A DNA stretch of 64,000 nucleotides from Aliarcobacter sp. (GTDB lineage Bacteria; Campylobacterota; Campylobacteria; Campylobacterales; Arcobacteraceae). Shown in pieces: positions 1 to 64,000 of the stretch. Each line of letters opens with the position of its first letter. Within the stretch, counting starts at the first letter, position 1. The position numbers and the translations under genes are program-made. Where the stretch lies: positions 1 to 64,000 of the forward strand of contig JAQTXA010000013.1 of NCBI GenBank assembly GCA_028689025.1, read 5' to 3'. The notes under the pieces were generated by a model. That model did no database searches, was not told the origin of the DNA, and saw only the letters and a list, made by a program, of their open reading frames with translations.

Positions 1-898
1 CTTGTGAATCTGAAAAAATAAAAGGTGCAAAATAAAATACGAAATCAATTTTTCTATTTTCATCGAATTTGATAACTGAATCTAAATATTGCTTAGATGT
101 AAATTTATTCTGATTAAAAAATATTTCAATAGGCAATTCACTGTTAGCTTTAAATGTATTTTTTCTATCATTAATTAAATCTAAAGTATCTTTTAGTTGA
201 TCAATATTATTCATTTTTAAATAAGTAAAACTTAAAAGCCACAAAATTTTATCTACTGTATTTGGATTAACATTTTGTTCTTTTGCTTTTTTTAATAATA
301 TACTTGCTTTTTCATAATCTTTTAATTTTAAATAGATCAAACCTTTCTTTAAATCAGTAGGATAATCCATCGTATTTAAAACTTCTAAAGCATTTTCATA
401 CTCTTTTAATATTATATAAGTATCTGAAAGCATTCTTTTTGAATGTTCAGATAAATTTTTAAATTTTTTTGAAATTTTTACAATAGTATCAAGATATTTA
501 TTATCTTTTGAAATTTGATATAAATAATAACATGCTGCCATATACGGAAACGTATGAATATTTATATTCTCTTGTTTTTCATAAATTTTATTCAAATAAA
601 CAATTGCATTATCTATTGAATTCATTTTATAATAAGCAATTCCCATATTCAAATATGAAGGCACCTCTAATATCTTAGAAGTTTTTTCAAAAAGCTTGAT
701 TGCTTCTTCATATTCATTTTTACTCAAGTGTAAAACAGCTTTATTAAAGTCAATTTGTAATGCTAAATTTTCTTGGGATTTTTTTAACTTCTCAAATTGA
801 AAAATTATTTCGGGTTGAGATTCAATTAAGTCATCTTGCGCATATAAACTATAATTGATAAATATTGTAAATAATAATAATTTATATACTAATTTCAT
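1..898 (-). CDS. TPR-repeat protein with N-terminal signal peptide, C-terminus cut off by window edge
   Basis: Not in the ORF track because it is open at the left edge. Reverse-strand reading from ATG at 898 gives MKLVYKLLLFTIFINYSLYAQDD..., then TPR-like helices (EYEEAIKLFEKTSKILEVPSYLNMGIAYYKMNSIDNAIVYLNKIYE). Confidence 0.8.
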   Translation of the reverse strand, partial: MKLVYKLLLFTIFINYSLYAQDDLIESQPEIIFQFEKLKKSQENLALQIDFNKAVLHLSKNEYEEAIKLFEKTSKILEVPSYLNMGIAYYKMNSIDNAIVYLNKIYEKQENINIHTFPYMAACYYLYQISKDNKYLDTIVKISKKFKNLSEHSKRMLSDTYIILKEYENALEVLNTMDYPTDLKKGLIYLKLKDYEKASILLKKAKEQNVNPNTVDKILWLLSFTYLKMNNIDQLKDTLDLINDRKNTFKANSELPIEIFFNQNKFTSKQYLDSVIKFDENRKIDFVFYFAPFIFSDSQ

Positions 899-912
899 TA
901 TACTTTTAAAAC

Positions 913-1242
913 CTAAACCATTGCATTTACTTGAGCATAAAGCTCTTCATTTCTTTTTTGTAATTCATCTAATTTATTTTTTAAATTTATATTCTCTATT
1001 CTTAACTCTTGCAAGTCATCCCTTGCAACCTGTAATGTACCTTGATTAGTTTTTAAAGTATTAGCACTTATTTTTACTTGTTTTTCATACCTTTCAATTA
1101 AAGATTCAAATTTAACAATTTCTTCTTGTATAATGTTTTTTTCTTCATTTACTTTTTTATATAAAGATTTATATACATTAGAACTTGAAAAAAAGTAGAG
1201 TAACAAAACTCCAAGTACAACTATTAATAAAAAATTTTCCAA
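913..1242 (-). CDS. Small membrane-anchored coiled-coil protein, unknown function
   Basis: 109 aa, N-terminal TM helix (FLLIVVLGVLLLYFF) followed by heptad-rich coiled coil. Confidence 0.7.
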   Translation of the reverse strand: MENFLLIVVLGVLLLYFFSSSNVYKSLYKKVNEEKNIIQEEIVKFESLIERYEKQVKISANTLKTNQGTLQVARDDLQELRIENINLKNKLDELQKRNEELYAQVNAMV

Positions 1243-1260
1243 ACTTGTCCTATTTAAATA

Positions 1261-1290
1261 TAAATAGAGTAAGTAAACTTACTCTATTTA
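1261..1290. terminator. Hairpin downstream of the flagellar operon
   Basis: Perfect 14 bp arms TAAATAGAGTAAGT / ACTTACTCTATTTA with AA spacer, just after the flgE stop on the minus strand. Confidence 0.65.
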
Positions 1291-1295
1291 AGAGA

Positions 1296-3902
1296 TTATC
1301 TTTTAAGATTGATTAAGGTATTTAAAATGTCATCAGATGTAGTAATTGATTTAGCATTTGCTTCAAATGCTCTTTGAAATACCATTAAATTTACTAAACT
1401 CTCTGATAAATCTGCTGTACTTAATTCTAACGTTTTTGATTCTACTTTTGCTGTTTTATTATTATTTAAATTATATATTGGATCTCCTGATTCATTAGTT
1501 TTTCCTAATAAATTATCTCCCATTGGATTTAATCCTCTATTGTTATTAAATACAGCAATTGCTACTTGACCAACTGCAAATTCAGCTCCATCTTGCTTCA
1601 TAGTAATTAATCCTGTACTATCTACTGAAAACTCTCCAAATGCTGAATCTGAAATTCCTAAAGTATCTAATCTTAGTTGTAAACTTCCTTTTGAAGATGT
1701 TTGATCTACAGTATTAACTATTTCTATAAATTCAGCACCAGCTCCTTTTCTTCCTGAGTAATTCCCATCTATTTCTAATGGGATTGCATTTCCAGTGGTT
1801 ACTGCCGCACTATTTAATGTACTTCCTGCTGAGAAATTAATAGTTGAGCCGGAAATTGTAAATGTAGTAGTTAATGCCGTATTAGATAAAGCTGCAGTTA
1901 AACCAGCTATTATCTCAGATAAAGTTGCATTTAAATCTGAAGTATATGAAACAGTTGCTGTAGTTGATCCATCATTAATTTCAAGGGTATAAGTTGTGTT
2001 ATTAGCAGCTAAAATATTACTTACTGAAGTATCTGTTGCATTACCTGAAATAGAACCACCATCATCTATAATTTTTAAACTTCCATTAAATTCAACATCA
2101 TAATTTGAATCTAAAGTTTCTACCACTAAATGTTCATTTACAACTCTTGCAGAAACATACTTTGATAAACTTGGATTCGTATTTATCCCATTAACTAAAT
2201 CTTCTAATGTAGTTGCATCTAATATCGAAGCACTTAATGCTTGAGGAGGAGTTCCACCATCATTTGGGATTGGAAGAGTAAATTCTTTCTCTTTATCGTA
2301 AATAGTTATTCCATAAGAATAATCTTTTGGAATATTACTTTCTAAATCCAATTCTGTTTTTGTATAAACATCTTGCTGTTTACCTGTAATCAATTTAGAC
2401 AAGGCATCTCGTGATGTTTCTAATGCAGCAACACCTGAACCTTTGGCTGCATTTGTAGTTGTTTGATAATTCCCCTGAATAGTAGTACTTCCTGATACCT
2501 CTCCCACTTCAGATATTATAAATTCTTTACCTGGTATTAGTGATTTTATTTGGATAATTCCCTTTAACATATCAACATTTTTAGTTGAAGGGTAGAATGC
2601 ATCACCACTTTCTAGTACATCAGAAGATGCTCCCATACTTGGATCTTCCTTAACCATGGTAGCCACAAGTCCTGGAATTTGAGAAATTTTATCTGCTAAT
2701 GCTTTATATGTAGCAATTTTACTTGCCTCAACATCATAAGATTTTACTGCATTACTTTTGAATGTTTCTGCACTACTATTAGGATCTGTAGTTCCAAAAT
2801 TAATAGATAACGTTGTTCCATTATTTGTTATCACAGATCCTGTTGTTCCCCCAGCTAAGCCTGCATCCTCTATTGCCTTTTGAAGTCCATCTAATATTTC
2901 AGGAACATCTGCTGTTGTATCTGAATCATAATAAACTGTTGTACCAGAAATTGTAATCGAATATCTTGTATTATTTTCTGCTGTTGGTGTAACTGAAGTA
3001 ATATATGGATCTAATGGTACTCCTGTTCCACTATCTATAGATGATAAATTTCCAGTATCTCCAGATTGTAACAATGAAGTTTTAAAATCCTCACTTGCAA
3101 TTGTTGGTATATAATTTTGAGATATTTTATTTCCATTAATATAAGCATATATTTGATCTCCATCTTTACCAATAACAGAATCACTGCCCGTTTTAAAATT
3201 AATTTGTGAAGTTTGAGATATTGATGTTGAAGAAGATGCATCGGGCTCATCTTTTAATTTTTGTAACCAACTCGTATAATCCTTTATTGCTTCTTCTACA
3301 TCTGATATTTTTGAAGATTTTGTTTTCTCTCCATCTCCACTAAATACTGTTATTGAATCAGATTTTGCTGTTGTTGTATAATCTGTTGCTTTTGCAGTAA
3401 TTGTCTCTACATATGTGCTATGATTTATTATTTTTGAACTTAACAATTTTGTATAATCTGTTGTAAATACATTTACATTTGGATTTGTACTAGTTACATC
3501 ATTTTGACTATCAATTGCAGTCATCATCCAACCTTGCACTTCATTCCCGGCAGCATCTTGAAGGGTCCCATTATCTCCCATTCTAAAATTCCCTGCTCTT
3601 GTATAAAGTGTCTCAGCAGCTCCTGCACTTCTTGTATTTACTACTGTAAAAAAACCATCACCACTTAGAGCCATATCATAATTTACACCAGTTAGTTTTA
3701 AGTTACCTTGCGTATAAAGTTTTTCTGCATCAAGTACTTTTGATCCCTTACCAATTCTATCTTGGTACATTTGATCTGCAAATGAAATTCTAGAGGCTTT
3801 ATAGCCTATAGTATTTACATTTGCTATATTATTTGATTCATTATCTAAAGCTTTTTGTTGTGACGATAATCCTGAGATTCCTGTCCAAAGTGCTCCTATC
3901 AT
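1296..3902 (-). CDS. flgE: Flagellar hook protein FlgE (long form, 868 aa)
   Basis: N-terminal MIGALWTGISGLSSQQKALDNESNNIANVNTIGYKASRISFADQMYQ and C-terminal LMVFQRAFEANAKSITTSDDILNTLINLKR are typical of hook/rod proteins. Confidence 0.9.
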   Translation of the reverse strand: MIGALWTGISGLSSQQKALDNESNNIANVNTIGYKASRISFADQMYQDRIGKGSKVLDAEKLYTQGNLKLTGVNYDMALSGDGFFTVVNTRSAGAAETLYTRAGNFRMGDNGTLQDAAGNEVQGWMMTAIDSQNDVTSTNPNVNVFTTDYTKLLSSKIINHSTYVETITAKATDYTTTAKSDSITVFSGDGEKTKSSKISDVEEAIKDYTSWLQKLKDEPDASSSTSISQTSQINFKTGSDSVIGKDGDQIYAYINGNKISQNYIPTIASEDFKTSLLQSGDTGNLSSIDSGTGVPLDPYITSVTPTAENNTRYSITISGTTVYYDSDTTADVPEILDGLQKAIEDAGLAGGTTGSVITNNGTTLSINFGTTDPNSSAETFKSNAVKSYDVEASKIATYKALADKISQIPGLVATMVKEDPSMGASSDVLESGDAFYPSTKNVDMLKGIIQIKSLIPGKEFIISEVGEVSGSTTIQGNYQTTTNAAKGSGVAALETSRDALSKLITGKQQDVYTKTELDLESNIPKDYSYGITIYDKEKEFTLPIPNDGGTPPQALSASILDATTLEDLVNGINTNPSLSKYVSARVVNEHLVVETLDSNYDVEFNGSLKIIDDGGSISGNATDTSVSNILAANNTTYTLEINDGSTTATVSYTSDLNATLSEIIAGLTAALSNTALTTTFTISGSTINFSAGSTLNSAAVTTGNAIPLEIDGNYSGRKGAGAEFIEIVNTVDQTSSKGSLQLRLDTLGISDSAFGEFSVDSTGLITMKQDGAEFAVGQVAIAVFNNNRGLNPMGDNLLGKTNESGDPIYNLNNNKTAKVESKTLELSTADLSESLVNLMVFQRAFEANAKSITTSDDILNTLINLKR

Positions 3903-3979
3903 GACTTATCCTTTATTTATTAAGGTTATGAACTTAAATGTTCATATATCAATACTAATATAGTACTAATATAAAAACA

Positions 3980-5437
3980 CTATTTTTTTAATTCAATAGC
4001 TGTTTTTAATAGATCATCGGAAGTTGTGATCGATTTTGAATTTGCTTCAAATGCTTTTTGATATATAAGTAATGCAGTTAAACTATTTCCCAAATTTGAT
4101 TTACTTTGTTCTAATGCACTTCCTACTAATTTATTTAATTTACCAGCATACTTTGCACTACCAGATTCACTAGTTGCACTATATAAATTTCCCCCTTCTG
4201 GAGATAAACCTTGCTCATTAGTAAAAGCTGCTGTTTGGATTTTCCCAACAAGAAATTTATTTTCTCCATCTTTTACATACACTATTCCATCTTCAATCAC
4301 AACATCACCAATACTATTTGATAACTTTAAATTAGATAAACTTAATTGCATATTATTTAGATTTAAATTTTCTTGTCCTGTCAAATCAATTTTACTATCA
4401 ACTTCTAATAATTGAGCTCCTGCATTCCCCAGTACAGATTCTAAAGCTGCTTTTGAACTATCTACGGCACCTTTCCCCGTACCTAATTTTGCTTCTGTAA
4501 CATTTAAAGGAACTACTAGATTTTTATTTATTTCAGCTAAATCAATTTTAACTTCTTTTCCTGGAATCAATGAATTAATTGTTAATTTTCCTGAACCATC
4601 AATAGAAGAACTTAATCCTTGTATATTGGAAATTTTGTCTGAAAACTTTTTCAATGTTGTTTGAATATCAGTATCAAACTGTTGTTTATATACATTACCA
4701 TTAATAGTAATATTTATTACATCATTTTCATTTACTAATCCAGTTAAATAATTTGAATAATCTACAGTGGTCATTTGAGAAGTTGAAGCTGTTGATGCTA
4801 ATGTTGAATTTGAAGCATACAAATCAAGCTTACTTTTATAATCAGCAATTAAAGCATCCACATCTGAAAGCTTAGCTGATTTTGTTTTATAATTATTACC
4901 CGTAGTATCTGCAAAAATATCATCCGTTGCAGATAAAGTATAATCAGTAGATTTAGCATTTATTGTTTCTAAAAAATTAATATTATTTACTGTTTGAGAA
5001 GCTATTGTTCTTGAATAATTATCTGTGAAAGATGTATTCGCAGGAGTAGATACTGAACTTAATCCTAAAACATTCATATCATTCTGAGTTTTTAAAAATC
5101 CATCTGGCGCCATTTTAAAATTACCAGCTCTTGTATAATAATTTTGTACAGTACCATCTTGTTTCGTATCTCCAATTATAAAATATCCCTTACCTTCAAT
5201 AGCAACATCATAAGTATCACTTGTAAACTTTATTCCACCTTGTTGAGACATTGCCTTTGTTACATTTTGAACATTTACACCTTTACCATATCTATTTTGA
5301 TACATCATGTCTTCAAATGTTACTACATCTTCTTTATATCCTACAGTATTAACATTTGTTGCATTATTAGATTCAACATTTATTGCTTTTTCAAAAGTAT
5401 TTAATCCTGAGATTCCATTCCATAATGCACTTATCAT
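3980..5437 (-). CDS. flgE2: Second hook-family protein (FlgE paralogue, 485 aa)
   Basis: N-terminal MISALWNGISGLNTFEKAINVESNNATNVNTVGYKEDVVTFEDMMYQ and C-terminal LLIYQKAFEANSKSITTSDDLLKTAIELKK. Confidence 0.85.
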   Translation of the reverse strand: MISALWNGISGLNTFEKAINVESNNATNVNTVGYKEDVVTFEDMMYQNRYGKGVNVQNVTKAMSQQGGIKFTSDTYDVAIEGKGYFIIGDTKQDGTVQNYYTRAGNFKMAPDGFLKTQNDMNVLGLSSVSTPANTSFTDNYSRTIASQTVNNINFLETINAKSTDYTLSATDDIFADTTGNNYKTKSAKLSDVDALIADYKSKLDLYASNSTLASTASTSQMTTVDYSNYLTGLVNENDVINITINGNVYKQQFDTDIQTTLKKFSDKISNIQGLSSSIDGSGKLTINSLIPGKEVKIDLAEINKNLVVPLNVTEAKLGTGKGAVDSSKAALESVLGNAGAQLLEVDSKIDLTGQENLNLNNMQLSLSNLKLSNSIGDVVIEDGIVYVKDGENKFLVGKIQTAAFTNEQGLSPEGGNLYSATSESGSAKYAGKLNKLVGSALEQSKSNLGNSLTALLIYQKAFEANSKSITTSDDLLKTAIELKK

Positions 5438-5446
5438 CTTATTTCC

Positions 5447-6130
5447 TTAGAATATTTTTGTAATATTTGAAAATGGTAAAGTTGTTAACTGATCTGAATA
5501 AACAGGAACAGTAACACCAGCTAAAGTATATTTATTATTAGTAATTTGTTCATTATTTGAATCTAACACTGTTAATTTTCCATCACTAACTAAAGGAACA
5601 CCTGGACTTGTTAATACTATTTTATTTCCTGTTTTATTTCCCTTATCATCAAGTATTTCCCCTGCTGCATTATAATTTACTACTACACTTTTTGTAGCAT
5701 CTGTAGAGTCAGGAATAACAACTCTATCTTCTAGATATAATATTTCTTGAGCTTTAACTTGAATCTCTCCATCAATATTTTCAACAGATCTAACAGTATA
5801 AGCCTTTGTAGTCCCACTGCTTCCAATATTACCATCTTCAATATTTTTTCCAATTATTCCAGATGCATTTGATAACGAAGATTGTGTAAATGCTGTTTGC
5901 ATAGATTGCATTGCTTTTATCATCTCTTGATTCGTATTCATTTGTGACATTTGCATTTGAGTAGAAAGCATTTGTGCAGAATCCATTGGTTTTGTCGGAT
6001 CTTGTAATTTTAATTCTTGAATCATTAATTTTAAAAAATCATCATTAGTTAACTTATCATTACTTATCGCTGTTGTATAACTATTTCCATCTATACCAAC
6101 GCTTGAATTTACTTCAACTGTACTTGCCAT
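5447..6130 (-). CDS. flgD: Flagellar hook assembly scaffold FlgD
   Basis: LTNDDFLKLMIQELKLQDPTKPMDSAQMLSTQMQMSQM motif and position next to hook genes. Confidence 0.92.
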   Translation of the reverse strand: MASTVEVNSSVGIDGNSYTTAISNDKLTNDDFLKLMIQELKLQDPTKPMDSAQMLSTQMQMSQMNTNQEMIKAMQSMQTAFTQSSLSNASGIIGKNIEDGNIGSSGTTKAYTVRSVENIDGEIQVKAQEILYLEDRVVIPDSTDATKSVVVNYNAAGEILDDKGNKTGNKIVLTSPGVPLVSDGKLTVLDSNNEQITNNKYTLAGVTVPVYSDQLTTLPFSNITKIF

Positions 6131-6139
6131 TTTAATCTC

Positions 6140-6427
6140 CTATATCATGTGTTCTTCGAAGAAATATCGAACTACATTATCTGAATCCATAGAATCTTGA
6201 ACTCTAACCGCTAACTTATCATCAATTACAATAATGTCACCAGTTCCAATGATTCTTGTATTTACATAAATTTCACCACCAGTTCCAGCGGCTTTATGTA
6301 AAGAAATTATATCTCCATCACTTAATTTAAGAAATTCAGAAACTGTTATATTTGTACTGCCTAACATAACATCAACAACTATCTCAGTATCGACTAATAA
6401 GTCATAATCTCTTTCACTAATTTCCAT
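6140..6427 (-). CDS. fliN: Flagellar motor switch protein FliN (SPOA domain)
   Basis: VDVMLGSTNITVSEFLKLSDGDIISL SPOA signature; adjacent to fliH/fliG. Confidence 0.88.
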   Translation of the reverse strand: MEISERDYDLLVDTEIVVDVMLGSTNITVSEFLKLSDGDIISLHKAAGTGGEIYVNTRIIGTGDIIVIDDKLAVRVQDSMDSDNVVRYFFEEHMI

Positions 6428-6497
6428 TTTAATACTTTATTTGTTATTTGATAAATTATATCATAAAGTTATAGTATTTAATAAACATTTTATTTTA

Positions 6498-7157
6498 CTA
6501 AATAATCAAATCAAGTGAATCTAACATTGAAGATACTTTAGATTCAATATTTCCATCAAAATTTCCAAGATCACTTGCAATTACTACACCACCAGCTGTT
6601 ACATTTGCATCCATTTTTAATTCAATAAAAGCCTCTAAATTTAATTGATCTTTTAAAACCTCGTAATCTTTTGGATTTAAATGTATTTGTACTTTTGATG
6701 CCGTTTTTATTTTATCTAAAAGATGAGTTATTGTCTGTTTAGCAATTTTTGATGAATTCTCACCCACTTCAATACTTATAATTTTTTGAGCTATTGATAT
6801 AGATGTTTTTAATAATTTTGTTTCCATTTGAAAAGTTGCTTGTTCAAAAAATGCTGCATAGTGTTTCAAATCTCTAATAGCTTGGATAACTTGGGCATCT
6901 ATATCTTTCCCTTTTATTCCATCACTTTCTATATTTGCAACTTTTTGTGATATTTCATTTAATTTTAAACTTAAATTCCTAACTTCAACAAGTACAGGAT
7001 CTACTCGACCATTTATTTCTCTATCATCTAAAATTGAATTTGAATTTGCAATTACATTATTCTCTACTTGAGAATTAATAAAATTACCCAATTCATATTT
7101 TTGAACTTCTTCATTCTTGCTTAATATTTTTGCGCTAGAATATACATTATCAGCCAT
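6498..7157 (-). CDS. fliH: Flagellar assembly protein FliH
   Basis: C-terminal SISIAQKIISIEV...VQIHLNPKDYEVL...AGGVVIASDLGNFDGNIESKV, FliH/V-ATPase E-like; overlaps fliG stop. Confidence 0.85.
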   Translation of the reverse strand: MADNVYSSAKILSKNEEVQKYELGNFINSQVENNVIANSNSILDDREINGRVDPVLVEVRNLSLKLNEISQKVANIESDGIKGKDIDAQVIQAIRDLKHYAAFFEQATFQMETKLLKTSISIAQKIISIEVGENSSKIAKQTITHLLDKIKTASKVQIHLNPKDYEVLKDQLNLEAFIELKMDANVTAGGVVIASDLGNFDGNIESKVSSMLDSLDLII

Positions 7158-8167
7158 TAACCATTCTCTCTCTCAATGATGCCATCTTCCATCATTTTTT
7201 GTGCTACATCTAACATTTTTCTTTGAGCGGCTTCAATATCTTTAATTTTTACTTTATTTGACATTTCAAACTCTTCTTTAAATCTATCTCTTGCTCTTTG
7301 AGACATTGATGATGTAATTTTTTCCATGTCTTCTTCTGTAGCATTTTTCATAGCAACAACAACATCTGCAGTTTCTATACCTTGTAATATTTTCATTATA
7401 TATTCAGATTCTAGATTTAATAAATCTTCAAATACAAACATATTTTCCTTTATTTTTGTTGCTAAAGAAGTATCAATACCATTAATATTTTTTAATATAT
7501 CTTGGGCTTTTGGTCCTAATTTATTTAACATATCTGCCACAACTTTTACTCCACCAACATCAACTATAGATGATAATAAAGATTCTAATTTTTTCTCTAA
7601 TACAAGGGAAATAGTTCTTACAACATCTGGCGAAACATCTTTTATTGTAGCTATTTGAATAGTTACTTTTACTCTAATTTCTTCATCTAACTGCATCAAT
7701 ACTTCAGATGATTTATTAGGATCCATATGAGATAATATAACAGCGATAGTATGTGGAGATTCATCTTTAATAAAATCACTCAATTGTTTTGGATTTATCC
7801 CATCTAAATATGAAAAGGCTTGAGAAGCTAACTTCATTTTTGATAATTTAGCCAAAACCTCATCAGCTTCATTTTTTCCGAGAGATTTATATAATATATC
7901 TCTTGCAAAATCATATCCACCCGAATTAATAAAACCTTTAGTTCTAGTATATAAATGAAACTCTTCCAATATTGATAAAGATACTTCTTTATTAATTGAT
8001 GTTATTTGTGTAATTGCAGTTGATATAGTTTCTACAGTTTCTTTAGGTAAATGTTGAAATATTTTTACTGTTGACTCTTCTCCAATTAGTACAAAGAATC
8101 TAGCAACTTTATCTAACATTGACATTCCTTTCAGAACATCATTCTCTCTTTTAGGACTTTCAGCCAT
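7157..8167 (-). CDS. fliG: Flagellar motor switch protein FliG
   Basis: ESPHTIAVILSHMDPNKSSEVLMQLDEEIRVKVTIQIATIKDVSPDVV; MFVFEDLLNLE. Confidence 0.95.
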   Translation of the reverse strand: MAESPKRENDVLKGMSMLDKVARFFVLIGEESTVKIFQHLPKETVETISTAITQITSINKEVSLSILEEFHLYTRTKGFINSGGYDFARDILYKSLGKNEADEVLAKLSKMKLASQAFSYLDGINPKQLSDFIKDESPHTIAVILSHMDPNKSSEVLMQLDEEIRVKVTIQIATIKDVSPDVVRTISLVLEKKLESLLSSIVDVGGVKVVADMLNKLGPKAQDILKNINGIDTSLATKIKENMFVFEDLLNLESEYIMKILQGIETADVVVAMKNATEEDMEKITSSMSQRARDRFKEEFEMSNKVKIKDIEAAQRKMLDVAQKMMEDGIIERENG

Positions 8168-8181
8168 TGTTTAACACCTTT

Positions 8182-9903
8182 TTATTTAAAAGTACTATTA
8201 CCTTCATTTAATAATAATTCAATCATTCTTGCAATTTCTAGTGAATTATTATTTATTTCTTTATCTAATTCTTCAATAAATACTTCATATCTTGCAGCAG
8301 ATTCTTCATCTAACCCCTCAATATTATTCAATATTTGACTTTTAACTTTTGATTTCAATCGTCCTTGTGCAGTACTTGCATCAAATTCATGTTCATAATC
8401 AGTTAATAACATATCTTTTACTAGATTTTCATCATTGCTATCAGCATTCTTTCTAGTACCATCTCCTAAAATTACAACTTCATTATTAACAATAAATTTT
8501 TTATAAAAAATAAATAGTAAAACTGCTGCAATTATATATTGAATATACTCACTAAAATCTCTTAAAATAGATTTTATCATTGCTAATGTATCTGTAGACT
8601 CATCACCAACTATAATTGCATTACCATTTGCATCAACAGTTTGAGTAACTTGTTCAATTGGTTTAACACCAATAAACTTAAAATCTTTTACTGTGATTTT
8701 ATCTCCTCTTGTTTTATCGTAACCAATTGTATCTTGAACTACAGATTCTAATGAAGCTATAAATTCATCTTTATTTGGAATATCTTTTAAAATAGAGGAA
8801 TCAAATGTCACAGCAGCTGTTATCCGCTTAATATTTGTATAATTATTATCTTTTTGTGTAACAATTTTTTTAGAAATCTCATAATTTGTAACAGTGTTTG
8901 TACCTTCATTCTTTGAGGCAATATTATTACTTGCATTAGTATTAGCTGGTGCTTGAATATTACTATCTACACCTGCAACACCATTTGTATTAGATGGCAT
9001 TCCTTGTGAATTTGAGCTATTTTCTATTACTTGTTGAGATCTAATGCTTCCCTCAGGATTATAAATTTCTTCTTCAACATCTTTTTTTACAAAATCTAAA
9101 GAAACTGTTACTTTAGCTACGACTCTTCCCACTCCAACAAAAGGTTCTAACAATGCTACTACCTTTTTTGAGTAATCATCTTCCAATCCTTCTTTATATT
9201 TATTCTGAGTAGTTGACTTTTGGTTATTTATCTCATCCGGAGTTTGTTGAAGTAAACTACCATCTTGGTCAATTAATTGTATATTTTCCTGCTTTAGATC
9301 AGGTACAGCAGAAGCTATGAAGTTTTTAATCCCATCAATCTGCTTTTGTGTTAGAAAAATACCTGGTTTTAATGAAAGCACTGCAGATGCAGTTGTATCA
9401 CTTTTCTTTTCGGTAAAAATTGTTTCCTTTGGAATCGCAATTTTTACACTTGCTCTTAATACACCAGTAAGCGATTCTAATGATCTAGATAATTCACCTT
9501 CTAATGCTCTAAGATATTTTACTTTATTTTCAAAATTTGTAGTACCTAGAGATGATTTCTCAAATATTTCCCAGCCTACATGTTGACTTGTTGCTGCTTC
9601 ACTGGTAACTAATTTAATCTTAGCAATATTAATAAATTCTTTTGATGTTTTTAATGTTAAACTATTTCCTGTTCCACTAACTGCAAACAATATTCCCGAT
9701 GCTTCAAGTTCATCACTTGCTAACATAACTTGTGACTTGGTTAAGTTTGAAGCAATTGTATAATTTAATTTTTTATCTTCAGCTTTAACACTTGAATAAA
9801 CTAATAGACCAACTAATAATATAAATAATAAAGAAAAACCTCCAATTATAACTGCTCGTTGAGCTGTATTTAAATTGTTAATAAACTTTAAAAATTGATC
9901 CAT
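8182..9903 (-). CDS. fliF: Flagellar MS-ring protein FliF
   Basis: Two TM segments, LEGELSRSLESLTGVLRASVKIAIPKETIF and long periplasmic domain. Confidence 0.95.
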   Translation of the reverse strand: MDQFLKFINNLNTAQRAVIIGGFSLLFILLVGLLVYSSVKAEDKKLNYTIASNLTKSQVMLASDELEASGILFAVSGTGNSLTLKTSKEFINIAKIKLVTSEAATSQHVGWEIFEKSSLGTTNFENKVKYLRALEGELSRSLESLTGVLRASVKIAIPKETIFTEKKSDTTASAVLSLKPGIFLTQKQIDGIKNFIASAVPDLKQENIQLIDQDGSLLQQTPDEINNQKSTTQNKYKEGLEDDYSKKVVALLEPFVGVGRVVAKVTVSLDFVKKDVEEEIYNPEGSIRSQQVIENSSNSQGMPSNTNGVAGVDSNIQAPANTNASNNIASKNEGTNTVTNYEISKKIVTQKDNNYTNIKRITAAVTFDSSILKDIPNKDEFIASLESVVQDTIGYDKTRGDKITVKDFKFIGVKPIEQVTQTVDANGNAIIVGDESTDTLAMIKSILRDFSEYIQYIIAAVLLFIFYKKFIVNNEVVILGDGTRKNADSNDENLVKDMLLTDYEHEFDASTAQGRLKSKVKSQILNNIEGLDEESAARYEVFIEELDKEINNNSLEIARMIELLLNEGNSTFK

Positions 9904-9919
9904 ATATTATTTATCCTAA

Positions 9920-10321
9920 TTAATTTTTAGATGAAGATTCAATAACAGATTTGAATAAATTAGAATCTTTTCTTATTGATGATTGAATTGCGTCATATAG
10001 TATCTTGTTTTTAGACATTTCACTCATTTGACTATCTAAATTAACATTATTGCCATCATTTTGTTCTTGTAAGCCTGGCACTTCTAATAACTTTGGATTT
10101 ATATTAGACAAATTATTATCAATTGAAGATATGTGTTTTGAATTAGTTTGTCTCATTTTTAAACTATTAACCTGCAAGTTTAGTTCATCTTCAAAAACTA
10201 GCTCTTTTGTTTTATAATTTGGTGTATTTATATTAGCAATGTTACTTGAAATAACTTTTTGCTTTTCAGCTCTAAAATTTAACTGTTCAAAAAGTTTATT
10301 TGTTATGCTACTAGCTTCCAT
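9920..10321 (-). CDS. flgB: Flagellar basal-body rod protein FlgB
   Basis: RAEKQKVISSNIANINTPNYKTKELVFEDEL and NDGNNVNLDSQMSEMSKNKILYD. Confidence 0.85.
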   Translation of the reverse strand: MEASSITNKLFEQLNFRAEKQKVISSNIANINTPNYKTKELVFEDELNLQVNSLKMRQTNSKHISSIDNNLSNINPKLLEVPGLQEQNDGNNVNLDSQMSEMSKNKILYDAIQSSIRKDSNLFKSVIESSSKN

Positions 10322-11040
10322 TATTTAGTATTACTTCCTATTTTTTCTATCAATGCACCATTTAGATCATCTATTGTTTTAACGGCTTTTTGCGCTTGTT
10401 CAAATCTTCTATTTGCATCTATTAGCTCAACCATTGCACTAACAGAATTAACATTTGACTTTTCAATTGCACCTGTGACTATCAAATTTTCATTATTTTC
10501 AAATGTTTCAATTCCAATAGTATTTTTTGCTAAATAAGTATTATCACCAGTTTTTTCCAAATTCTCATAAGATATTTTGACAACACCAACTTGAGATGCA
10601 GTATCTGTATCAATAACTATTGGCTCGTTATTAGCATTTAAAACATTATTTCCATTTGAATCAACTAGAAAATTATCTAAATTTTTAAATGCTCCATCTC
10701 TTGTATATGCTATATCACCATTTTGATTTTGTATCTTAAAAAAAGTGTCAGGATTACTCAAGGCAAAGTCTAATGCATTTCCTGTCATTGCAATAGGACC
10801 CATTTCAGTATTTATGAATTTTGAATCAATTTTTGGTATATTATTAGTTACTTCATTTATTTTTGTTGGTGTAGTATTTTGTTCTTGAGCTCTTTGTAAA
10901 TAATAATTAAAAGTAGTTTCAGAGGTCCCTTCTTGCTTAAAACCATTAGTATTTATGTTTGCTAAATTATTACTAATTTGATCTAATCTATTAATTTGAT
11001 TTATCATTGATGCGGCAAGTGGGTAAGTACCTTGATTCAT
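10321..11040 (-). CDS. flgF: Flagellar basal-body rod protein FlgF
   Basis: RLDQISNNLANINTNGFKQEGT N-terminus; C-terminal GAIEKSNVNSVSAMVELIDANRRFEQAQKAVKTIDD. Confidence 0.85.
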   Translation of the reverse strand: MNQGTYPLAASMINQINRLDQISNNLANINTNGFKQEGTSETTFNYYLQRAQEQNTTPTKINEVTNNIPKIDSKFINTEMGPIAMTGNALDFALSNPDTFFKIQNQNGDIAYTRDGAFKNLDNFLVDSNGNNVLNANNEPIVIDTDTASQVGVVKISYENLEKTGDNTYLAKNTIGIETFENNENLIVTGAIEKSNVNSVSAMVELIDANRRFEQAQKAVKTIDDLNGALIEKIGSNTK

Positions 11041-11057
11041 TAACTACTCCTTATTAT

Positions 11058-11990
11058 TTATTTGTTATGAGAAAATTCAGCAATTAATTTATCTAAATCA
11101 TCACCTATTAAGTCATCTGTGCTATCACCATGAATATGTTTAGCAATAGCTACATCTTTAGTTGCACCATCATCTTCAAATAAATTATTTAAATATGAAG
11201 ACAATTTTCTAATAACAGACATAACTCTTTCAATTTTTTGTCTATTAATATCATTAAATTGCATTAATTCCATAGCTTGAAAGATCTCAGAATCTTCTGA
11301 ATTAATTAAACTCTTTATACTTTTTAATGACTCTGATACTTTATTAGTATTTGATAAGTGTTCATTAAACACTTTTATATTTGGAAATTTGCTATTTAAT
11401 GTTGAAAGCAAATTAGCTTGCGTAGTAAAATATGACTCGAAATCTTTTATATAATTTCTTAATTCATTATTATTATCAAGCGTCAAACTTAAAACATCAA
11501 ATATTTGAGAAACTTTTTCTTCAGAATCATTTGCAACTTGACTTAATTGATTAACTACTTTTGTATCTTTTTCAGCTGGGAAGGGGAATATTCCTTCTTT
11601 TATCTTAGTATTAGTCCAATCATTTACTATCTCATCTTCACTTCTATCTGGTTTCTTTTCAGATTTTTTCTCTACAACAACTTCTTTTTCAGGTTCAGAA
11701 ATAATCTCTTCCACGGGAGAAGATGTATTCTCATTTGCGTTCTCTATTTCACTTAATAATTTTTCGATATCAGAACTGCTAACACTAGCAGTAGTTGCTT
11801 TTAATTCAACAACATTCTCTTCTGTTTTCTCATTATCAAATTTGATATCTTCTTTTAGACCTTCTGTTTGAGATAATAACTCCTCAATTTCTTGAGTATT
11901 AACTGCAACAGTTTCATCTTCAGCCTCAACATCATCTTCAATATCAAGTCCATTCATTAAAGCTTCAATCTCTTCTTGGCTCATACTCAT
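11058..11990 (-). CDS. cheZ: CheZ-like CheY-P phosphatase with FliM-type N-terminal peptides
   Basis: MELMQFNDINRQKIERVMSVIRKL matches the CheZ active helix (D-x-x-x-Q). N-terminus has MSQEEIEALMNGL and two further EIEELL/DIEKLL repeats. cheY is immediately upstream. Confidence 0.75.
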   Translation of the reverse strand: MSMSQEEIEALMNGLDIEDDVEAEDETVAVNTQEIEELLSQTEGLKEDIKFDNEKTEENVVELKATTASVSSSDIEKLLSEIENANENTSSPVEEIISEPEKEVVVEKKSEKKPDRSEDEIVNDWTNTKIKEGIFPFPAEKDTKVVNQLSQVANDSEEKVSQIFDVLSLTLDNNNELRNYIKDFESYFTTQANLLSTLNSKFPNIKVFNEHLSNTNKVSESLKSIKSLINSEDSEIFQAMELMQFNDINRQKIERVMSVIRKLSSYLNNLFEDDGATKDVAIAKHIHGDSTDDLIGDDLDKLIAEFSHNK

Positions 11991-12004
11991 GATAATACCT
12001 TATA

Positions 12005-12376
12005 TTATTTTTTTAATACTCCGTCAAGCTTCTCTTTTAAAACTTCCGCGTTAAATGGTTTTACTATATAATTATTAACACCTGCCTTTAACGCAGTAAT
12101 AACTTCACCTTTCCCACCTTCAGTTGTAATCATAATGATAGGTGTCTTTTGGTGCATACCTTCGCCCCTAACTTTTTTAACTAGTTCTAGGCCATTCATA
12201 TTAGGCATATTCCAATCTGTTAATATAACATCATAGCGACTTTCACCAAGTAATTTCCATGCCTTTACACCATCTTCGGCTTCATCGAAACTATCTTTAG
12301 TAAATCCTAATTGCATAACCACATTTCCAATGATTCTTCTCATTGTAGAGCTATCATCAACTATTAGAATTCTCAT
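12005..12376 (-). CDS. cheY: Chemotaxis response regulator CheY
   Basis: MRILIVDDSSTMRRII...DVILTDWNMPNMNGLELVKKVR...MITTEGG...YIVKPF single receiver domain. Confidence 0.95.
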   Translation of the reverse strand: MRILIVDDSSTMRRIIGNVVMQLGFTKDSFDEAEDGVKAWKLLGESRYDVILTDWNMPNMNGLELVKKVRGEGMHQKTPIIMITTEGGKGEVITALKAGVNNYIVKPFNAEVLKEKLDGVLKK

Positions 12377-12535
12377 TAAGTATCCCTTTATTTATAAATA
12401 TATTCAATTTATATGCATTATATATAATTTGTTTTAAATTTACACTTAATGCATCAAAAAAATAATCTCTTAAATTTATCTAAATTTAATTAATCTTAAA
12501 ATATAATAAATATATGCAACTTTAAAGGATATACC
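12377..12535. promoter_or_regulatory. Divergent promoter region between cheY and flgG
   Basis: 159 bp very AT-rich intergenic region between divergent genes; TATAATAAA-like element near 12499 and AAAGGA ribosome-binding site before the GTG start at 12536. Confidence 0.5.
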
Positions 12536-13324
12536 GTGATTAGAGGACTCTATACAGCAGCAACAGGTATGAACTCAATGCAACATCAAATTGATGTGAC
12601 ATCAAATAATATAGCCAATGTTAATACTACAGGTTTTAAACAAGATAGAGCTGAATTTCAAGACTTAATGTATGAATCACTAAATTATACTGCTGGTCAA
12701 ACAACACAAACAACTATTAATCCTACGGGTATCGATGTTGGGCTTGGAGTTAGAGTTTCTGGTATTCAAAAGAATTTTACAGAGGGTGATTTAAAACTAA
12801 CATCAAATACTCTAGATTTAGCTATTCAAGGAAAAGGATTTTTTCAAATAACATTGCCAAGTGGTGAGACAGCTTATACTAGAAATGGCGCGTTTAAATT
12901 AGATAATCAAGGTTCTATCGTAAATTCAAGTGGTTATCCACTAAATCCAGAAATTGTTGTTCCTGACAATGTTACAGATTTATCTATTGCAAAAGATGGT
13001 ACAGTTACAGCAACAGATCCGCAAACAAGTGCGACAGTTGACTTAGGCCAAATAACTGTTGCAGACTTTATAAATCCAGCTGGTCTTACGCCTTTAGGTG
13101 ATTCTTTATTCATGAAAAGTGATGCTTCAGGTGATGTTTTAGAAGGTAATCCAACTGAAAGTCAATTTGGAAGCATTCAACAGGGTATGATTGAATTATC
13201 AAATGTGAAGTTAGTTAATGAAATGGTTGATTTAATTACAGCACAAAGAGCTTATGAAGCTAACTCAAAAGCAATTACAACTGCAGATGGAATGCTTGAT
13301 ACAGTTAATAGATTAAAAAACTAA
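12536..13324 (+). CDS. flgG: Flagellar distal rod protein FlgG (GTG start)
   Basis: [47 protein letters not shown], canonical FlgG; [28 protein letters not shown]-like C-terminus. Confidence 0.96.
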   Translation: [262 protein letters not shown]

Positions 13325-13342
13325 AGTAATTAAATAAAATTT

Positions 13343-13723
13343 ATGAATTTAGAAGAATTAAAAAAACTTCGCGAAGAAAAATTTTTAGCTCATAAAAGAA
13401 AAAAACGAGAATATTATTTAAAGAAAAAAGAAAAAGAAGTAAAAAAAGTTTATGATTATGATAATGAACTTAATAATGACAATTTTACACTTACAATAAA
13501 AGAAATAATTAAAGCTCAAAAAAATTATTTAGACAATAGAAAAGATATAATAATTACAAAACTAAATACTTACAAAGAGAAAAAAAAAGAGTATTATGAG
13601 CTTAATAAAGAAAAAAGACTTGAATATGACAAAGAGTACAGAGAAAAAAGAAAAGAAGAGCTTAAGCAATATAGAAAAGAGTATTATAGAAAATTAAAAG
13701 AAAATAAAAGTTTAAAAGAGTAA
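13343..13723 (+). CDS. K/E/Y-rich helical orphan protein
   Basis: 126 aa, extremely charged (KEYYRKLKENKSLKE etc.), tightly packed between flgG and the next ORF (3 nt gap). Confidence 0.65.
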   Translation: MNLEELKKLREEKFLAHKRKKREYYLKKKEKEVKKVYDYDNELNNDNFTLTIKEIIKAQKNYLDNRKDIIITKLNTYKEKKKEYYELNKEKRLEYDKEYREKRKEELKQYRKEYYRKLKENKSLKE

Positions 13724-13725
13724 AA

Positions 13726-14724
13726 ATGGCAGATGATAACAACCAACTAGATCCTAATAATATAAATTATACAACTAATTCTTATGGTTCAAATAGTGAA
13801 GAAACAAATGAGGAAGATGTTGATAATAATTTGGAAGAAATAAATGAATCTCCAATTGAATTAAATGAAGAATTTATAAAACCAAAAAAAGCACTTCTCC
13901 CCCAAATATTAATAGGAATTGTTGCACTTTTACTTTTACTCTTGATTATTGGTGCAGTACTTTACTTTAGTGGTTTTTTTACACCTAAAGAAATAGAAAA
14001 AGTTGAAATAAATGAAGTAACTCCTCTAGTAGAAAAAATTGAAACAAATGAGAATAGTTATAAATTTGATATAAAAGATATCAATTCTAAAAAATTGAAT
14101 GAACAGCTTGCAAATTTAACTAGCAAAAGTATAAATAATGAAAAAATTGAAGAAGTAGAAAAAAAAGCGAATGAGAAAAAACTATTTGAGGAACAAAAAC
14201 AAAAAGAAGATGAATTATTAAAAAATCAGGAAAAAGAGCTATTAGAACAAAAAGCACAACTTGAAGAAAAAAAACAAGAATTAGAAAAACAAAAAGCAGA
14301 GCTTGAAGCGATGAAAGAGCAAGCAATACAATTAAAAAATGAACTAACTAATACTACTAAAAATGATACTGAAGAAACACCTAATCAGAAAATAGGAAAA
14401 AATATTAATTCAAAAGATACAGATATAAGTAATGAAAATAATAATTCAATAAAAAAAGAAAATAATAGTAGTTTCCTATTATTCATTAGTGTTGCAAAAA
14501 TAAAAGGCGTTTTATATAAAAAATACTTAGATAAAATTGTTGCTGTAAATCCTGATATTAAGCTATGTAGAGATGATGGGAATAGAATTGAACTCTATTA
14601 TGGACCTTTTGAAAATAATGAAGATAGAGCTAATTTATTAAGTAAATTAATTAGTAATAAATTTAATGAAGCTTATGAATTAGAATTTACACAAGAAGAG
14701 TATGATAAAAGATGTAACTATTAA
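13726..14724 (+). CDS. Single-pass membrane protein, coiled coil plus C-terminal SPOR-like domain
   Basis: TM ILIGIVALLLLLLIIGAVLYF; coiled coil KLFEEQKQKEDELLKNQEKELLEQ...; C-terminal YKKYLDKIVAVNPDIKLCRDDGNRIELYYGPFENNEDRANLLSKL. Confidence 0.75.
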   Translation: MADDNNQLDPNNINYTTNSYGSNSEETNEEDVDNNLEEINESPIELNEEFIKPKKALLPQILIGIVALLLLLLIIGAVLYFSGFFTPKEIEKVEINEVTPLVEKIETNENSYKFDIKDINSKKLNEQLANLTSKSINNEKIEEVEKKANEKKLFEEQKQKEDELLKNQEKELLEQKAQLEEKKQELEKQKAELEAMKEQAIQLKNELTNTTKNDTEETPNQKIGKNINSKDTDISNENNNSIKKENNSSFLLFISVAKIKGVLYKKYLDKIVAVNPDIKLCRDDGNRIELYYGPFENNEDRANLLSKLISNKFNEAYELEFTQEEYDKRCNY

Positions 14725-14725
14725 T

Positions 14726-15265
14726 TTAAGAGTTTTCTAAAATAATTAGTGAATCTTTTACTTCTATTTTTTTATCATTGATATTTATATTTAAAATGTA
14801 TTTATCAAACATATGAGGTATTAAGAATACTTTTGCATGACCTTTTTCAATAAGTTCATCAGAAGTTTGAATTTCTAAATAATCATTTAAAGGATATCTT
14901 TGTATCTCTTTAACCTGACCTAATAACAAATCATTTTCATAAACGTTACAAGAGATTAAATCAAACCAAAAGAATTCATTCTTTTTTAATTTACAACTCT
15001 GTTTTGTTTGCTCAATGGTTGAATATAGTTCTTGATTAGTCAGTTTTTTAGAAGTTTCGAGATCATCAAAATTTTCAAATTTTATTAATTCTCGAGAAGT
15101 ATTATATTCAGCTACTTTTAGTTCTAATTTTTTATTAGTTTTAAAAACAGCACCTTTTTTAAACTGTTCAGGAAAATCTGTATCCATAAAAAGTCTTAAG
15201 TGACCTTGTAATCCAACAGCTTTTCCTAACTTAGCTACAAATATATCATTACTATTCATAGACAA
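14726..15265 (-). CDS. rimM: 16S rRNA processing protein RimM
   Basis: VAKLGKAVGLQGHLRLF...; DFPEQF; syntenic with khpA-rpsP-ffh. Confidence 0.9.
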   Translation of the reverse strand: MSMNSNDIFVAKLGKAVGLQGHLRLFMDTDFPEQFKKGAVFKTNKKLELKVAEYNTSRELIKFENFDDLETSKKLTNQELYSTIEQTKQSCKLKKNEFFWFDLISCNVYENDLLLGQVKEIQRYPLNDYLEIQTSDELIEKGHAKVFLIPHMFDKYILNININDKKIEVKDSLIILENS

Positions 15266-15505
15266 CTATTTCACCACTACTTGTATTTTATATGAAATAC
15301 CATCTTTTGCTTTACAACCATTTGCCATAGTTTTTAAAGCATTAATCATATTACCATTTTTACCAATAAGCTTGCCAATATCAACACTGTTTACACTAAT
15401 AATAATTTCAGCAAAATTATCATCAATTAATTCTTTTGTAATAGTAACATCCTCAGGAACACTTACAATTAGTTTTGCATAGTTTTCTATAAATTTAGTA
15501 ATCAT
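15266..15505 (-). CDS. khpA: KH-domain RNA-binding protein KhpA
   Basis: SVDIGKLIGKNGNMINALKTM KH motif; between rpsP and rimM. Confidence 0.88.
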   Translation of the reverse strand: MITKFIENYAKLIVSVPEDVTITKELIDDNFAEIIISVNSVDIGKLIGKNGNMINALKTMANGCKAKDGISYKIQVVVK

Positions 15506-15523
15506 ATTATTTTCTAATTATAA

Positions 15524-15751
15524 TTATTTAGAAGCTAGTTTTTTAACTTTTTCAGAAGGTTTAGCACCAACACTTAACCAATAGTTATATCTTTCTTCGT
15601 CAATTTTTAATACTTTTGGCTCAACTACTGGGTTGAAATAACCAATTGATTCAATCCAACCTGAATCTCTTCTTTTTCTTGAATCTGTTACAACGATTCT
15701 ATAAAATGGTTTTTTGTTTCTTCCCATTCTTGTTAATCTAATTACTGTCAT
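15524..15751 (-). CDS. rpsP: 30S ribosomal protein S16
   Basis: [41 protein letters not shown]. Confidence 0.98.
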
Positions 15752-15839
15752 GTTTTCTTTCCTTTTTTTTAATTATAGTATTGAATTCTGAACTCCAAAA
15801 CAAAAGTTAAAAGTTCACAGCTCAACACTATTAAATTTT

Positions 15840-17207
15840 CTATCTTGGGATTTTTGGCATCCCACCAGGTCCCATTTGAGACAACATATTTTGTAAACCT
15901 TTCATTCCGCCCTTAGAAGAAAGTTGTTTTGCCATTTTAGATGCATTCTTAAATTGTTTAAGAATTTTATTGATTTGAACCTCAGAAACTCCAGAACCAA
16001 CTGCTATTCTTTTTTTTCTGCTTGGGTTCATTAAATCTGGATTTTCTCTCTCTTTTGGAGTCATTGAACCAATAAGAGCTTTGATTCTTTTTATCTCAGC
16101 AGAGTTCTCAAAATCCATATCTTTAATAGGTCCAGCCATTTGTGAAAGACCTGGAATCATTCCAATAATAGACTTCATTGAACCTAATTTACTCATCATT
16201 GATAGTTGATCTAAAAAGTCATTAAAATTAAATTCACCTTTTTTAATCTTTTTACTAACTTCTTTTGCTTTTTTCTCATCAATAATTGCAGAAGTTTTTT
16301 CAGCAAGTCCTTCAATATCTCCAAGACCTAATAATCTTGAAACAATTCTATCAGGAATAAATACTTCTAAATCTGGCATTTTTTCACCAGTTCCAATAAA
16401 TCTTAAAGGAACTTCAACTTGATTAGCAATAGAAAGTGCAACTCCACCTTTTGTATCACCATCATATTTTGATAAAATAACTCCATCTATTCCAATTTTT
16501 TCTTTAAAAGTAGTTGCCGTTTTTGTAGCATCATGTCCAGTTAGTGCATCTGCCACATAAAAGATTTCATTTGGATTAATTGCATCTTTTACATTTTTTA
16601 ATTGAAGCATTAACTCTTCATCAATTGCTAGTCGTCCAGCTGTATCTATTAATAAAACATCATAATGTTCTTTAATAGCTTTCTCTTTAGCTGCAAGGGC
16701 AATTTTAATTGGATCAATTTCGGCATCATCAAAATAAATATCAACTTCAATTTGAGCTGCTATTTGTTTTAATTGCTCAACAGCTGCAAGTCTTTGTAAG
16801 TCACAAGCTGCTACTAAAACTTTTTTCTTTCTAGTTTTTAAGTAGTTTGCTAATTTACCTGTTGTTGTAGTTTTTCCAGAACCTTGAAGTCCTGTCATTA
16901 AAATTGTTGTTGGAGGTGTATTTGAGAAAACAAAACCTTGATTTCCAGGAACTGTTAAAAGTTTTGTTAATTCACTTTTTAAAGCTCTTAAAAATGAATC
17001 TTGTCCAATACCTGCATTTTTTGTTTGTAGTTCAATAGCACTAATAAGTTCTTTTGTAGTTTTATGATGAACATCAGCTTTTAATAAAGCTTTTTTTAAT
17101 TCAGCTGTAGCTTTTGTTAAAGCTGCAACATCATCTTGATGTCTTATTTTATTAACTGCATTTCGAATTGAGCCGGTTATTGAATCAAACAAAGTAAATC
17201 TCCACAA
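15840..17207 (-). CDS. ffh: Signal recognition particle protein Ffh
   Basis: TGLQGSGKTTTTGKLANYL, LIDTAGRLAIDEELM, C-terminal M domain. Confidence 0.98.
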   Translation of the reverse strand: MWRFTLFDSITGSIRNAVNKIRHQDDVAALTKATAELKKALLKADVHHKTTKELISAIELQTKNAGIGQDSFLRALKSELTKLLTVPGNQGFVFSNTPPTTILMTGLQGSGKTTTTGKLANYLKTRKKKVLVAACDLQRLAAVEQLKQIAAQIEVDIYFDDAEIDPIKIALAAKEKAIKEHYDVLLIDTAGRLAIDEELMLQLKNVKDAINPNEIFYVADALTGHDATKTATTFKEKIGIDGVILSKYDGDTKGGVALSIANQVEVPLRFIGTGEKMPDLEVFIPDRIVSRLLGLGDIEGLAEKTSAIIDEKKAKEVSKKIKKGEFNFNDFLDQLSMMSKLGSMKSIIGMIPGLSQMAGPIKDMDFENSAEIKRIKALIGSMTPKERENPDLMNPSRKKRIAVGSGVSEVQINKILKQFKNASKMAKQLSSKGGMKGLQNMLSQMGPGGMPKIPR

Positions 17208-17297
17208 TTTTTAAATTGCGTGATTTTACTTTAAATATACTTTATTCTAGATTAAATTACGAAGTGAGTTTAAGTAAATTTTTATATTTGTGTTTTT

Positions 17298-17325
17298 AAT
17301 AAAACCCTATTTATAGGGATTTATT
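17298..17325. terminator. Terminator-like hairpin downstream of the pseudouridine synthase gene
   Basis: AATAAA-a-CCCTAT-tt-ATAGGG-a-TTTATT stem; lies 3' of the minus-strand gene ending at 17342. Confidence 0.55.
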
Positions 17326-17341
17326 AAATTGTTAAACTTAA

Positions 17342-18100
17342 TTATGAATTAAAGTCATACACTCTGAACTCTTTTGGTTCAGGCGATTCAAAAACATAAT
17401 CAAAGATTTTAGTTACTTTTGAGTGAAGTAAAACTCTATTTATATTAGAAGCTGTTCTTCCATAAATTCCATCTCCAATAATTGGTAATCCCACAGAATT
17501 TAAATGTACTCTAATTTGGTGAGTTCTTCCAGATTCAATAACTACTTTAACTTTTGATTTATTACCTTCAACTAAAACAGGGTAAACTGTACTTTTTGCA
17601 GGTTTCCCTCTTTTTAAATCAATTTTTGATTTTGCCATTCCTCTATCTTTTGTTGTTAGAATTGGTTTATCAATCTCAATTTCTTCAACAACTTTACCTT
17701 CAACAATAGCTACATACTCTTTATAAACTCTATTTTCTTTGAACTCTTTAATTGCTTTTTTCTGAAAATCTTCATTTTTTGCAAACATCATTACACCACT
17801 TGTCTCTTTATCAAGTCTGTTTAATAAAATTGCACCTTCATATTTTTTAGCAACATCATCAGCAGTCAAAAATGCTGGTTTATCTACTACTAAAATATCA
17901 TTATCTTGAAAAATTACTCTTATTTTTGAAATCTCTTTGATATTAAATTTTGTATCACTTCTAATTTCACCACGTGCTATTAAAACTTTTTGTTCACCAA
18001 CTTTTACAACACCTCTATCAATTAACTCTTTTGCTTTTGAGTTTGATATATTTTCTTGTAGTGCTAATAGTTTATACGCTTTATCATAAGTTACAGCCAT
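17342..18100 (-). CDS. RluA-family pseudouridine synthase
   Basis: S4-like N-terminus; LLNRLDKETSGVMMFAKN catalytic motif; ESGRTHQIRVHL. Confidence 0.9.
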   Translation of the reverse strand: MAVTYDKAYKLLALQENISNSKAKELIDRGVVKVGEQKVLIARGEIRSDTKFNIKEISKIRVIFQDNDILVVDKPAFLTADDVAKKYEGAILLNRLDKETSGVMMFAKNEDFQKKAIKEFKENRVYKEYVAIVEGKVVEEIEIDKPILTTKDRGMAKSKIDLKRGKPAKSTVYPVLVEGNKSKVKVVIESGRTHQIRVHLNSVGLPIIGDGIYGRTASNINRVLLHSKVTKIFDYVFESPEPKEFRVYDFNS

Positions 18101-19239
18101 CTGTTTATCTCCTTTATTATAGGTTCCATTGAACCTGCTTTTGTTAGAATTGGTTTATCTAAATTTTCTATATTATTTAAATAATCACCTAATTCATCAT
18201 TTTCTATTAAATAGTAATTTTTTATGCAATCAAAAAGTGATTTTTGATTAAATATATTTTTACCACTTATAATCTTACAATTAAAAAAAGCAGGCTCAAT
18301 TGGATTATGCCCACCAATTTTTTCAAATGCACCACCTAAAATAACCACATCTGATATTGCATAAATATCATTTAATATTCCCATTTTATCTACTAAAATT
18401 ATATCAGATTTAAAATCTTCCTTTATAGAGTATCTATTATATGAAATATCTTTATCTTTTATAAATTCACGAATTTGTAAATCAACTTTATCAAATCTCT
18501 CTGGATGTCTTGGAACTATTACTAATTTACCTTGCTCTTTTTTATAAGCATCTAAAATTAATTTTTCCTCATTTTCATGGGTACTTGCAGCCGTTATTAA
18601 AATACTATTAGGTTTTTCAAATCTAATATTTACTTTTGGTAACTGTGCTAATTTTATATTTCCAATAACTTCCACATTAGAAGCTCCAAGTTCTTCAAGT
18701 CTGCGTTTATCAACTTCACTTTGTGCAAAAACTTTATCAATATTTTTAAATATTTTTTTATAAAAAAAAGAAAATCTTTTATATGATTTATACGATTTAT
18801 CTGAGATTCTTGCATTTATCAATAAAGTTTTTGCACCTTTTTTCTTTGCAAATAAGAAAAGAAAATACCAAAGTTCAGCTTCCATTACAACTAAAACTTT
18901 TTGTTTATTTATCCAAAATGGTAAAAATATCTCAAAAGGTAAATACCTCACATTTGAAGATATATTTTTTGCTTCTTCAAATCCTGTATTTGTAATAACT
19001 GAGATGTTTGCATCTTTTAGATAATTTTCAATCAAAGGTTTTATAGCTTTTGTTTCACCCATTGAACACGAATGAAACCAAATGCCATTCTCTTTAAATG
19101 ATGGATTACCTTTTAAAAAGAATTTTGCTGGTATTGCTTGTCTATATTTAGAATTTCGAGATTTGAATATTAAATAAGGAGTTGCAAGTATATAAATAAA
19201 ACTTAAAACTAAGTAATAAAATATACTAAAAAGGCTCAA
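18091..19239 (-). CDS. waaA: 3-deoxy-D-manno-octulosonic acid transferase
   Basis: GIWFHSCSMGETKAIKPLIE, LMEAELWYFLF, AASTHENEEKLILDAY, GGAFEKIGGHNPIEPAFF. Confidence 0.92.
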   Translation of the reverse strand: MSLFSIFYYLVLSFIYILATPYLIFKSRNSKYRQAIPAKFFLKGNPSFKENGIWFHSCSMGETKAIKPLIENYLKDANISVITNTGFEEAKNISSNVRYLPFEIFLPFWINKQKVLVVMEAELWYFLFLFAKKKGAKTLLINARISDKSYKSYKRFSFFYKKIFKNIDKVFAQSEVDKRRLEELGASNVEVIGNIKLAQLPKVNIRFEKPNSILITAASTHENEEKLILDAYKKEQGKLVIVPRHPERFDKVDLQIREFIKDKDISYNRYSIKEDFKSDIILVDKMGILNDIYAISDVVILGGAFEKIGGHNPIEPAFFNCKIISGKNIFNQKSLFDCIKNYYLIENDELGDYLNNIENLDKPILTKAGSMEPIIKEINRWL

Positions 19240-19241
19240 GA

Positions 19242-19961
19242 TTAAGCCTCTTCTATTTCGTCTTCTTTATAAAGGATTCTTCCACAATGTGGACAATTAA
19301 CAATTTCTTCTGCTTTAATAACTTCTGCATAAGTTTTATCATTAATTTTCATATAACATCCATAACATGCTTGTTTTTTTACAGGAACAACAGCTGAGTC
19401 TTTTGCCCATCTTTTGATTTTTTCATAAAAAGTTAAAATTTTATTATCAAATTTCTCTAATAATTCACTTCTTTCTTGATATACAACATTTCTTTCTTTG
19501 CTAATCTCTTCAATTGTACCATCAACTGCAACTTGGATTTCTTTAATATCTTCTTCTTCAACGGCAAGTTTTTCTTGTAACTCTTTTAAAGTTACTTCTT
19601 TATTTTTTGTAAGATTGTCTAATCTATCAATCTCTTCATTTGCAAATGAAATTTGCTCTTTTGCAATTTCTTCTTCTAATTGTAAAGCTTTTAACTCTTT
19701 TTCGTTATTAACATCTTTATTTTTTTTAGCGATGTTTTCTAACTTAGTTTTTAATTCTGCTAAATGAATATTATTTTTTGTTCTTTTTGATTTTACATCA
19801 TCTATTTCTAAATAAATAGAATTAATTGATGCTTTGATTGATGCTGCTGTTTCAACAAATGTTGCTAATTTAGCTTTTTCATTTTCAATCTTTGGCTCAA
19901 ACATACTAATTGCTGTATCAAATTTTGATAATTTGATTAAATCCTCTAAATACTTATTCAA
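19242..19961 (-). CDS. Coiled-coil zinc-ribbon protein (HP0958/FlgZ-like)
   Basis: Long helical N-terminus plus C-terminal CYGCYMKINDK...VNCPHCGRILY C4 zinc ribbon. Confidence 0.85.
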   Translation of the reverse strand: MNKYLEDLIKLSKFDTAISMFEPKIENEKAKLATFVETAASIKASINSIYLEIDDVKSKRTKNNIHLAELKTKLENIAKKNKDVNNEKELKALQLEEEIAKEQISFANEEIDRLDNLTKNKEVTLKELQEKLAVEEEDIKEIQVAVDGTIEEISKERNVVYQERSELLEKFDNKILTFYEKIKRWAKDSAVVPVKKQACYGCYMKINDKTYAEVIKAEEIVNCPHCGRILYKEDEIEEA

Positions 19962-20709
19962 CCGTTTCTCCTTCTATAAAAAACTCAAATGGATTTTTTG
20001 AAGCTGTTATTATAGCTTTTAATTTATTTTTTTTCAAATATTCTGAAAGAAGTCCCTCTAACAAGGTGCTAAAGTATCTTTCACTCTCATAGTGTCTTAT
20101 GTCAATAAGTGAAATACCTCGAGCTTTTGCTTCCATAGCATCGTGATATTTTATATCACCTGTAAGAAAACAATCTGCTTTTAATTCATCAATTAGTGAC
20201 ATTCCAGAACCTGTAACGATTCCTATTTTTTTAATAAAATCATTACATCTAACAGTTTTAGTAGTTTTTAATCCTAACTTAGAAGATACATATTTTACTA
20301 AGTCATCAAAATTCATATTAACATCACAATAAGATATAAACTCTTTTGAATTTTCTATTTTAAAGCCTAAAATCTCTTCACTAACATATTTGTTTAAATG
20401 AGTTTTATCAATATTTGTATGCATTGATATTAATGAAATATCTTTTTTAATTAATTCTTTTAATAATTTTGTACTATAGGTATCAAAATTTACTTTTTTT
20501 AAACCTGAAAAAATTAAAGGATGGTGAGTAATTATTAATGAATTTTTTTCAACTTTTGATAGTAGTTCTTCATCTAAATCAATACTAATATAAATATTGT
20601 TTATCTCATCTTCAAAAGAACCTACAAGAAGTCCAGCATTATCCCATTTTTCTTGAAGTTCAAATGGTGATATTTCATTTAAAACATCGTAGATTTCTTG
20701 TAGTTTCAA
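19954..20709 (-). CDS. Nif3-like dinuclear metal-centre protein (DUF34)
   Basis: KWDNAGLLVGS, ITHHPLIFSGLK, TGDIKYHDAMEAKARGISLIDIRHYESE. Confidence 0.9.
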   Translation of the reverse strand: MKLQEIYDVLNEISPFELQEKWDNAGLLVGSFEDEINNIYISIDLDEELLSKVEKNSLIITHHPLIFSGLKKVNFDTYSTKLLKELIKKDISLISMHTNIDKTHLNKYVSEEILGFKIENSKEFISYCDVNMNFDDLVKYVSSKLGLKTTKTVRCNDFIKKIGIVTGSGMSLIDELKADCFLTGDIKYHDAMEAKARGISLIDIRHYESERYFSTLLEGLLSEYLKKNKLKAIITASKNPFEFFIEGETVE

Positions 20710-20718
20710 AGTAAACTC

Positions 20719-21657
20719 CTAAACAAATAATTCAGGATGTTTTACTTTTAACTCTTCTAATGCTTTTAAAGAAGCAGGACTTCCAATTCTTGCTAATCTA
20801 GCAGGTTCTTGCTCTTTATAAAGCATAGCGCAGCCTTGAGCTAATTCTCGCACTTTTAAAATGTAATTTTGTCGCTCTGTTACTGAAATTGCTTTTCTAG
20901 CATCTAAAGTATTAAAAGCATGACTTGCAATCATACATTGATCATATGCAGGAAGTGGAAGAGCTGCATTTAAACATGATTTACACTCATTAAATGCATC
21001 ATCAAAATGCTTAAATAACATATCAGTATTTGCTACTTCAAAGTTGTATGTAGAAAATTCAAATTCACTCTCTTTATGAACATCTCCATAAGTTGTTTTA
21101 CCAAATTTATTTTCATTCCATACAATATCATAAACAGAATCAACACCTTGAAGATACATTGCAAGTCTTTCTGTTCCATATGTAATTTCAACAGCAACAG
21201 GATCACAAGGAAGTCCTCCTACTTGTTGAAAATACGTAAATTGAGTAACTTCCATACCATCAAGCCAAACTTCCCATCCCAGTCCCCAAGCTCCAAGAGT
21301 TGGTGATTCCCAATTGTCTTCAACAAATCTAATATCATGTTTTGAAATATCTAAACCTAAAAACTCTAAAGATTGTAAATATAAATCTTGAATATTATCT
21401 GGGCTTGGTTTTATTAACACTTGAAATTGGTAATAAGCACCTAATCTATTTGGATTTTCTCCATATCTTCCATCTGTTGGTCTTCTGCTAGGTGCCACAT
21501 AAGCTGTACTCCAAGGAGTTGAGTCTAAACTTCTTAAAAGCGTAGCTGGATGAAATGTTCCTGCACCTGCAGGGATATCGTAAGGTTGTACAATATTGCA
21601 ACCTTGATTTGCCCAAAATTCTTGTAACTTTAATAGAATTTGTGAAAATGTAACCAT
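20719..21657 (-). CDS. glyQ: Glycyl-tRNA synthetase alpha subunit
   Basis: [44 protein letters not shown]. Confidence 0.98.
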
Positions 21658-21891
21658 TTATTTAATTCCTAACTCTTTATTTATTTTATCTTTATCAAAA
21701 CCACAAATCCACACATTACCTATTAAAATAACAGGTGCTCCAGTACATTTGTGCTTTTGACAATCTATTAATGCTTGTTTATTTTTTGATAAATCTACTA
21801 CGTTGTATTTTATCTTTTTAGTTTTTAAGTAAGTACTAGCCTCTTTGCACCATTTACAATTTGGTAGAGTAAATAGTGCAACAGGTTTCAT
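21658..21891 (-). CDS. Glutaredoxin-family protein
   Basis: FTLPNCKWCKEASTYLKTKKIKYNVVDL with CxxC (CKWC). Confidence 0.8.
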   Translation of the reverse strand: MKPVALFTLPNCKWCKEASTYLKTKKIKYNVVDLSKNKQALIDCQKHKCTGAPVILIGNVWICGFDKDKINKELGIK

Positions 21892-22385
21892 TATAAAAGT
21901 ACTTCTATTTCTTTTGAATCAGTTTCAACAGCTTTTGCTTTTACAATTCTGTCTTCTTTTAATTTAATTGATAACTCTTTATCAGTAATTGCTAAAATTT
22001 GCATCGCTAAATAAGCCGCATTAATTGCTCCTGATTTCCCAAGTGCTACAGTTGCAACTGGCATACCTGCAGGCATTTGAACAGTTGAAAGCATTGCATC
22101 CATACCATCCATAGCACCACCTTTCATTGGAACTCCAATAATAGGTTTAGTTGTAGTTGCAGCTAATGCACCAGCTAAATGAGCTGCCATTCCTGCAGCT
22201 GCTATGAATACTACTGCACCTTTTTCTTCTGCTTCTTTTACATAATCTTTTGTTCTTTCAGGCGATCTGTGCGCTGAAGATATAATCATTTCATACTTAA
22301 CATTAAATTTTTCAAATGTATCAGCACAATTTTTCATAATTTCGTAATCTGATTTGCTACCCATAATAATTGATATAAAATTCAT
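21891..22385 (-). CDS. purE: N5-carboxyaminoimidazole ribonucleotide mutase
   Basis: IIMGSKSDYEIMKNCADTFEKFNVKYEMIISSAHRSPERT. Confidence 0.97.
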   Translation of the reverse strand: MNFISIIMGSKSDYEIMKNCADTFEKFNVKYEMIISSAHRSPERTKDYVKEAEEKGAVVFIAAAGMAAHLAGALAATTTKPIIGVPMKGGAMDGMDAMLSTVQMPAGMPVATVALGKSGAINAAYLAMQILAITDKELSIKLKEDRIVKAKAVETDSKEIEVLL

Positions 22386-22422
22386 TCTAATCCTTTTTTT
22401 ATTTTAAAAGTACAGGATTATA

Positions 22423-23685
22423 TCAAAAACTATCTAATAGTTTTATAATCCTATTTACTTTCAATTTATTCCAAGATTCAAACTTATTTACAGTTAGATT
22501 GTCATTTTCATAAACAAATTTTGACAAATTTTTTGATTTATCTTCTATGAAAAGTGGTTTTATATATTTAAAATATTTAATTTTTTCTAAATAATTATTA
22601 CTCGTAAAAAGTACAACAGTTGGTATCATAAAAGCATCACTAATATGATAAGTTGAAGTATCAGCAGTTAAAATTTTATCCATAGTTGAAATAATATAAA
22701 TAAAATCATTTACATTTTTAGACTCTTTACTTAAATCAATAAATCTATCATCTTTGATTTTTACATCGATTAAAAGTGTAGAAACTATCATGTAATCTTC
22801 AGCCTTTAATAAAAGCTCTTTTAGTAAATCAATTGCAATTGATTGAGGAATAGATTTATTTATATTTGCAGAATAAGGATGAAATAGAAGTAATTTTCCC
22901 TTTGATTTTGCTTCCACAATCTTAGCTTTTAAAGAATCTTGAACTTTATAATTTGAGATATTTATTTGATTATATTTTTGATTTTCACTTATCTTTTTAT
23001 AATCTATTCCAAATCTAAAAAGCCAAGCATCTACATAATTTAAAGAATTTAATTCAAGAAAATCAGTGGTTAAACTATTATCAATAAAATATTCATATTC
23101 ACATAATTTTTTTGATGTCAAACTCAAAGGTAAAATATTATTTATATACTCTTGAGTTTGATATATTTGTTTTTCTCTGGTATAAAAACTATTATTTGAA
23201 GCATTTAAATAAATATCAAATTTAACATTTTTATAAATCTCTTTTAATTTCTTATGTAAAATTCTAAGAGCCGTACATGAAGATATTGTTTCACTTATAC
23301 TTCTGCCAACTCCTCCAATAATAGCTATTGATATTTCATCTTTTTGAATACTTTTTAATTGTTTAAATAAATCTACTTTTTTTATATCTTGAAAACTATT
23401 TTCTTTATAATTTTCCCTATAAGTATACTCATCAACATTTATTATTCCTAATTCAATTGGAAAATTCTCTAAAGCTCTTATTCTAGTTTCATTTAATACT
23501 TTTGCAAAATATTTATCTTTATCAACATTTGCAAATACTTTTTTCAAGTCATTAAAATCATCATAAGTAGTAATATAGATTGTTTCATTATCCATATTTG
23601 ATGGGCCTTTAAACTTAAAGTAATTAACTAAAGTCCCATCAGTAGTTTTAATATTTATATTTTGAGTAACTCTAAAAAATATCAT
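22423..23685 (-). CDS. GT9/heptosyltransferase-like protein, function uncertain
   Basis: Rossmann-like segments; C-terminal IISTMDKILTADTSTYHISDAFMIPTVVLFTSNN resembles GT9 DTG.MH.A.....P.V.LF. Confidence 0.5.
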   Translation of the reverse strand: MIFFRVTQNINIKTTDGTLVNYFKFKGPSNMDNETIYITTYDDFNDLKKVFANVDKDKYFAKVLNETRIRALENFPIELGIINVDEYTYRENYKENSFQDIKKVDLFKQLKSIQKDEISIAIIGGVGRSISETISSCTALRILHKKLKEIYKNVKFDIYLNASNNSFYTREKQIYQTQEYINNILPLSLTSKKLCEYEYFIDNSLTTDFLELNSLNYVDAWLFRFGIDYKKISENQKYNQINISNYKVQDSLKAKIVEAKSKGKLLLFHPYSANINKSIPQSIAIDLLKELLLKAEDYMIVSTLLIDVKIKDDRFIDLSKESKNVNDFIYIISTMDKILTADTSTYHISDAFMIPTVVLFTSNNYLEKIKYFKYIKPLFIEDKSKNLSKFVYENDNLTVNKFESWNKLKVNRIIKLLDSF

Positions 23686-23699
23686 TAAAAATCTAAAAC

Positions 23700-24986
23700 T
23701 TATTCAATGATTTCATCAACATTTTCAATTCTAAACATTGTTAAATATGGAAGTTTTCCTGGAAGTTTAATTTTATTAACATTTCCACTATGAACAGATT
23801 CTAACTCTTTATTTGTTTCTGTTAATATTTTTTTGAAATTAATATAATAAATATCATCTTTTTTGAAGATTTTTCCAATTTCATTTTCACACTCAACTAA
23901 TTCATCACCCATTGGAGTAAAAATTTCAATATCTTCATTTGGATAAACTTTATATTTACATAAGAAGTGTTCTTCATCTTCAGTTACTAGTCCAGTTACT
24001 TCGTATGAACCTTTACTTAATGCATAGTCATGGTTTTGTGAATCTGTTTTTTCAAATGGTCTATGAATTAAATAAGCATCTGTAAAACCTCTATTTTTTG
24101 TTGTATAAAGTTCTCTTTGATATTTGTCAGCTTCAAATTTACCATCATAATAGTCATCAATTGCATTTCTATAAGCTTTTGCAGTAACTGCTGCATAATA
24201 TGGTGATTTTGTTCTTCCTTCAATTTTAAGTGAATCAACAGCACCTGAATCAAGTATCTCTTTTATATGTGAAGCTAAATTCATATCTTTTGAATTAAAG
24301 ATATAAGTTCCAACACCTGGTTCTTCTTCTAATCTAAATAGAGTACTATGGTCTTCATTTGCTGCATATAATGTATATTCAAATCTACAGTCATTTGCAC
24401 AACTTCCTCTATTTGGAACTCTTCCCATTTGAACTGCACTTACTAAACAACGTCCTGAATAGGCAAAACACATAGAACCATGTACAAAAATTTCTATTTC
24501 CATATCAGGTAAATGTTTTTTAATTTCAACAACATCTTTTAATGAAATTTCTCTAGCAACTACAATTCTTTTAACTCCCATATCCCAAAATACTTGTGCA
24601 TCAAGATAATTTAAAACATTTGCTTGTGTTGAAAGATGAATATCAATTTGTGGTGCAATTTCACGGCAAAGTTTTACAACCCCAGGAGCTGCAACGATAA
24701 AACCATCAGGTTCAAGAGAAGCCATTGTTTCAATATGTTTTTTTAATAACTCGATTTGAGAATTAAAAGGAAATCCATTTATTGTGGCATAAACTTTTTT
24801 ACCACGAGCATGGGCATAGTCAATTCCTTCTTTAAATGTCTCAAATGTAAACTCTTTTCCAGCTCTAATTCTTAAGCTAAAGTGACTAACACCTGCATAT
24901 ACAGCATCAGCGCCATATTTAATTGCTATTTTTAATTTTTCTAAATTTCCTGCAGGTGATAATAACTCTACTTTTTCATTATTCAT
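23700..24986 (-). CDS. U32-family peptidase / tRNA hydroxylation protein (TrhP-like)
   Basis: ELLSPAGNLEKLKIAIKYGADAVYAG; HGSMCFAYSGRCLVSAVQMGRVPNRGSCANDCRFEYTL. Confidence 0.9.
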   Translation of the reverse strand: MNNEKVELLSPAGNLEKLKIAIKYGADAVYAGVSHFSLRIRAGKEFTFETFKEGIDYAHARGKKVYATINGFPFNSQIELLKKHIETMASLEPDGFIVAAPGVVKLCREIAPQIDIHLSTQANVLNYLDAQVFWDMGVKRIVVAREISLKDVVEIKKHLPDMEIEIFVHGSMCFAYSGRCLVSAVQMGRVPNRGSCANDCRFEYTLYAANEDHSTLFRLEEEPGVGTYIFNSKDMNLASHIKEILDSGAVDSLKIEGRTKSPYYAAVTAKAYRNAIDDYYDGKFEADKYQRELYTTKNRGFTDAYLIHRPFEKTDSQNHDYALSKGSYEVTGLVTEDEEHFLCKYKVYPNEDIEIFTPMGDELVECENEIGKIFKKDDIYYINFKKILTETNKELESVHSGNVNKIKLPGKLPYLTMFRIENVDEIIE

Positions 24987-25099
24987 ATAATTCCTTTAAA
25001 TATTTCATTGTTATGTTTTATTTTTGATTAGCATTATATCTATTTTTTAATAAATATAAAAGAGGATAGTTTTACTCTTGTTTTAGTAGTTTTATTTTA

Positions 25100-25119
25100 G
25101 GAAAGCTTAAAAGCTTTCC
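25100..25119. terminator. 20 bp palindrome across the 3' end of the chemoreceptor gene
   Basis: GGAAAGCTT-AA-AAGCTTTCC, perfect 9 bp arms covering the stop codon. Confidence 0.5.
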
Positions 25120-28019
25120 CATTCATCATCATCTTTTGATGAAGATGCAATTGCAGTTGGTTTTTTATTATTCGAGGGACTACTATACTTAGGAGTCTCA
25201 TGAACAAAACTTTTTGGAGCTGACGGTATATGTGATTGTGAAATAACTTTTTTTTGTTCACTTGGTGCAGAAACTACTTTTTTAACAACATTATCTTTTT
25301 TTAATTGATCTAAATGTTTAAATACATTAATAGTTGACTCATCTAATTTTTGAGATAAATTATTTAATAAACTAATATCTGATTGCTCTTTACAATCTTC
25401 ATTTATGTACTCTTGAACACTACTATGAACAACATCATGATTTAATTTTAACTGTTTCCAATTTTCAGTTCTAGTAAATTCTTTTCCTGAATTTTCTTGT
25501 TCTAGTAACCATTTACCTAAATCACAATCTGTTGATTTTGTTACACTCCATGCAACTTTTGTTTTACCAACTTTATCAAAATTATTTAATTTAAATCTTA
25601 TATGGTCATTTTTCAATTTAGAAATTTTAAATACTAAATCTATATCTTCAATTTCATCTTTTGTTACTTCTTTAAATTTAGCTCTATCTGCAATTTTCAA
25701 TAAGTTTTCAGATAATTTTGTAACTTCACTTGCTAAATCACTTATTACTGTTGCTGAATTTGCATTAACCTGAGTAGCTTGATCTAAAGTATTAATAGTG
25801 TCATTAATTTGAATAATACCTTTTTCCTCTTCCCTACTTCCTTGTGAAACATCTTCAATTAAAGTAATTGTTTGATTAATTTTAGAGTTTAAAGTTGTAT
25901 ATCCACCAATCATTTCATTAGCAATTGATTTTCCTTCATTTGCTTTTGAAGTTGCAATTTGTACAATATTTTTAATCTCTTTAGCAGCTTCTGCTGAACG
26001 AGATGCTAAGTTTCGCACTTCTGCAGCAACAACAGCGAATCCTTTTCCAGCTTCTCCTGCAGTTGCTGCTTCAACTGCAGCATTAAGTGAAAGAATATTT
26101 GTTTGGAATGCAATTTGGTCAATTACTGTAATTGCATCATTTATTGATTTAACTTGTTTATCAATTTCATCCATTGCACTTGTTGTTTTAGATGCCAATA
26201 ATTCACCCTCTTTAGAAGATACTTGAAGTTCTAATGCTAATGATGACATTTGATGAACTTTTTGAACACTTGATTTTACTATTGATGTTATCTCTTCAAC
26301 TGCAGCTGCTGTTTCTTCTAGCGAGGCTGCTTGTTCATTTGCTGATGCAGATAATTTATTGGCAGCTGTTGATAAAACATTAGTATCATCATTTAATTTT
26401 CTACCACTTACAACAATCATTGATAAGAATTCAGAAACTGTTACACCAATTAATTGGCTACTTGCGGCTAATGATGAAATAACACCATTAACTTTTGAAG
26501 TATTTAATTTAGAATCATCAACATTAAAGTTTGAATTACCATATTCAATTAAAACATTGTTTAACGCAACTAAATTTTCATTTGTTTTATCAATCATAGA
26601 ATTAATAGAATCTCTTAATTTTATAATTTGTGGATTTGAACAAGTTCTTTCAATTTTATAAACATAGAATCCGTTAATTACTTTTTCAATAACTTCATCA
26701 ACATTTGCAATTACTTTTGAATCCTCTTCGTAACCATCTTTTAATTTACCAATATATGCATTGAAACTATCAACTAACTTTCCAATTTCATCATTTGAAT
26801 TTTTTTCAATTTTATCCGCATGATTTGTATCTTTACTAATATCATTGATCGCATTATTCAAATTTTCTAATGGTTTTATAATTGCTTGCTTTATGAAATA
26901 ATTATAAACTAAATAAACAATTATAATTGAAATTAATGAAAAAATTAAAATATTAAAAATTATTTTATTTATCTCTTCATTAGTATTTTGTTGCATTAAA
27001 GAAACTTCATTTTCTATATCATCAACATAAGCTCCCGTTCCAATTATCCAATCCCAAGGTTCGAATTTTTGAACATAAGAGAATTTTTCTCTTGGATCAC
27101 CAGCTTTTCCTGGTTTATCCCACCAATATTTAACTAGACCACCATCTTTATTTTTCTTAACAACTTCAGTCATTTCTACGAAGTGTTTTTTACCTTTTGC
27201 ATCTTTATTTTCAGATAAATCTTTTCCATTTAATTCTGGTTTAATTGGATGCATAACCATTTTTGGAGTTGAATCATTTATCCAAAAATAATCGTTATTT
27301 GCATATCTCATTTCACTAATTGTTTTTAACGCTTCTTCTTGCATTTTAGAAGTAACATTCTCAACATATTCACCAGTTCCAATAACCCAATTATATGGTT
27401 TAAATAGTTTTACAAATGATACTTTTAATTGAGGAGCTTCAAATCCTGGTTTTGGCCAAACATAATCAACAAAACCTTCTCCACTGTTTTTTGCAACTGT
27501 AGAAAATTCTTTAAATATTTGTTTTCCAGCTTTATCTTTAAAAGCAACTAAATCTTTTCCATTTAATTCAGGTTTAATTGGATGAGTTACAATTACTGAA
27601 TTAGTATCATTAATCCAAAAATACCCATTAGTTCCATATCTTGTAGCATCTACAATAGACTTTAATCTTTGCTTTAAAGCCTCTTCAGAAAGAGTACCTT
27701 TTGATTTCTCATATTCTGATTCTAAAATTGAGAATAAAAAATTAGTTTGTGTTTTTAATTGTTCTTGAACTTCAACTTTTATCTTATCAACGGCAGTTCT
27801 ACCATAATAAGCTTCAACTGTTTTAATAGCCAATGAAACATAGTTTTTTAGCTCAAGTTCTTTTTTTACATAAGCCTCATTCTTAAATTTCTCAATATTT
27901 TTATCTGAAAAACTTTTTATTGAATATATAGAATCAACAGCAATTGCAACTGAAACCACGATAATAGTAATTAAAGATAAAAATAAGATCTTACCTTTAA
28001 TAGATATGTTATTAAACAT
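25107..28019 (-). CDS. Methyl-accepting chemotaxis protein: tandem sCache_2, HAMP, MA domain, CZB zinc-binding domain, C-terminal EWESF pentapeptide
   Basis: Two GYFWIND...[12 protein letters not shown] Cache repeats; [53 protein letters not shown]-like HIRFKLNNF...DCDLGKWL...H..VH; protein ends DDDEWESF. Confidence 0.93.
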
Positions 28020-28088
28020 ATATTTCTCCCTTAGGCTTTATAAATTATTATATAATATCCATTGTATGGTTAAATTGTCAAGTTTAAC

Positions 28089-29618
28089 TTATTTTAAAAG
28101 ATTTTTTGCGAATTCTAAGGCCTCAGAAGTAACTTTTTCTCCACTTATCATTCTTGCTATCTCATTAACTTTTTCAATATTATTTAGCTCTTTTACAAAT
28201 GATATTCCATTTATTTTGTCCACTAAATAGTGTTGATTTGCACTTGATGTTAATTGTGGTTGATGAGAAATAGCAAATATTTGATATGAATTACTTAGTT
28301 TTTTTAAAACTTTTGAAATTGCATCACTCTCTTTTCCACTTAAATTTGCATCGATTTCATCTAAAAAAAGTATCCCATTATCAACAATATCAAACTCACT
28401 CATTGATGTAAGTAAAGCTAATCTTAGTCTATTATATTCACCTGAACTAATAGTATCAAGGGAAACTCCATTTAATTCAAATACAACTTCATCAACGCCA
28501 CTTGAATCCAATACTTTTTCATTTATGATAATTTTTGCATTATTTAAATATAAAAATTTCAGATATTCATTTATTTTTTCTTCTAAAATTTTTGCACTAT
28601 CTTTTCTGTATAGAGAGATTTTTTTTGCTAATTCTTCTAATTTTGTATTTAAATTTTCATAACTTTTTTCTAATTTTTCTTTTTGAAAAAATATATTTTT
28701 ATAAGATTCTAGCTCTAATTTTTTTTGCTCTTTATATTTTAAACACTCTTCAATTGAACCAAATCTTTTTTGTAAAGCTGATAATTTTTCAATTCTATCA
28801 AGTACATTTTCAATGTTTACATCATCTAATTCATGTAGAGAATCATTAAATTTTTCAAAAACATTATTTAACTCATTCATTGTTTCATCAAAAAAACTAG
28901 AATCAACTTCCATTAGCTCTAACGCTTGAGTAACATTATGATTAAACTCCATAATAGGAGAAGCTTTTTTGATTGCAACTTCAATTTTCTCTTTTTTTGC
29001 TAATCTTTTTTTTATTAAATTTAACTCTTCATATTCATCAATAGTTGGATTTATTTGTTCAATTTTATCAATTTCAAATCGTGCAAACTCTTTTAAATCT
29101 TCTAACTTACTCTCATCATCTAATATCTTTTGTAACTCTTTTTTTATATGAATTAACTCTTTGTATAAATTATCAAAATTCTCTTTTATAGTAGAAAAAT
29201 CTTTCTTTTTTTGAATAGTTAATCTATCTAGAAAATCTAAAAGTTTTAAACTATCAAACTCTGAAGTGTCTTTTAAATTCAAATGTTTTATTAATTTAGT
29301 TGAAAAATCATTAAGATTTTTTTTAGATACTGATTGATTATTCAAAAAATATCGTACTTTATCTTTTTTGATACTTTTAATTATAATATCATCATCACAA
29401 GATAAATCATATGTTTCATCACTGATTTTTGAATTATTTAATAACACTTCACCTAAATTTGCTTTTACATCAGCCAAAGCAAATAGTGATAAAATTGCTT
29501 GCATCAAAATTGATTTTCCAGCTCCACTTGGACCTGTAAAAATATTTAAACCATTTTTAAACTCTAAATCTACCTCTTCAAAAGATAAACAATCTTTTAA
29601 ATATACTCTTGTAATCAA
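28089..29618 (-). CDS. recN: DNA repair protein RecN
   Basis: FTGPSGAGKSILMQAI Walker A; GEYNRLRLALL; ILFLDEIDANLSGKES Walker B. Confidence 0.9.
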   Translation of the reverse strand: MITRVYLKDCLSFEEVDLEFKNGLNIFTGPSGAGKSILMQAILSLFALADVKANLGEVLLNNSKISDETYDLSCDDDIIIKSIKKDKVRYFLNNQSVSKKNLNDFSTKLIKHLNLKDTSEFDSLKLLDFLDRLTIQKKKDFSTIKENFDNLYKELIHIKKELQKILDDESKLEDLKEFARFEIDKIEQINPTIDEYEELNLIKKRLAKKEKIEVAIKKASPIMEFNHNVTQALELMEVDSSFFDETMNELNNVFEKFNDSLHELDDVNIENVLDRIEKLSALQKRFGSIEECLKYKEQKKLELESYKNIFFQKEKLEKSYENLNTKLEELAKKISLYRKDSAKILEEKINEYLKFLYLNNAKIIINEKVLDSSGVDEVVFELNGVSLDTISSGEYNRLRLALLTSMSEFDIVDNGILFLDEIDANLSGKESDAISKVLKKLSNSYQIFAISHQPQLTSSANQHYLVDKINGISFVKELNNIEKVNEIARMISGEKVTSEALEFAKNLLK

Positions 29619-29619
29619 A

Positions 29620-30486
29620 TTAATTTCCCCATCTTAATTTTTCATTTAATACTTCAAAATAATCTCTTTGAATTCTATGTATCATTTTTGCTTTTTTACT
29701 TGCAATTTTTATTTTTATTGACTGATTTTGCTCAACTTCATAAATATCTTGACCATCTACAATTACAACTGCTCCTTGATTATCAATAATCTTAAATTCT
29801 ATTTCAAAATCTACTGGCATAACAAGTGGTCTTTGTGTAAGTGAATGAGGTGCAACAGGAGTTACTATAAAAGCTTCAGTTAATGGATAAACAAGTGGTC
29901 CACCAGCTGAGAGATTATAAGCTGTGGAACCTGTGGGAGTTGAAACGATTACCCCATCTCCATAATATGTATTAAATTTTTTACCATCAATTTTACCAGC
30001 AATTCTTATCATTGATGAAATTGATTTTCTTGAAATTACAATATCATTAAAAGCAACAAATTTATTTAAATTTACACTACCTTCAACCATCATTCTATTA
30101 TCGATTTTATAAATACCTTTTTTTAAATCTGCAATAAAATCAGGTAATTGCTCCATACTAATATCTGTTAGAAAACCTAAAGTTCCTAAATTTATTCCTA
30201 ATACTGCTTTATCAAATTTAAAAGATTTTCTTACAACAGATAGTAGTGTTCCATCTCCACCAACTGAAATTAAAAAATCAACCTTATGACATAACTCTTC
30301 TAGTGAATATCCCTTTAAAGATATCATATTTGCTGAATTATCTTCTAAATATATATTAATATTAACTTCTTCAAAAAGTCTTTTGATTTTCAAATAAGTC
30401 TCTTTTAATTCTGGGCTTGATGGCTTTAGAATTATTCCAGCACTTTTAATATTATCAAGTAATTCACTATCTTTTTCTATTCTCAA
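29620..30486 (-). CDS. nadK: NAD kinase
   Basis: LISVGGDGTLLSV; LGINLGTLGFLTD; TPTGSTAYNLSAGGPLVYP. Confidence 0.96.
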   Translation of the reverse strand: MRIEKDSELLDNIKSAGIILKPSSPELKETYLKIKRLFEEVNINIYLEDNSANMISLKGYSLEELCHKVDFLISVGGDGTLLSVVRKSFKFDKAVLGINLGTLGFLTDISMEQLPDFIADLKKGIYKIDNRMMVEGSVNLNKFVAFNDIVISRKSISSMIRIAGKIDGKKFNTYYGDGVIVSTPTGSTAYNLSAGGPLVYPLTEAFIVTPVAPHSLTQRPLVMPVDFEIEFKIIDNQGAVVIVDGQDIYEVEQNQSIKIKIASKKAKMIHRIQRDYFEVLNEKLRWGN

Positions 30487-30565
30487 AGTTATTCCATTTT
30501 ATATTTTTAGATTTATGTAAATCATTTTATCTGATTATTTATAATAACTTAAATAAATTCAAAGC

Positions 30566-30601
30566 AAAAAAAAAGGGATATGCAAAAGCACATCCCTTTT
30601 T
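30566..30601 (-). terminator. Rho-independent terminator of the rpsL-rpsG-fusA operon
   Basis: Minus-strand reading AAAAAGGGATGTGC-TTTT-GCATATCCCTTTTTTTTT: stem with one G.U and a T9 tail, just after the fusA stop. Confidence 0.9.
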
Positions 30602-30618
30602 AACAAAACAGCTAATAA

Positions 30619-32724
30619 TTAACCATTTCTCTTTTTAATAATTTCATCAGAAACATTTTTTGGAACTTCTGAATAGTTATCAAAAATCATTGAATATGTA
30701 GCTCTACCTTGAGACATAGATCTTAAGTCTGTAGAGTATCCGAACATTTCAGATAATGGAATTAATGCAACAACTAGTTTAACACCAGCTCTGTCATCCA
30801 TAGACTGAATTTGTCCTCTTCTTTTATTACAATCGCCAATACAATCACCCATATAATCTTCAGGTGTTTCAATTTCAACTCTCATAATAGGTTCTAAAAT
30901 AATAGCTTGAGCAGCAGCAGATCTACAACCTTGTTTGAATCCCATTGAAGCAGCAAGTTTAAATGCCATTTCAGATGAATCCACGTCATGGTAAGAACCA
31001 TCGTAAAGTGTTACTTCAATGTTAACCATTGGATAACCAGCTAAAATACCACCTTGCATTGCTTCAAAACAACCTTTTTCAACAGCTGGAATATATTCTT
31101 TTGGAACTGTTCCACCTTTAATGTCATTGTTAAATTTGAAGTTTTCATCAGAACCAACTAATGGTTTAATGTCTAAATATACGTGACCGTATTGACCTTT
31201 ACCACCAGATTGTTTTGCGTATTTATACTCTTGTTTAACAGCATTTTTGATTGTTTCTCTATAAGCAACTTGAGGAGCACCAACTTCAGCTTCAACTTTA
31301 AATTCTCTTTTCATTCTATCTACAAGAATTTCAAGGTGTAATTCACCCATTCCTGAAATAATAGTTTGTCCAGATTCTTCATCAGTATTAACTCTAAATG
31401 ATGGATCTTCTTCTGCTAATTTTCCTAATGCAATACCCATTTTTTCTTGGTCAGCTTTTGTTTTTGGCTCAACTGCAACAGAAATAACTGGTTCTGGGAA
31501 TTCCATTCTTTCTAAGATAACAGGATCTTTTTCAGAAGCTAGAGTATCTCCAGTAATTGTATATTTTAAACCAACAACAGCACCGATTTCTCCAGCATAA
31601 AGCTCTTTGATCTCTTCTCTATTATTAGCATGCATTTTAAGTAATCTTCCGATTCTTTCTTTTTTCATTTTTGTAGAGTTATAAACATAAGTTCCAGATT
31701 CTAAAATCCCTCTATAAACTCTTGTAAATGTTAACTGTCCAACAAATGGGTCAGTCATAATTTTAAATGCTAAAGCAGCTACTTCACCATCATCAGTTGA
31801 AGGAACGATAACAGCTTCACCATCTTGAGTTTCACCTCTAATGTCTTCAACTTCAGTTGGAGCTGGTAAATACATAGCAACAGCATCAAGTAAAGTTTGA
31901 ACACCTTTATTTTTGAATGCAGTTCCACAAGTCATTGGAGTAATAGTCATATTTAAACAACCAGCTTTAATACCTGCAGTGATTTCTTCTTCAGTTAACT
32001 CTTCACCTTCAAGGTATTTTTCCATTAACTCTTCGATTGATTCAGCAGCTGATTCAATCATTTTTTCTCTATATTCTTGTGCCATATCCATCATATCAGC
32101 TGGAATTTCTTCAACATGGTAATTAGAACCCATAGCTGCATCTTCATCCCAAACGATAGCTTTCATTTGAACTAAATCTACAATACCTTTGAAGTTTTCT
32201 TCTGCACCAATTGGTAATTGAATTGGAACAGCATTTGATTTTAATCTTTCATTAACTTGTTTTAAAACATTATAAAAATCTGCACCTGTTCTATCCATTT
32301 TATTAACGAATATCATTCTAGGTACTCTATATTTATTAGCTTGTCTCCAAACAGTTTCAGATTGTGGTTGAACCCCACCTACTGAACAAAATACTGCAAC
32401 AGCTCCATCAAGAACCCTCATAGATCTTTCAACTTCAATAGTAAAGTCAACGTGACCCGGAGTGTCAATAATGTTAATCATTAAATCTTCATTAGTTTTT
32501 GGGTGTTTCCAATGACAAGTTGTAGCAGCAGAAGTAATTGTAATACCTCTTTCTTGCTCTTGTTCCATCCAGTCCATTGTTGCAGCACCTTCATGAACCT
32601 CACCAATTTTATGTGAAACACCTGTATAGAATAAAATTCTTTCAGTAGTAGTTGTTTTTCCAGCATCAATATGAGCTGCAATACCAATATTTCTAACTCT
32701 GTTAAGTGGTGTTTTTCTAGCCAT
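30619..32724 (-). CDS. fusA: Elongation factor G
   Basis: [48 protein letters not shown]. Confidence 0.99.
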
Positions 32725-32733
32725 TTATAATTC

Positions 32734-33204
<471 letters not shown>

Positions 33205-33212
33205 CTATCCTT

Positions 33213-33596
33213 CTACTTTTTCTTAGCTTTAGCTTTTTTAGTACCATATTTAGATCTTGCAACAGTTCTGTTAGCAACACCAGCAGTATCTAAAGCACCT
33301 CTTACGATGTGGTATTTAACCCCAGGTAAATCTTTAACTCTTCCCCCTCTTACTAAAACAATTGAGTGTTCTTGTAAGTTGTGACCTTCTCCACCGATAT
33401 ATGAAATAACTTCAAAACCTGTAGTTAATCTAACTTTTGCAACTTTTCTTAAAGCCGAGTTAGGTTTTTTAGGTGTAGTTGTATATACTCTTGTACATAC
33501 TCCTCTTCTTTGTGGGCATTCTTTTAATGCTGGCGATTTAGATTTTTTGATAACCTTTTTTCGCTCATTTCTTACAAGCTGATTGATTGTAGGCAT
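33213..33596 (-). CDS. rpsL: 30S ribosomal protein S12
   Basis: [51 protein letters not shown]. Confidence 0.99.
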
Positions 33597-33870
33597 TTCT
33601 TTCCTTTATATAAATTGGTTTGAGTAATTATAGCCTTACCCATGCTTCTCGTGCAAATCAACATTTAGTTGAAACGATACTCCCATTCTAGGAAACTTAT
33701 AATATTTTAGTTTTCTAAAAAAGTACGGGATTATACTGAAGATATACTTAATTATTCTTTAGTTAAATTTAATTGTTTTGTAACTTCAAATTCATTATAT
33801 TCTCATTTAAGTTAAGAATAAAATTTTCCCACTAGAATTGCAAAAACTATTTAAACTAAAGATACTTCAA

Positions 33871-35025
33871 ATGATGACAAAACAATTATTTCCCCTAGCC
33901 TTAGGCGGACTTGCTATTGGTACTACTGAATTTGCAATTATGGGATTATTACCAGATGTTGCAAATGATTTAAATATCAGTATTCCAGTTGCTGGACATT
34001 TAATCTCCATTTATGCCTTAGGTGTAGTTATTGGTGCACCAATTTTGGTTGCCTTAAGTGCAAAATTTCCTGCTAAAAATATTTTAATCACTTTTATGAT
34101 TTTATTTACATTTTTCAATTTTTTATCGGCAATAGCACCTAATTATTCAACACTTTTAATTTCAAGATTTTTCAGTGGTTTGCCACATGGTGCTTTTTTT
34201 GGTGTGGGTACGGTAGTTGCTGCAAAACTCGCTGAAAAAGGAAAATCAGCACAAGCAATTGCTGTAATGTTTACAGGCTTAACTATTGCAAATGTTGCAA
34301 TGGTTCCACTTACAACATATCTTGGTCATACTTTTAGTTGGAGATATGCTTTTGCTATTGTTTCAATAATTGGTTTAATTACAATCTTCTCTTTGTATAA
34401 AAACCTTCCAAAACAAAAAGAGGTAAAAACTGTTACACTAAAAGATGAACTACAATTTTTCAAAACAATCAAAGCTTGGCATATATTAGCTATTGTTGCA
34501 ACTGGCTTTGGTGGATTGTTTGCATGGATTAGTTATATTGCTCCATTATTAATTCATGTTACAAATTTCGCAGAAAGTAGTGTCTCTTATTTGATGATAG
34601 TTGCCGGTCTTGGAATGTTAGTTGGAAATATTGTTGGTGGATATTTAGCAGATAAAAGAGACCCAATAAAAGTTGCAATTTTTCTTTTATCTATGATGGT
34701 TATCTGTTTATTATTAGTATTTTTTCTATCTGAATACAAGTTCGCGACTATTGTTCTTACCTTTTTATGTGGTGCCTTTGCCATGGCTATTGGTGCACCT
34801 ATTAATATTATCATGTTAGATAGTGCAAAACACTCTGCAATGCTTGGAGCTGCATTTTTACAAGCTGCATTTAATGTAGCTAATTCTTTAGGTGCATTTT
34901 TAGGAGGAATCCCTTTATTTATGGGATTAAACTATAATTATCCATCATTAAGTGGTGCTTTAATGGCTTTAATTGGTGTTGGATTATGCTTGATTTTTCT
35001 AAAAAAATATAAAGTTCAAGGATAA
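33871..35025 (+). CDS. MFS transporter (drug:H+ antiporter/AraJ-like)
   Basis: The ORF track starts at TTG 33838, but ATG at 33871 (MMTKQLFPLALGGLAIGTTEFAIMGLLPDVA) is the likelier start; 12-TM MFS pattern, GGYLADK motif. Confidence 0.88.
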   Translation: MMTKQLFPLALGGLAIGTTEFAIMGLLPDVANDLNISIPVAGHLISIYALGVVIGAPILVALSAKFPAKNILITFMILFTFFNFLSAIAPNYSTLLISRFFSGLPHGAFFGVGTVVAAKLAEKGKSAQAIAVMFTGLTIANVAMVPLTTYLGHTFSWRYAFAIVSIIGLITIFSLYKNLPKQKEVKTVTLKDELQFFKTIKAWHILAIVATGFGGLFAWISYIAPLLIHVTNFAESSVSYLMIVAGLGMLVGNIVGGYLADKRDPIKVAIFLLSMMVICLLLVFFLSEYKFATIVLTFLCGAFAMAIGAPINIIMLDSAKHSAMLGAAFLQAAFNVANSLGAFLGGIPLFMGLNYNYPSLSGALMALIGVGLCLIFLKKYKVQG

Positions 35026-35029
35026 TTAC

Positions 35030-35785
35030 ATGACGATACTTGGACATAAAATTGTAGGTAGTGGTAAAAAATATATCTTAGTTTTACATGAACTAATGGG
35101 AGACCACACAAATTTTGACCCAATTTTACCATATATTGATACCGCAAACTTCACATATATTTTTGCTGACCACAGAGGTTATGGCTTATCAAAAAACATA
35201 AGTGGTGAATATACTTGTGAAGAAGCAGCAAATGATGTAAAAAACCTCATCACAAAACTAAATCTAACAGAAGTAAATCTTCTAGCTCACTCAATGTCTA
35301 CAATGATAGCCCAAAAAGTAGCTCTAATAGATGCCAGAATAAAACAACTAATTCTAATTACACCCATCTCAGCTGCTGGTATAAAAATGAAACCTAATGC
35401 CCAAAATGAACTAATAAACGCAATGAAAGAAAATAAAAATAAAATAGAAGAAATTGTAGAAGCAGCAAGTAAAAGATATGGCACAACTTGGTTTGATTAT
35501 AGAGTAAAAATGGCATATGAAGCCTCAACAGTAGAAGCCAGAGTTGGATATATGACCATGTATCTTACAACTGATTTCATAAATGAAGTAAAAGATATAA
35601 AGATTCCAATTAAAATCATGACAGGTAAACATGACTTTCCTGTGTTTAATAAACTACATATTAAAAAACTTTTTGAACCTTATTATAATGATTTTGAGAT
35701 TATAGAGTGTATGGAAGCTGGACACTATCCGATGATTGAGTGTCCGGTTTATTTTGCAACTGAGGTTGAGAGGTTTTGTAAATAG
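35030..35785 (+). CDS. Alpha/beta hydrolase
   Basis: HELMGDHTNF, FADHRGYGLS, LLAHSMST nucleophile elbow, MTGKHDFPVF acid, EAGHYPMIE histidine; 4 nt after the MFS stop. Confidence 0.85.
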   Translation: MTILGHKIVGSGKKYILVLHELMGDHTNFDPILPYIDTANFTYIFADHRGYGLSKNISGEYTCEEAANDVKNLITKLNLTEVNLLAHSMSTMIAQKVALIDARIKQLILITPISAAGIKMKPNAQNELINAMKENKNKIEEIVEAASKRYGTTWFDYRVKMAYEASTVEARVGYMTMYLTTDFINEVKDIKIPIKIMTGKHDFPVFNKLHIKKLFEPYYNDFEIIECMEAGHYPMIECPVYFATEVERFCK

Positions 35786-36352
35786 TTTCTCTTGAAGAAC
35801 AAGTTCTTCGCTTTTCTTACTTTTTAATTGTAAAAAGTAAGGCTTGTGCTTGCACTCTCTTTGAGAAAAAGCAACCAGACAAATTGTTGAAGGCAAAGCT
35901 ACCCTACAGTTTTAGAATAAGTTTTCTGCCTTGCGGAACTCGTCGAAAAAGTGCATTTAGCACTTTTCTCTCCTCAAACAGTCCTCAGGCTTTGTCGAAA
36001 ATTATTCTAAAACTTCCGGCTTCAACAAAGTCTGGAAATCCCTAGTGTTCAAACTATCATTTTTAAATTGAGTTTAGAAAAGTTGTTAGTCAAAAAAATC
36101 AAAAATGTAAATGTCCTTATCCCATATTCCAACATCTACAGAAGCTGAACGTTTGTTTTCTCTTTTCGAAAAGGCTTGCAACTGTTTGAGTAAATAAATA
36201 TGCTAAATGTATATTTATTTACGAGTTTTGCAAGACAGAAAAGATAAAACAAAAAGTGAAGGAACCCAAAGGGCTTCGAAGCCGTTGTTGGTTTTGCTTA
36301 CTTTTTCCATAAAAAGTGAGAGAATCGAAGAGATTTATCTCTTCAAGAGAAA
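35786..36352. repeat. Non-coding palindromic island bounded by 56 bp imperfect inverted repeats (MITE-like or structured convergent-terminator region)
   Basis: Left 35786-35841 and right 36297-36352 are related inverted repeats (outer 13 bp TTTCTCTTGAAGA and inner 10 bp AAAAAGTAAG perfect). They enclose two large nested inverted repeats (35875-36035 and 36154-36251). No credible ORF. Confidence 0.75.
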
Positions 36353-36357
36353 AGGAA

Positions 36358-37014
36358 TTATCCTTTCTTATATCGAATAATCTGCCCATTAAAAGGTTCA
36401 TCCAAATACTCATCCGTATCCAAAGGCTCACTTTGAGAATGCACATAACCTAATAAAACCATCATCTTTGAAAACTTAGCATGATTTCCTCTTCCTGGAT
36501 CTACTATTATTATCTCACAAGTTTCATTTGTATGTTCATTTAGAAATCTACTTAAATCTTCTAAGTGAAACTGTTCGTATAAAATATCACTTGCGATAAT
36601 TAAATCAAATTTCCCTAAAGTATCATCACTATTTGCCCAATTTGCACACTCAAATGGGATTACTTTTCCATAATTTATTCTTGTGTTTTCACTTAAAAAT
36701 TTTTTTACTTCTGGGTTAAAATCTGTTGTTGTTATATTTGCATTTCTGTGATTTAGAACTAAACTAGAAAGTGCTATTCCGCACCCTACTTCTAGGATTC
36801 TTTTATCTTTGATATTATAGTTATTCATTAAAGTTGCTAGGATTCTAGCTGAGGGCCAAATCACTCCAAATAAAGACCAATTTGCAGATGAAATTCCAGC
36901 AGTTGGATTTAAATCACATTTTTCATCATATTGTTGTTTATCTTTTAGTGTTTTGACATGTATGTCAATATTATCGAACTCTATTGTTTGATATATGTAT
37001 CGTAGTTTGGGCAT
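36358..37014 (-). CDS. SAM-dependent methyltransferase (METTL21/family-16-like)
   Basis: RILEVGCGIALSSLVL motif I; DLIIASDILYEQ motif. Confidence 0.82.
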   Translation of the reverse strand: MPKLRYIYQTIEFDNIDIHVKTLKDKQQYDEKCDLNPTAGISSANWSLFGVIWPSARILATLMNNYNIKDKRILEVGCGIALSSLVLNHRNANITTTDFNPEVKKFLSENTRINYGKVIPFECANWANSDDTLGKFDLIIASDILYEQFHLEDLSRFLNEHTNETCEIIIVDPGRGNHAKFSKMMVLLGYVHSQSEPLDTDEYLDEPFNGQIIRYKKG

Positions 37015-37077
37015 AAAAACCTTTCAAGGTTCAGTATACCCTTTTATTTACTAGTATTTGAACTATTGAAAATTTTA

Positions 37078-37269
37078 TTATAGAATCTCTTGAACACGAC
37101 CAACTTGTCCATCTTGAAGTCTTACTTTTATTCCATGTGGGTGAGTTGGTGAATTTGTTAAAATATCTTTTACAATACCTTGCGTTAATTTTCCACTTCT
37201 TTGATCTTCTTTTAAAACAATGTTTACTTTTAAACCTTGTTTTACATTAAATCTTTTTTTACCATCCAT
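37078..37269 (-). CDS. YwbE-family protein (DUF2196)
   Basis: 63 aa: GLKVNIVLKEDQRSGKLTQGIVKDILTNSPTHPHGIKVRLQDGQVGRVQEIL. Confidence 0.88.
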   Translation of the reverse strand: MDGKKRFNVKQGLKVNIVLKEDQRSGKLTQGIVKDILTNSPTHPHGIKVRLQDGQVGRVQEIL

Positions 37270-37766
37270 TAATTTTCTTCTGTTTTATAATTTATAACAT
37301 CTTTTGCAAAATCAACATGGTAAAAAAACATCATTTTGTAGAATAAATCAACTTTTGTTTTTTTCTCAACACTTGTATCTAAAATAGAAAATGAAAACAT
37401 TCTTGGTTCATCAACTTTTTTTGGAGTTACAGTGATTACAAGAGGTTTTAAAGTTCTCATCATATTCATAGTCTCTTTATAATCTTTTGGAGCTAAACCA
37501 TTTAACATATCACCATCTTTTTCTTCTTTTCTCATGGCAGTAAATAGAAGATCTGTACTCTCTTTAAATAGTTGTTTATTCCAATTTAATTTACCTTTTG
37601 AAAAGTGAAACACACAACTTTTGTTTAATAAAGCATGTGGTTTTTCAGCTTTTATATCTTCTATCATTTGAAGGAAAAAATTAACTCCACCTAAATTTGT
37701 TGCAAGTTCCATTGCTTGAGTGTACAATTTATTTTTTTGTTCTTCATCTAATTGATTAAAATTCAT
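37269..37766 (-). CDS. Hypothetical protein
   Basis: 165 aa, translationally coupled to the YwbE-like gene; no family recognised. Confidence 0.6.
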   Translation of the reverse strand: MNFNQLDEEQKNKLYTQAMELATNLGGVNFFLQMIEDIKAEKPHALLNKSCVFHFSKGKLNWNKQLFKESTDLLFTAMRKEEKDGDMLNGLAPKDYKETMNMMRTLKPLVITVTPKKVDEPRMFSFSILDTSVEKKTKVDLFYKMMFFYHVDFAKDVINYKTEEN

Positions 37767-37816
37767 AATTCTCCGATTAATTTACTTTTTTGCAAGTATA
37801 TCTAAATATTAGCTGA

Positions 37817-39691
37817 CTATTTACCTTCAAACTCTTTTTCATTTGTATGCTCTACAACTTTTTCTGCAATTTCACTTACTTCTCTTGCAACTTTATTAGC
37901 TTCTGAGGCTGATGCCGCATTTTGTTGAGTTACGTGATCTAGATTATTTACAGTATCGTTTATTTGTTCCATTGCACTAAACTGTTCTTTTGATGCAGTT
38001 GAAACTTCTTTTATTAACGATAAAGTATTATGAATATTATTGTTTAATTTTTCATAACCTTGAATCATTTCATTTGAAATGTTTTTACCTTCATTTGCTT
38101 TATTTGTTGCATTTATTACTAAATCTTTTATCTCTTTTGCTGCTTCTGCTGAACGAGAAGCAAGGTTTCTTACTTCTGCAGCAACAACTGCAAATCCTTT
38201 TCCAGCTTCACCGGCAGTTGCTGCTTCTACGGCTGCATTAAGAGAAAGAATATTAGTTTGAAAAGCTATTTGATCAATTATTGTAATTGAATCAGCAATT
38301 GCATTTGTTTGCGTATTTATCTCATCCATTGATAAAGCTGTTCTTGAAGCTAAATCTTGACCAATTGCCACTGAACTTGAAACTTCATTTGCAAAGCTTG
38401 TCATTTTTACTATATTTTGAGAACTATTTTGCATGTTTGCCGTAATCTCTTCAATTGCTGCTGCTGTCTCTTCTAAAGATGCTGCTTGTAAATTTGCAGA
38501 AGATGTCAATTTATCAACATTTGAAGATAAGTTTTCTGCATTTGAAGATAAAACTAATCCCATTTTTTTATTTTCAACTAACATTGAAGTAATTGCAACA
38601 CCTAGATTATTTATATCTGAACATAAAGCTTTTAAATCTCCATCTAAACCTGATATATCTATTTTTGTTCTATAGTCATATTTTGTATATAAAGTTAAAA
38701 TACTCATTGCTTTTTTGATATTTGATTCAGTGGCTTCAAGCATTTGATTTATTACATTTTTTAACTCATTTAAAGATGGATTTGTTGTAGTTCCCTCTAT
38801 TCGTGTATTTAATAAACCTTTTTTAGCCTCATTAGCACATTTAATTGCACTTTCAACAACTAATCTATCTTTTTGAATAGAATCATTTGTATTTAAGATA
38901 TTTCGATTCACCTCTTTTGCCATAAGTCCCAATTCATCATCTGAATCAATTTCAATTAATTTTGACTCATTTGTCTCTTGATTTAGAAATCTAAAAAATT
39001 CTAAAAGTCCATTTTGAAACTTTTGTAAAGGCTCTTTTATAGAGTTTGTAATAACAAAAACAACAAATGATAAAACAATTAATACAACAACTACAAGAGT
39101 ATACAAAGTATATAAAGTTGAATCAATTTTTCCTAAAGCATCTAAATAACTTGATTTATTTTCTTCATTTGCAGTCTTATTTATTGCATTTAATTTTTCA
39201 TTAATTTTTAAAAATACCTCATCTGTTACAGATAACATAGGTGTTGCCATTCCTAAATCAACACTTAACATATCAAGAGCATCTCTTACTGTTAAGTTGT
39301 ACTCTATTATCTCTTTATTTACCTCATCTATATTTTTTTTGTCATTTTGGTTTAAATATGGTGCTTTCAAGAAATTTTCCATATCTTTTGTAATACTAGT
39401 TTTTAGCTTTTCTAGAAGTGCTAATTGTTCATCAATCAATGCTTGTTCATATTTACCAGATGCGTAACTAAAAACTTTATATAAAATTGAATTAAACAGA
39501 TTTACATCACTTAGCAATTTACTACTTGTCTTATACAATTCAAATTTTACTTGTACTATTTCATTTAATGTACTTTTGTCAGATTTCAAAGCATTATTTG
39601 AAAATAGTGCCAAAATCAATAAGAATAACACAGCAATTGCAGGTGCTATTATAATTTTTTTTCCGATTTTCATATTTTTTATACCAAACAT
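37817..39691 (-). CDS. Methyl-accepting chemotaxis protein with helical periplasmic domain
   Basis: Two TMs flanking an ~150 aa mostly helical domain; signalling hairpin [50 protein letters not shown]. Confidence 0.92.
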
Positions 39692-39710
39692 ATTTGAGTC
39701 CTGTAGATTA

Positions 39711-39779
39711 AATTTCCAAATAAAATAAATATCTATTTAGCTTATTTGGAAATTCAAAGCTTTGAAAATTCAAAGCTTT
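39711..39779. repeat. Intergenic hairpin plus tandem palindromic repeat
   Basis: AATTTCCAAATAA (39711-39723) / TTATTTGGAAATT (39742-39754), 13 bp perfect; ATTCAAAGCTTT repeated at 39752 and 39768 (16 bp spacing), first copy inside 14 bp palindrome TTCAAAGCTTTGAA. Confidence 0.7.
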
Positions 39780-39790
39780 AAATTAGAAGA

Positions 39791-40234
39791 TTATTTATAA
39801 ACTCCAGCACCGATTAATTGATTTTCACCAATACCGATAACATAAGAAGTTTTAGGAGTTTGTTCTCCTCTTGTTGGGTGATCCCAAACATAATCAACCC
39901 ATCCAGAACCATCAGCTTTTACTTTATCTATGAATTCTTTAAATAATTGATTTCCAGCTCTGTCTTTATATCTGTACATATTTTTACCTTTTAAAGGTTT
40001 TTTTGGATGTGCTGTGATTATTCCATCAAAGTCATTTGCCCAAATATATAAGTCATCTTTTACAAATTCACTCTCAGGTTTATTGAACTCTTCAACACAA
40101 GCAGCAACTCCAACTTTTTTACAAAATTCAACACCTTTATCAACTAATGCTTTAGCATCAGCTTGAGTACTCTCCGCATTTGCAAATGTAACACTTAATA
40201 ATAAAGCAGCTGTTAACTTAACTAATTTACTCAT
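39791..40234 (-). CDS. Free-standing periplasmic single-Cache-domain protein
   Basis: Signal peptide MSKLVKLTAALLLSVTFANAES; LYIWANDFDGIITAHPKKPLKGKNMYRYKDRAGNQLFKEFIDKV...WVDYVWDHP...IGAGVYK; no TM or signalling domain after it. Confidence 0.88.
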   Translation of the reverse strand: MSKLVKLTAALLLSVTFANAESTQADAKALVDKGVEFCKKVGVAACVEEFNKPESEFVKDDLYIWANDFDGIITAHPKKPLKGKNMYRYKDRAGNQLFKEFIDKVKADGSGWVDYVWDHPTRGEQTPKTSYVIGIGENQLIGAGVYK

Positions 40235-40401
40235 AATCCATCTCCTTAGTTTGTTTTGAATCTTGATATTTACATAAAAAAAATTAAATTAATCTTAATA
40301 TTTCTGAATTATTAATCATAAACTTAAAATTTGTTTAAAATGCTATTTTAATGCTATTTTGGAGGGTTTTGGGAAGTTTTTTTAGGATTAAAGAAGTATT
40401 C

Positions 40402-40437
40402 TTTCCGATAATAAAAATTATTTTTTATTATCGGAAA
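40402..40437. terminator. Long hairpin at the 3' end of the polysaccharide cluster
   Basis: Perfect 16 bp arms TTTCCGATAATAAAAA / TTTTTATTATCGGAAA with TTAT loop, 11 bp past the last gene stop. Confidence 0.7.
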
Positions 40438-40447
40438 ATTTATAGAA

Positions 40448-42199
40448 TTAATTTATCATATGATTAAATTCTGGTACAATTTCTTTTAGTTTTTCTAATT
40501 TATTATCTACTATTAATAATTCAGATATATCTTGATTTAGTTTTTCAATATCATATTTAGTTTTCCCAGCCACAGTTATAGATTCATAATCTGTTTTTTT
40601 ATCACTATCATTTATTAATAATTCTTCGTAAAGTTTTTCGCCACATCTTAATCCACAAAATTCTATATTTATATCACTTCTTCCACTCAAATCTATCATC
40701 TTTTGTGCTAAATCAACTATTTTAATAGGTTCACCCATATCAAGAATAAATATCTCTCCACCTTTTCCTATACTTGCTGCTTGCAATACAAGTTCACAAG
40801 CTTCAGGAATTAACATAAAATATCTAGTAATATCTGGATGAGTAACTGTAATATTCTTACCTTGCTCTATTTGAGCTTTAAATTTGGGGATTACACTTCC
40901 ACTACTTCCTAAAACATTTCCAAATCTAACAGCTACTATCTCTGTACTTTTTGCAACAACATTTTGAGCATATAATTCACAAATTCTTTTTGTAGTTCCC
41001 ATTACATTTGTTGGACGAACTGCTTTATCAGTAGAAATTAAAACAAATTTTTCAACACCATATTTTATAGACAAATCAATACAATTTTTTGTTCCTATAA
41101 TATTATTAGAAATACCTTCTAAGATATTTTCTTCTACCAAAGGTACATGTTTGTATGCAGCGGCATGAATTACTATTTGTGGGTTATATTTTTCAAAAGT
41201 ATTTTCTAAAAATCCAAAATTTCTAACTGTTTGCATAACTGATATTATATTAGTATCTTTAGAATTAGCTTTTAATTCTTCTGTAATTGTATAAAGATTA
41301 AATTCACTATGATCAAGCAAGATAAGCTGTCTAGCACCAAATTTAGCACATTGTCTACATATTTCACTTCCGATACTTCCACCAGCCCCTGTGATTAAAA
41401 CAACTTTATTATTTATAAATGTTGATATTCTTGCAGTATCTAAATCTTTAGGATGACGTGCAAGTAAATCTTCAACTGATATATCTTTTAATTGTTTTGT
41501 AAACTCTTCTTTTTTTAAAATATTTTGAATAGAAGGTAAAATCTTAATCGTTTTGAAATAATTTTGCATATTTTCATAAACTATTTTTATTTCTTCTTTT
41601 GAAGCAGATGGCATAGCAATTACCATTTTATCAAATTTCTGATCTTCAAAAATATTACAAAATTTTTCTTTTGAGTATATAGAGATACCATCTATACTTC
41701 TTTGATGAAGAATTTCATCATCATCAATAAAACAAACAACTTTATATTCAGTATTTAAAAATTCTCTTTGAAGTTGAAGGCCTGCTTTTCCAGCACCATA
41801 AATTACTAATTTTTTAGTTTTACTTTGAGTCCCAACTGTATGATAATACTTGTAAACATAAACTAAAATATTTACTATAAAAGTATAAAATATTAAATCA
41901 ATAAACATAAGATTAAAATGTATTTCATATGCATAATATAATATAGGCATATAAATCATAAAACTTACTAAGGCTAATAAAATTTTCATAAGTCCTGTTT
42001 TTGTTGAAGCTTTAGACCAAGAAAGTTTATAATCATCAAACAACAAAAATGAAGCTACAACCCTTGTAAAAACTATCAGACTTAAAACTATCAATGAAAA
42101 TTCTTTTTCTAGTAAAAAAGTTACCAAAAAAATAGAAAATGTTGATATAACAATTGTTGATAGAACTCCTAAAAATCTTTTATCCCGTAAATAATTCAT
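40448..42199 (-). CDS. wbpM: Membrane UDP-GlcNAc 4,6-dehydratase (WbpM/PglF-like)
   Basis: N-terminal TMs; two Rossmann motifs (IYGAGKAGLQLQ; LITGAGGSIGSEICRQ); STDKAVRPTNVMGTTKR with Met at the usual Tyr site. Confidence 0.9.
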   Translation of the reverse strand: MNYLRDKRFLGVLSTIVISTFSIFLVTFLLEKEFSLIVLSLIVFTRVVASFLLFDDYKLSWSKASTKTGLMKILLALVSFMIYMPILYYAYEIHFNLMFIDLIFYTFIVNILVYVYKYYHTVGTQSKTKKLVIYGAGKAGLQLQREFLNTEYKVVCFIDDDEILHQRSIDGISIYSKEKFCNIFEDQKFDKMVIAMPSASKEEIKIVYENMQNYFKTIKILPSIQNILKKEEFTKQLKDISVEDLLARHPKDLDTARISTFINNKVVLITGAGGSIGSEICRQCAKFGARQLILLDHSEFNLYTITEELKANSKDTNIISVMQTVRNFGFLENTFEKYNPQIVIHAAAYKHVPLVEENILEGISNNIIGTKNCIDLSIKYGVEKFVLISTDKAVRPTNVMGTTKRICELYAQNVVAKSTEIVAVRFGNVLGSSGSVIPKFKAQIEQGKNITVTHPDITRYFMLIPEACELVLQAASIGKGGEIFILDMGEPIKIVDLAQKMIDLSGRSDINIEFCGLRCGEKLYEELLINDSDKKTDYESITVAGKTKYDIEKLNQDISELLIVDNKLEKLKEIVPEFNHMIN

Positions 42200-42208
42200 A
42201 AATACCTT

Positions 42209-42781
42209 CTAATAATAATTTTTGCCATAAATAAATGGTGAATCTACTTCTTTAAACTTTTTTAAATTTATATCTGTATCAGAAAGAGTCTCTGATATTT
42301 TTGGAATTTTCCAATCAATATTTAACTCTTTATCATTATACTTAACTCCAATACTTTCTCCATTTGCAAAATATCTATCAATTTTTATCATAACTAATGC
42401 ATTCTGACTTAAAATTGAAAAACCATGTAAAAAACCTCTTGGAATAAAAAGTTGTTTATTATTCTCTCTAGATAATTCTATGGCTACACTTTTTCCAAAA
42501 GTTGGACTTCCAACTCTAAAATCAACAGCCACATCCAAAATCTTTCCTTCTAGTACAGAGACAAGTTTTGATTGGGTAAAATTTAATGTATTTGTATGTA
42601 AACCTCTTATCACGCCATAATTGTTATAAGAGATATTATCTTGGCAAAAATCAACCTCAAAACCTACAAAATCATTAAAAGATTCTTTTTTAAATGACTC
42701 ATATACAAAGCCACGACTATCTTTATGAATTGTTGGTTCACAAAGAATTAATTCTGGAATTTCAAGTTTGATATACTTCAC
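42209..42781 (-). CDS. RfbC/RmlC-like sugar epimerase, divergent
   Basis: DSRGFVYESF, YGVIRGLHTN, SVLEGKILDVAVDFRVGSPTFGKSVAIELS, FIPRGFLHGFSILS. Confidence 0.8.
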   Translation of the reverse strand: MKYIKLEIPELILCEPTIHKDSRGFVYESFKKESFNDFVGFEVDFCQDNISYNNYGVIRGLHTNTLNFTQSKLVSVLEGKILDVAVDFRVGSPTFGKSVAIELSRENNKQLFIPRGFLHGFSILSQNALVMIKIDRYFANGESIGVKYNDKELNIDWKIPKISETLSDTDINLKKFKEVDSPFIYGKNYY

Positions 42782-43743
42782 TATTCAAATTTCTTTCTAT
42801 TATCTACAAATTTCATACAGCTAATTAAAACTATAATAGCTAAAAGCACTGCTACAAAAATATTTATCACAAAATACACTATACTAAATAAAACTATATT
42901 TACACATATCAACCAATTTGTAACCTTAAAATGACTCCATCCCGATTGGGTAAGTCTTTGGTAAGCATGTTTTTTGTGAGCCTGTGATAATTTTTCTTTA
43001 TTAAGTTTTCTTCTTATTAAAGTTAGAGTTGCATCAAACCAATATAATCCAAATAATATAATCCAAATCCAAAAATTAGATGACTCTTGATTCGCATAAA
43101 AAATAGTAAAAATTGCGACATTGTATCCAAGAAGAGTACTTCCAACATCTCCCATAAATATTTTAGCATGATTGTAATTCCAAAATAAAAATCCTAAAAC
43201 TGCCATAGCTAAAACTAAAAAGTGATTTCCACCAAATAAAGCAAATCCAGCAAGTGATAAAAACAGAGCTTCACTTCCTGCATAACCATTTATTCCATCT
43301 AAAAAATTATAAAGATTTATAAACCAAATTATCATAAAAAAAGCAAAAATATTTGTAAAAACAGGATTTGAAATATCAAAAATTCCAAAAGTTAAAGTAT
43401 CAAATCCACCTAAACTATAAAGTCCACAAATAGTGACAGTAGCTTGAACAAAAAGTCTTAGTTTTGGACTTAATTCATATATATCATCAAAAAAACTAAC
43501 TATCGAAATAACTGCTCCAAATAGCAAAGCATAAAAAAGATTTGATTCTATCTGATTTGAAAAATAAAGATAAGATAAACCTATAAACCATGCAACTGCA
43601 ATAGCAATTCCTCCTCCATGAGGCGTTGGAGTTGAGTGGGAACTTCTTTCATTTACTGACGCAACAAGTGATTTTTTTATCATATAGTTTTTTATAAAAT
43701 ATGTTAAAAAGAATGATGTTATAAAAAGTGTTATATATATCAA
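42781..43743 (-). CDS. wbpL: WecA/WbpL-like polyprenyl-phosphate sugar-1-phosphate transferase
   Basis: HSTPTPHGGGIAIA, FFDDIYELSPKLRL, NLYNFLDGINGYAG, IFMGDVGSTLLGY. Confidence 0.9.
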   Translation of the reverse strand: MIYITLFITSFFLTYFIKNYMIKKSLVASVNERSSHSTPTPHGGGIAIAVAWFIGLSYLYFSNQIESNLFYALLFGAVISIVSFFDDIYELSPKLRLFVQATVTICGLYSLGGFDTLTFGIFDISNPVFTNIFAFFMIIWFINLYNFLDGINGYAGSEALFLSLAGFALFGGNHFLVLAMAVLGFLFWNYNHAKIFMGDVGSTLLGYNVAIFTIFYANQESSNFWIWIILFGLYWFDATLTLIRRKLNKEKLSQAHKKHAYQRLTQSGWSHFKVTNWLICVNIVLFSIVYFVINIFVAVLLAIIVLISCMKFVDNRKKFE

Positions 43744-43752
43744 ACATTTTCC

Positions 43753-44949
43753 TTATTTATATATTTCTTTATATTTGTTAAGAATAACTTCTTCAGAATA
43801 ATATTTTATTAAGGTCTCCCTTGATTTTTTTCCTAATTTACTAAAGTTATTTTTTTCTTCACAAATTTTATCTATTAAATCTGCTAACTGCTGAGAGTTA
43901 GAAGATTCACATATCCAACCAATACTATTTTCATTAATAACTTTTGCTATTTCTGTATTTTTATCTCCTACGTATAGTAACGGCTTTTCTGCTGCCATAT
44001 TATAATAAGATTTACTAGGAACACCTAGCCCATACATAGAGTCATTTAATGATACTATTGCAACATCACAAGCATTTAAAAAAATATTTTCTTCACTGCC
44101 TGGATATTTACCAGCATACAATACATTATCTCTATGATTATTTTCTATAAAATTCTCTATTTTTCTTTTTTCTCCACCATCTCCAATAAAAAGTAAAACA
44201 AACTCTTCATTTTTTACTAATGATGCTGCATTTAATAAATTTTCTATACCTTGAACCAAACCAAAATTTCCAACAAAAGAAAATACAATTCTATTTTCTA
44301 AATTAAATCTCTTAATAATAGAATTGTCTTCTTTTTTCATTGGAATTATTTTTTTATAATCACACCAATTTTCTATAAGAAAAATATCTTTTATATTATT
44401 TGTTTTTTTTTGAATAAACTCTTGCATATCTCTACCAATAACAATCATTTTATCAACATTATTATATGACCAATCATAAATCTTTTTTAATAATTTATAA
44501 AATAAACTTTGTTCTTTTAATAAATTTGTTGCAATTAAATTTTCTGGGAAAACATCATACACAAGTAATGTAACTTCGAATTTTTTTATTTTCTTAAAAA
44601 ATACTATAAAAGGTAATAAAAAGACTGGATTTGTAACTATAAAAACCTTATCATTCTTTTTTAAGAAAAATATTGATTTAAATATTAACTGAAAAGTTAA
44701 ATAGAGCAATTTAAAAACTCTTAAAATTATATTTTTACTGGTTATATTTAAATTCTTTAATCTATGAATTTTCCCATCTAAGAAATCTAATTCTTTTTTT
44801 TCTTCAAGAGTAGAAGTACAAATTACTTCAATATTATTTGAAATAGATAAAGCTTTTACAATTTTAGTAATTAAAATTGCATCATTTCTTTCTGCTGGAT
44901 AAAAATATTCAGTAACTACTACTATTCTAGTCTTCAATATTTCTTCCAA
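43753..44949 (-). CDS. GT4 glycosyltransferase (WbuB/WbjE-like)
   Basis: FFYPAERNDAILI..., RIVFSFVGNFGLVQGIENLLNAA, LLFIGDGGEKRKIE; position directly after fnlABC-like genes. Confidence 0.8.
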   Translation of the reverse strand: MEEILKTRIVVVTEYFYPAERNDAILITKIVKALSISNNIEVICTSTLEEKKELDFLDGKIHRLKNLNITSKNIILRVFKLLYLTFQLIFKSIFFLKKNDKVFIVTNPVFLLPFIVFFKKIKKFEVTLLVYDVFPENLIATNLLKEQSLFYKLLKKIYDWSYNNVDKMIVIGRDMQEFIQKKTNNIKDIFLIENWCDYKKIIPMKKEDNSIIKRFNLENRIVFSFVGNFGLVQGIENLLNAASLVKNEEFVLLFIGDGGEKRKIENFIENNHRDNVLYAGKYPGSEENIFLNACDVAIVSLNDSMYGLGVPSKSYYNMAAEKPLLYVGDKNTEIAKVINENSIGWICESSNSQQLADLIDKICEEKNNFSKLGKKSRETLIKYYSEEVILNKYKEIYK

Positions 44950-46076
44950 ACTGTTTTATTCACATAATCAGTATATGATAAAATTATTCTTAAAACTTTT
45001 TCAGAAACATTTGGCATACTGTAATCTGCAACTTTTCTTAAAGTATTTTCATTTTGAGTAACTAGTACTTCTAGTCCTTGTAGGATTCTTGTTTTTTCAA
45101 GTCCTACCATCATAACACTTGCTTCTTCCATAGCTTCTGGTCTTTCATGTGCTTCTCTTATATTTAATGCAGGGAAACATAAAATTGAAGATTCTTCACT
45201 TATTGTTCCACTATCACTTAAAACAACTTTCGCTTCTTTTTGGAGTTTTACATAATCATTAAATCCAAGTGGTTTCATTAGTTGAATTAATGGATTAAAT
45301 TCTATATTTAATTCATTTATTTTATTTCTTGTTCGTGGATGTGTTGAAACAATAATTGGTAATTTATAAATTTCAGCTACAGTATTTAAAGTATCAACTA
45401 AATCTAAAAAATTTTTATCACTACTTATGTTTTCTTCTCTATGAGCTGAGACTACAAAATATTCGCCTTTATTTAATTTTAACTCATCCAAAATCTTAGA
45501 ATTATTTATATCATCTAATTTTTTATTTATTACTTCAAACATTGGTGAACCTGTTTTAATTATTCTATCTGCAGGCAATCCTTCTCTAAGAAGATACTCT
45601 CTTGCTATATCACTGTAAGTAAGATTTATATCTGCTGTGTGATCAACTATTTTTCTATTTGTCTCTTCAGGTACTCTTTGATCAAAACATCTATTTCCTG
45701 CTTCCATGTGAAAAATAGGTATTTTTCTTTTTTTTGCTGGAATTGCACAAAGACAACTATTTGTATCTCCTAAAATAAGTACTGCTTCAGGATTTTCTTT
45801 TTCAAATACTGTATCAATAGATATTATTATCTTTCCTATCGTTTCACTAGCTCCCCCACCTGCTGCATTTAAAAAATAATCAGGTTTCCTTAAATTAAAA
45901 TCATTAAAAAACACTTCATTAAGTTCATAATCATAATTTTGTCCAGTATGAACTATAATATGTTCTATAGCATTTGATTCTTCAAGTTTTTGAATTACAG
46001 CCGATAACCTTATAATTTCTGGTCTTGTACCAACTATTGTCATTACTTTTAATTTTTTTATTGAATTACTTATCAT
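44934..46076 (-). CDS. fnlC: Non-hydrolysing UDP-N-acetylhexosamine 2-epimerase (FnlC/WbjD/CapG-like)
   Basis: MTIVGTRPEIIRLSAVIQKL, GDTNSCLCAIPAKKRKIPIFHMEAGNRCFDQRVPEETNRKIVDH. Confidence 0.88.
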   Translation of the reverse strand: MISNSIKKLKVMTIVGTRPEIIRLSAVIQKLEESNAIEHIIVHTGQNYDYELNEVFFNDFNLRKPDYFLNAAGGGASETIGKIIISIDTVFEKENPEAVLILGDTNSCLCAIPAKKRKIPIFHMEAGNRCFDQRVPEETNRKIVDHTADINLTYSDIAREYLLREGLPADRIIKTGSPMFEVINKKLDDINNSKILDELKLNKGEYFVVSAHREENISSDKNFLDLVDTLNTVAEIYKLPIIVSTHPRTRNKINELNIEFNPLIQLMKPLGFNDYVKLQKEAKVVLSDSGTISEESSILCFPALNIREAHERPEAMEEASVMMVGLEKTRILQGLEVLVTQNENTLRKVADYSMPNVSEKVLRIILSYTDYVNKTVWKKY

Positions 46077-47184
46077 TTCTTACCTCTAAAAAATATGTAT
46101 CTGGATTATTTTGATCAAATTTCTCATTTGCCCATAAAATTAAAATCATCTCTTCAGTTCCAATATTCTTGATATTATGGGTATATCCGGGAATCATTTC
46201 AACTATTTCCATTTTTTTATCACTTACTTCATACGAAATAATCTCATTTGTTACAATATGTCTAAATTCAATTAATGCTTCACCATGCACAACTAAAAAT
46301 TTCTCATTTTTTGTATGATGATAGTGATTTCCTCTTGTTATACCAGGTGCTGTAGTTGATAAAGAGAATTGTCCACTATCTAAAGTTTTTAATATCTCAT
46401 AAAAAGTTCCTCTATCATCCTTATGTCCATTTAAAACATATGAAAAATTATCAGTAGATAAATAACTTAAATACGTAGCATATAAAGCTCTTTCAAATCC
46501 AGAAGCAACATTCGGTATAACTAAACCAATTCTATTTTCTTTAAAAGCAAAAAGTAAATCTCTTATTTCTCCTAAAGTCTTTTTATATTTATTTTCAATT
46601 TCTACATAATAGTCTTTTATTTCTTCTATTTTTAACTGTTTTATAAAAGATTTAACAACATCATCTACATAAACTAAATTTAATTCGACTTTTTCATCAT
46701 TTATTTGTATATCTAAATTATTTGTAACATTATGACACCAAGTAGAAATTACACTATTATAATTTGGTTTTGACCATTTACCAAATACATTAGGTAGCTT
46801 GAAAATAAATATTTTAGCTTTTGTATTCTTTGAATAATCGATAAGAATCTTTTCTGCTTCTAATTTACTTTTTCCATAATCATTATCTAAATTTGATTGA
46901 ATAGAAGAAGACAATAGAATAGGTGTATTTTTTTTATTGTCTTTTAGTATTCCAACTATAGTTTTTGTTAAGCTACTATTTCCCTCATAAAATTCACTAA
47001 TTTCTTTTGGTCTATTTACACCTGCAAGATGAAATATAAAATCAGCTTCTTTAACATAACTTTCTAAAATATTCAAAGAATCTTTTTTACTAAATAAATA
47101 GAGTTGTACACTTTCATCTCTTTTTAAATGTTCAATCAAATTTTTTGCGATAAATCCATTTGAACCTGTAATCAAAATTTTCAT
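46066..47184 (-). CDS. fnlB: Bifunctional reductase with C-terminal cupin (FnlB/WbjC/CapF-like)
   Basis: MKILITGSNGFIAKNLIEHL; FHLAGVNRPKE; C-terminal GHKDDRGTFYEILKT...ITRGNHYHHTKNEKFLVVHGEALIEFRH. Confidence 0.92.
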   Translation of the reverse strand: MKILITGSNGFIAKNLIEHLKRDESVQLYLFSKKDSLNILESYVKEADFIFHLAGVNRPKEISEFYEGNSSLTKTIVGILKDNKKNTPILLSSSIQSNLDNDYGKSKLEAEKILIDYSKNTKAKIFIFKLPNVFGKWSKPNYNSVISTWCHNVTNNLDIQINDEKVELNLVYVDDVVKSFIKQLKIEEIKDYYVEIENKYKKTLGEIRDLLFAFKENRIGLVIPNVASGFERALYATYLSYLSTDNFSYVLNGHKDDRGTFYEILKTLDSGQFSLSTTAPGITRGNHYHHTKNEKFLVVHGEALIEFRHIVTNEIISYEVSDKKMEIVEMIPGYTHNIKNIGTEEMILILWANEKFDQNNPDTYFLEVRNDK

Positions 47185-48210
47185 TTAGATAACTCCAAAT
47201 TCTTTTAAGTCATCTTTAATTTCAGTTAGTTTTGTTAACATCATTTTTAATTCATTTTCATTTAATTGTTTAGTGTTATGAGAATGATAATCTCCAGCTT
47301 CAGTTACAACCTCTTCACCATTGTCAACAAATTTATTGTAATTCAAATCTCTTGTATCAGCGGGGATTCTATAATATCCTTCCATATCAACAGCATGTAC
47401 CATTTCTTCTCTTGTAAGAAGAGTTTCATATAGTTTTTCACCATGTCTAGTACCGATAACATTTATTTTATGTTCTGGCTTTCCAAGCATATTTTTCAAA
47501 GTATTTGCAAGAAGTTCTACTGTACAAGCAGGTGCTTTTTGTACAAAAATATCACCATTTTTTGCATTTTTAAAGGCAAACATTACTAAATCAACAGCAT
47601 CATCTAAACTCATCATAAATCTAGTCATATTTGGATCAGTAATCGTTATATCTTTACCAGTTCTTATTTGATTTATAAATAGTGGTATTACAGAACCTCT
47701 AGAAGCCATTACATTTCCATATCTAGTACAAGATATAACTGTTTCAGAATCATTTAAATTTCTACTTTTTGCAACCGAAACTTTTTCCATCATAGCTTTG
47801 CTTATACCCATAGCATTAATAGGATACACAGCTTTATCTGTACTTAAAACTACAATATTTTTAACTTTATATTTAATTGCTACATTTAGTACATTTTCAG
47901 TACCTATTACATTTGTCTGTACAGCTTGCATAGGATAAAACTCACAAGATGGTACTTGCTTTAAAGCTGCGGCATGAAAGATATAATCAACACCTCTTAT
48001 AGCATCATCTAAAGAGTTTATATCTCTTACATCTCCTAGATAAAATTTCAATTTATCATTGTTATATTTTTTTCTCATATCATCTTGTTTTAGTTCATCA
48101 CGAGAAAAAATTCTAATCTCTTTTATATCTGTATCTAAAAAATTACGAAGAACAGCATTCCCAAAAGAACCTGTTCCTCCTGTGATTAATAATATTTTAT
48201 TTTTAAACAT
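47185..48210 (-). CDS. fnlA: UDP-GlcNAc 4,6-dehydratase/5-epimerase (FnlA/WbjB/CapE-like)
   Basis: LLITGGTGSFGNAVL; SRDELKQDDMRKKY; STDKAVYPINAMGISKAMMEK. Confidence 0.93.
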   Translation of the reverse strand: MFKNKILLITGGTGSFGNAVLRNFLDTDIKEIRIFSRDELKQDDMRKKYNNDKLKFYLGDVRDINSLDDAIRGVDYIFHAAALKQVPSCEFYPMQAVQTNVIGTENVLNVAIKYKVKNIVVLSTDKAVYPINAMGISKAMMEKVSVAKSRNLNDSETVISCTRYGNVMASRGSVIPLFINQIRTGKDITITDPNMTRFMMSLDDAVDLVMFAFKNAKNGDIFVQKAPACTVELLANTLKNMLGKPEHKINVIGTRHGEKLYETLLTREEMVHAVDMEGYYRIPADTRDLNYNKFVDNGEEVVTEAGDYHSHNTKQLNENELKMMLTKLTEIKDDLKEFGVI

Positions 48211-48991
48211 TTACAACCTCTAAGTTATTATTTTTGATTAATTGTTGTTTTTCTAAATTTTTTGGATAATTTATTAAAACAGCTCTATATTTACCTTTAA
48301 AAACAAATAAACTTCCAGCTGAGCAGCCAATAATACCAAACTTATTAATTAAAGTTTTAATATCTTCTAATGAGCCTGCTCCACCAAGAACTGTCATTGG
48401 AACATTTATTAATGGCTTAATTTTTTCGATTAAACTTAAATCATAACCGTTCATAACCCCGTCATTATCAATAGAATTAATAACTATTTCGCCAACACCT
48501 AAAGATTGTAATTCATTTATAAAATTTTCCAGATCTAATTTTGTTTTTTTTGTACCATTATGAGTATAAATATCATAACCACCAAACATTTTTTTCTTAA
48601 CATCTATTACAACAACTACACTTTGATTTCCAACTTCTTTTGCAATATTGGCAACTAATTGTGGATTTTCAATAGCTGCTGAACTTAATGCTATTTTTTC
48701 AACACCTAGATTAAAAATTCTAGTAGCTTGTTCTACGGTTTTAATACCTCCTCCATAACATAAGGGCATTCTACATTCTGTAGCTAAATTTTCTATCATT
48801 TTATAATCTGGTTCTCTATTTAGAACTGTTGCATCAATATCTAAAACCATTAATTCATCTGATTCTTTTTCATTAAATATTTTAACAGCATTAATAGGAT
48901 CACCAACATATTTAGAATCTTTAAACTTTACTGTTTTTACGAGTCCTTTATTATGAACTAAAAGACAAGGTATTATTCTTGGTGCTAGCAT
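48203..48991 (-). CDS. wbuZ: HisF-like cyclase subunit in sugar amidination (WbuZ/HisF2)
   Basis: MLAPRIIPCLLVHNKGLVKTVKFKDSKYVGDPINAVKIFNEKESDELMVLDIDAT; MPLCYGGGIKT. Confidence 0.9.
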   Translation of the reverse strand: MLAPRIIPCLLVHNKGLVKTVKFKDSKYVGDPINAVKIFNEKESDELMVLDIDATVLNREPDYKMIENLATECRMPLCYGGGIKTVEQATRIFNLGVEKIALSSAAIENPQLVANIAKEVGNQSVVVVIDVKKKMFGGYDIYTHNGTKKTKLDLENFINELQSLGVGEIVINSIDNDGVMNGYDLSLIEKIKPLINVPMTVLGGAGSLEDIKTLINKFGIIGCSAGSLFVFKGKYRAVLINYPKNLEKQQLIKNNNLEVVNV

Positions 48992-49603
48992 CTAAAGTTC
49001 TCCAAAATTTTTTAATAATTGAATTCCATTATGATGACTTTTCTCTGGATGACACTGTATTCCATAAATATTTTCATGATTTACCATACATTCAAATCGC
49101 TCACCATAATTTGCAGTTGCTATCCCATCTTCTTTGTTATTACATTCAAAATAATATGAATGTAAAAAATAAAATCTTGGATTTTCCTCAAGATTATCGA
49201 ATATTTTATTTTCTTTTTCAATATTAAGTGTATTCCAACCCATATGTGGTAATGGACCATTTTTGATTTTTGTTTTATCAAATTTTTTCACAACTCCATC
49301 TATCCAACCTAATCCTTCTAAAACTCCCTCGTCACTTGACTTTGCGAGCATTTGCATACCTACACAAATACCTATAACAGGCAGTTTTTTTTCTAAAACT
49401 AATTCATCAAGCTTTTCTTTCATACCTGAATTTTGTAAACTTGTCATTGCATGATCAAAAGAACCTACACCAGGTAAAATAAGTTTAGATACATTTTCAA
49501 AATCATTTATATTATTTACAACTTTATATGGAATATTTAAATCTTTATATATATTAGAAAATGCCTTTATATTTCCAACTCCATAATCTATTATAGCTAT
49601 CAT
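48992..49603 (-). CDS. wbuY: HisH-like glutamine amidotransferase (WbuY/HisH2)
   Basis: [53 protein letters not shown]. Confidence 0.92.
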
Positions 49604-50748
49604 CTAAATAACCTTTTTTCTAATCCTAAGAATCTCATAATATTTGCACCTATTCCAATTAAAAATTTTTTGTTTTTATAATTAGCATAAGTTTTATTCT
49701 CTCCTTTAAATATTTCTTCTAATTCATCATGAGTCAAGTCAAGCTTATTTGCAACATAATCAAACTCTTTGATCAAAAATTCATCACTTAATTCCGGTTT
49801 TGACAATCGTTCTAAAGCTGTTTTTCTATCCATTTGACCTGTCATGATCAAACTTGAAAAATGAGCTCTTCGTTTTTCATAACCAAATTTTTTTGGCATC
49901 CAATAATCTTCATAAAATCTTGTAAAACGTGATTCATGATGTTTATGTTGGAATTTTTTCCAACCATACAGTTGATGAAGGATATCTTCTGCCTCACTTT
50001 TAATATATCGTACATAATTCAATGGTCTAAATACTTCCATACCATAAATATATCTATAAAAAATTTTATATCTTAAAATATCAACTATAGGAAAATCTTT
50101 TAGTGGTCTTTTACCAAACTTGTCATGTATATCATTAATTAAAATTGAATCTATTCCTGGATAAGCTCCCCATTCATCGGGTTCTCTACAACATTCTGTA
50201 GAATGGTTTCCACCTGTAAGCACATATTTAATTTTATGTTTTCTAGCAAATTTATATAAACCTGAAAAAAAAGCTGTATCCTGAGGAATATCCTGATCAG
50301 GAATTTGAGATTTAAGTATTGCAACTTGTAAATCTTTCATTTCTTCCCAATTAATTACTTCCGTGTAAAGATCTAATCCCAGACCATCAACTAGTTTTTC
50401 TATATTTTCAACTGCTTGATCAGTATTCCATCCAGCATCTACATGTAAAAGAAGCGGTCTAAGTCCCATAATGTTTTTAACAACATGTGCTACATATGAA
50501 CTATCTAATCCTCCACTAAGTCCTATAATACAATCAAAATCTTTTCCAATACCCTCTTTTTTGATTTTTTCTGCAACTGCCATTAGTTCATCCATACGGC
50601 TTTCACCATATTTCCATTCTGGGAGAATAGTGCTTTTAAAGTTTTGACAGTAGTCACACTCACAATTTTCATTAAAAGTTATATGCGGATCTGATGTGTC
50701 CATTATGCAACTGCTGCATATTTTATATTCTGGATTAAGTGTATTCAT
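49600..50748 (-). CDS. wbuX: N-acetyl sugar amidotransferase (WbuX/WbpG-like)
   Basis: [43 protein letters not shown]-loop; [18 protein letters not shown]. Confidence 0.93.
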
Positions 50749-50756
50749 TTTTTTTC

Positions 50757-51797
50757 CTATTTTGTTTTATATCTTTCTATCATTTCACTCACATGTTTAT
50801 CAATCGTTTGGTTATAACGTCTAAGAATTTTTAATAAAAATTCAAAAAGCATAGGATACATTAGCATATTATTAAATACTTTATAGATAACATTATGTAA
50901 CATACCTCTTGAATTTTTTATTTGTAGATAATAGTTATCAATTAATCTTTTTGCAACAAATAAATTTGAAGAATATTTGACCTGATAATAAATATCAATA
51001 GAAACTTTATAATCATTATGCGCTGCAAATATATTTTCAAGTTTTAAATAATATTCTTTTTTTAAATTGTAATTAAAATTCTTAAATGCACCGACCCCTA
51101 ATCCAGCAACCATTCCATAGGAATAGCCAATTTTTGGAGGGACATAATCTACAATAGAGTATTCAGAAAGATAAATGCAACTATGTTTATTATAATATAA
51201 TTCATCTATTAACATAATCAAATGTGGTACATATGTATTTAAATATTTATAACCTATTTCAATTCTACTTTTAAAATTTGTCATCCTATACAAACCATTT
51301 GATAAAAATATATAACTATTAAAAGATTCATAAGACACAGATAAGGCGGAGATAAACTCTTCTAAACTTTTTATATATTTAGTAGACTTATCAACTTCAA
51401 GACAACAATCTTTTGATTTGAATTTAACAAATGAAACTTCTGCATTCTCTTTCAATTCATATATTGTTTGTTCGATTGTATTAATTGCATCACTATGAAT
51501 GTAATCATCATCGGCAAGTAACCACATCCACTCTGTAGTACATAATTCAAAAGCTCTTAAAAAATTTGCAGACATACCAATATTGTTATTATGACGAATA
51601 AATATAATTTTTCTATTATCTATAAATTCTGCAATACTAATATTTTCAGAACAATATAATTGTAAATTCTTTTCTGAAGCATTATCCAATACGTAAACTA
51701 TTGTTCCTTCTTGAATTTGAACTGATAAACTTAATAAAACATTCAGTAATTTAGATGGTCTATTATAAGTTGGAATAAAAATTGATAAACTATTCAT
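50757..51797 (-). CDS. GT2-family glycosyltransferase
   Basis: LSIFIPTYNRPSKLLNVLLSL; WMWLLADDDYI DxD. Confidence 0.9.
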   Translation of the reverse strand: MNSLSIFIPTYNRPSKLLNVLLSLSVQIQEGTIVYVLDNASEKNLQLYCSENISIAEFIDNRKIIFIRHNNNIGMSANFLRAFELCTTEWMWLLADDDYIHSDAINTIEQTIYELKENAEVSFVKFKSKDCCLEVDKSTKYIKSLEEFISALSVSYESFNSYIFLSNGLYRMTNFKSRIEIGYKYLNTYVPHLIMLIDELYYNKHSCIYLSEYSIVDYVPPKIGYSYGMVAGLGVGAFKNFNYNLKKEYYLKLENIFAAHNDYKVSIDIYYQVKYSSNLFVAKRLIDNYYLQIKNSRGMLHNVIYKVFNNMLMYPMLFEFLLKILRRYNQTIDKHVSEMIERYKTK

Positions 51798-51801
51798 TTT
51801 A

Positions 51802-53136
51802 CTATCTTTTATTAAGAATGAAACATTTTACTTGTTTTATCATATAACTAATAGCATCCTCACCCATTCCAGGATATAATCCTATCCAAAAACTATCATT
51901 CATGATTTTATCTGTTACTTTTAATTCACCAACTATTCTATAATCCGTATTCAAAACCATACTATCAAACATTGGATGTCTTGTCATATTTCCTGCAAAA
52001 AGATTTCTCGTTTGTATTTTATTTGCTTCAAGATACTCTACAAGCTCATTTCTTGAAAAATTCACACCATCTTTTAAAGTCATCATAAATCCAAACCAAC
52101 TTGGATCTGAATTTGGTTGAGTTTCAACTAAATGAAGTTCTTCTAAATCTTTTAATCCATTAAATAATTTTTTTTGATTCTCTTTTCTTTTCTCTACAAA
52201 TGTTGGGAATTTTTCAAGTTGGGCACAACCAATAGCTGCTTGCATATCTGATACTTTCAAATTAAACCCAAAATGAGAATATACATATTTATGGTCATAA
52301 CCTTTTGGAAGAGTTCCAAAACTTTGTGAAAACCTACATCCACAAGTATTATCTATACCACTTTCACACCAACAGTCTCTTCCCCAATCTCTCATTGAAA
52401 GCATAATCTTTTTAAGAAGTAAATTATCTGTATAAGTAGCTCCACCTTCACCCATTGTCATATGATGTGGAGGATAAAAAGAGCTTGTTCCAATATCTCC
52501 CCAAGTACCAGTTGGTTTCCCTTCATAAGTAGATCCTAATGCATCACAATTATCTTCAATAAGCCAAAGATTATGTTTATCACAAAACTCTTTTACAGCT
52601 CTAAGATTAAATGGATTTCCTAAACTATGAGCTATCATTACAGCTTTTGTTTTAGAACTAAGTGCAAGTTCAAGTTGAGTAACATCAACATTTGCATAAA
52701 TTAAATCCATATCTACAAATACAGGCACTGCTCCATACTGAACTATTGGAGCTACAGTTGTCGGGAATCCAGCAGCAACAGTGATAACTTCATCACCTCT
52801 TTTTACTTGTCTCTCTTTTAATAATGGCGATGTTAATGCATAAAAAGCAAGAAGATTTGCAGAACTTCCAGAGTTTACTAAAAATGACCATCTAACACCA
52901 AGAAATTTTGATAATTGTTTTTCAAACTTTTTAGAATAATCTCCATAAGTTAGCCAAAAATCAAGTGAACTATCTACAAGATATTGCATCTCTGTCTCAT
53001 CAAATACACGTCCAGCATAGTTTACTCTACTTTCACCATCTACAAACTTTCTTTCTTGAACTGGTTTATGCACTAATTCATAATATTCTTTTGTTTTATT
53101 TAGTATTTCTTGTTTTAATTGTTCTGCTTGTGTCAT
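51802..53136 (-). CDS. rfbH: CDP-6-deoxy-4-keto-glucose-3-dehydrase (RfbH/DdhC, E1)
   Basis: SSFYPPHHMTMGEGGATYT (His instead of PLP-Lys), DWGRDCWCESGIDNTCGCRF Fe-S cysteines, GYDHKYVYSHFGFNLKVSDMQAAIGCAQLEK. Confidence 0.95.
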   Translation of the reverse strand: MTQAEQLKQEILNKTKEYYELVHKPVQERKFVDGESRVNYAGRVFDETEMQYLVDSSLDFWLTYGDYSKKFEKQLSKFLGVRWSFLVNSGSSANLLAFYALTSPLLKERQVKRGDEVITVAAGFPTTVAPIVQYGAVPVFVDMDLIYANVDVTQLELALSSKTKAVMIAHSLGNPFNLRAVKEFCDKHNLWLIEDNCDALGSTYEGKPTGTWGDIGTSSFYPPHHMTMGEGGATYTDNLLLKKIMLSMRDWGRDCWCESGIDNTCGCRFSQSFGTLPKGYDHKYVYSHFGFNLKVSDMQAAIGCAQLEKFPTFVEKRKENQKKLFNGLKDLEELHLVETQPNSDPSWFGFMMTLKDGVNFSRNELVEYLEANKIQTRNLFAGNMTRHPMFDSMVLNTDYRIVGELKVTDKIMNDSFWIGLYPGMGEDAISYMIKQVKCFILNKR

Positions 53137-54020
53137 TAGTTTTCTCCTATTGTTTTAATAATTGCTTCTTCTAAAGTATACATTTGTTCCCAACCAGGAA
53201 CTAATTGAGAGCTTTCAAGTGGAATCATAACTTCTCTATTCCTATATGCTCTTGCACCCCAGTTTATATTCAGATTTCTATTTGTAACTTTTTTAAATAA
53301 AATTGATAATTGTTTTAAAGTCATGCGTTGCTTTGAACTAACTACATAGCTTCTATTATTATATAGTTTGCTATTTTCACTTTGTAAGTTATTTATCATA
53401 ACTTTAAAAGCACTTACTACATCATCAATATAGCTTATATCTATAATCTGTTCACCTTTAGACATGTCTAGTGTTTCATCTAGCCTAGAATACTTATCCC
53501 ACAAATTAAAAATTTTAGGTCTTGTATCATTTGGACCAAAAGTATCGTTAAGTTTAATAGTTGTAAATATAATATCTGATGTTTGAGTATAATACACAGC
53601 AATCTTCTCAAAAGCTTCTTTTGTTGCAGCATAAAAATTCACTGGATTATAATCTTCATTTTGATAATTTTGCCAAAAAGTTCCAGTATTTAAAAACCAT
53701 TTTACACCACTCTGCTTACTTAATTCTAATAAGTAAGTACCATAATTAATATTACTATCTATTAAATTACACAAATCACTTTCTTCATGCTCAACTAACA
53801 CATTTGAAGCAAAATGTACTACTCCGATAATCTTGTTTTCTTGAAAAACATTATTTATATTTCTAAAGTTATCAAATTGTTTTATCTTACAATTTAATGA
53901 TTTTAAATATTCTATATCACTTGTAGCTCTTACAAGTGATATAATATCAAAATCATTTTGATATTTTTTAATAAATTCTCTTCCAATATATCCAGTTCCA
54001 CCAGTAACTAAAATAGTCAT
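53136..54020 (-). CDS. NAD-dependent sugar reductase/epimerase (RfbS/RfbJ-like)
   Basis: ILVTGGTGYIGREFI; NTGTFWQNYQNEDYNPVNFYAATKEAFEKI; next to rfbFGH. Confidence 0.82.
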   Translation of the reverse strand: MTILVTGGTGYIGREFIKKYQNDFDIISLVRATSDIEYLKSLNCKIKQFDNFRNINNVFQENKIIGVVHFASNVLVEHEESDLCNLIDSNINYGTYLLELSKQSGVKWFLNTGTFWQNYQNEDYNPVNFYAATKEAFEKIAVYYTQTSDIIFTTIKLNDTFGPNDTRPKIFNLWDKYSRLDETLDMSKGEQIIDISYIDDVVSAFKVMINNLQSENSKLYNNRSYVVSSKQRMTLKQLSILFKKVTNRNLNINWGARAYRNREVMIPLESSQLVPGWEQMYTLEEAIIKTIGEN

Positions 54021-55135
54021 TAATTACCTGCCCACTCTATATTTTTTACTTTTGCATCTGCTATGAAGTTCACTAAATCGTTATGAGTTAAAATATTTTT
54101 ATTTTCTTCATAATAGGATTTATACCATTTTACTGTTTTTTCAAAAGTAGTTTCACTATCCCAAACATCTTTCCATTTTAAAAGAATATGAGCTTTTGAA
54201 CAGTCAAGTTTTAAAAGATTTGCTTCATGTAATTGCTTTTCATCTTTATTAATTTCATAATTTATTTTATCCCAATGTTTTTTTACATGATTAACTACTT
54301 CTTCAACTGTTATACTTCCCTCATCGCTAGGTCCAAAGTTCCAAGCTTCACCAAACTCTACTTTTTCTTCAAGCAATTTTTGACCAATATGAAGATATCC
54401 ACTAAGTGGTTCAAGTACATGTTGCCATGGTCTCGTTGCATATGGATTTCTTATACTTACTTTTTTATTTTGAGATACAGAGAGCATAATATCAGTTATA
54501 AGTCTATCTTGGGCCCAATCACCACCACCTATTACATTTCCAGCTCGGCAAGTTGCTAATAAAGTAGTATGTGATTTCTTATATTCTTTAATGTTAAAGT
54601 AAGAATTTCTATAAGAATTTGCTAATAAATCTGCACATCCTTTAGATGAGCTATATGGATCATATCCACCCATTGGGTCATTTTCTCTATATCCCCATAT
54701 CCATTCTTTGTTATCGTAGGCTTTATCACTTGTAATATTTACAATTGCTTTTACATTAGCTTTTTTACATGCTTCAAATACTTTTAGGGTTCCCATAACA
54801 TTTGTTTCATAAGTTTCTATTGGATTTTCATATGAAAATCTTACCAGTGGCTGTGCTGCTAAATGAAATACAATATCTGGCTTATAGGCTTCAAAAGTTT
54901 TATTTAATTTGTCTAAATCTCTAATATCACCTATGATAGAATCGATATCAAGATTTAAAAGTTCTATATGATTGGGTGTGGTAGGAGCTTCAAGTGAATA
55001 TCCTACAACTTTTGCACCCATTATTGTAAGCCAATAAACAAGCCAAGAACCTTTAAACCCAGTATGCCCGGTTACTAATACTATTTTGTTTTTGTAGATT
55101 CCACTAAAAAGATTTTGCATTACCAAGTTTTCCAT
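54020..55135 (-). CDS. rfbG: CDP-glucose 4,6-dehydratase
   Basis: IVLVTGHTGFKGSWLVYWL; FHLAAQPLVRFSYENPIETYETNVMGTL; DPYSSSKGCADLLANSYRNSYF. Confidence 0.95.
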   Translation of the reverse strand: MENLVMQNLFSGIYKNKIVLVTGHTGFKGSWLVYWLTIMGAKVVGYSLEAPTTPNHIELLNLDIDSIIGDIRDLDKLNKTFEAYKPDIVFHLAAQPLVRFSYENPIETYETNVMGTLKVFEACKKANVKAIVNITSDKAYDNKEWIWGYRENDPMGGYDPYSSSKGCADLLANSYRNSYFNIKEYKKSHTTLLATCRAGNVIGGGDWAQDRLITDIMLSVSQNKKVSIRNPYATRPWQHVLEPLSGYLHIGQKLLEEKVEFGEAWNFGPSDEGSITVEEVVNHVKKHWDKINYEINKDEKQLHEANLLKLDCSKAHILLKWKDVWDSETTFEKTVKWYKSYYEENKNILTHNDLVNFIADAKVKNIEWAGN

Positions 55136-55893
55136 GGAGCTTTTCCACTATCCCAAAGTTTATTAAGATCATTTTTATCTTTTAGACTATCCATAGGTGA
55201 CCAAAATCCCTCATGTTTATAGGTAAAAAGTTCACCATCAAGTGCCAAATTTTTTAGTGGTGCTTGCTCAAAAACAGTTTCATCACCTTCGGTGATATAA
55301 TCAAACACTTTAGGTTCGCATACAAAATATCCAGCATTTATCCAATGCCCATCACCTTTTGGTTTCTCTTTAAATTCTTGTACTTGATTATTCTTGTCTA
55401 TATTTAAAGCTCCAAATCTTCCTTCTGGTAGATGTGATGTCAAAGTGATAGCTTTTCCATGAGATTTATGAAATTTCACAAGTTCTTCAATATTAATATC
55501 ACTTACTCCATCTCCATAAGTAAGCATGAAAGGCTCATCACCTACTATTTGTTGTGCTCTCTTTATACGACCACCTGTCATACTATTGAGTCCAGTATCT
55601 AATAGTGTGATTTTCCAAGGTTCACTAGAATTATTTAATACTTCCATTTTACCAGTTTGTATGTCTATTGTCACATCACTCTGATGTAGAAAATAATTTG
55701 CAAAATATTCTTTTATATAATAACCTTTATATCCAAGAAGAACAACAAATTCATTAAACCCGTATTTACTATAAATTTTCATAATATGCCAAAGAATTGG
55801 CTTGCCACCTATTTCAACCATTGGTTTAGGTCTAACATCTGTCTCTTCAGATAATCTTGTCCCGTACCCACCTGCTAGCAATAAAACTTTCAT
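55120..55893 (-). CDS. rfbF: Glucose-1-phosphate cytidylyltransferase
   Basis: MKVLLLAGGYGTRLSEETDVRPKPMVEIGGKPILWHIMKIY; LTYGDGVSDI. Confidence 0.97.
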   Translation of the reverse strand: MKVLLLAGGYGTRLSEETDVRPKPMVEIGGKPILWHIMKIYSKYGFNEFVVLLGYKGYYIKEYFANYFLHQSDVTIDIQTGKMEVLNNSSEPWKITLLDTGLNSMTGGRIKRAQQIVGDEPFMLTYGDGVSDINIEELVKFHKSHGKAITLTSHLPEGRFGALNIDKNNQVQEFKEKPKGDGHWINAGYFVCEPKVFDYITEGDETVFEQAPLKNLALDGELFTYKHEGFWSPMDSLKDKNDLNKLWDSGKAPWKTW

Positions 55894-57104
55894 TTTTTTT
55901 CACCTTTCTTTAAATTTGAATGATATGTATCATGTGTCTCTATTAATAAATCAGTAAATTTTTGGGCTACGGGGAGAAAATTATAATTTTTAACAATAAA
56001 TTTCCTAGCATTTTCTCTCATTATTTCAAATTCTTCAAAATCCATATTACCATACTCCATTATTTTATTCCTAAAATCTCCACTATTTTCTTCTGTAAAA
56101 GTCAATGCATTATTAGAACTTGCACGTTGACAATTAATCTCATTTTCTTCAAACAATACAGGTAAGCAACATGCCTGTGCTTCAAAAAAACTCATACTAC
56201 ATTGTTTTGGATATATTGCAATATCTGCCATTTGATAAAACTTAAGTAAATCATAATAAGTTTGAGTGGGATATCTTAGAATTTTATTTTCTGATGATTG
56301 AAATAATTCTTCAACTTGATTTCCTATCTCTTTATCTGTATTTCCTATAATAACAAAAACAATGTTTTTATTATTGAGTTTAATTTCTTTTTGTATTGAC
56401 TCAGCAAAAAAATAACCACCTTTATATTTATCAAGCTTACCAGCATATAATACAACGAAATCATTTTCATCAATATTATTTTGTAATCGCATCTCTTTTT
56501 TAGCCATCTCATCTGGCTTAAAATAATTTATATCTGTTCCTAGTGGAAATAAGTTTGTTTTTTCTAAAGGTATTCCTAAACATTTTTCAACATAATCCGA
56601 ATCAACTACCCTTACAATAGGAATATTGTGTTTGAGAATCAATGGAGTTATGAATTTTTTATAAAAAAATCGAAATACATGCTTTAGTTTATTTTCAGAT
56701 GCCATCTCAAGCATATGGCAATCCATAATCATGGGATATTTTTGCTTTTTATATCTCAAGATAAATTGAATTCCAACTAATGTATCTTCACCATGAACAA
56801 ATGCTATATCTGGATTCAGTGAATCAACTACTTCAAATAACTTATGAGTATAAATTGATCTACCACTATAATAAGCAATAATGGGAACCCTAATAATTTT
56901 AACACCTGTTCTCTCATAAAATTTTCTGTCTTTCTCTTCTATATCATCTTTACCAAAAAAAGAAGTCAAATAATCAGGCATTTTATCTAGCTCTGATGTA
57001 ACTATAAATAGTTCATGTCCTTGTTCAGTTTGTAATTTTGATAAAACATTTGGTTGATATCCTGCATCAGGATGTATAAAATCCTCTATGTGTACTATTC
57101 TCAT
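55890..57104 (-). CDS. GT4-family glycosyltransferase
   Basis: HIEDFIHPDAGYQPNVLSKLQTEQGHEL; FVVLYAGKLDKYKGGYFFAESI; ADIAIYPKQCSMSFFEAQACCLPVL. Confidence 0.88.
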   Translation of the reverse strand: MRIVHIEDFIHPDAGYQPNVLSKLQTEQGHELFIVTSELDKMPDYLTSFFGKDDIEEKDRKFYERTGVKIIRVPIIAYYSGRSIYTHKLFEVVDSLNPDIAFVHGEDTLVGIQFILRYKKQKYPMIMDCHMLEMASENKLKHVFRFFYKKFITPLILKHNIPIVRVVDSDYVEKCLGIPLEKTNLFPLGTDINYFKPDEMAKKEMRLQNNIDENDFVVLYAGKLDKYKGGYFFAESIQKEIKLNNKNIVFVIIGNTDKEIGNQVEELFQSSENKILRYPTQTYYDLLKFYQMADIAIYPKQCSMSFFEAQACCLPVLFEENEINCQRASSNNALTFTEENSGDFRNKIMEYGNMDFEEFEIMRENARKFIVKNYNFLPVAQKFTDLLIETHDTYHSNLKKGEKK

Positions 57105-57108
57105 TCTG

Positions 57109-58191
57109 TCATACTTTCAATATAAATTCACAAATTCTTTTAGAAGCTTGTCCATCACCATACAAATTTGCATTTGAATATTTATTGCTGAACTCAGAAC
57201 AGTTTTTAAAAGTTTTTAATATATTCTCTTTATCTGCTCCAACTAATACATTTGCTCCAATTTCAACTAACTCTACCCATTCTGTTTCATCACGTAATGT
57301 AATACATGGTTTTGAAAAGAAATAAGCTTCTTTTTGCAAGCCTCCACTATCAGTTACAACAACACTACAATTATCAATTAACCATACCATTTCTAGATAT
57401 CCAACAGGATCAATAATAGTAATATTTTCAGTTTTTAAGTTTAACGCTTCAGCCATTTTCTTTGTTCTTGGATGAAGTGGCAATATAATTTGCATTTCAT
57501 TTGCCATCTCAGAAAGTGCTTCAAATATATTCTTTAATTTTTTTGAATCATCTGTGTTTTCTGCTCTATGAATTGTGCATAATACAAATTTTTTACTGAT
57601 TTCAAGAGTAGGTTTTACTGCCATTTTTTTATAAAATAAAGCACCATCTAACATTACATCACCAATATTTACGATATTTTGTTGCTTATGTGCTGCAGTT
57701 TCAAATGGAAAACCTTCTGCTTTTAAATTTTTAATTGCTGTATCTGTTGGGCAAAAAAGAATATCACTTACCCTATCAGTTAAGATACGATTAACCTCTT
57801 CTGGCATCTTCATATTGAAGCTTCGAAGACCTGCTTCTACATGTGCCAGTTTAATATGAAGTTTTGATGCTACAATTGCACCTGCCAAAGTTGAATTAGT
57901 ATCTCCATACACCATAATCCAATCCGGATTTTCTTTAAGTACAACCTCTTCTATTTTTTCTATCATTTGCCCCGTCATAGCACCATGAGATTTTCCACCG
58001 ATTCCTAAAAAATAATTAGGCTTAGGAATTTGCATCTCATCAAAAAATACATCACTCATATTAGAATCATAATGCTGTCCTGTATGAACTATAATTTCAG
58101 TTATTTGCTTATATTTCGCTATTTCACGACTTACACTTCCAGCCTTTATAAATTGTGGCCTTGCGCCCAAGATAGTAACAACTTTTATCAT
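57109..58191 (-). CDS. UDP-sugar 2-epimerase (WecB/WbpI-like)
   Basis: VVTILGARPQFIKAGSVSREI; DSNMSDVFFDEMQIPKPNYFLGIGGKSHGAMTGQM; HVEAGLRSFNMKMPEEVNRILTDRVSDILFCPT. Confidence 0.88.
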   Translation of the reverse strand: MIKVVTILGARPQFIKAGSVSREIAKYKQITEIIVHTGQHYDSNMSDVFFDEMQIPKPNYFLGIGGKSHGAMTGQMIEKIEEVVLKENPDWIMVYGDTNSTLAGAIVASKLHIKLAHVEAGLRSFNMKMPEEVNRILTDRVSDILFCPTDTAIKNLKAEGFPFETAAHKQQNIVNIGDVMLDGALFYKKMAVKPTLEISKKFVLCTIHRAENTDDSKKLKNIFEALSEMANEMQIILPLHPRTKKMAEALNLKTENITIIDPVGYLEMVWLIDNCSVVVTDSGGLQKEAYFFSKPCITLRDETEWVELVEIGANVLVGADKENILKTFKNCSEFSNKYSNANLYGDGQASKRICEFILKV

Positions 58192-58255
58192 ATAGTCTCC
58201 CTTTTATTGTTATATTTATACTTCTTATCATAAGGATATTTAGTTGCTTTTTTCA

Positions 58256-59539
58256 TTATATCTCTACCTTTAACTGTTTTTTATTCTTAATTTGAAGTAA
58301 TAGTAATACCAACAATCCACCACCAGATAGCATTGAAGTCATTAATGGTACATTTAATAATGCCTGCCAATAACCTACTAAAAATAAACATAAAAAATGT
58401 GGCGAATAAAATCTAGAAATATTATTTAAAATAAATAAATATATACTTAAAAAAAATGTAGCTAGCAATGGACCACCAACACCAATTGCTGCAAAACCAT
58501 CACTAGACCAAAAATTTGCATTAAAATTTGCATCACTAGTGCCACTATATTCTATTCCTATCATTTGTCCTAATGAATAGCTACCGTATGGATAATTACT
58601 AAATAAAAAATTAATAATATTAATATGACCATAGTATGTATATTCATGCTCTGAGAAAAAATCGTAATATGTAACTAAAGTCCAACCTGGTGTTCCAAAA
58701 GTACGTATAAATGTCATAGATTTGAGATACAATAATGGTATTTCATTTGGTATAAAAATAATCAGGAACAACATAAATACTGTACTATAAAGTAACATAT
58801 TTTTTAAGAAATCTCCTTTTTTTTTATATAAAAAATTAACAACCAATATAGTAACTCCCATCAAAAGAGCAAGTTTAGCCCCAGTTGCTGAGTAAATTGT
58901 TATACCTAATACAAATCCGATAAATATGTAACTATATTTTTTCATTACAATACCTATAGCAAAAAAATAAGGTATAAAAACATATGTTTGCCAAAGTAAC
59001 ATATAATCTAATATGAAGCTAGTTTCTATTGCATTTGTTTCAAATCTTAGATCATATACATCTCCAAAGGAAACTATTCTCATAGATTTGTAGTATGTCA
59101 AAACAATAAGTACTGTTGTTATGATTGTTAAACCTATTACAATATTATTGAATTTTTGACTAGGGAGTATTACTTCATGATTTACAGATACTTTTGATAC
59201 TTTGCTTGAAACATAAAATAATATACTCATAGAAAGTAATAACACAATTTGTGCAACCACTAAATCTAAAAAAGTATATTTCCACATGAACATCAACATC
59301 AATTGTCCAGGGAGATAACACATTATATATATAAATGCTATGCCATAATATGCCGCAGTTGGCTTATTTTTATAAAATATTAATGGGAAAATTAAAAATA
59401 AATATGTAAGTAAAATACTTTCAATATCTGGATTATTATAAAGATAATATGCATACTCATACACTGGATTAATAAATTCAATATATGCATAATGAAAAGT
59501 TATTGAAAAAGAAAGTACAAGAAGAATAAGTTTAATCAT
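58256..59539 (-). CDS. O-antigen polymerase Wzy-like membrane protein
   Basis: About 10 or more TMs, position beside flippase and glycosyltransferases; family not resolvable by eye. Confidence 0.7.
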   Translation of the reverse strand: MIKLILLVLSFSITFHYAYIEFINPVYEYAYYLYNNPDIESILLTYLFLIFPLIFYKNKPTAAYYGIAFIYIMCYLPGQLMLMFMWKYTFLDLVVAQIVLLLSMSILFYVSSKVSKVSVNHEVILPSQKFNNIVIGLTIITTVLIVLTYYKSMRIVSFGDVYDLRFETNAIETSFILDYMLLWQTYVFIPYFFAIGIVMKKYSYIFIGFVLGITIYSATGAKLALLMGVTILVVNFLYKKKGDFLKNMLLYSTVFMLFLIIFIPNEIPLLYLKSMTFIRTFGTPGWTLVTYYDFFSEHEYTYYGHINIINFLFSNYPYGSYSLGQMIGIEYSGTSDANFNANFWSSDGFAAIGVGGPLLATFFLSIYLFILNNISRFYSPHFLCLFLVGYWQALLNVPLMTSMLSGGGLLVLLLLQIKNKKQLKVEI

Positions 59540-59570
59540 GATACATACCTTGTAAAATTATATATAATAT

Positions 59571-60827
59571 TCAAAACTCTGCCTTTGCCACTTTTCTAAT
59601 AAACAATCCATAAAGTATGTATAAAATAGAAACTGAAATAGATAAAACTGTTATAAAATCATAAATAGTTGCGAATTTAAATACAAAGATAAGTAACAGG
59701 GTATTTACAAAAAGAAAAAAATTAAAAAACATATAATATTGTTGTTTTTCCATTATTGAGTCCGTGATACTAACAGCTGAAACAATAAAATTCACAGCAA
59801 ACATTGGTGTTAATATTTTTGCATAAATACCTGCTTCTCTCCAATCTTCACCAAAAGCAAAAGCAAAAACATCCTCTATTATAAAATAAATAATACTGAA
59901 GATTGGTAAAGAAATTAAAAAAAGCTTTTTAACTGTTGCATCAAATGTGTTGATTATCTTACCTGTTTTATTTTTTTCATCTGTAGCATGCTGAAAAAAC
60001 ACTTGTGCAATACTTGAACCAATCAATGCACTAGGACCACCTAGTGCTCTTTGTGCAATACTATAAAATCCCAAAGTTGATAATGAATAAATTGTTGGCA
60101 ATACTAATGACAATAAATTACCAGCCCCAACATTCAATAATGTTCCAGGTAGCGAATATAATGGAAATCTTTTATATCGTTTTAGATAAAACTTAAATGT
60201 TTTATCATCCCATTTACTTAAATCATATTCATTTCTTACTTTTTTCATTAGTCCAAATATAGATGCTATATGAGAAGCTATTTGACCAGAGATTAGCCCA
60301 ACTGCACCACTCTTCACAAATCCAATAGTCAACTGTAAAGATGACATTGCTACAGCTTTGTAAATTTGAGCTTTTGCAATATCAGAATATAATTTTTTTC
60401 TTGTATTGAGATATGACAAAATATTAAAAAGACCTATCATCCAAACTACTAATGGCACAAAATATAACCAATAGCCAATTTCTTTATTTTTTAATAAACT
60501 AGTTATTCCATTATTATAAATTACAACAGGAAAAATAAGTAATATTGAAATTATGGTAGCTATTATTAATCCTAAAGCAGCAATACCTATAGCTTCTTCA
60601 TCTCTTTCTGGCATCATAATAGCCAAGTCATAACGACCACTAATAACTGTTCCTAATAAAATTGTTATTGAAACAAATAATGCTAACACACCAAACTCTT
60701 CAGGAGTGTAAAGCCTTGTTAAAATTGGTGTGATGGCAATTGGAATTGCTTGTGCTATTGTTGTACCAGTCATCAAAGTTAGAACATTACGACCAAATTC
60801 ACTTTTTGGTTTGAGTTTAGATATCAA
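59571..60827 (-). CDS. Polysaccharide flippase Wzx-like (MOP superfamily)
   Basis: LTLMTGTTIAQAIPIAITPILTRLYTPEEFGVLALF; SRYDLAIMMPERDEEA-like. Confidence 0.88.
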   Translation of the reverse strand: MISKLKPKSEFGRNVLTLMTGTTIAQAIPIAITPILTRLYTPEEFGVLALFVSITILLGTVISGRYDLAIMMPERDEEAIGIAALGLIIATIISILLIFPVVIYNNGITSLLKNKEIGYWLYFVPLVVWMIGLFNILSYLNTRKKLYSDIAKAQIYKAVAMSSLQLTIGFVKSGAVGLISGQIASHIASIFGLMKKVRNEYDLSKWDDKTFKFYLKRYKRFPLYSLPGTLLNVGAGNLLSLVLPTIYSLSTLGFYSIAQRALGGPSALIGSSIAQVFFQHATDEKNKTGKIINTFDATVKKLFLISLPIFSIIYFIIEDVFAFAFGEDWREAGIYAKILTPMFAVNFIVSAVSITDSIMEKQQYYMFFNFFLFVNTLLLIFVFKFATIYDFITVLSISVSILYILYGLFIRKVAKAEF

Positions 60828-61916
60828 CTATAAATTCTCGCAAATATATTGAATCTCTTCCTCTGTCACATAAGGATTCATAGGTAAAGACATAATCTCA
60901 TCTGAAATTATTTCAGAAATAGGAAAATCACCTTTTTTGTATCCTAGGTACTGAAAACACTCTTGTAGATGAAGAGGCATTGGATAATGTACTGCCGTTG
61001 GGATTCCTACAGCCTTTAATTTAACTTGCAATTCATCTCTACTTTTTACTCTTACAGAATATTGAGCCCATGCTGATGTAGATTTTTCATCTACATAAGG
61101 AAGCACTAAATTTAATTTTTTTTCAAGAGCTTTTGTATATTTACTTGCAACTTCTTGTCTTAAAGCTAGATCTTTTGGATAGTATTTTAACTTTACATTT
61201 AAAACAGCTGCTTGCATAGTATCAAGTCTTCCACCCATTCCAATATATTTATGATGATATCTTTTTGATTGTCCATGAAGTCTTAAAGATTTCATTTTAT
61301 CTGCTAACTCTTCATTATTTGTAAATACTGCTCCTCCATCTCCATAACAACCAAGTGGTTTTGCAGGGAAAAAAGAAGTAGTTGAAATATCACCAAGGTT
61401 ACTATCTGTTTTGCAACTATAAGTACTTCCAAAACTTTGTGCACCATCTATAATAACTTTTAGATTATTTTTTGTTGCAATTGTTTGAATTTCATCCATT
61501 GCTGCTGGTTGACCATATAATGACACAGGAATAATAGCTTTAGTTTTATTTGTTATCACCTTTTCTATTTTAGATGCATCTATGTTATATGTTTTTTCAT
61601 CTATATCAACAAATACAGGCTTTGCACCTAAAAAAGCTATTGTTTCAGCGGTAGCTATAAATGTAAAAGGTGTTGTAATTATCTCATCACCTGGTTTTAT
61701 ATCTAAAGCCATCATAGCTAATAATAATGCATCCGTTCCATTACTACAAGTTACGGCATATTTAGCACCAGTAAAGATTTCTAAACTTTTTTCTAGTTCT
61801 TGAACATCTTCTCCCATGATAAAATTACATTTTCTAGCTACTTTTAATAATGATTCTTCAATTTCATCTTTATAAAGATTATGTTGGTATTGTAAATTTG
61901 CAAAATCTATATTCAT
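60828..61916 (-). CDS. DegT/DnrJ-family sugar aminotransferase (WbpE-like)
   Basis: GAKYAVTCSNGTDALLLAMMALDIKPGDEIITTPFTFIATAET; TSFFPAKPLGCYGDGGAVFT (PLP Lys); RYHHKYIGMGGRLDTMQAAVL. Confidence 0.92.
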   Translation of the reverse strand: MNIDFANLQYQHNLYKDEIEESLLKVARKCNFIMGEDVQELEKSLEIFTGAKYAVTCSNGTDALLLAMMALDIKPGDEIITTPFTFIATAETIAFLGAKPVFVDIDEKTYNIDASKIEKVITNKTKAIIPVSLYGQPAAMDEIQTIATKNNLKVIIDGAQSFGSTYSCKTDSNLGDISTTSFFPAKPLGCYGDGGAVFTNNEELADKMKSLRLHGQSKRYHHKYIGMGGRLDTMQAAVLNVKLKYYPKDLALRQEVASKYTKALEKKLNLVLPYVDEKSTSAWAQYSVRVKSRDELQVKLKAVGIPTAVHYPMPLHLQECFQYLGYKKGDFPISEIISDEIMSLPMNPYVTEEEIQYICENL

Positions 61917-61970
61917 ATTATCCCTAATTAAAAAGTTTGTTATTATATCTTTATCTTTATTTACATAAAA

Positions 61971-63767
61971 TTAATCTGTAGGTTTCCACAGTTCTTGTAT
62001 TTCATCTCTATCTGCTGTTTTAACAGTTCCTATTTTTTTGTACTTATCCGGAAAGTTTAACCCTAATTGATTTAAAATATTTAAATCAATTTTTCTACTA
62101 CCATTTGGAGCTGTTAATATCCAAGCTTTATGAAGTTTTTCACTACCTTGATATGTTTTCAGTATTTTAAGTACATAGTCATTAGAGCCTGGATATCCAC
62201 CAATTAGCCACTGTGTTCCAAAAAAATCTGCCTCTAAAATTATATTTGCACCAGGACTGCCACCTGTCATATCAATTAAGCTAATTTTTTCATCAATTGA
62301 TTTGTTTGCACTTGATATTTTTTGTAAATCTTCTACATAAACTTTTGTTGTTTTATCAACTTTTAATGTTCCTAGAAGTTCAACAGTTTGATTTTGTTCC
62401 TTAATATCTGTTATTAATCTATAAGGATGTTTATAAGCATTATTAATTAAAAAATAGATAAATACAGATAATATAAGCCCTGATAATGTTGTAAAAATTC
62501 TAATATTTAATAATCTATCAAATGTAAAATTCAATACTATAATAGAAGATACTATAAATATGCTACTGTCAGACATTGCAAATATTATGTTATTATTTGT
62601 ACCAAACTTACATGCAAAACTACCAAGTATCATTAAAAATAACAATCCAATAACTTTTGTAATTTCTTTTAATAAACTCATCTTATTATCCATGAATAAC
62701 AAACTGATAATTATCAAAATAAAGTTCAATAATAATAATTCTATAACTCGAATCCACATAAATCTAAAATCTTGAATCAAACCATAGTTTAACATTGAAT
62801 AAGAGTAAGTTACAAGAATGATTGACATAAAGATAAAATATAAATTCAGAGAGTTTATTTTATTTTTAAATATATGTAAGACTAATACTATCAAAAGACT
62901 TCCATAAATATAAAAGTTATTTATTTTATAGAAATAAAATTCTCTTAAAAAAAATTGTCTTGTTAACTTAGTCATTTCATTAAATCTACTACCAAGATCA
63001 TGCCCTCCACCCAATAAGGCCAATCTTTCCATCCCCTCACTGAGTCTATAATAATATGAACTAAAACCACCATCCAAAAGAAAAATATGGGCTATAACAA
63101 TTATAATCGTTAGAATCACTACAGACAATAGTGCTTTTTTTATATTAATATTTTTCCATTCATACCATACAAATAAAACTGATATGAAAACGAGGGAAAG
63201 TGCGGTTGTTGGTTTTGCCATAAATGCTAAACTCAAAGAAAAGCTTAGTAGTATATAATCTAAAGTGACATACCTTTCATAATTTAACTCTTTGTTATTT
63301 ATAACTCTAATTAATGATAATATAACAAGAATAACACTCAAAAGTGAAAGCCAATTATATGATGGTGTTATTAGCCATAGTGTGTAATAAGACAAACTTC
63401 CTAACATTATAGGAACTATGAACAAAAACTTGTCAAATTTATTAATTGCAAAAGTATATTTAGTAGCTATATATCTGTGTAATTCAATAGCGAACCATCC
63501 GGAAATACTAATTAAAACTAATATACCTATTATTCTAAAATATGACAAATTATATCCTGATAAAGAATATAATATTCCTGTATAATAACCCTCATGCAAT
63601 AAAGTAGAAAATATATCACTTTGAGATTGTGCGGCAAGTATATAATAACTGTCGTCAGTAATATCAAAACCTCTTGATGTATTACTTATAAGGAAGAATA
63701 AGACATATGAAAATATGCCTAAGATTATAAGAAAAAATAATTTATTAGTATATTTTAAAATATTCAT
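61971..63767 (-). CDS. Large polytopic membrane protein (possible GT-C type)
   Basis: About 12 TMs and a C-terminal soluble region; N-terminal loop SRGFDITDDSYYI contains an acidic motif like those of GT-C enzymes. Confidence 0.55.
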   Translation of the reverse strand: MNILKYTNKLFFLIILGIFSYVLFFLISNTSRGFDITDDSYYILAAQSQSDIFSTLLHEGYYTGILYSLSGYNLSYFRIIGILVLISISGWFAIELHRYIATKYTFAINKFDKFLFIVPIMLGSLSYYTLWLITPSYNWLSLLSVILVILSLIRVINNKELNYERYVTLDYILLSFSLSLAFMAKPTTALSLVFISVLFVWYEWKNINIKKALLSVVILTIIIVIAHIFLLDGGFSSYYYRLSEGMERLALLGGGHDLGSRFNEMTKLTRQFFLREFYFYKINNFYIYGSLLIVLVLHIFKNKINSLNLYFIFMSIILVTYSYSMLNYGLIQDFRFMWIRVIELLLLNFILIIISLLFMDNKMSLLKEITKVIGLLFLMILGSFACKFGTNNNIIFAMSDSSIFIVSSIIVLNFTFDRLLNIRIFTTLSGLILSVFIYFLINNAYKHPYRLITDIKEQNQTVELLGTLKVDKTTKVYVEDLQKISSANKSIDEKISLIDMTGGSPGANIILEADFFGTQWLIGGYPGSNDYVLKILKTYQGSEKLHKAWILTAPNGSRKIDLNILNQLGLNFPDKYKKIGTVKTADRDEIQELWKPTD

Positions 63768-64000
63768 TTATAACCCCGCATATAATTTTAATCTTTTCTT
63801 TATCTAATCCATAATACATTGGTAACCTTAATAATCTATTACTCTCTGTTGTTGTAAACTCATCAATACCATCTAATTTACCAAACTTTAGTCCAGCGGG
63901 TGCAGAGTGTAAAGGCACATAGTGAAAAACAGCATTGATTTCATTTTTTTTTAAATATTCAAGCAGCTCTGTTCTAGTATCAAGATTTTTCACCTTGATA
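63745..64000 (-). CDS. C-terminus of WecE-like dTDP-4-amino-4,6-dideoxygalactose transaminase, truncated by window edge
   Basis: EINAVFHYVPLHSAPAGLKFGKLDGIDEFTTTESNRLLRLPMYYGL; frame stays open to 64000. Confidence 0.8.
   Translation of the reverse strand, partial: IKVKNLDTRTELLEYLKKNEINAVFHYVPLHSAPAGLKFGKLDGIDEFTTTESNRLLRLPMYYGLDKEKIKIICGVINEYFKIY

Follow-up and report, generated by a model that had tools for sequence, protein, structure and literature searches.

The reverse-strand gene at 11058..11990 of the window (the whole 64,000-nucleotide stretch of Aliarcobacter DNA analysed here) probably encodes a CheZ-family phosphatase of phosphorylated CheY (CheY-P) that carries several peptides for docking its own substrate, as suggested by sequence comparison and structure prediction. 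The peptide set comprises a FliM-type peptide at the N-terminus, two internal copies and, at the C-terminus, an equivalent of the peptide that ends E. coli CheZ (CheZC). The initial annotation had described three such peptides in tandem; the three segments are present, and the fourth copy at the C-terminus, IGDDLDKLIAEF, had been overlooked.

Locus, catalytic core and presumed substrate

The features of the gene and its neighbour are as follows, all on the reverse strand.

11058..11990, reverse strand: cheZ, CheY-P phosphatase of the Campylobacterota type; ORF of 310 aa with ATG start
12005..12376, reverse strand: cheY (CheYz type), presumed substrate, 123 aa; Pfam Response_reg
11946..11981, reverse strand: motif 1, aa 4-15 SQEEIEALMNGL, FliM-type N-terminal peptide; profile score 27.8; AlphaFold2 helix 5-13
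11862..11903, reverse strand: motif 2, aa 30-43 VNTQEIEELLSQTE, internal copy (core NTQEIEELLSQT from aa 31); detected by leave-one-out profile; helix 32-47
11742..11783, reverse strand: motif 3, aa 70-83 VSSSDIEKLLSEIE, internal copy (core SSSDIEKLLSEI from aa 71); detected by leave-one-out profile; helix 72-85
11631..11945, reverse strand: acidic disordered linker, aa 16-120, holding motifs 2 and 3; 35 D+E and 11 K+R of 105 residues; low pLDDT
11175..11573, reverse strand: catalytic helical hairpin, aa 140-272; AlphaFold2 helices 140-201 and 206-272, mostly at pLDDT >90
11238..11252, reverse strand: catalytic pair D247-x3-Q251 (FNDINRQ); D-x3-Q invariant in 105/105 CheZ
11073..11108, reverse strand: putative C-terminal CheY peptide, aa 295-306 IGDDLDKLIAEF, CheZC counterpart; profile score 10.1; helix 296-307

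The reading frame, its strand and its coordinates were as the initial annotation had given them, and the predicted protein opens with MSMSQEEIEALMNGLDIEDD. The annotation had also placed cheY directly upstream, which was confirmed with a gap of 14 bp; the same order, with gaps of 3-46 bp, was found in 44 of the 45 loci compared. The gene lies within a flagellar operon, upstream of a FlgEFG-type rod gene, a further rod gene, fliF, fliG, fliH, a fliN-type gene and then hook genes, as assigned by Pfam. The two tandem FlgE-like hook genes of the window (1296-3902 and 3980-5437, reverse strand) are of very unlike lengths, 868 and 485 aa. On the forward strand, a 126-aa Lys/Glu-rich ORF (13343-13723) directly downstream of a divergent flgG-type gene had no Pfam match, and neither had a 332-aa ORF (13726-14724), whose N-terminus is acidic and which contains one apparent hydrophobic segment as well as a stretch rich in Glu, Lys and Gln.

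Judged by its sequence, the product is a genuine, divergent CheZ of the Campylobacterota type. It matched the NCBIfam model NF041271 (protein phosphatase CheZ) with E=4.4e-34, at 118 bits against an equivalog cut-off of 350, and reached only 11.7 bits with Pfam CheZ (PF04344; cut-off 30.7). Since both cut-offs are missed, CheZ proteins of Arcobacteraceae are likely left unnamed by automatic annotation. The nearest relatives were found in Aliarcobacter MAGs (85-87% identity), which places the window in an Arcobacteraceae genome, and a CheZ homologue was present in 246 of 298 genomes of the phylum. A FliM identity for the product was considered and ruled out, as it had no match to Pfam FliM or FliMN_C.

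A total of 105 distinct Campylobacterota CheZ proteins (loci L004-L077 and L139-L176; 57 from Arcobacteraceae and 48 from other families) were examined. Their profile aligned by hhalign with that of six Proteobacterial CheZ proteins over 206 columns, with E=8.6e-5 and an HH probability of 32%. In this alignment FNDINRQ lies on FQDLTGQ, so that D247 and Q251 fall on D143 and Q147 of E. coli CheZ, and the claim of a catalytic D/Q pair with E. coli spacing is upheld. Phosphatase activity on CheY-P is putatively assigned by homology and by this pair. In searches of the PDB, phmmer with the single CheZ protein gave no match, and a profile search recovered E. coli CheZ (1kmi_Z) only at E=0.92. A long antiparallel hairpin that pairs as a four-helix bundle in the dimer is characteristic of CheZ. 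Foldseek with the CheZ model returned only unspecific matches to long helices, 1kmi_Z among them at rank 39 with a non-significant E=1.4, a comparison that is uninformative because long helical hairpins resemble many folds.

The CheY face bound by the C-terminal peptide of E. coli CheZ also binds FliM. The best PDB match of the neighbouring CheY was H. pylori CheY1 (3gwg, E=4.7e-44), with near-identity along α4-β5-α5; the stretch ITTEGGK-EVITALKAGVNNYIVKPF is almost wholly common to the two proteins and near-invariant in relatives, in agreement with an adjacent cheY of the FliM-binding type. The next CheY-like match in the same genome showed 36% identity. CheYz, encoded beside cheZ, has been described as retaining key FliM-binding residues, unlike other Arcobacter CheYs (PMC9321776).

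Peptides at the two termini

The peptides were scored on an external profile, with a 5% per-protein threshold of 5.3, whose training set was confined to FliM N-termini and to CheZ ends from outside Arcobacteraceae. Motif 1 reached 27.8, compared with 22.9 for the N-terminus of E. coli FliM, and contains the EIDAL-type core together with the N-cap Ser/Thr-Gln; the resemblance of aa 4-15 to the CheY-P-binding peptide of FliM, noted in the initial annotation, thus holds on a profile built from other proteins. CheZC of E. coli, which is known to bind CheY, scored 12.7 when held out. The C-terminal segment IGDDLDKLIAEF scored 10.1, and hhalign sets it against the C-terminal SQDQVDDLLDSLGF of E. coli CheZ.

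Both terminal peptides reach far past Arcobacteraceae and were found in every distinct Campylobacterota CheZ examined. A FliM-like N-terminus was present in 105/105 sequences, reading M[ST]QE[ED]IE[AS]LM within Arcobacteraceae and usually MTQEELDALM in the other families, and a CheZC-like C-terminus, such as SNDDIEALIASFG, was likewise present in 105/105. As the sequences of the phylum-wide search set were retrieved through the whole protein, the terminal motifs in it are not an artefact of motif search; a second set of CheZ relatives was partly biased, with MSMSQEEI among its search patterns. The six Proteobacterial CheZ proteins compared, including that of E. coli, have the C-terminal peptide, and neither a FliM-like N-terminus nor internal copies were seen in these six.

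When the N-terminal motif profile was run over the genome carrying the window, only CheZ and FliM were matched, the N-terminus of this FliM reading MAEFLSQDEIDALLDIAEQ. The FliY-like SPOA protein of the same genome (L117, C4 near 2259) had no EIDAL-type N-terminus, which leaves FliM and CheZ as the sole carriers found there. Elsewhere, FliM was absent in the family search from four genomes, namely G218, G313 and G323 (Arcobacteraceae genus g7) and G308 (g69), which are probably non-motile lineages. CheZ was absent too from G218, the only one of the four listed as searched for it.

Internal copies in the linker

In the CheZ sequences compared, the internal copies are an expansion restricted to Arcobacteraceae. 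A strict core pattern gave 107 internal matches in the 57 CheZ proteins of this family, compared with 8.4 in composition-preserving shuffles (sd 2.9; maximum 17 among 300), and no match in the 48 CheZ proteins of other families. Reversed linkers gave 40 matches against the 107 in forward orientation, as the motif is partly palindromic. The flanks, which lie outside the search pattern, were also enriched: V at -5 by 7.8-fold, S and N at -4 by 3.8- and 3.7-fold, T at -3 by 5.3-fold and I at +7 by 4.5-fold, with N at -3 and L at +7 among the further preferences. These flanks parallel the L-S-Q of FliM at -5 to -3, and the hydrophobic residue at +7 corresponds to the L of E. coli CheZC.

With leave-one-out profiles, which omit similar linkers and allow 5% false positives per protein, 0-6 internal copies were detected per Arcobacteraceae CheZ (mean 2.4), including both copies in the protein studied here. 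One relative, L019, had no internal copy detectable in this way. Near-identical adjacent copies in L068, L070 and L076 point to gain by duplication, and linkers span 90-238 residues in Arcobacteraceae compared with 34-101 elsewhere in the phylum.

All three segments named in the initial annotation lie where it had placed them, SQEEIEALMNGL at aa 4-15, NTQEIEELLSQT from aa 31 and SSSDIEKLLSEI from aa 71, and the two internal ones are in a linker that is acidic (35 D+E compared with 11 K+R) and probably disordered, as had been supposed (pLDDT <50 at 17-30, 48-68 and 88-114). Their description as three FliM-type copies requires qualification. Motif 1 is strongly FliM-like and belongs to a phylum-wide N-terminus, whereas motifs 2 and 3 are weakly so when taken singly, and the internal set, of which this protein has two, is variable. 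Motifs 2 and 3 lack the Ala of EIDAL and scored 2.5 and 2.7 on the external profile, below the threshold of 5.3, while many internal copies of relatives scored 8-20. Support for these two motifs comes from the family-wide enrichment, the leave-one-out profiles and conservation rather than from the external score. Motifs 2 and 3 may act like FliM peptides, although they are not classed as such.

Conservation was compared across 17 genus-level relatives. Pairwise identity was 0.90 for motif 1, 0.72 for motif 2, 0.57 for motif 3 and 0.93 for the C-terminal motif, and 0.39, 0.13 and 0.21 for the successive linker stretches between them. Each internal motif is therefore set between less conserved flanks, motif 2 (0.72) between 0.39 and 0.13 and motif 3 (0.57) between 0.13 and 0.21. 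The pN/pS ratios were 0.13, 0.27 and 0.43 for motifs 1 to 3 and 0.12 for the C-terminal motif, compared with 0.33 in the catalytic domain and 1.03 in the linker outside the motifs. With synonymous changes close to saturation and many gaps in the linker alignment, the absolute values are rough, and it is the contrast that constitutes the result. In this contrast, motifs 2 and 3 stand out as islands under purifying selection within a linker at a pN/pS of about 1. Conservation of the motifs in close homologues had been set beforehand as one of the tests able to refute the proposal, and all three motifs were conserved by both identity and pN/pS.

AlphaFold2, run with 38 natural sequences, placed helices on all four peptides (5-13, 32-47, 72-85 and 296-307) and gave pLDDT <50 across most of the linker between them. 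In some relatives cheY and cheZ are in frame, and for one of them, L052, CheY plus CheZ 1-85 was modelled as a read-through with the stop codon as Ser to look for docking. The motif helices formed in this model, but the peptides were placed with low confidence, at a pLDDT of about 45-62, from a shallow alignment with CheY unphosphorylated and with no contact output.

Proposed mechanism, alternative readings and known systems

In the proposed mechanism, a helical-hairpin catalytic domain with D-x3-Q bears short helical peptides on disordered tethers, as seen in the sequence and the predicted structure. By homology with FliM and with the C-terminus of E. coli CheZ, each peptide would bind α4-β5-α5 of CheY with a preference for CheY-P. 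Once captured, CheY-P would be handed by the tethers to the active site, and the peptides would thus increase both the substrate concentration nearby and the rate of capture. Because FliM binds to this face of CheY as well, CheY-P bound to CheZ would be withheld from the switch, and phosphatase and motor would compete directly. If the protein is a dimer as in E. coli, about eight peptide sites would serve two active sites, and a local store of CheY-P would be possible. The number of internal copies, which varies within Arcobacteraceae, may tune affinity or capacity. The simplest consequence we infer is quicker and tighter capture of CheY-P together with direct competition with FliM. In E. coli CheZ, a short helix at the C-terminus, flexibly tethered, provides the main affinity for CheY-P, and a bridging of CheZ dimers by CheY-P has been proposed (PMC1447658). 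A more speculative extension, which we consider doubtful, is that Arcobacteraceae CheZ forms a multivalent scaffold in which each chain offers 2-8 peptide sites (four in this protein) and a dimer twice as many. A CheY-P in contact with a peptide and an active site at once would cross-link CheZ into reversible clusters, giving cooperative dephosphorylation and CheY-P buffering, with a strength tuned by gain or loss of peptide copies.

The reader of the FliM-like peptides might be not CheY but FlhG, a MinD-type ATPase, or a different protein of the pole, in which case the peptides would direct CheZ to the flagellated pole or convey a signal to the control of flagellar number. In other bacteria FlhG interacts with FliM/N via the N-terminus of FliM (PMC12826062), and motif 1 is the most FliM-like copy. 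In C. jejuni, the polar localization of FlhG needs C-ring proteins, but no stable interaction of FlhG with C-ring proteins was found (PMC6946799). We regard this reading as unlikely, given that the C-terminal copy aligns with a known CheY ligand and that the internal copies, like that ligand, have a hydrophobic residue at +7. Work by Lertsethtakarn from 2015 is also said to place the polar localization signal of H. pylori CheZ in its central domain, which counts against FlhG as the reader. Another candidate was CheO, a binding partner of CheZ, FliM and FliY in C. jejuni that has been reported mainly from Campylobacter, Helicobacter and Wolinella; it was set aside as a common reader of the three proteins here, being unlikely given this distribution (PMC9665402).

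Other readings concern the internal copies. These could be of low affinity, or structural relics of repeat duplication in the linker, and add little, with only the N- and C-terminal peptides at work. Such a division would be in keeping with the low external scores of motifs 2 and 3, with a copy number that ranges from 0 to 6 (none detectable in L019), and with the CheZ proteins outside Arcobacteraceae, which are without internal copies. It is nevertheless improbable, because motifs 2 and 3 have pN/pS values of 0.27 and 0.43 compared with 1.03 in the surrounding linker and the internal copies of relatives reach 20 on the external profile. It seems very unlikely that the internal motifs resemble FliM only by chance, being unspecific amphipathic helices that serve self-association or the binding of some other partner, such as ChePep. 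Forward matches (107) exceed those in reversed linkers (40), and the flanks carry the N-cap pattern of FliM and CheZC, even though helices are predicted at the motifs and the 40 reversed matches reflect a partly palindromic motif. In H. pylori, CheZ localization requires ChePep (PMC11237671).

If CheZ does capture CheY-P through these docking peptides, the phosphatase competes for it with the motor by means of the peptide that the motor itself uses, and evolution has turned a bacterial signalling enzyme into a tunable substrate trap with several hooks. The natural series of CheZ proteins that have 0 to 6 extra peptides would allow direct testing. The phylum-wide N-terminal motif also offers a possible reason why regions of H. 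pylori CheZ beyond the active site might matter for chemotaxis. Mutants of that protein have been made at D189, at Q193, in the N-terminal 39 and in the C-terminal 12 residues (PMC11237671).

CheZ, its C-terminal peptide, the FliM peptides and the FliY precedent are already known. In the open-access literature, no account was found of Campylobacterota CheZ with FliM-type N-terminal peptides, nor of an expansion of these peptides within Arcobacteraceae; earlier work on H. pylori CheZ may have noted the N-terminal likeness. E. coli CheZ (PDB 1kmi) has a helical hairpin with D-x3-Q, like the one predicted here, and a C-terminal CheY-binding helix on a flexible tether, of which IGDDLDKLIAEF is the putative counterpart, but has no FliM-like N-terminus and no internal copies, and its sequence similarity is remote. 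The CheZ proteins of Helicobacter and Campylobacter are of the same family, with the N-terminal MTQEELDALM and the C-terminal motif, and differ in their short linker (34-101 aa) without internal copies. FliY of Bacillus and Thermotoga is a CheY-P phosphatase bearing an EIDAL peptide, and B. subtilis FliY combines EIDAL and CheC-like domains (PMC12826062). It thus provides a precedent for tethering a phosphatase by a FliM-type peptide, although its catalytic domain is of the CheC type, it is part of the C-ring and it has a single copy. The N-terminal peptide of FliM shares the SQ-x-E-I-[DE]-A-L core; in FliM this peptide occurs once, on the switch protein, whereas here it is found on the phosphatase and repeated.
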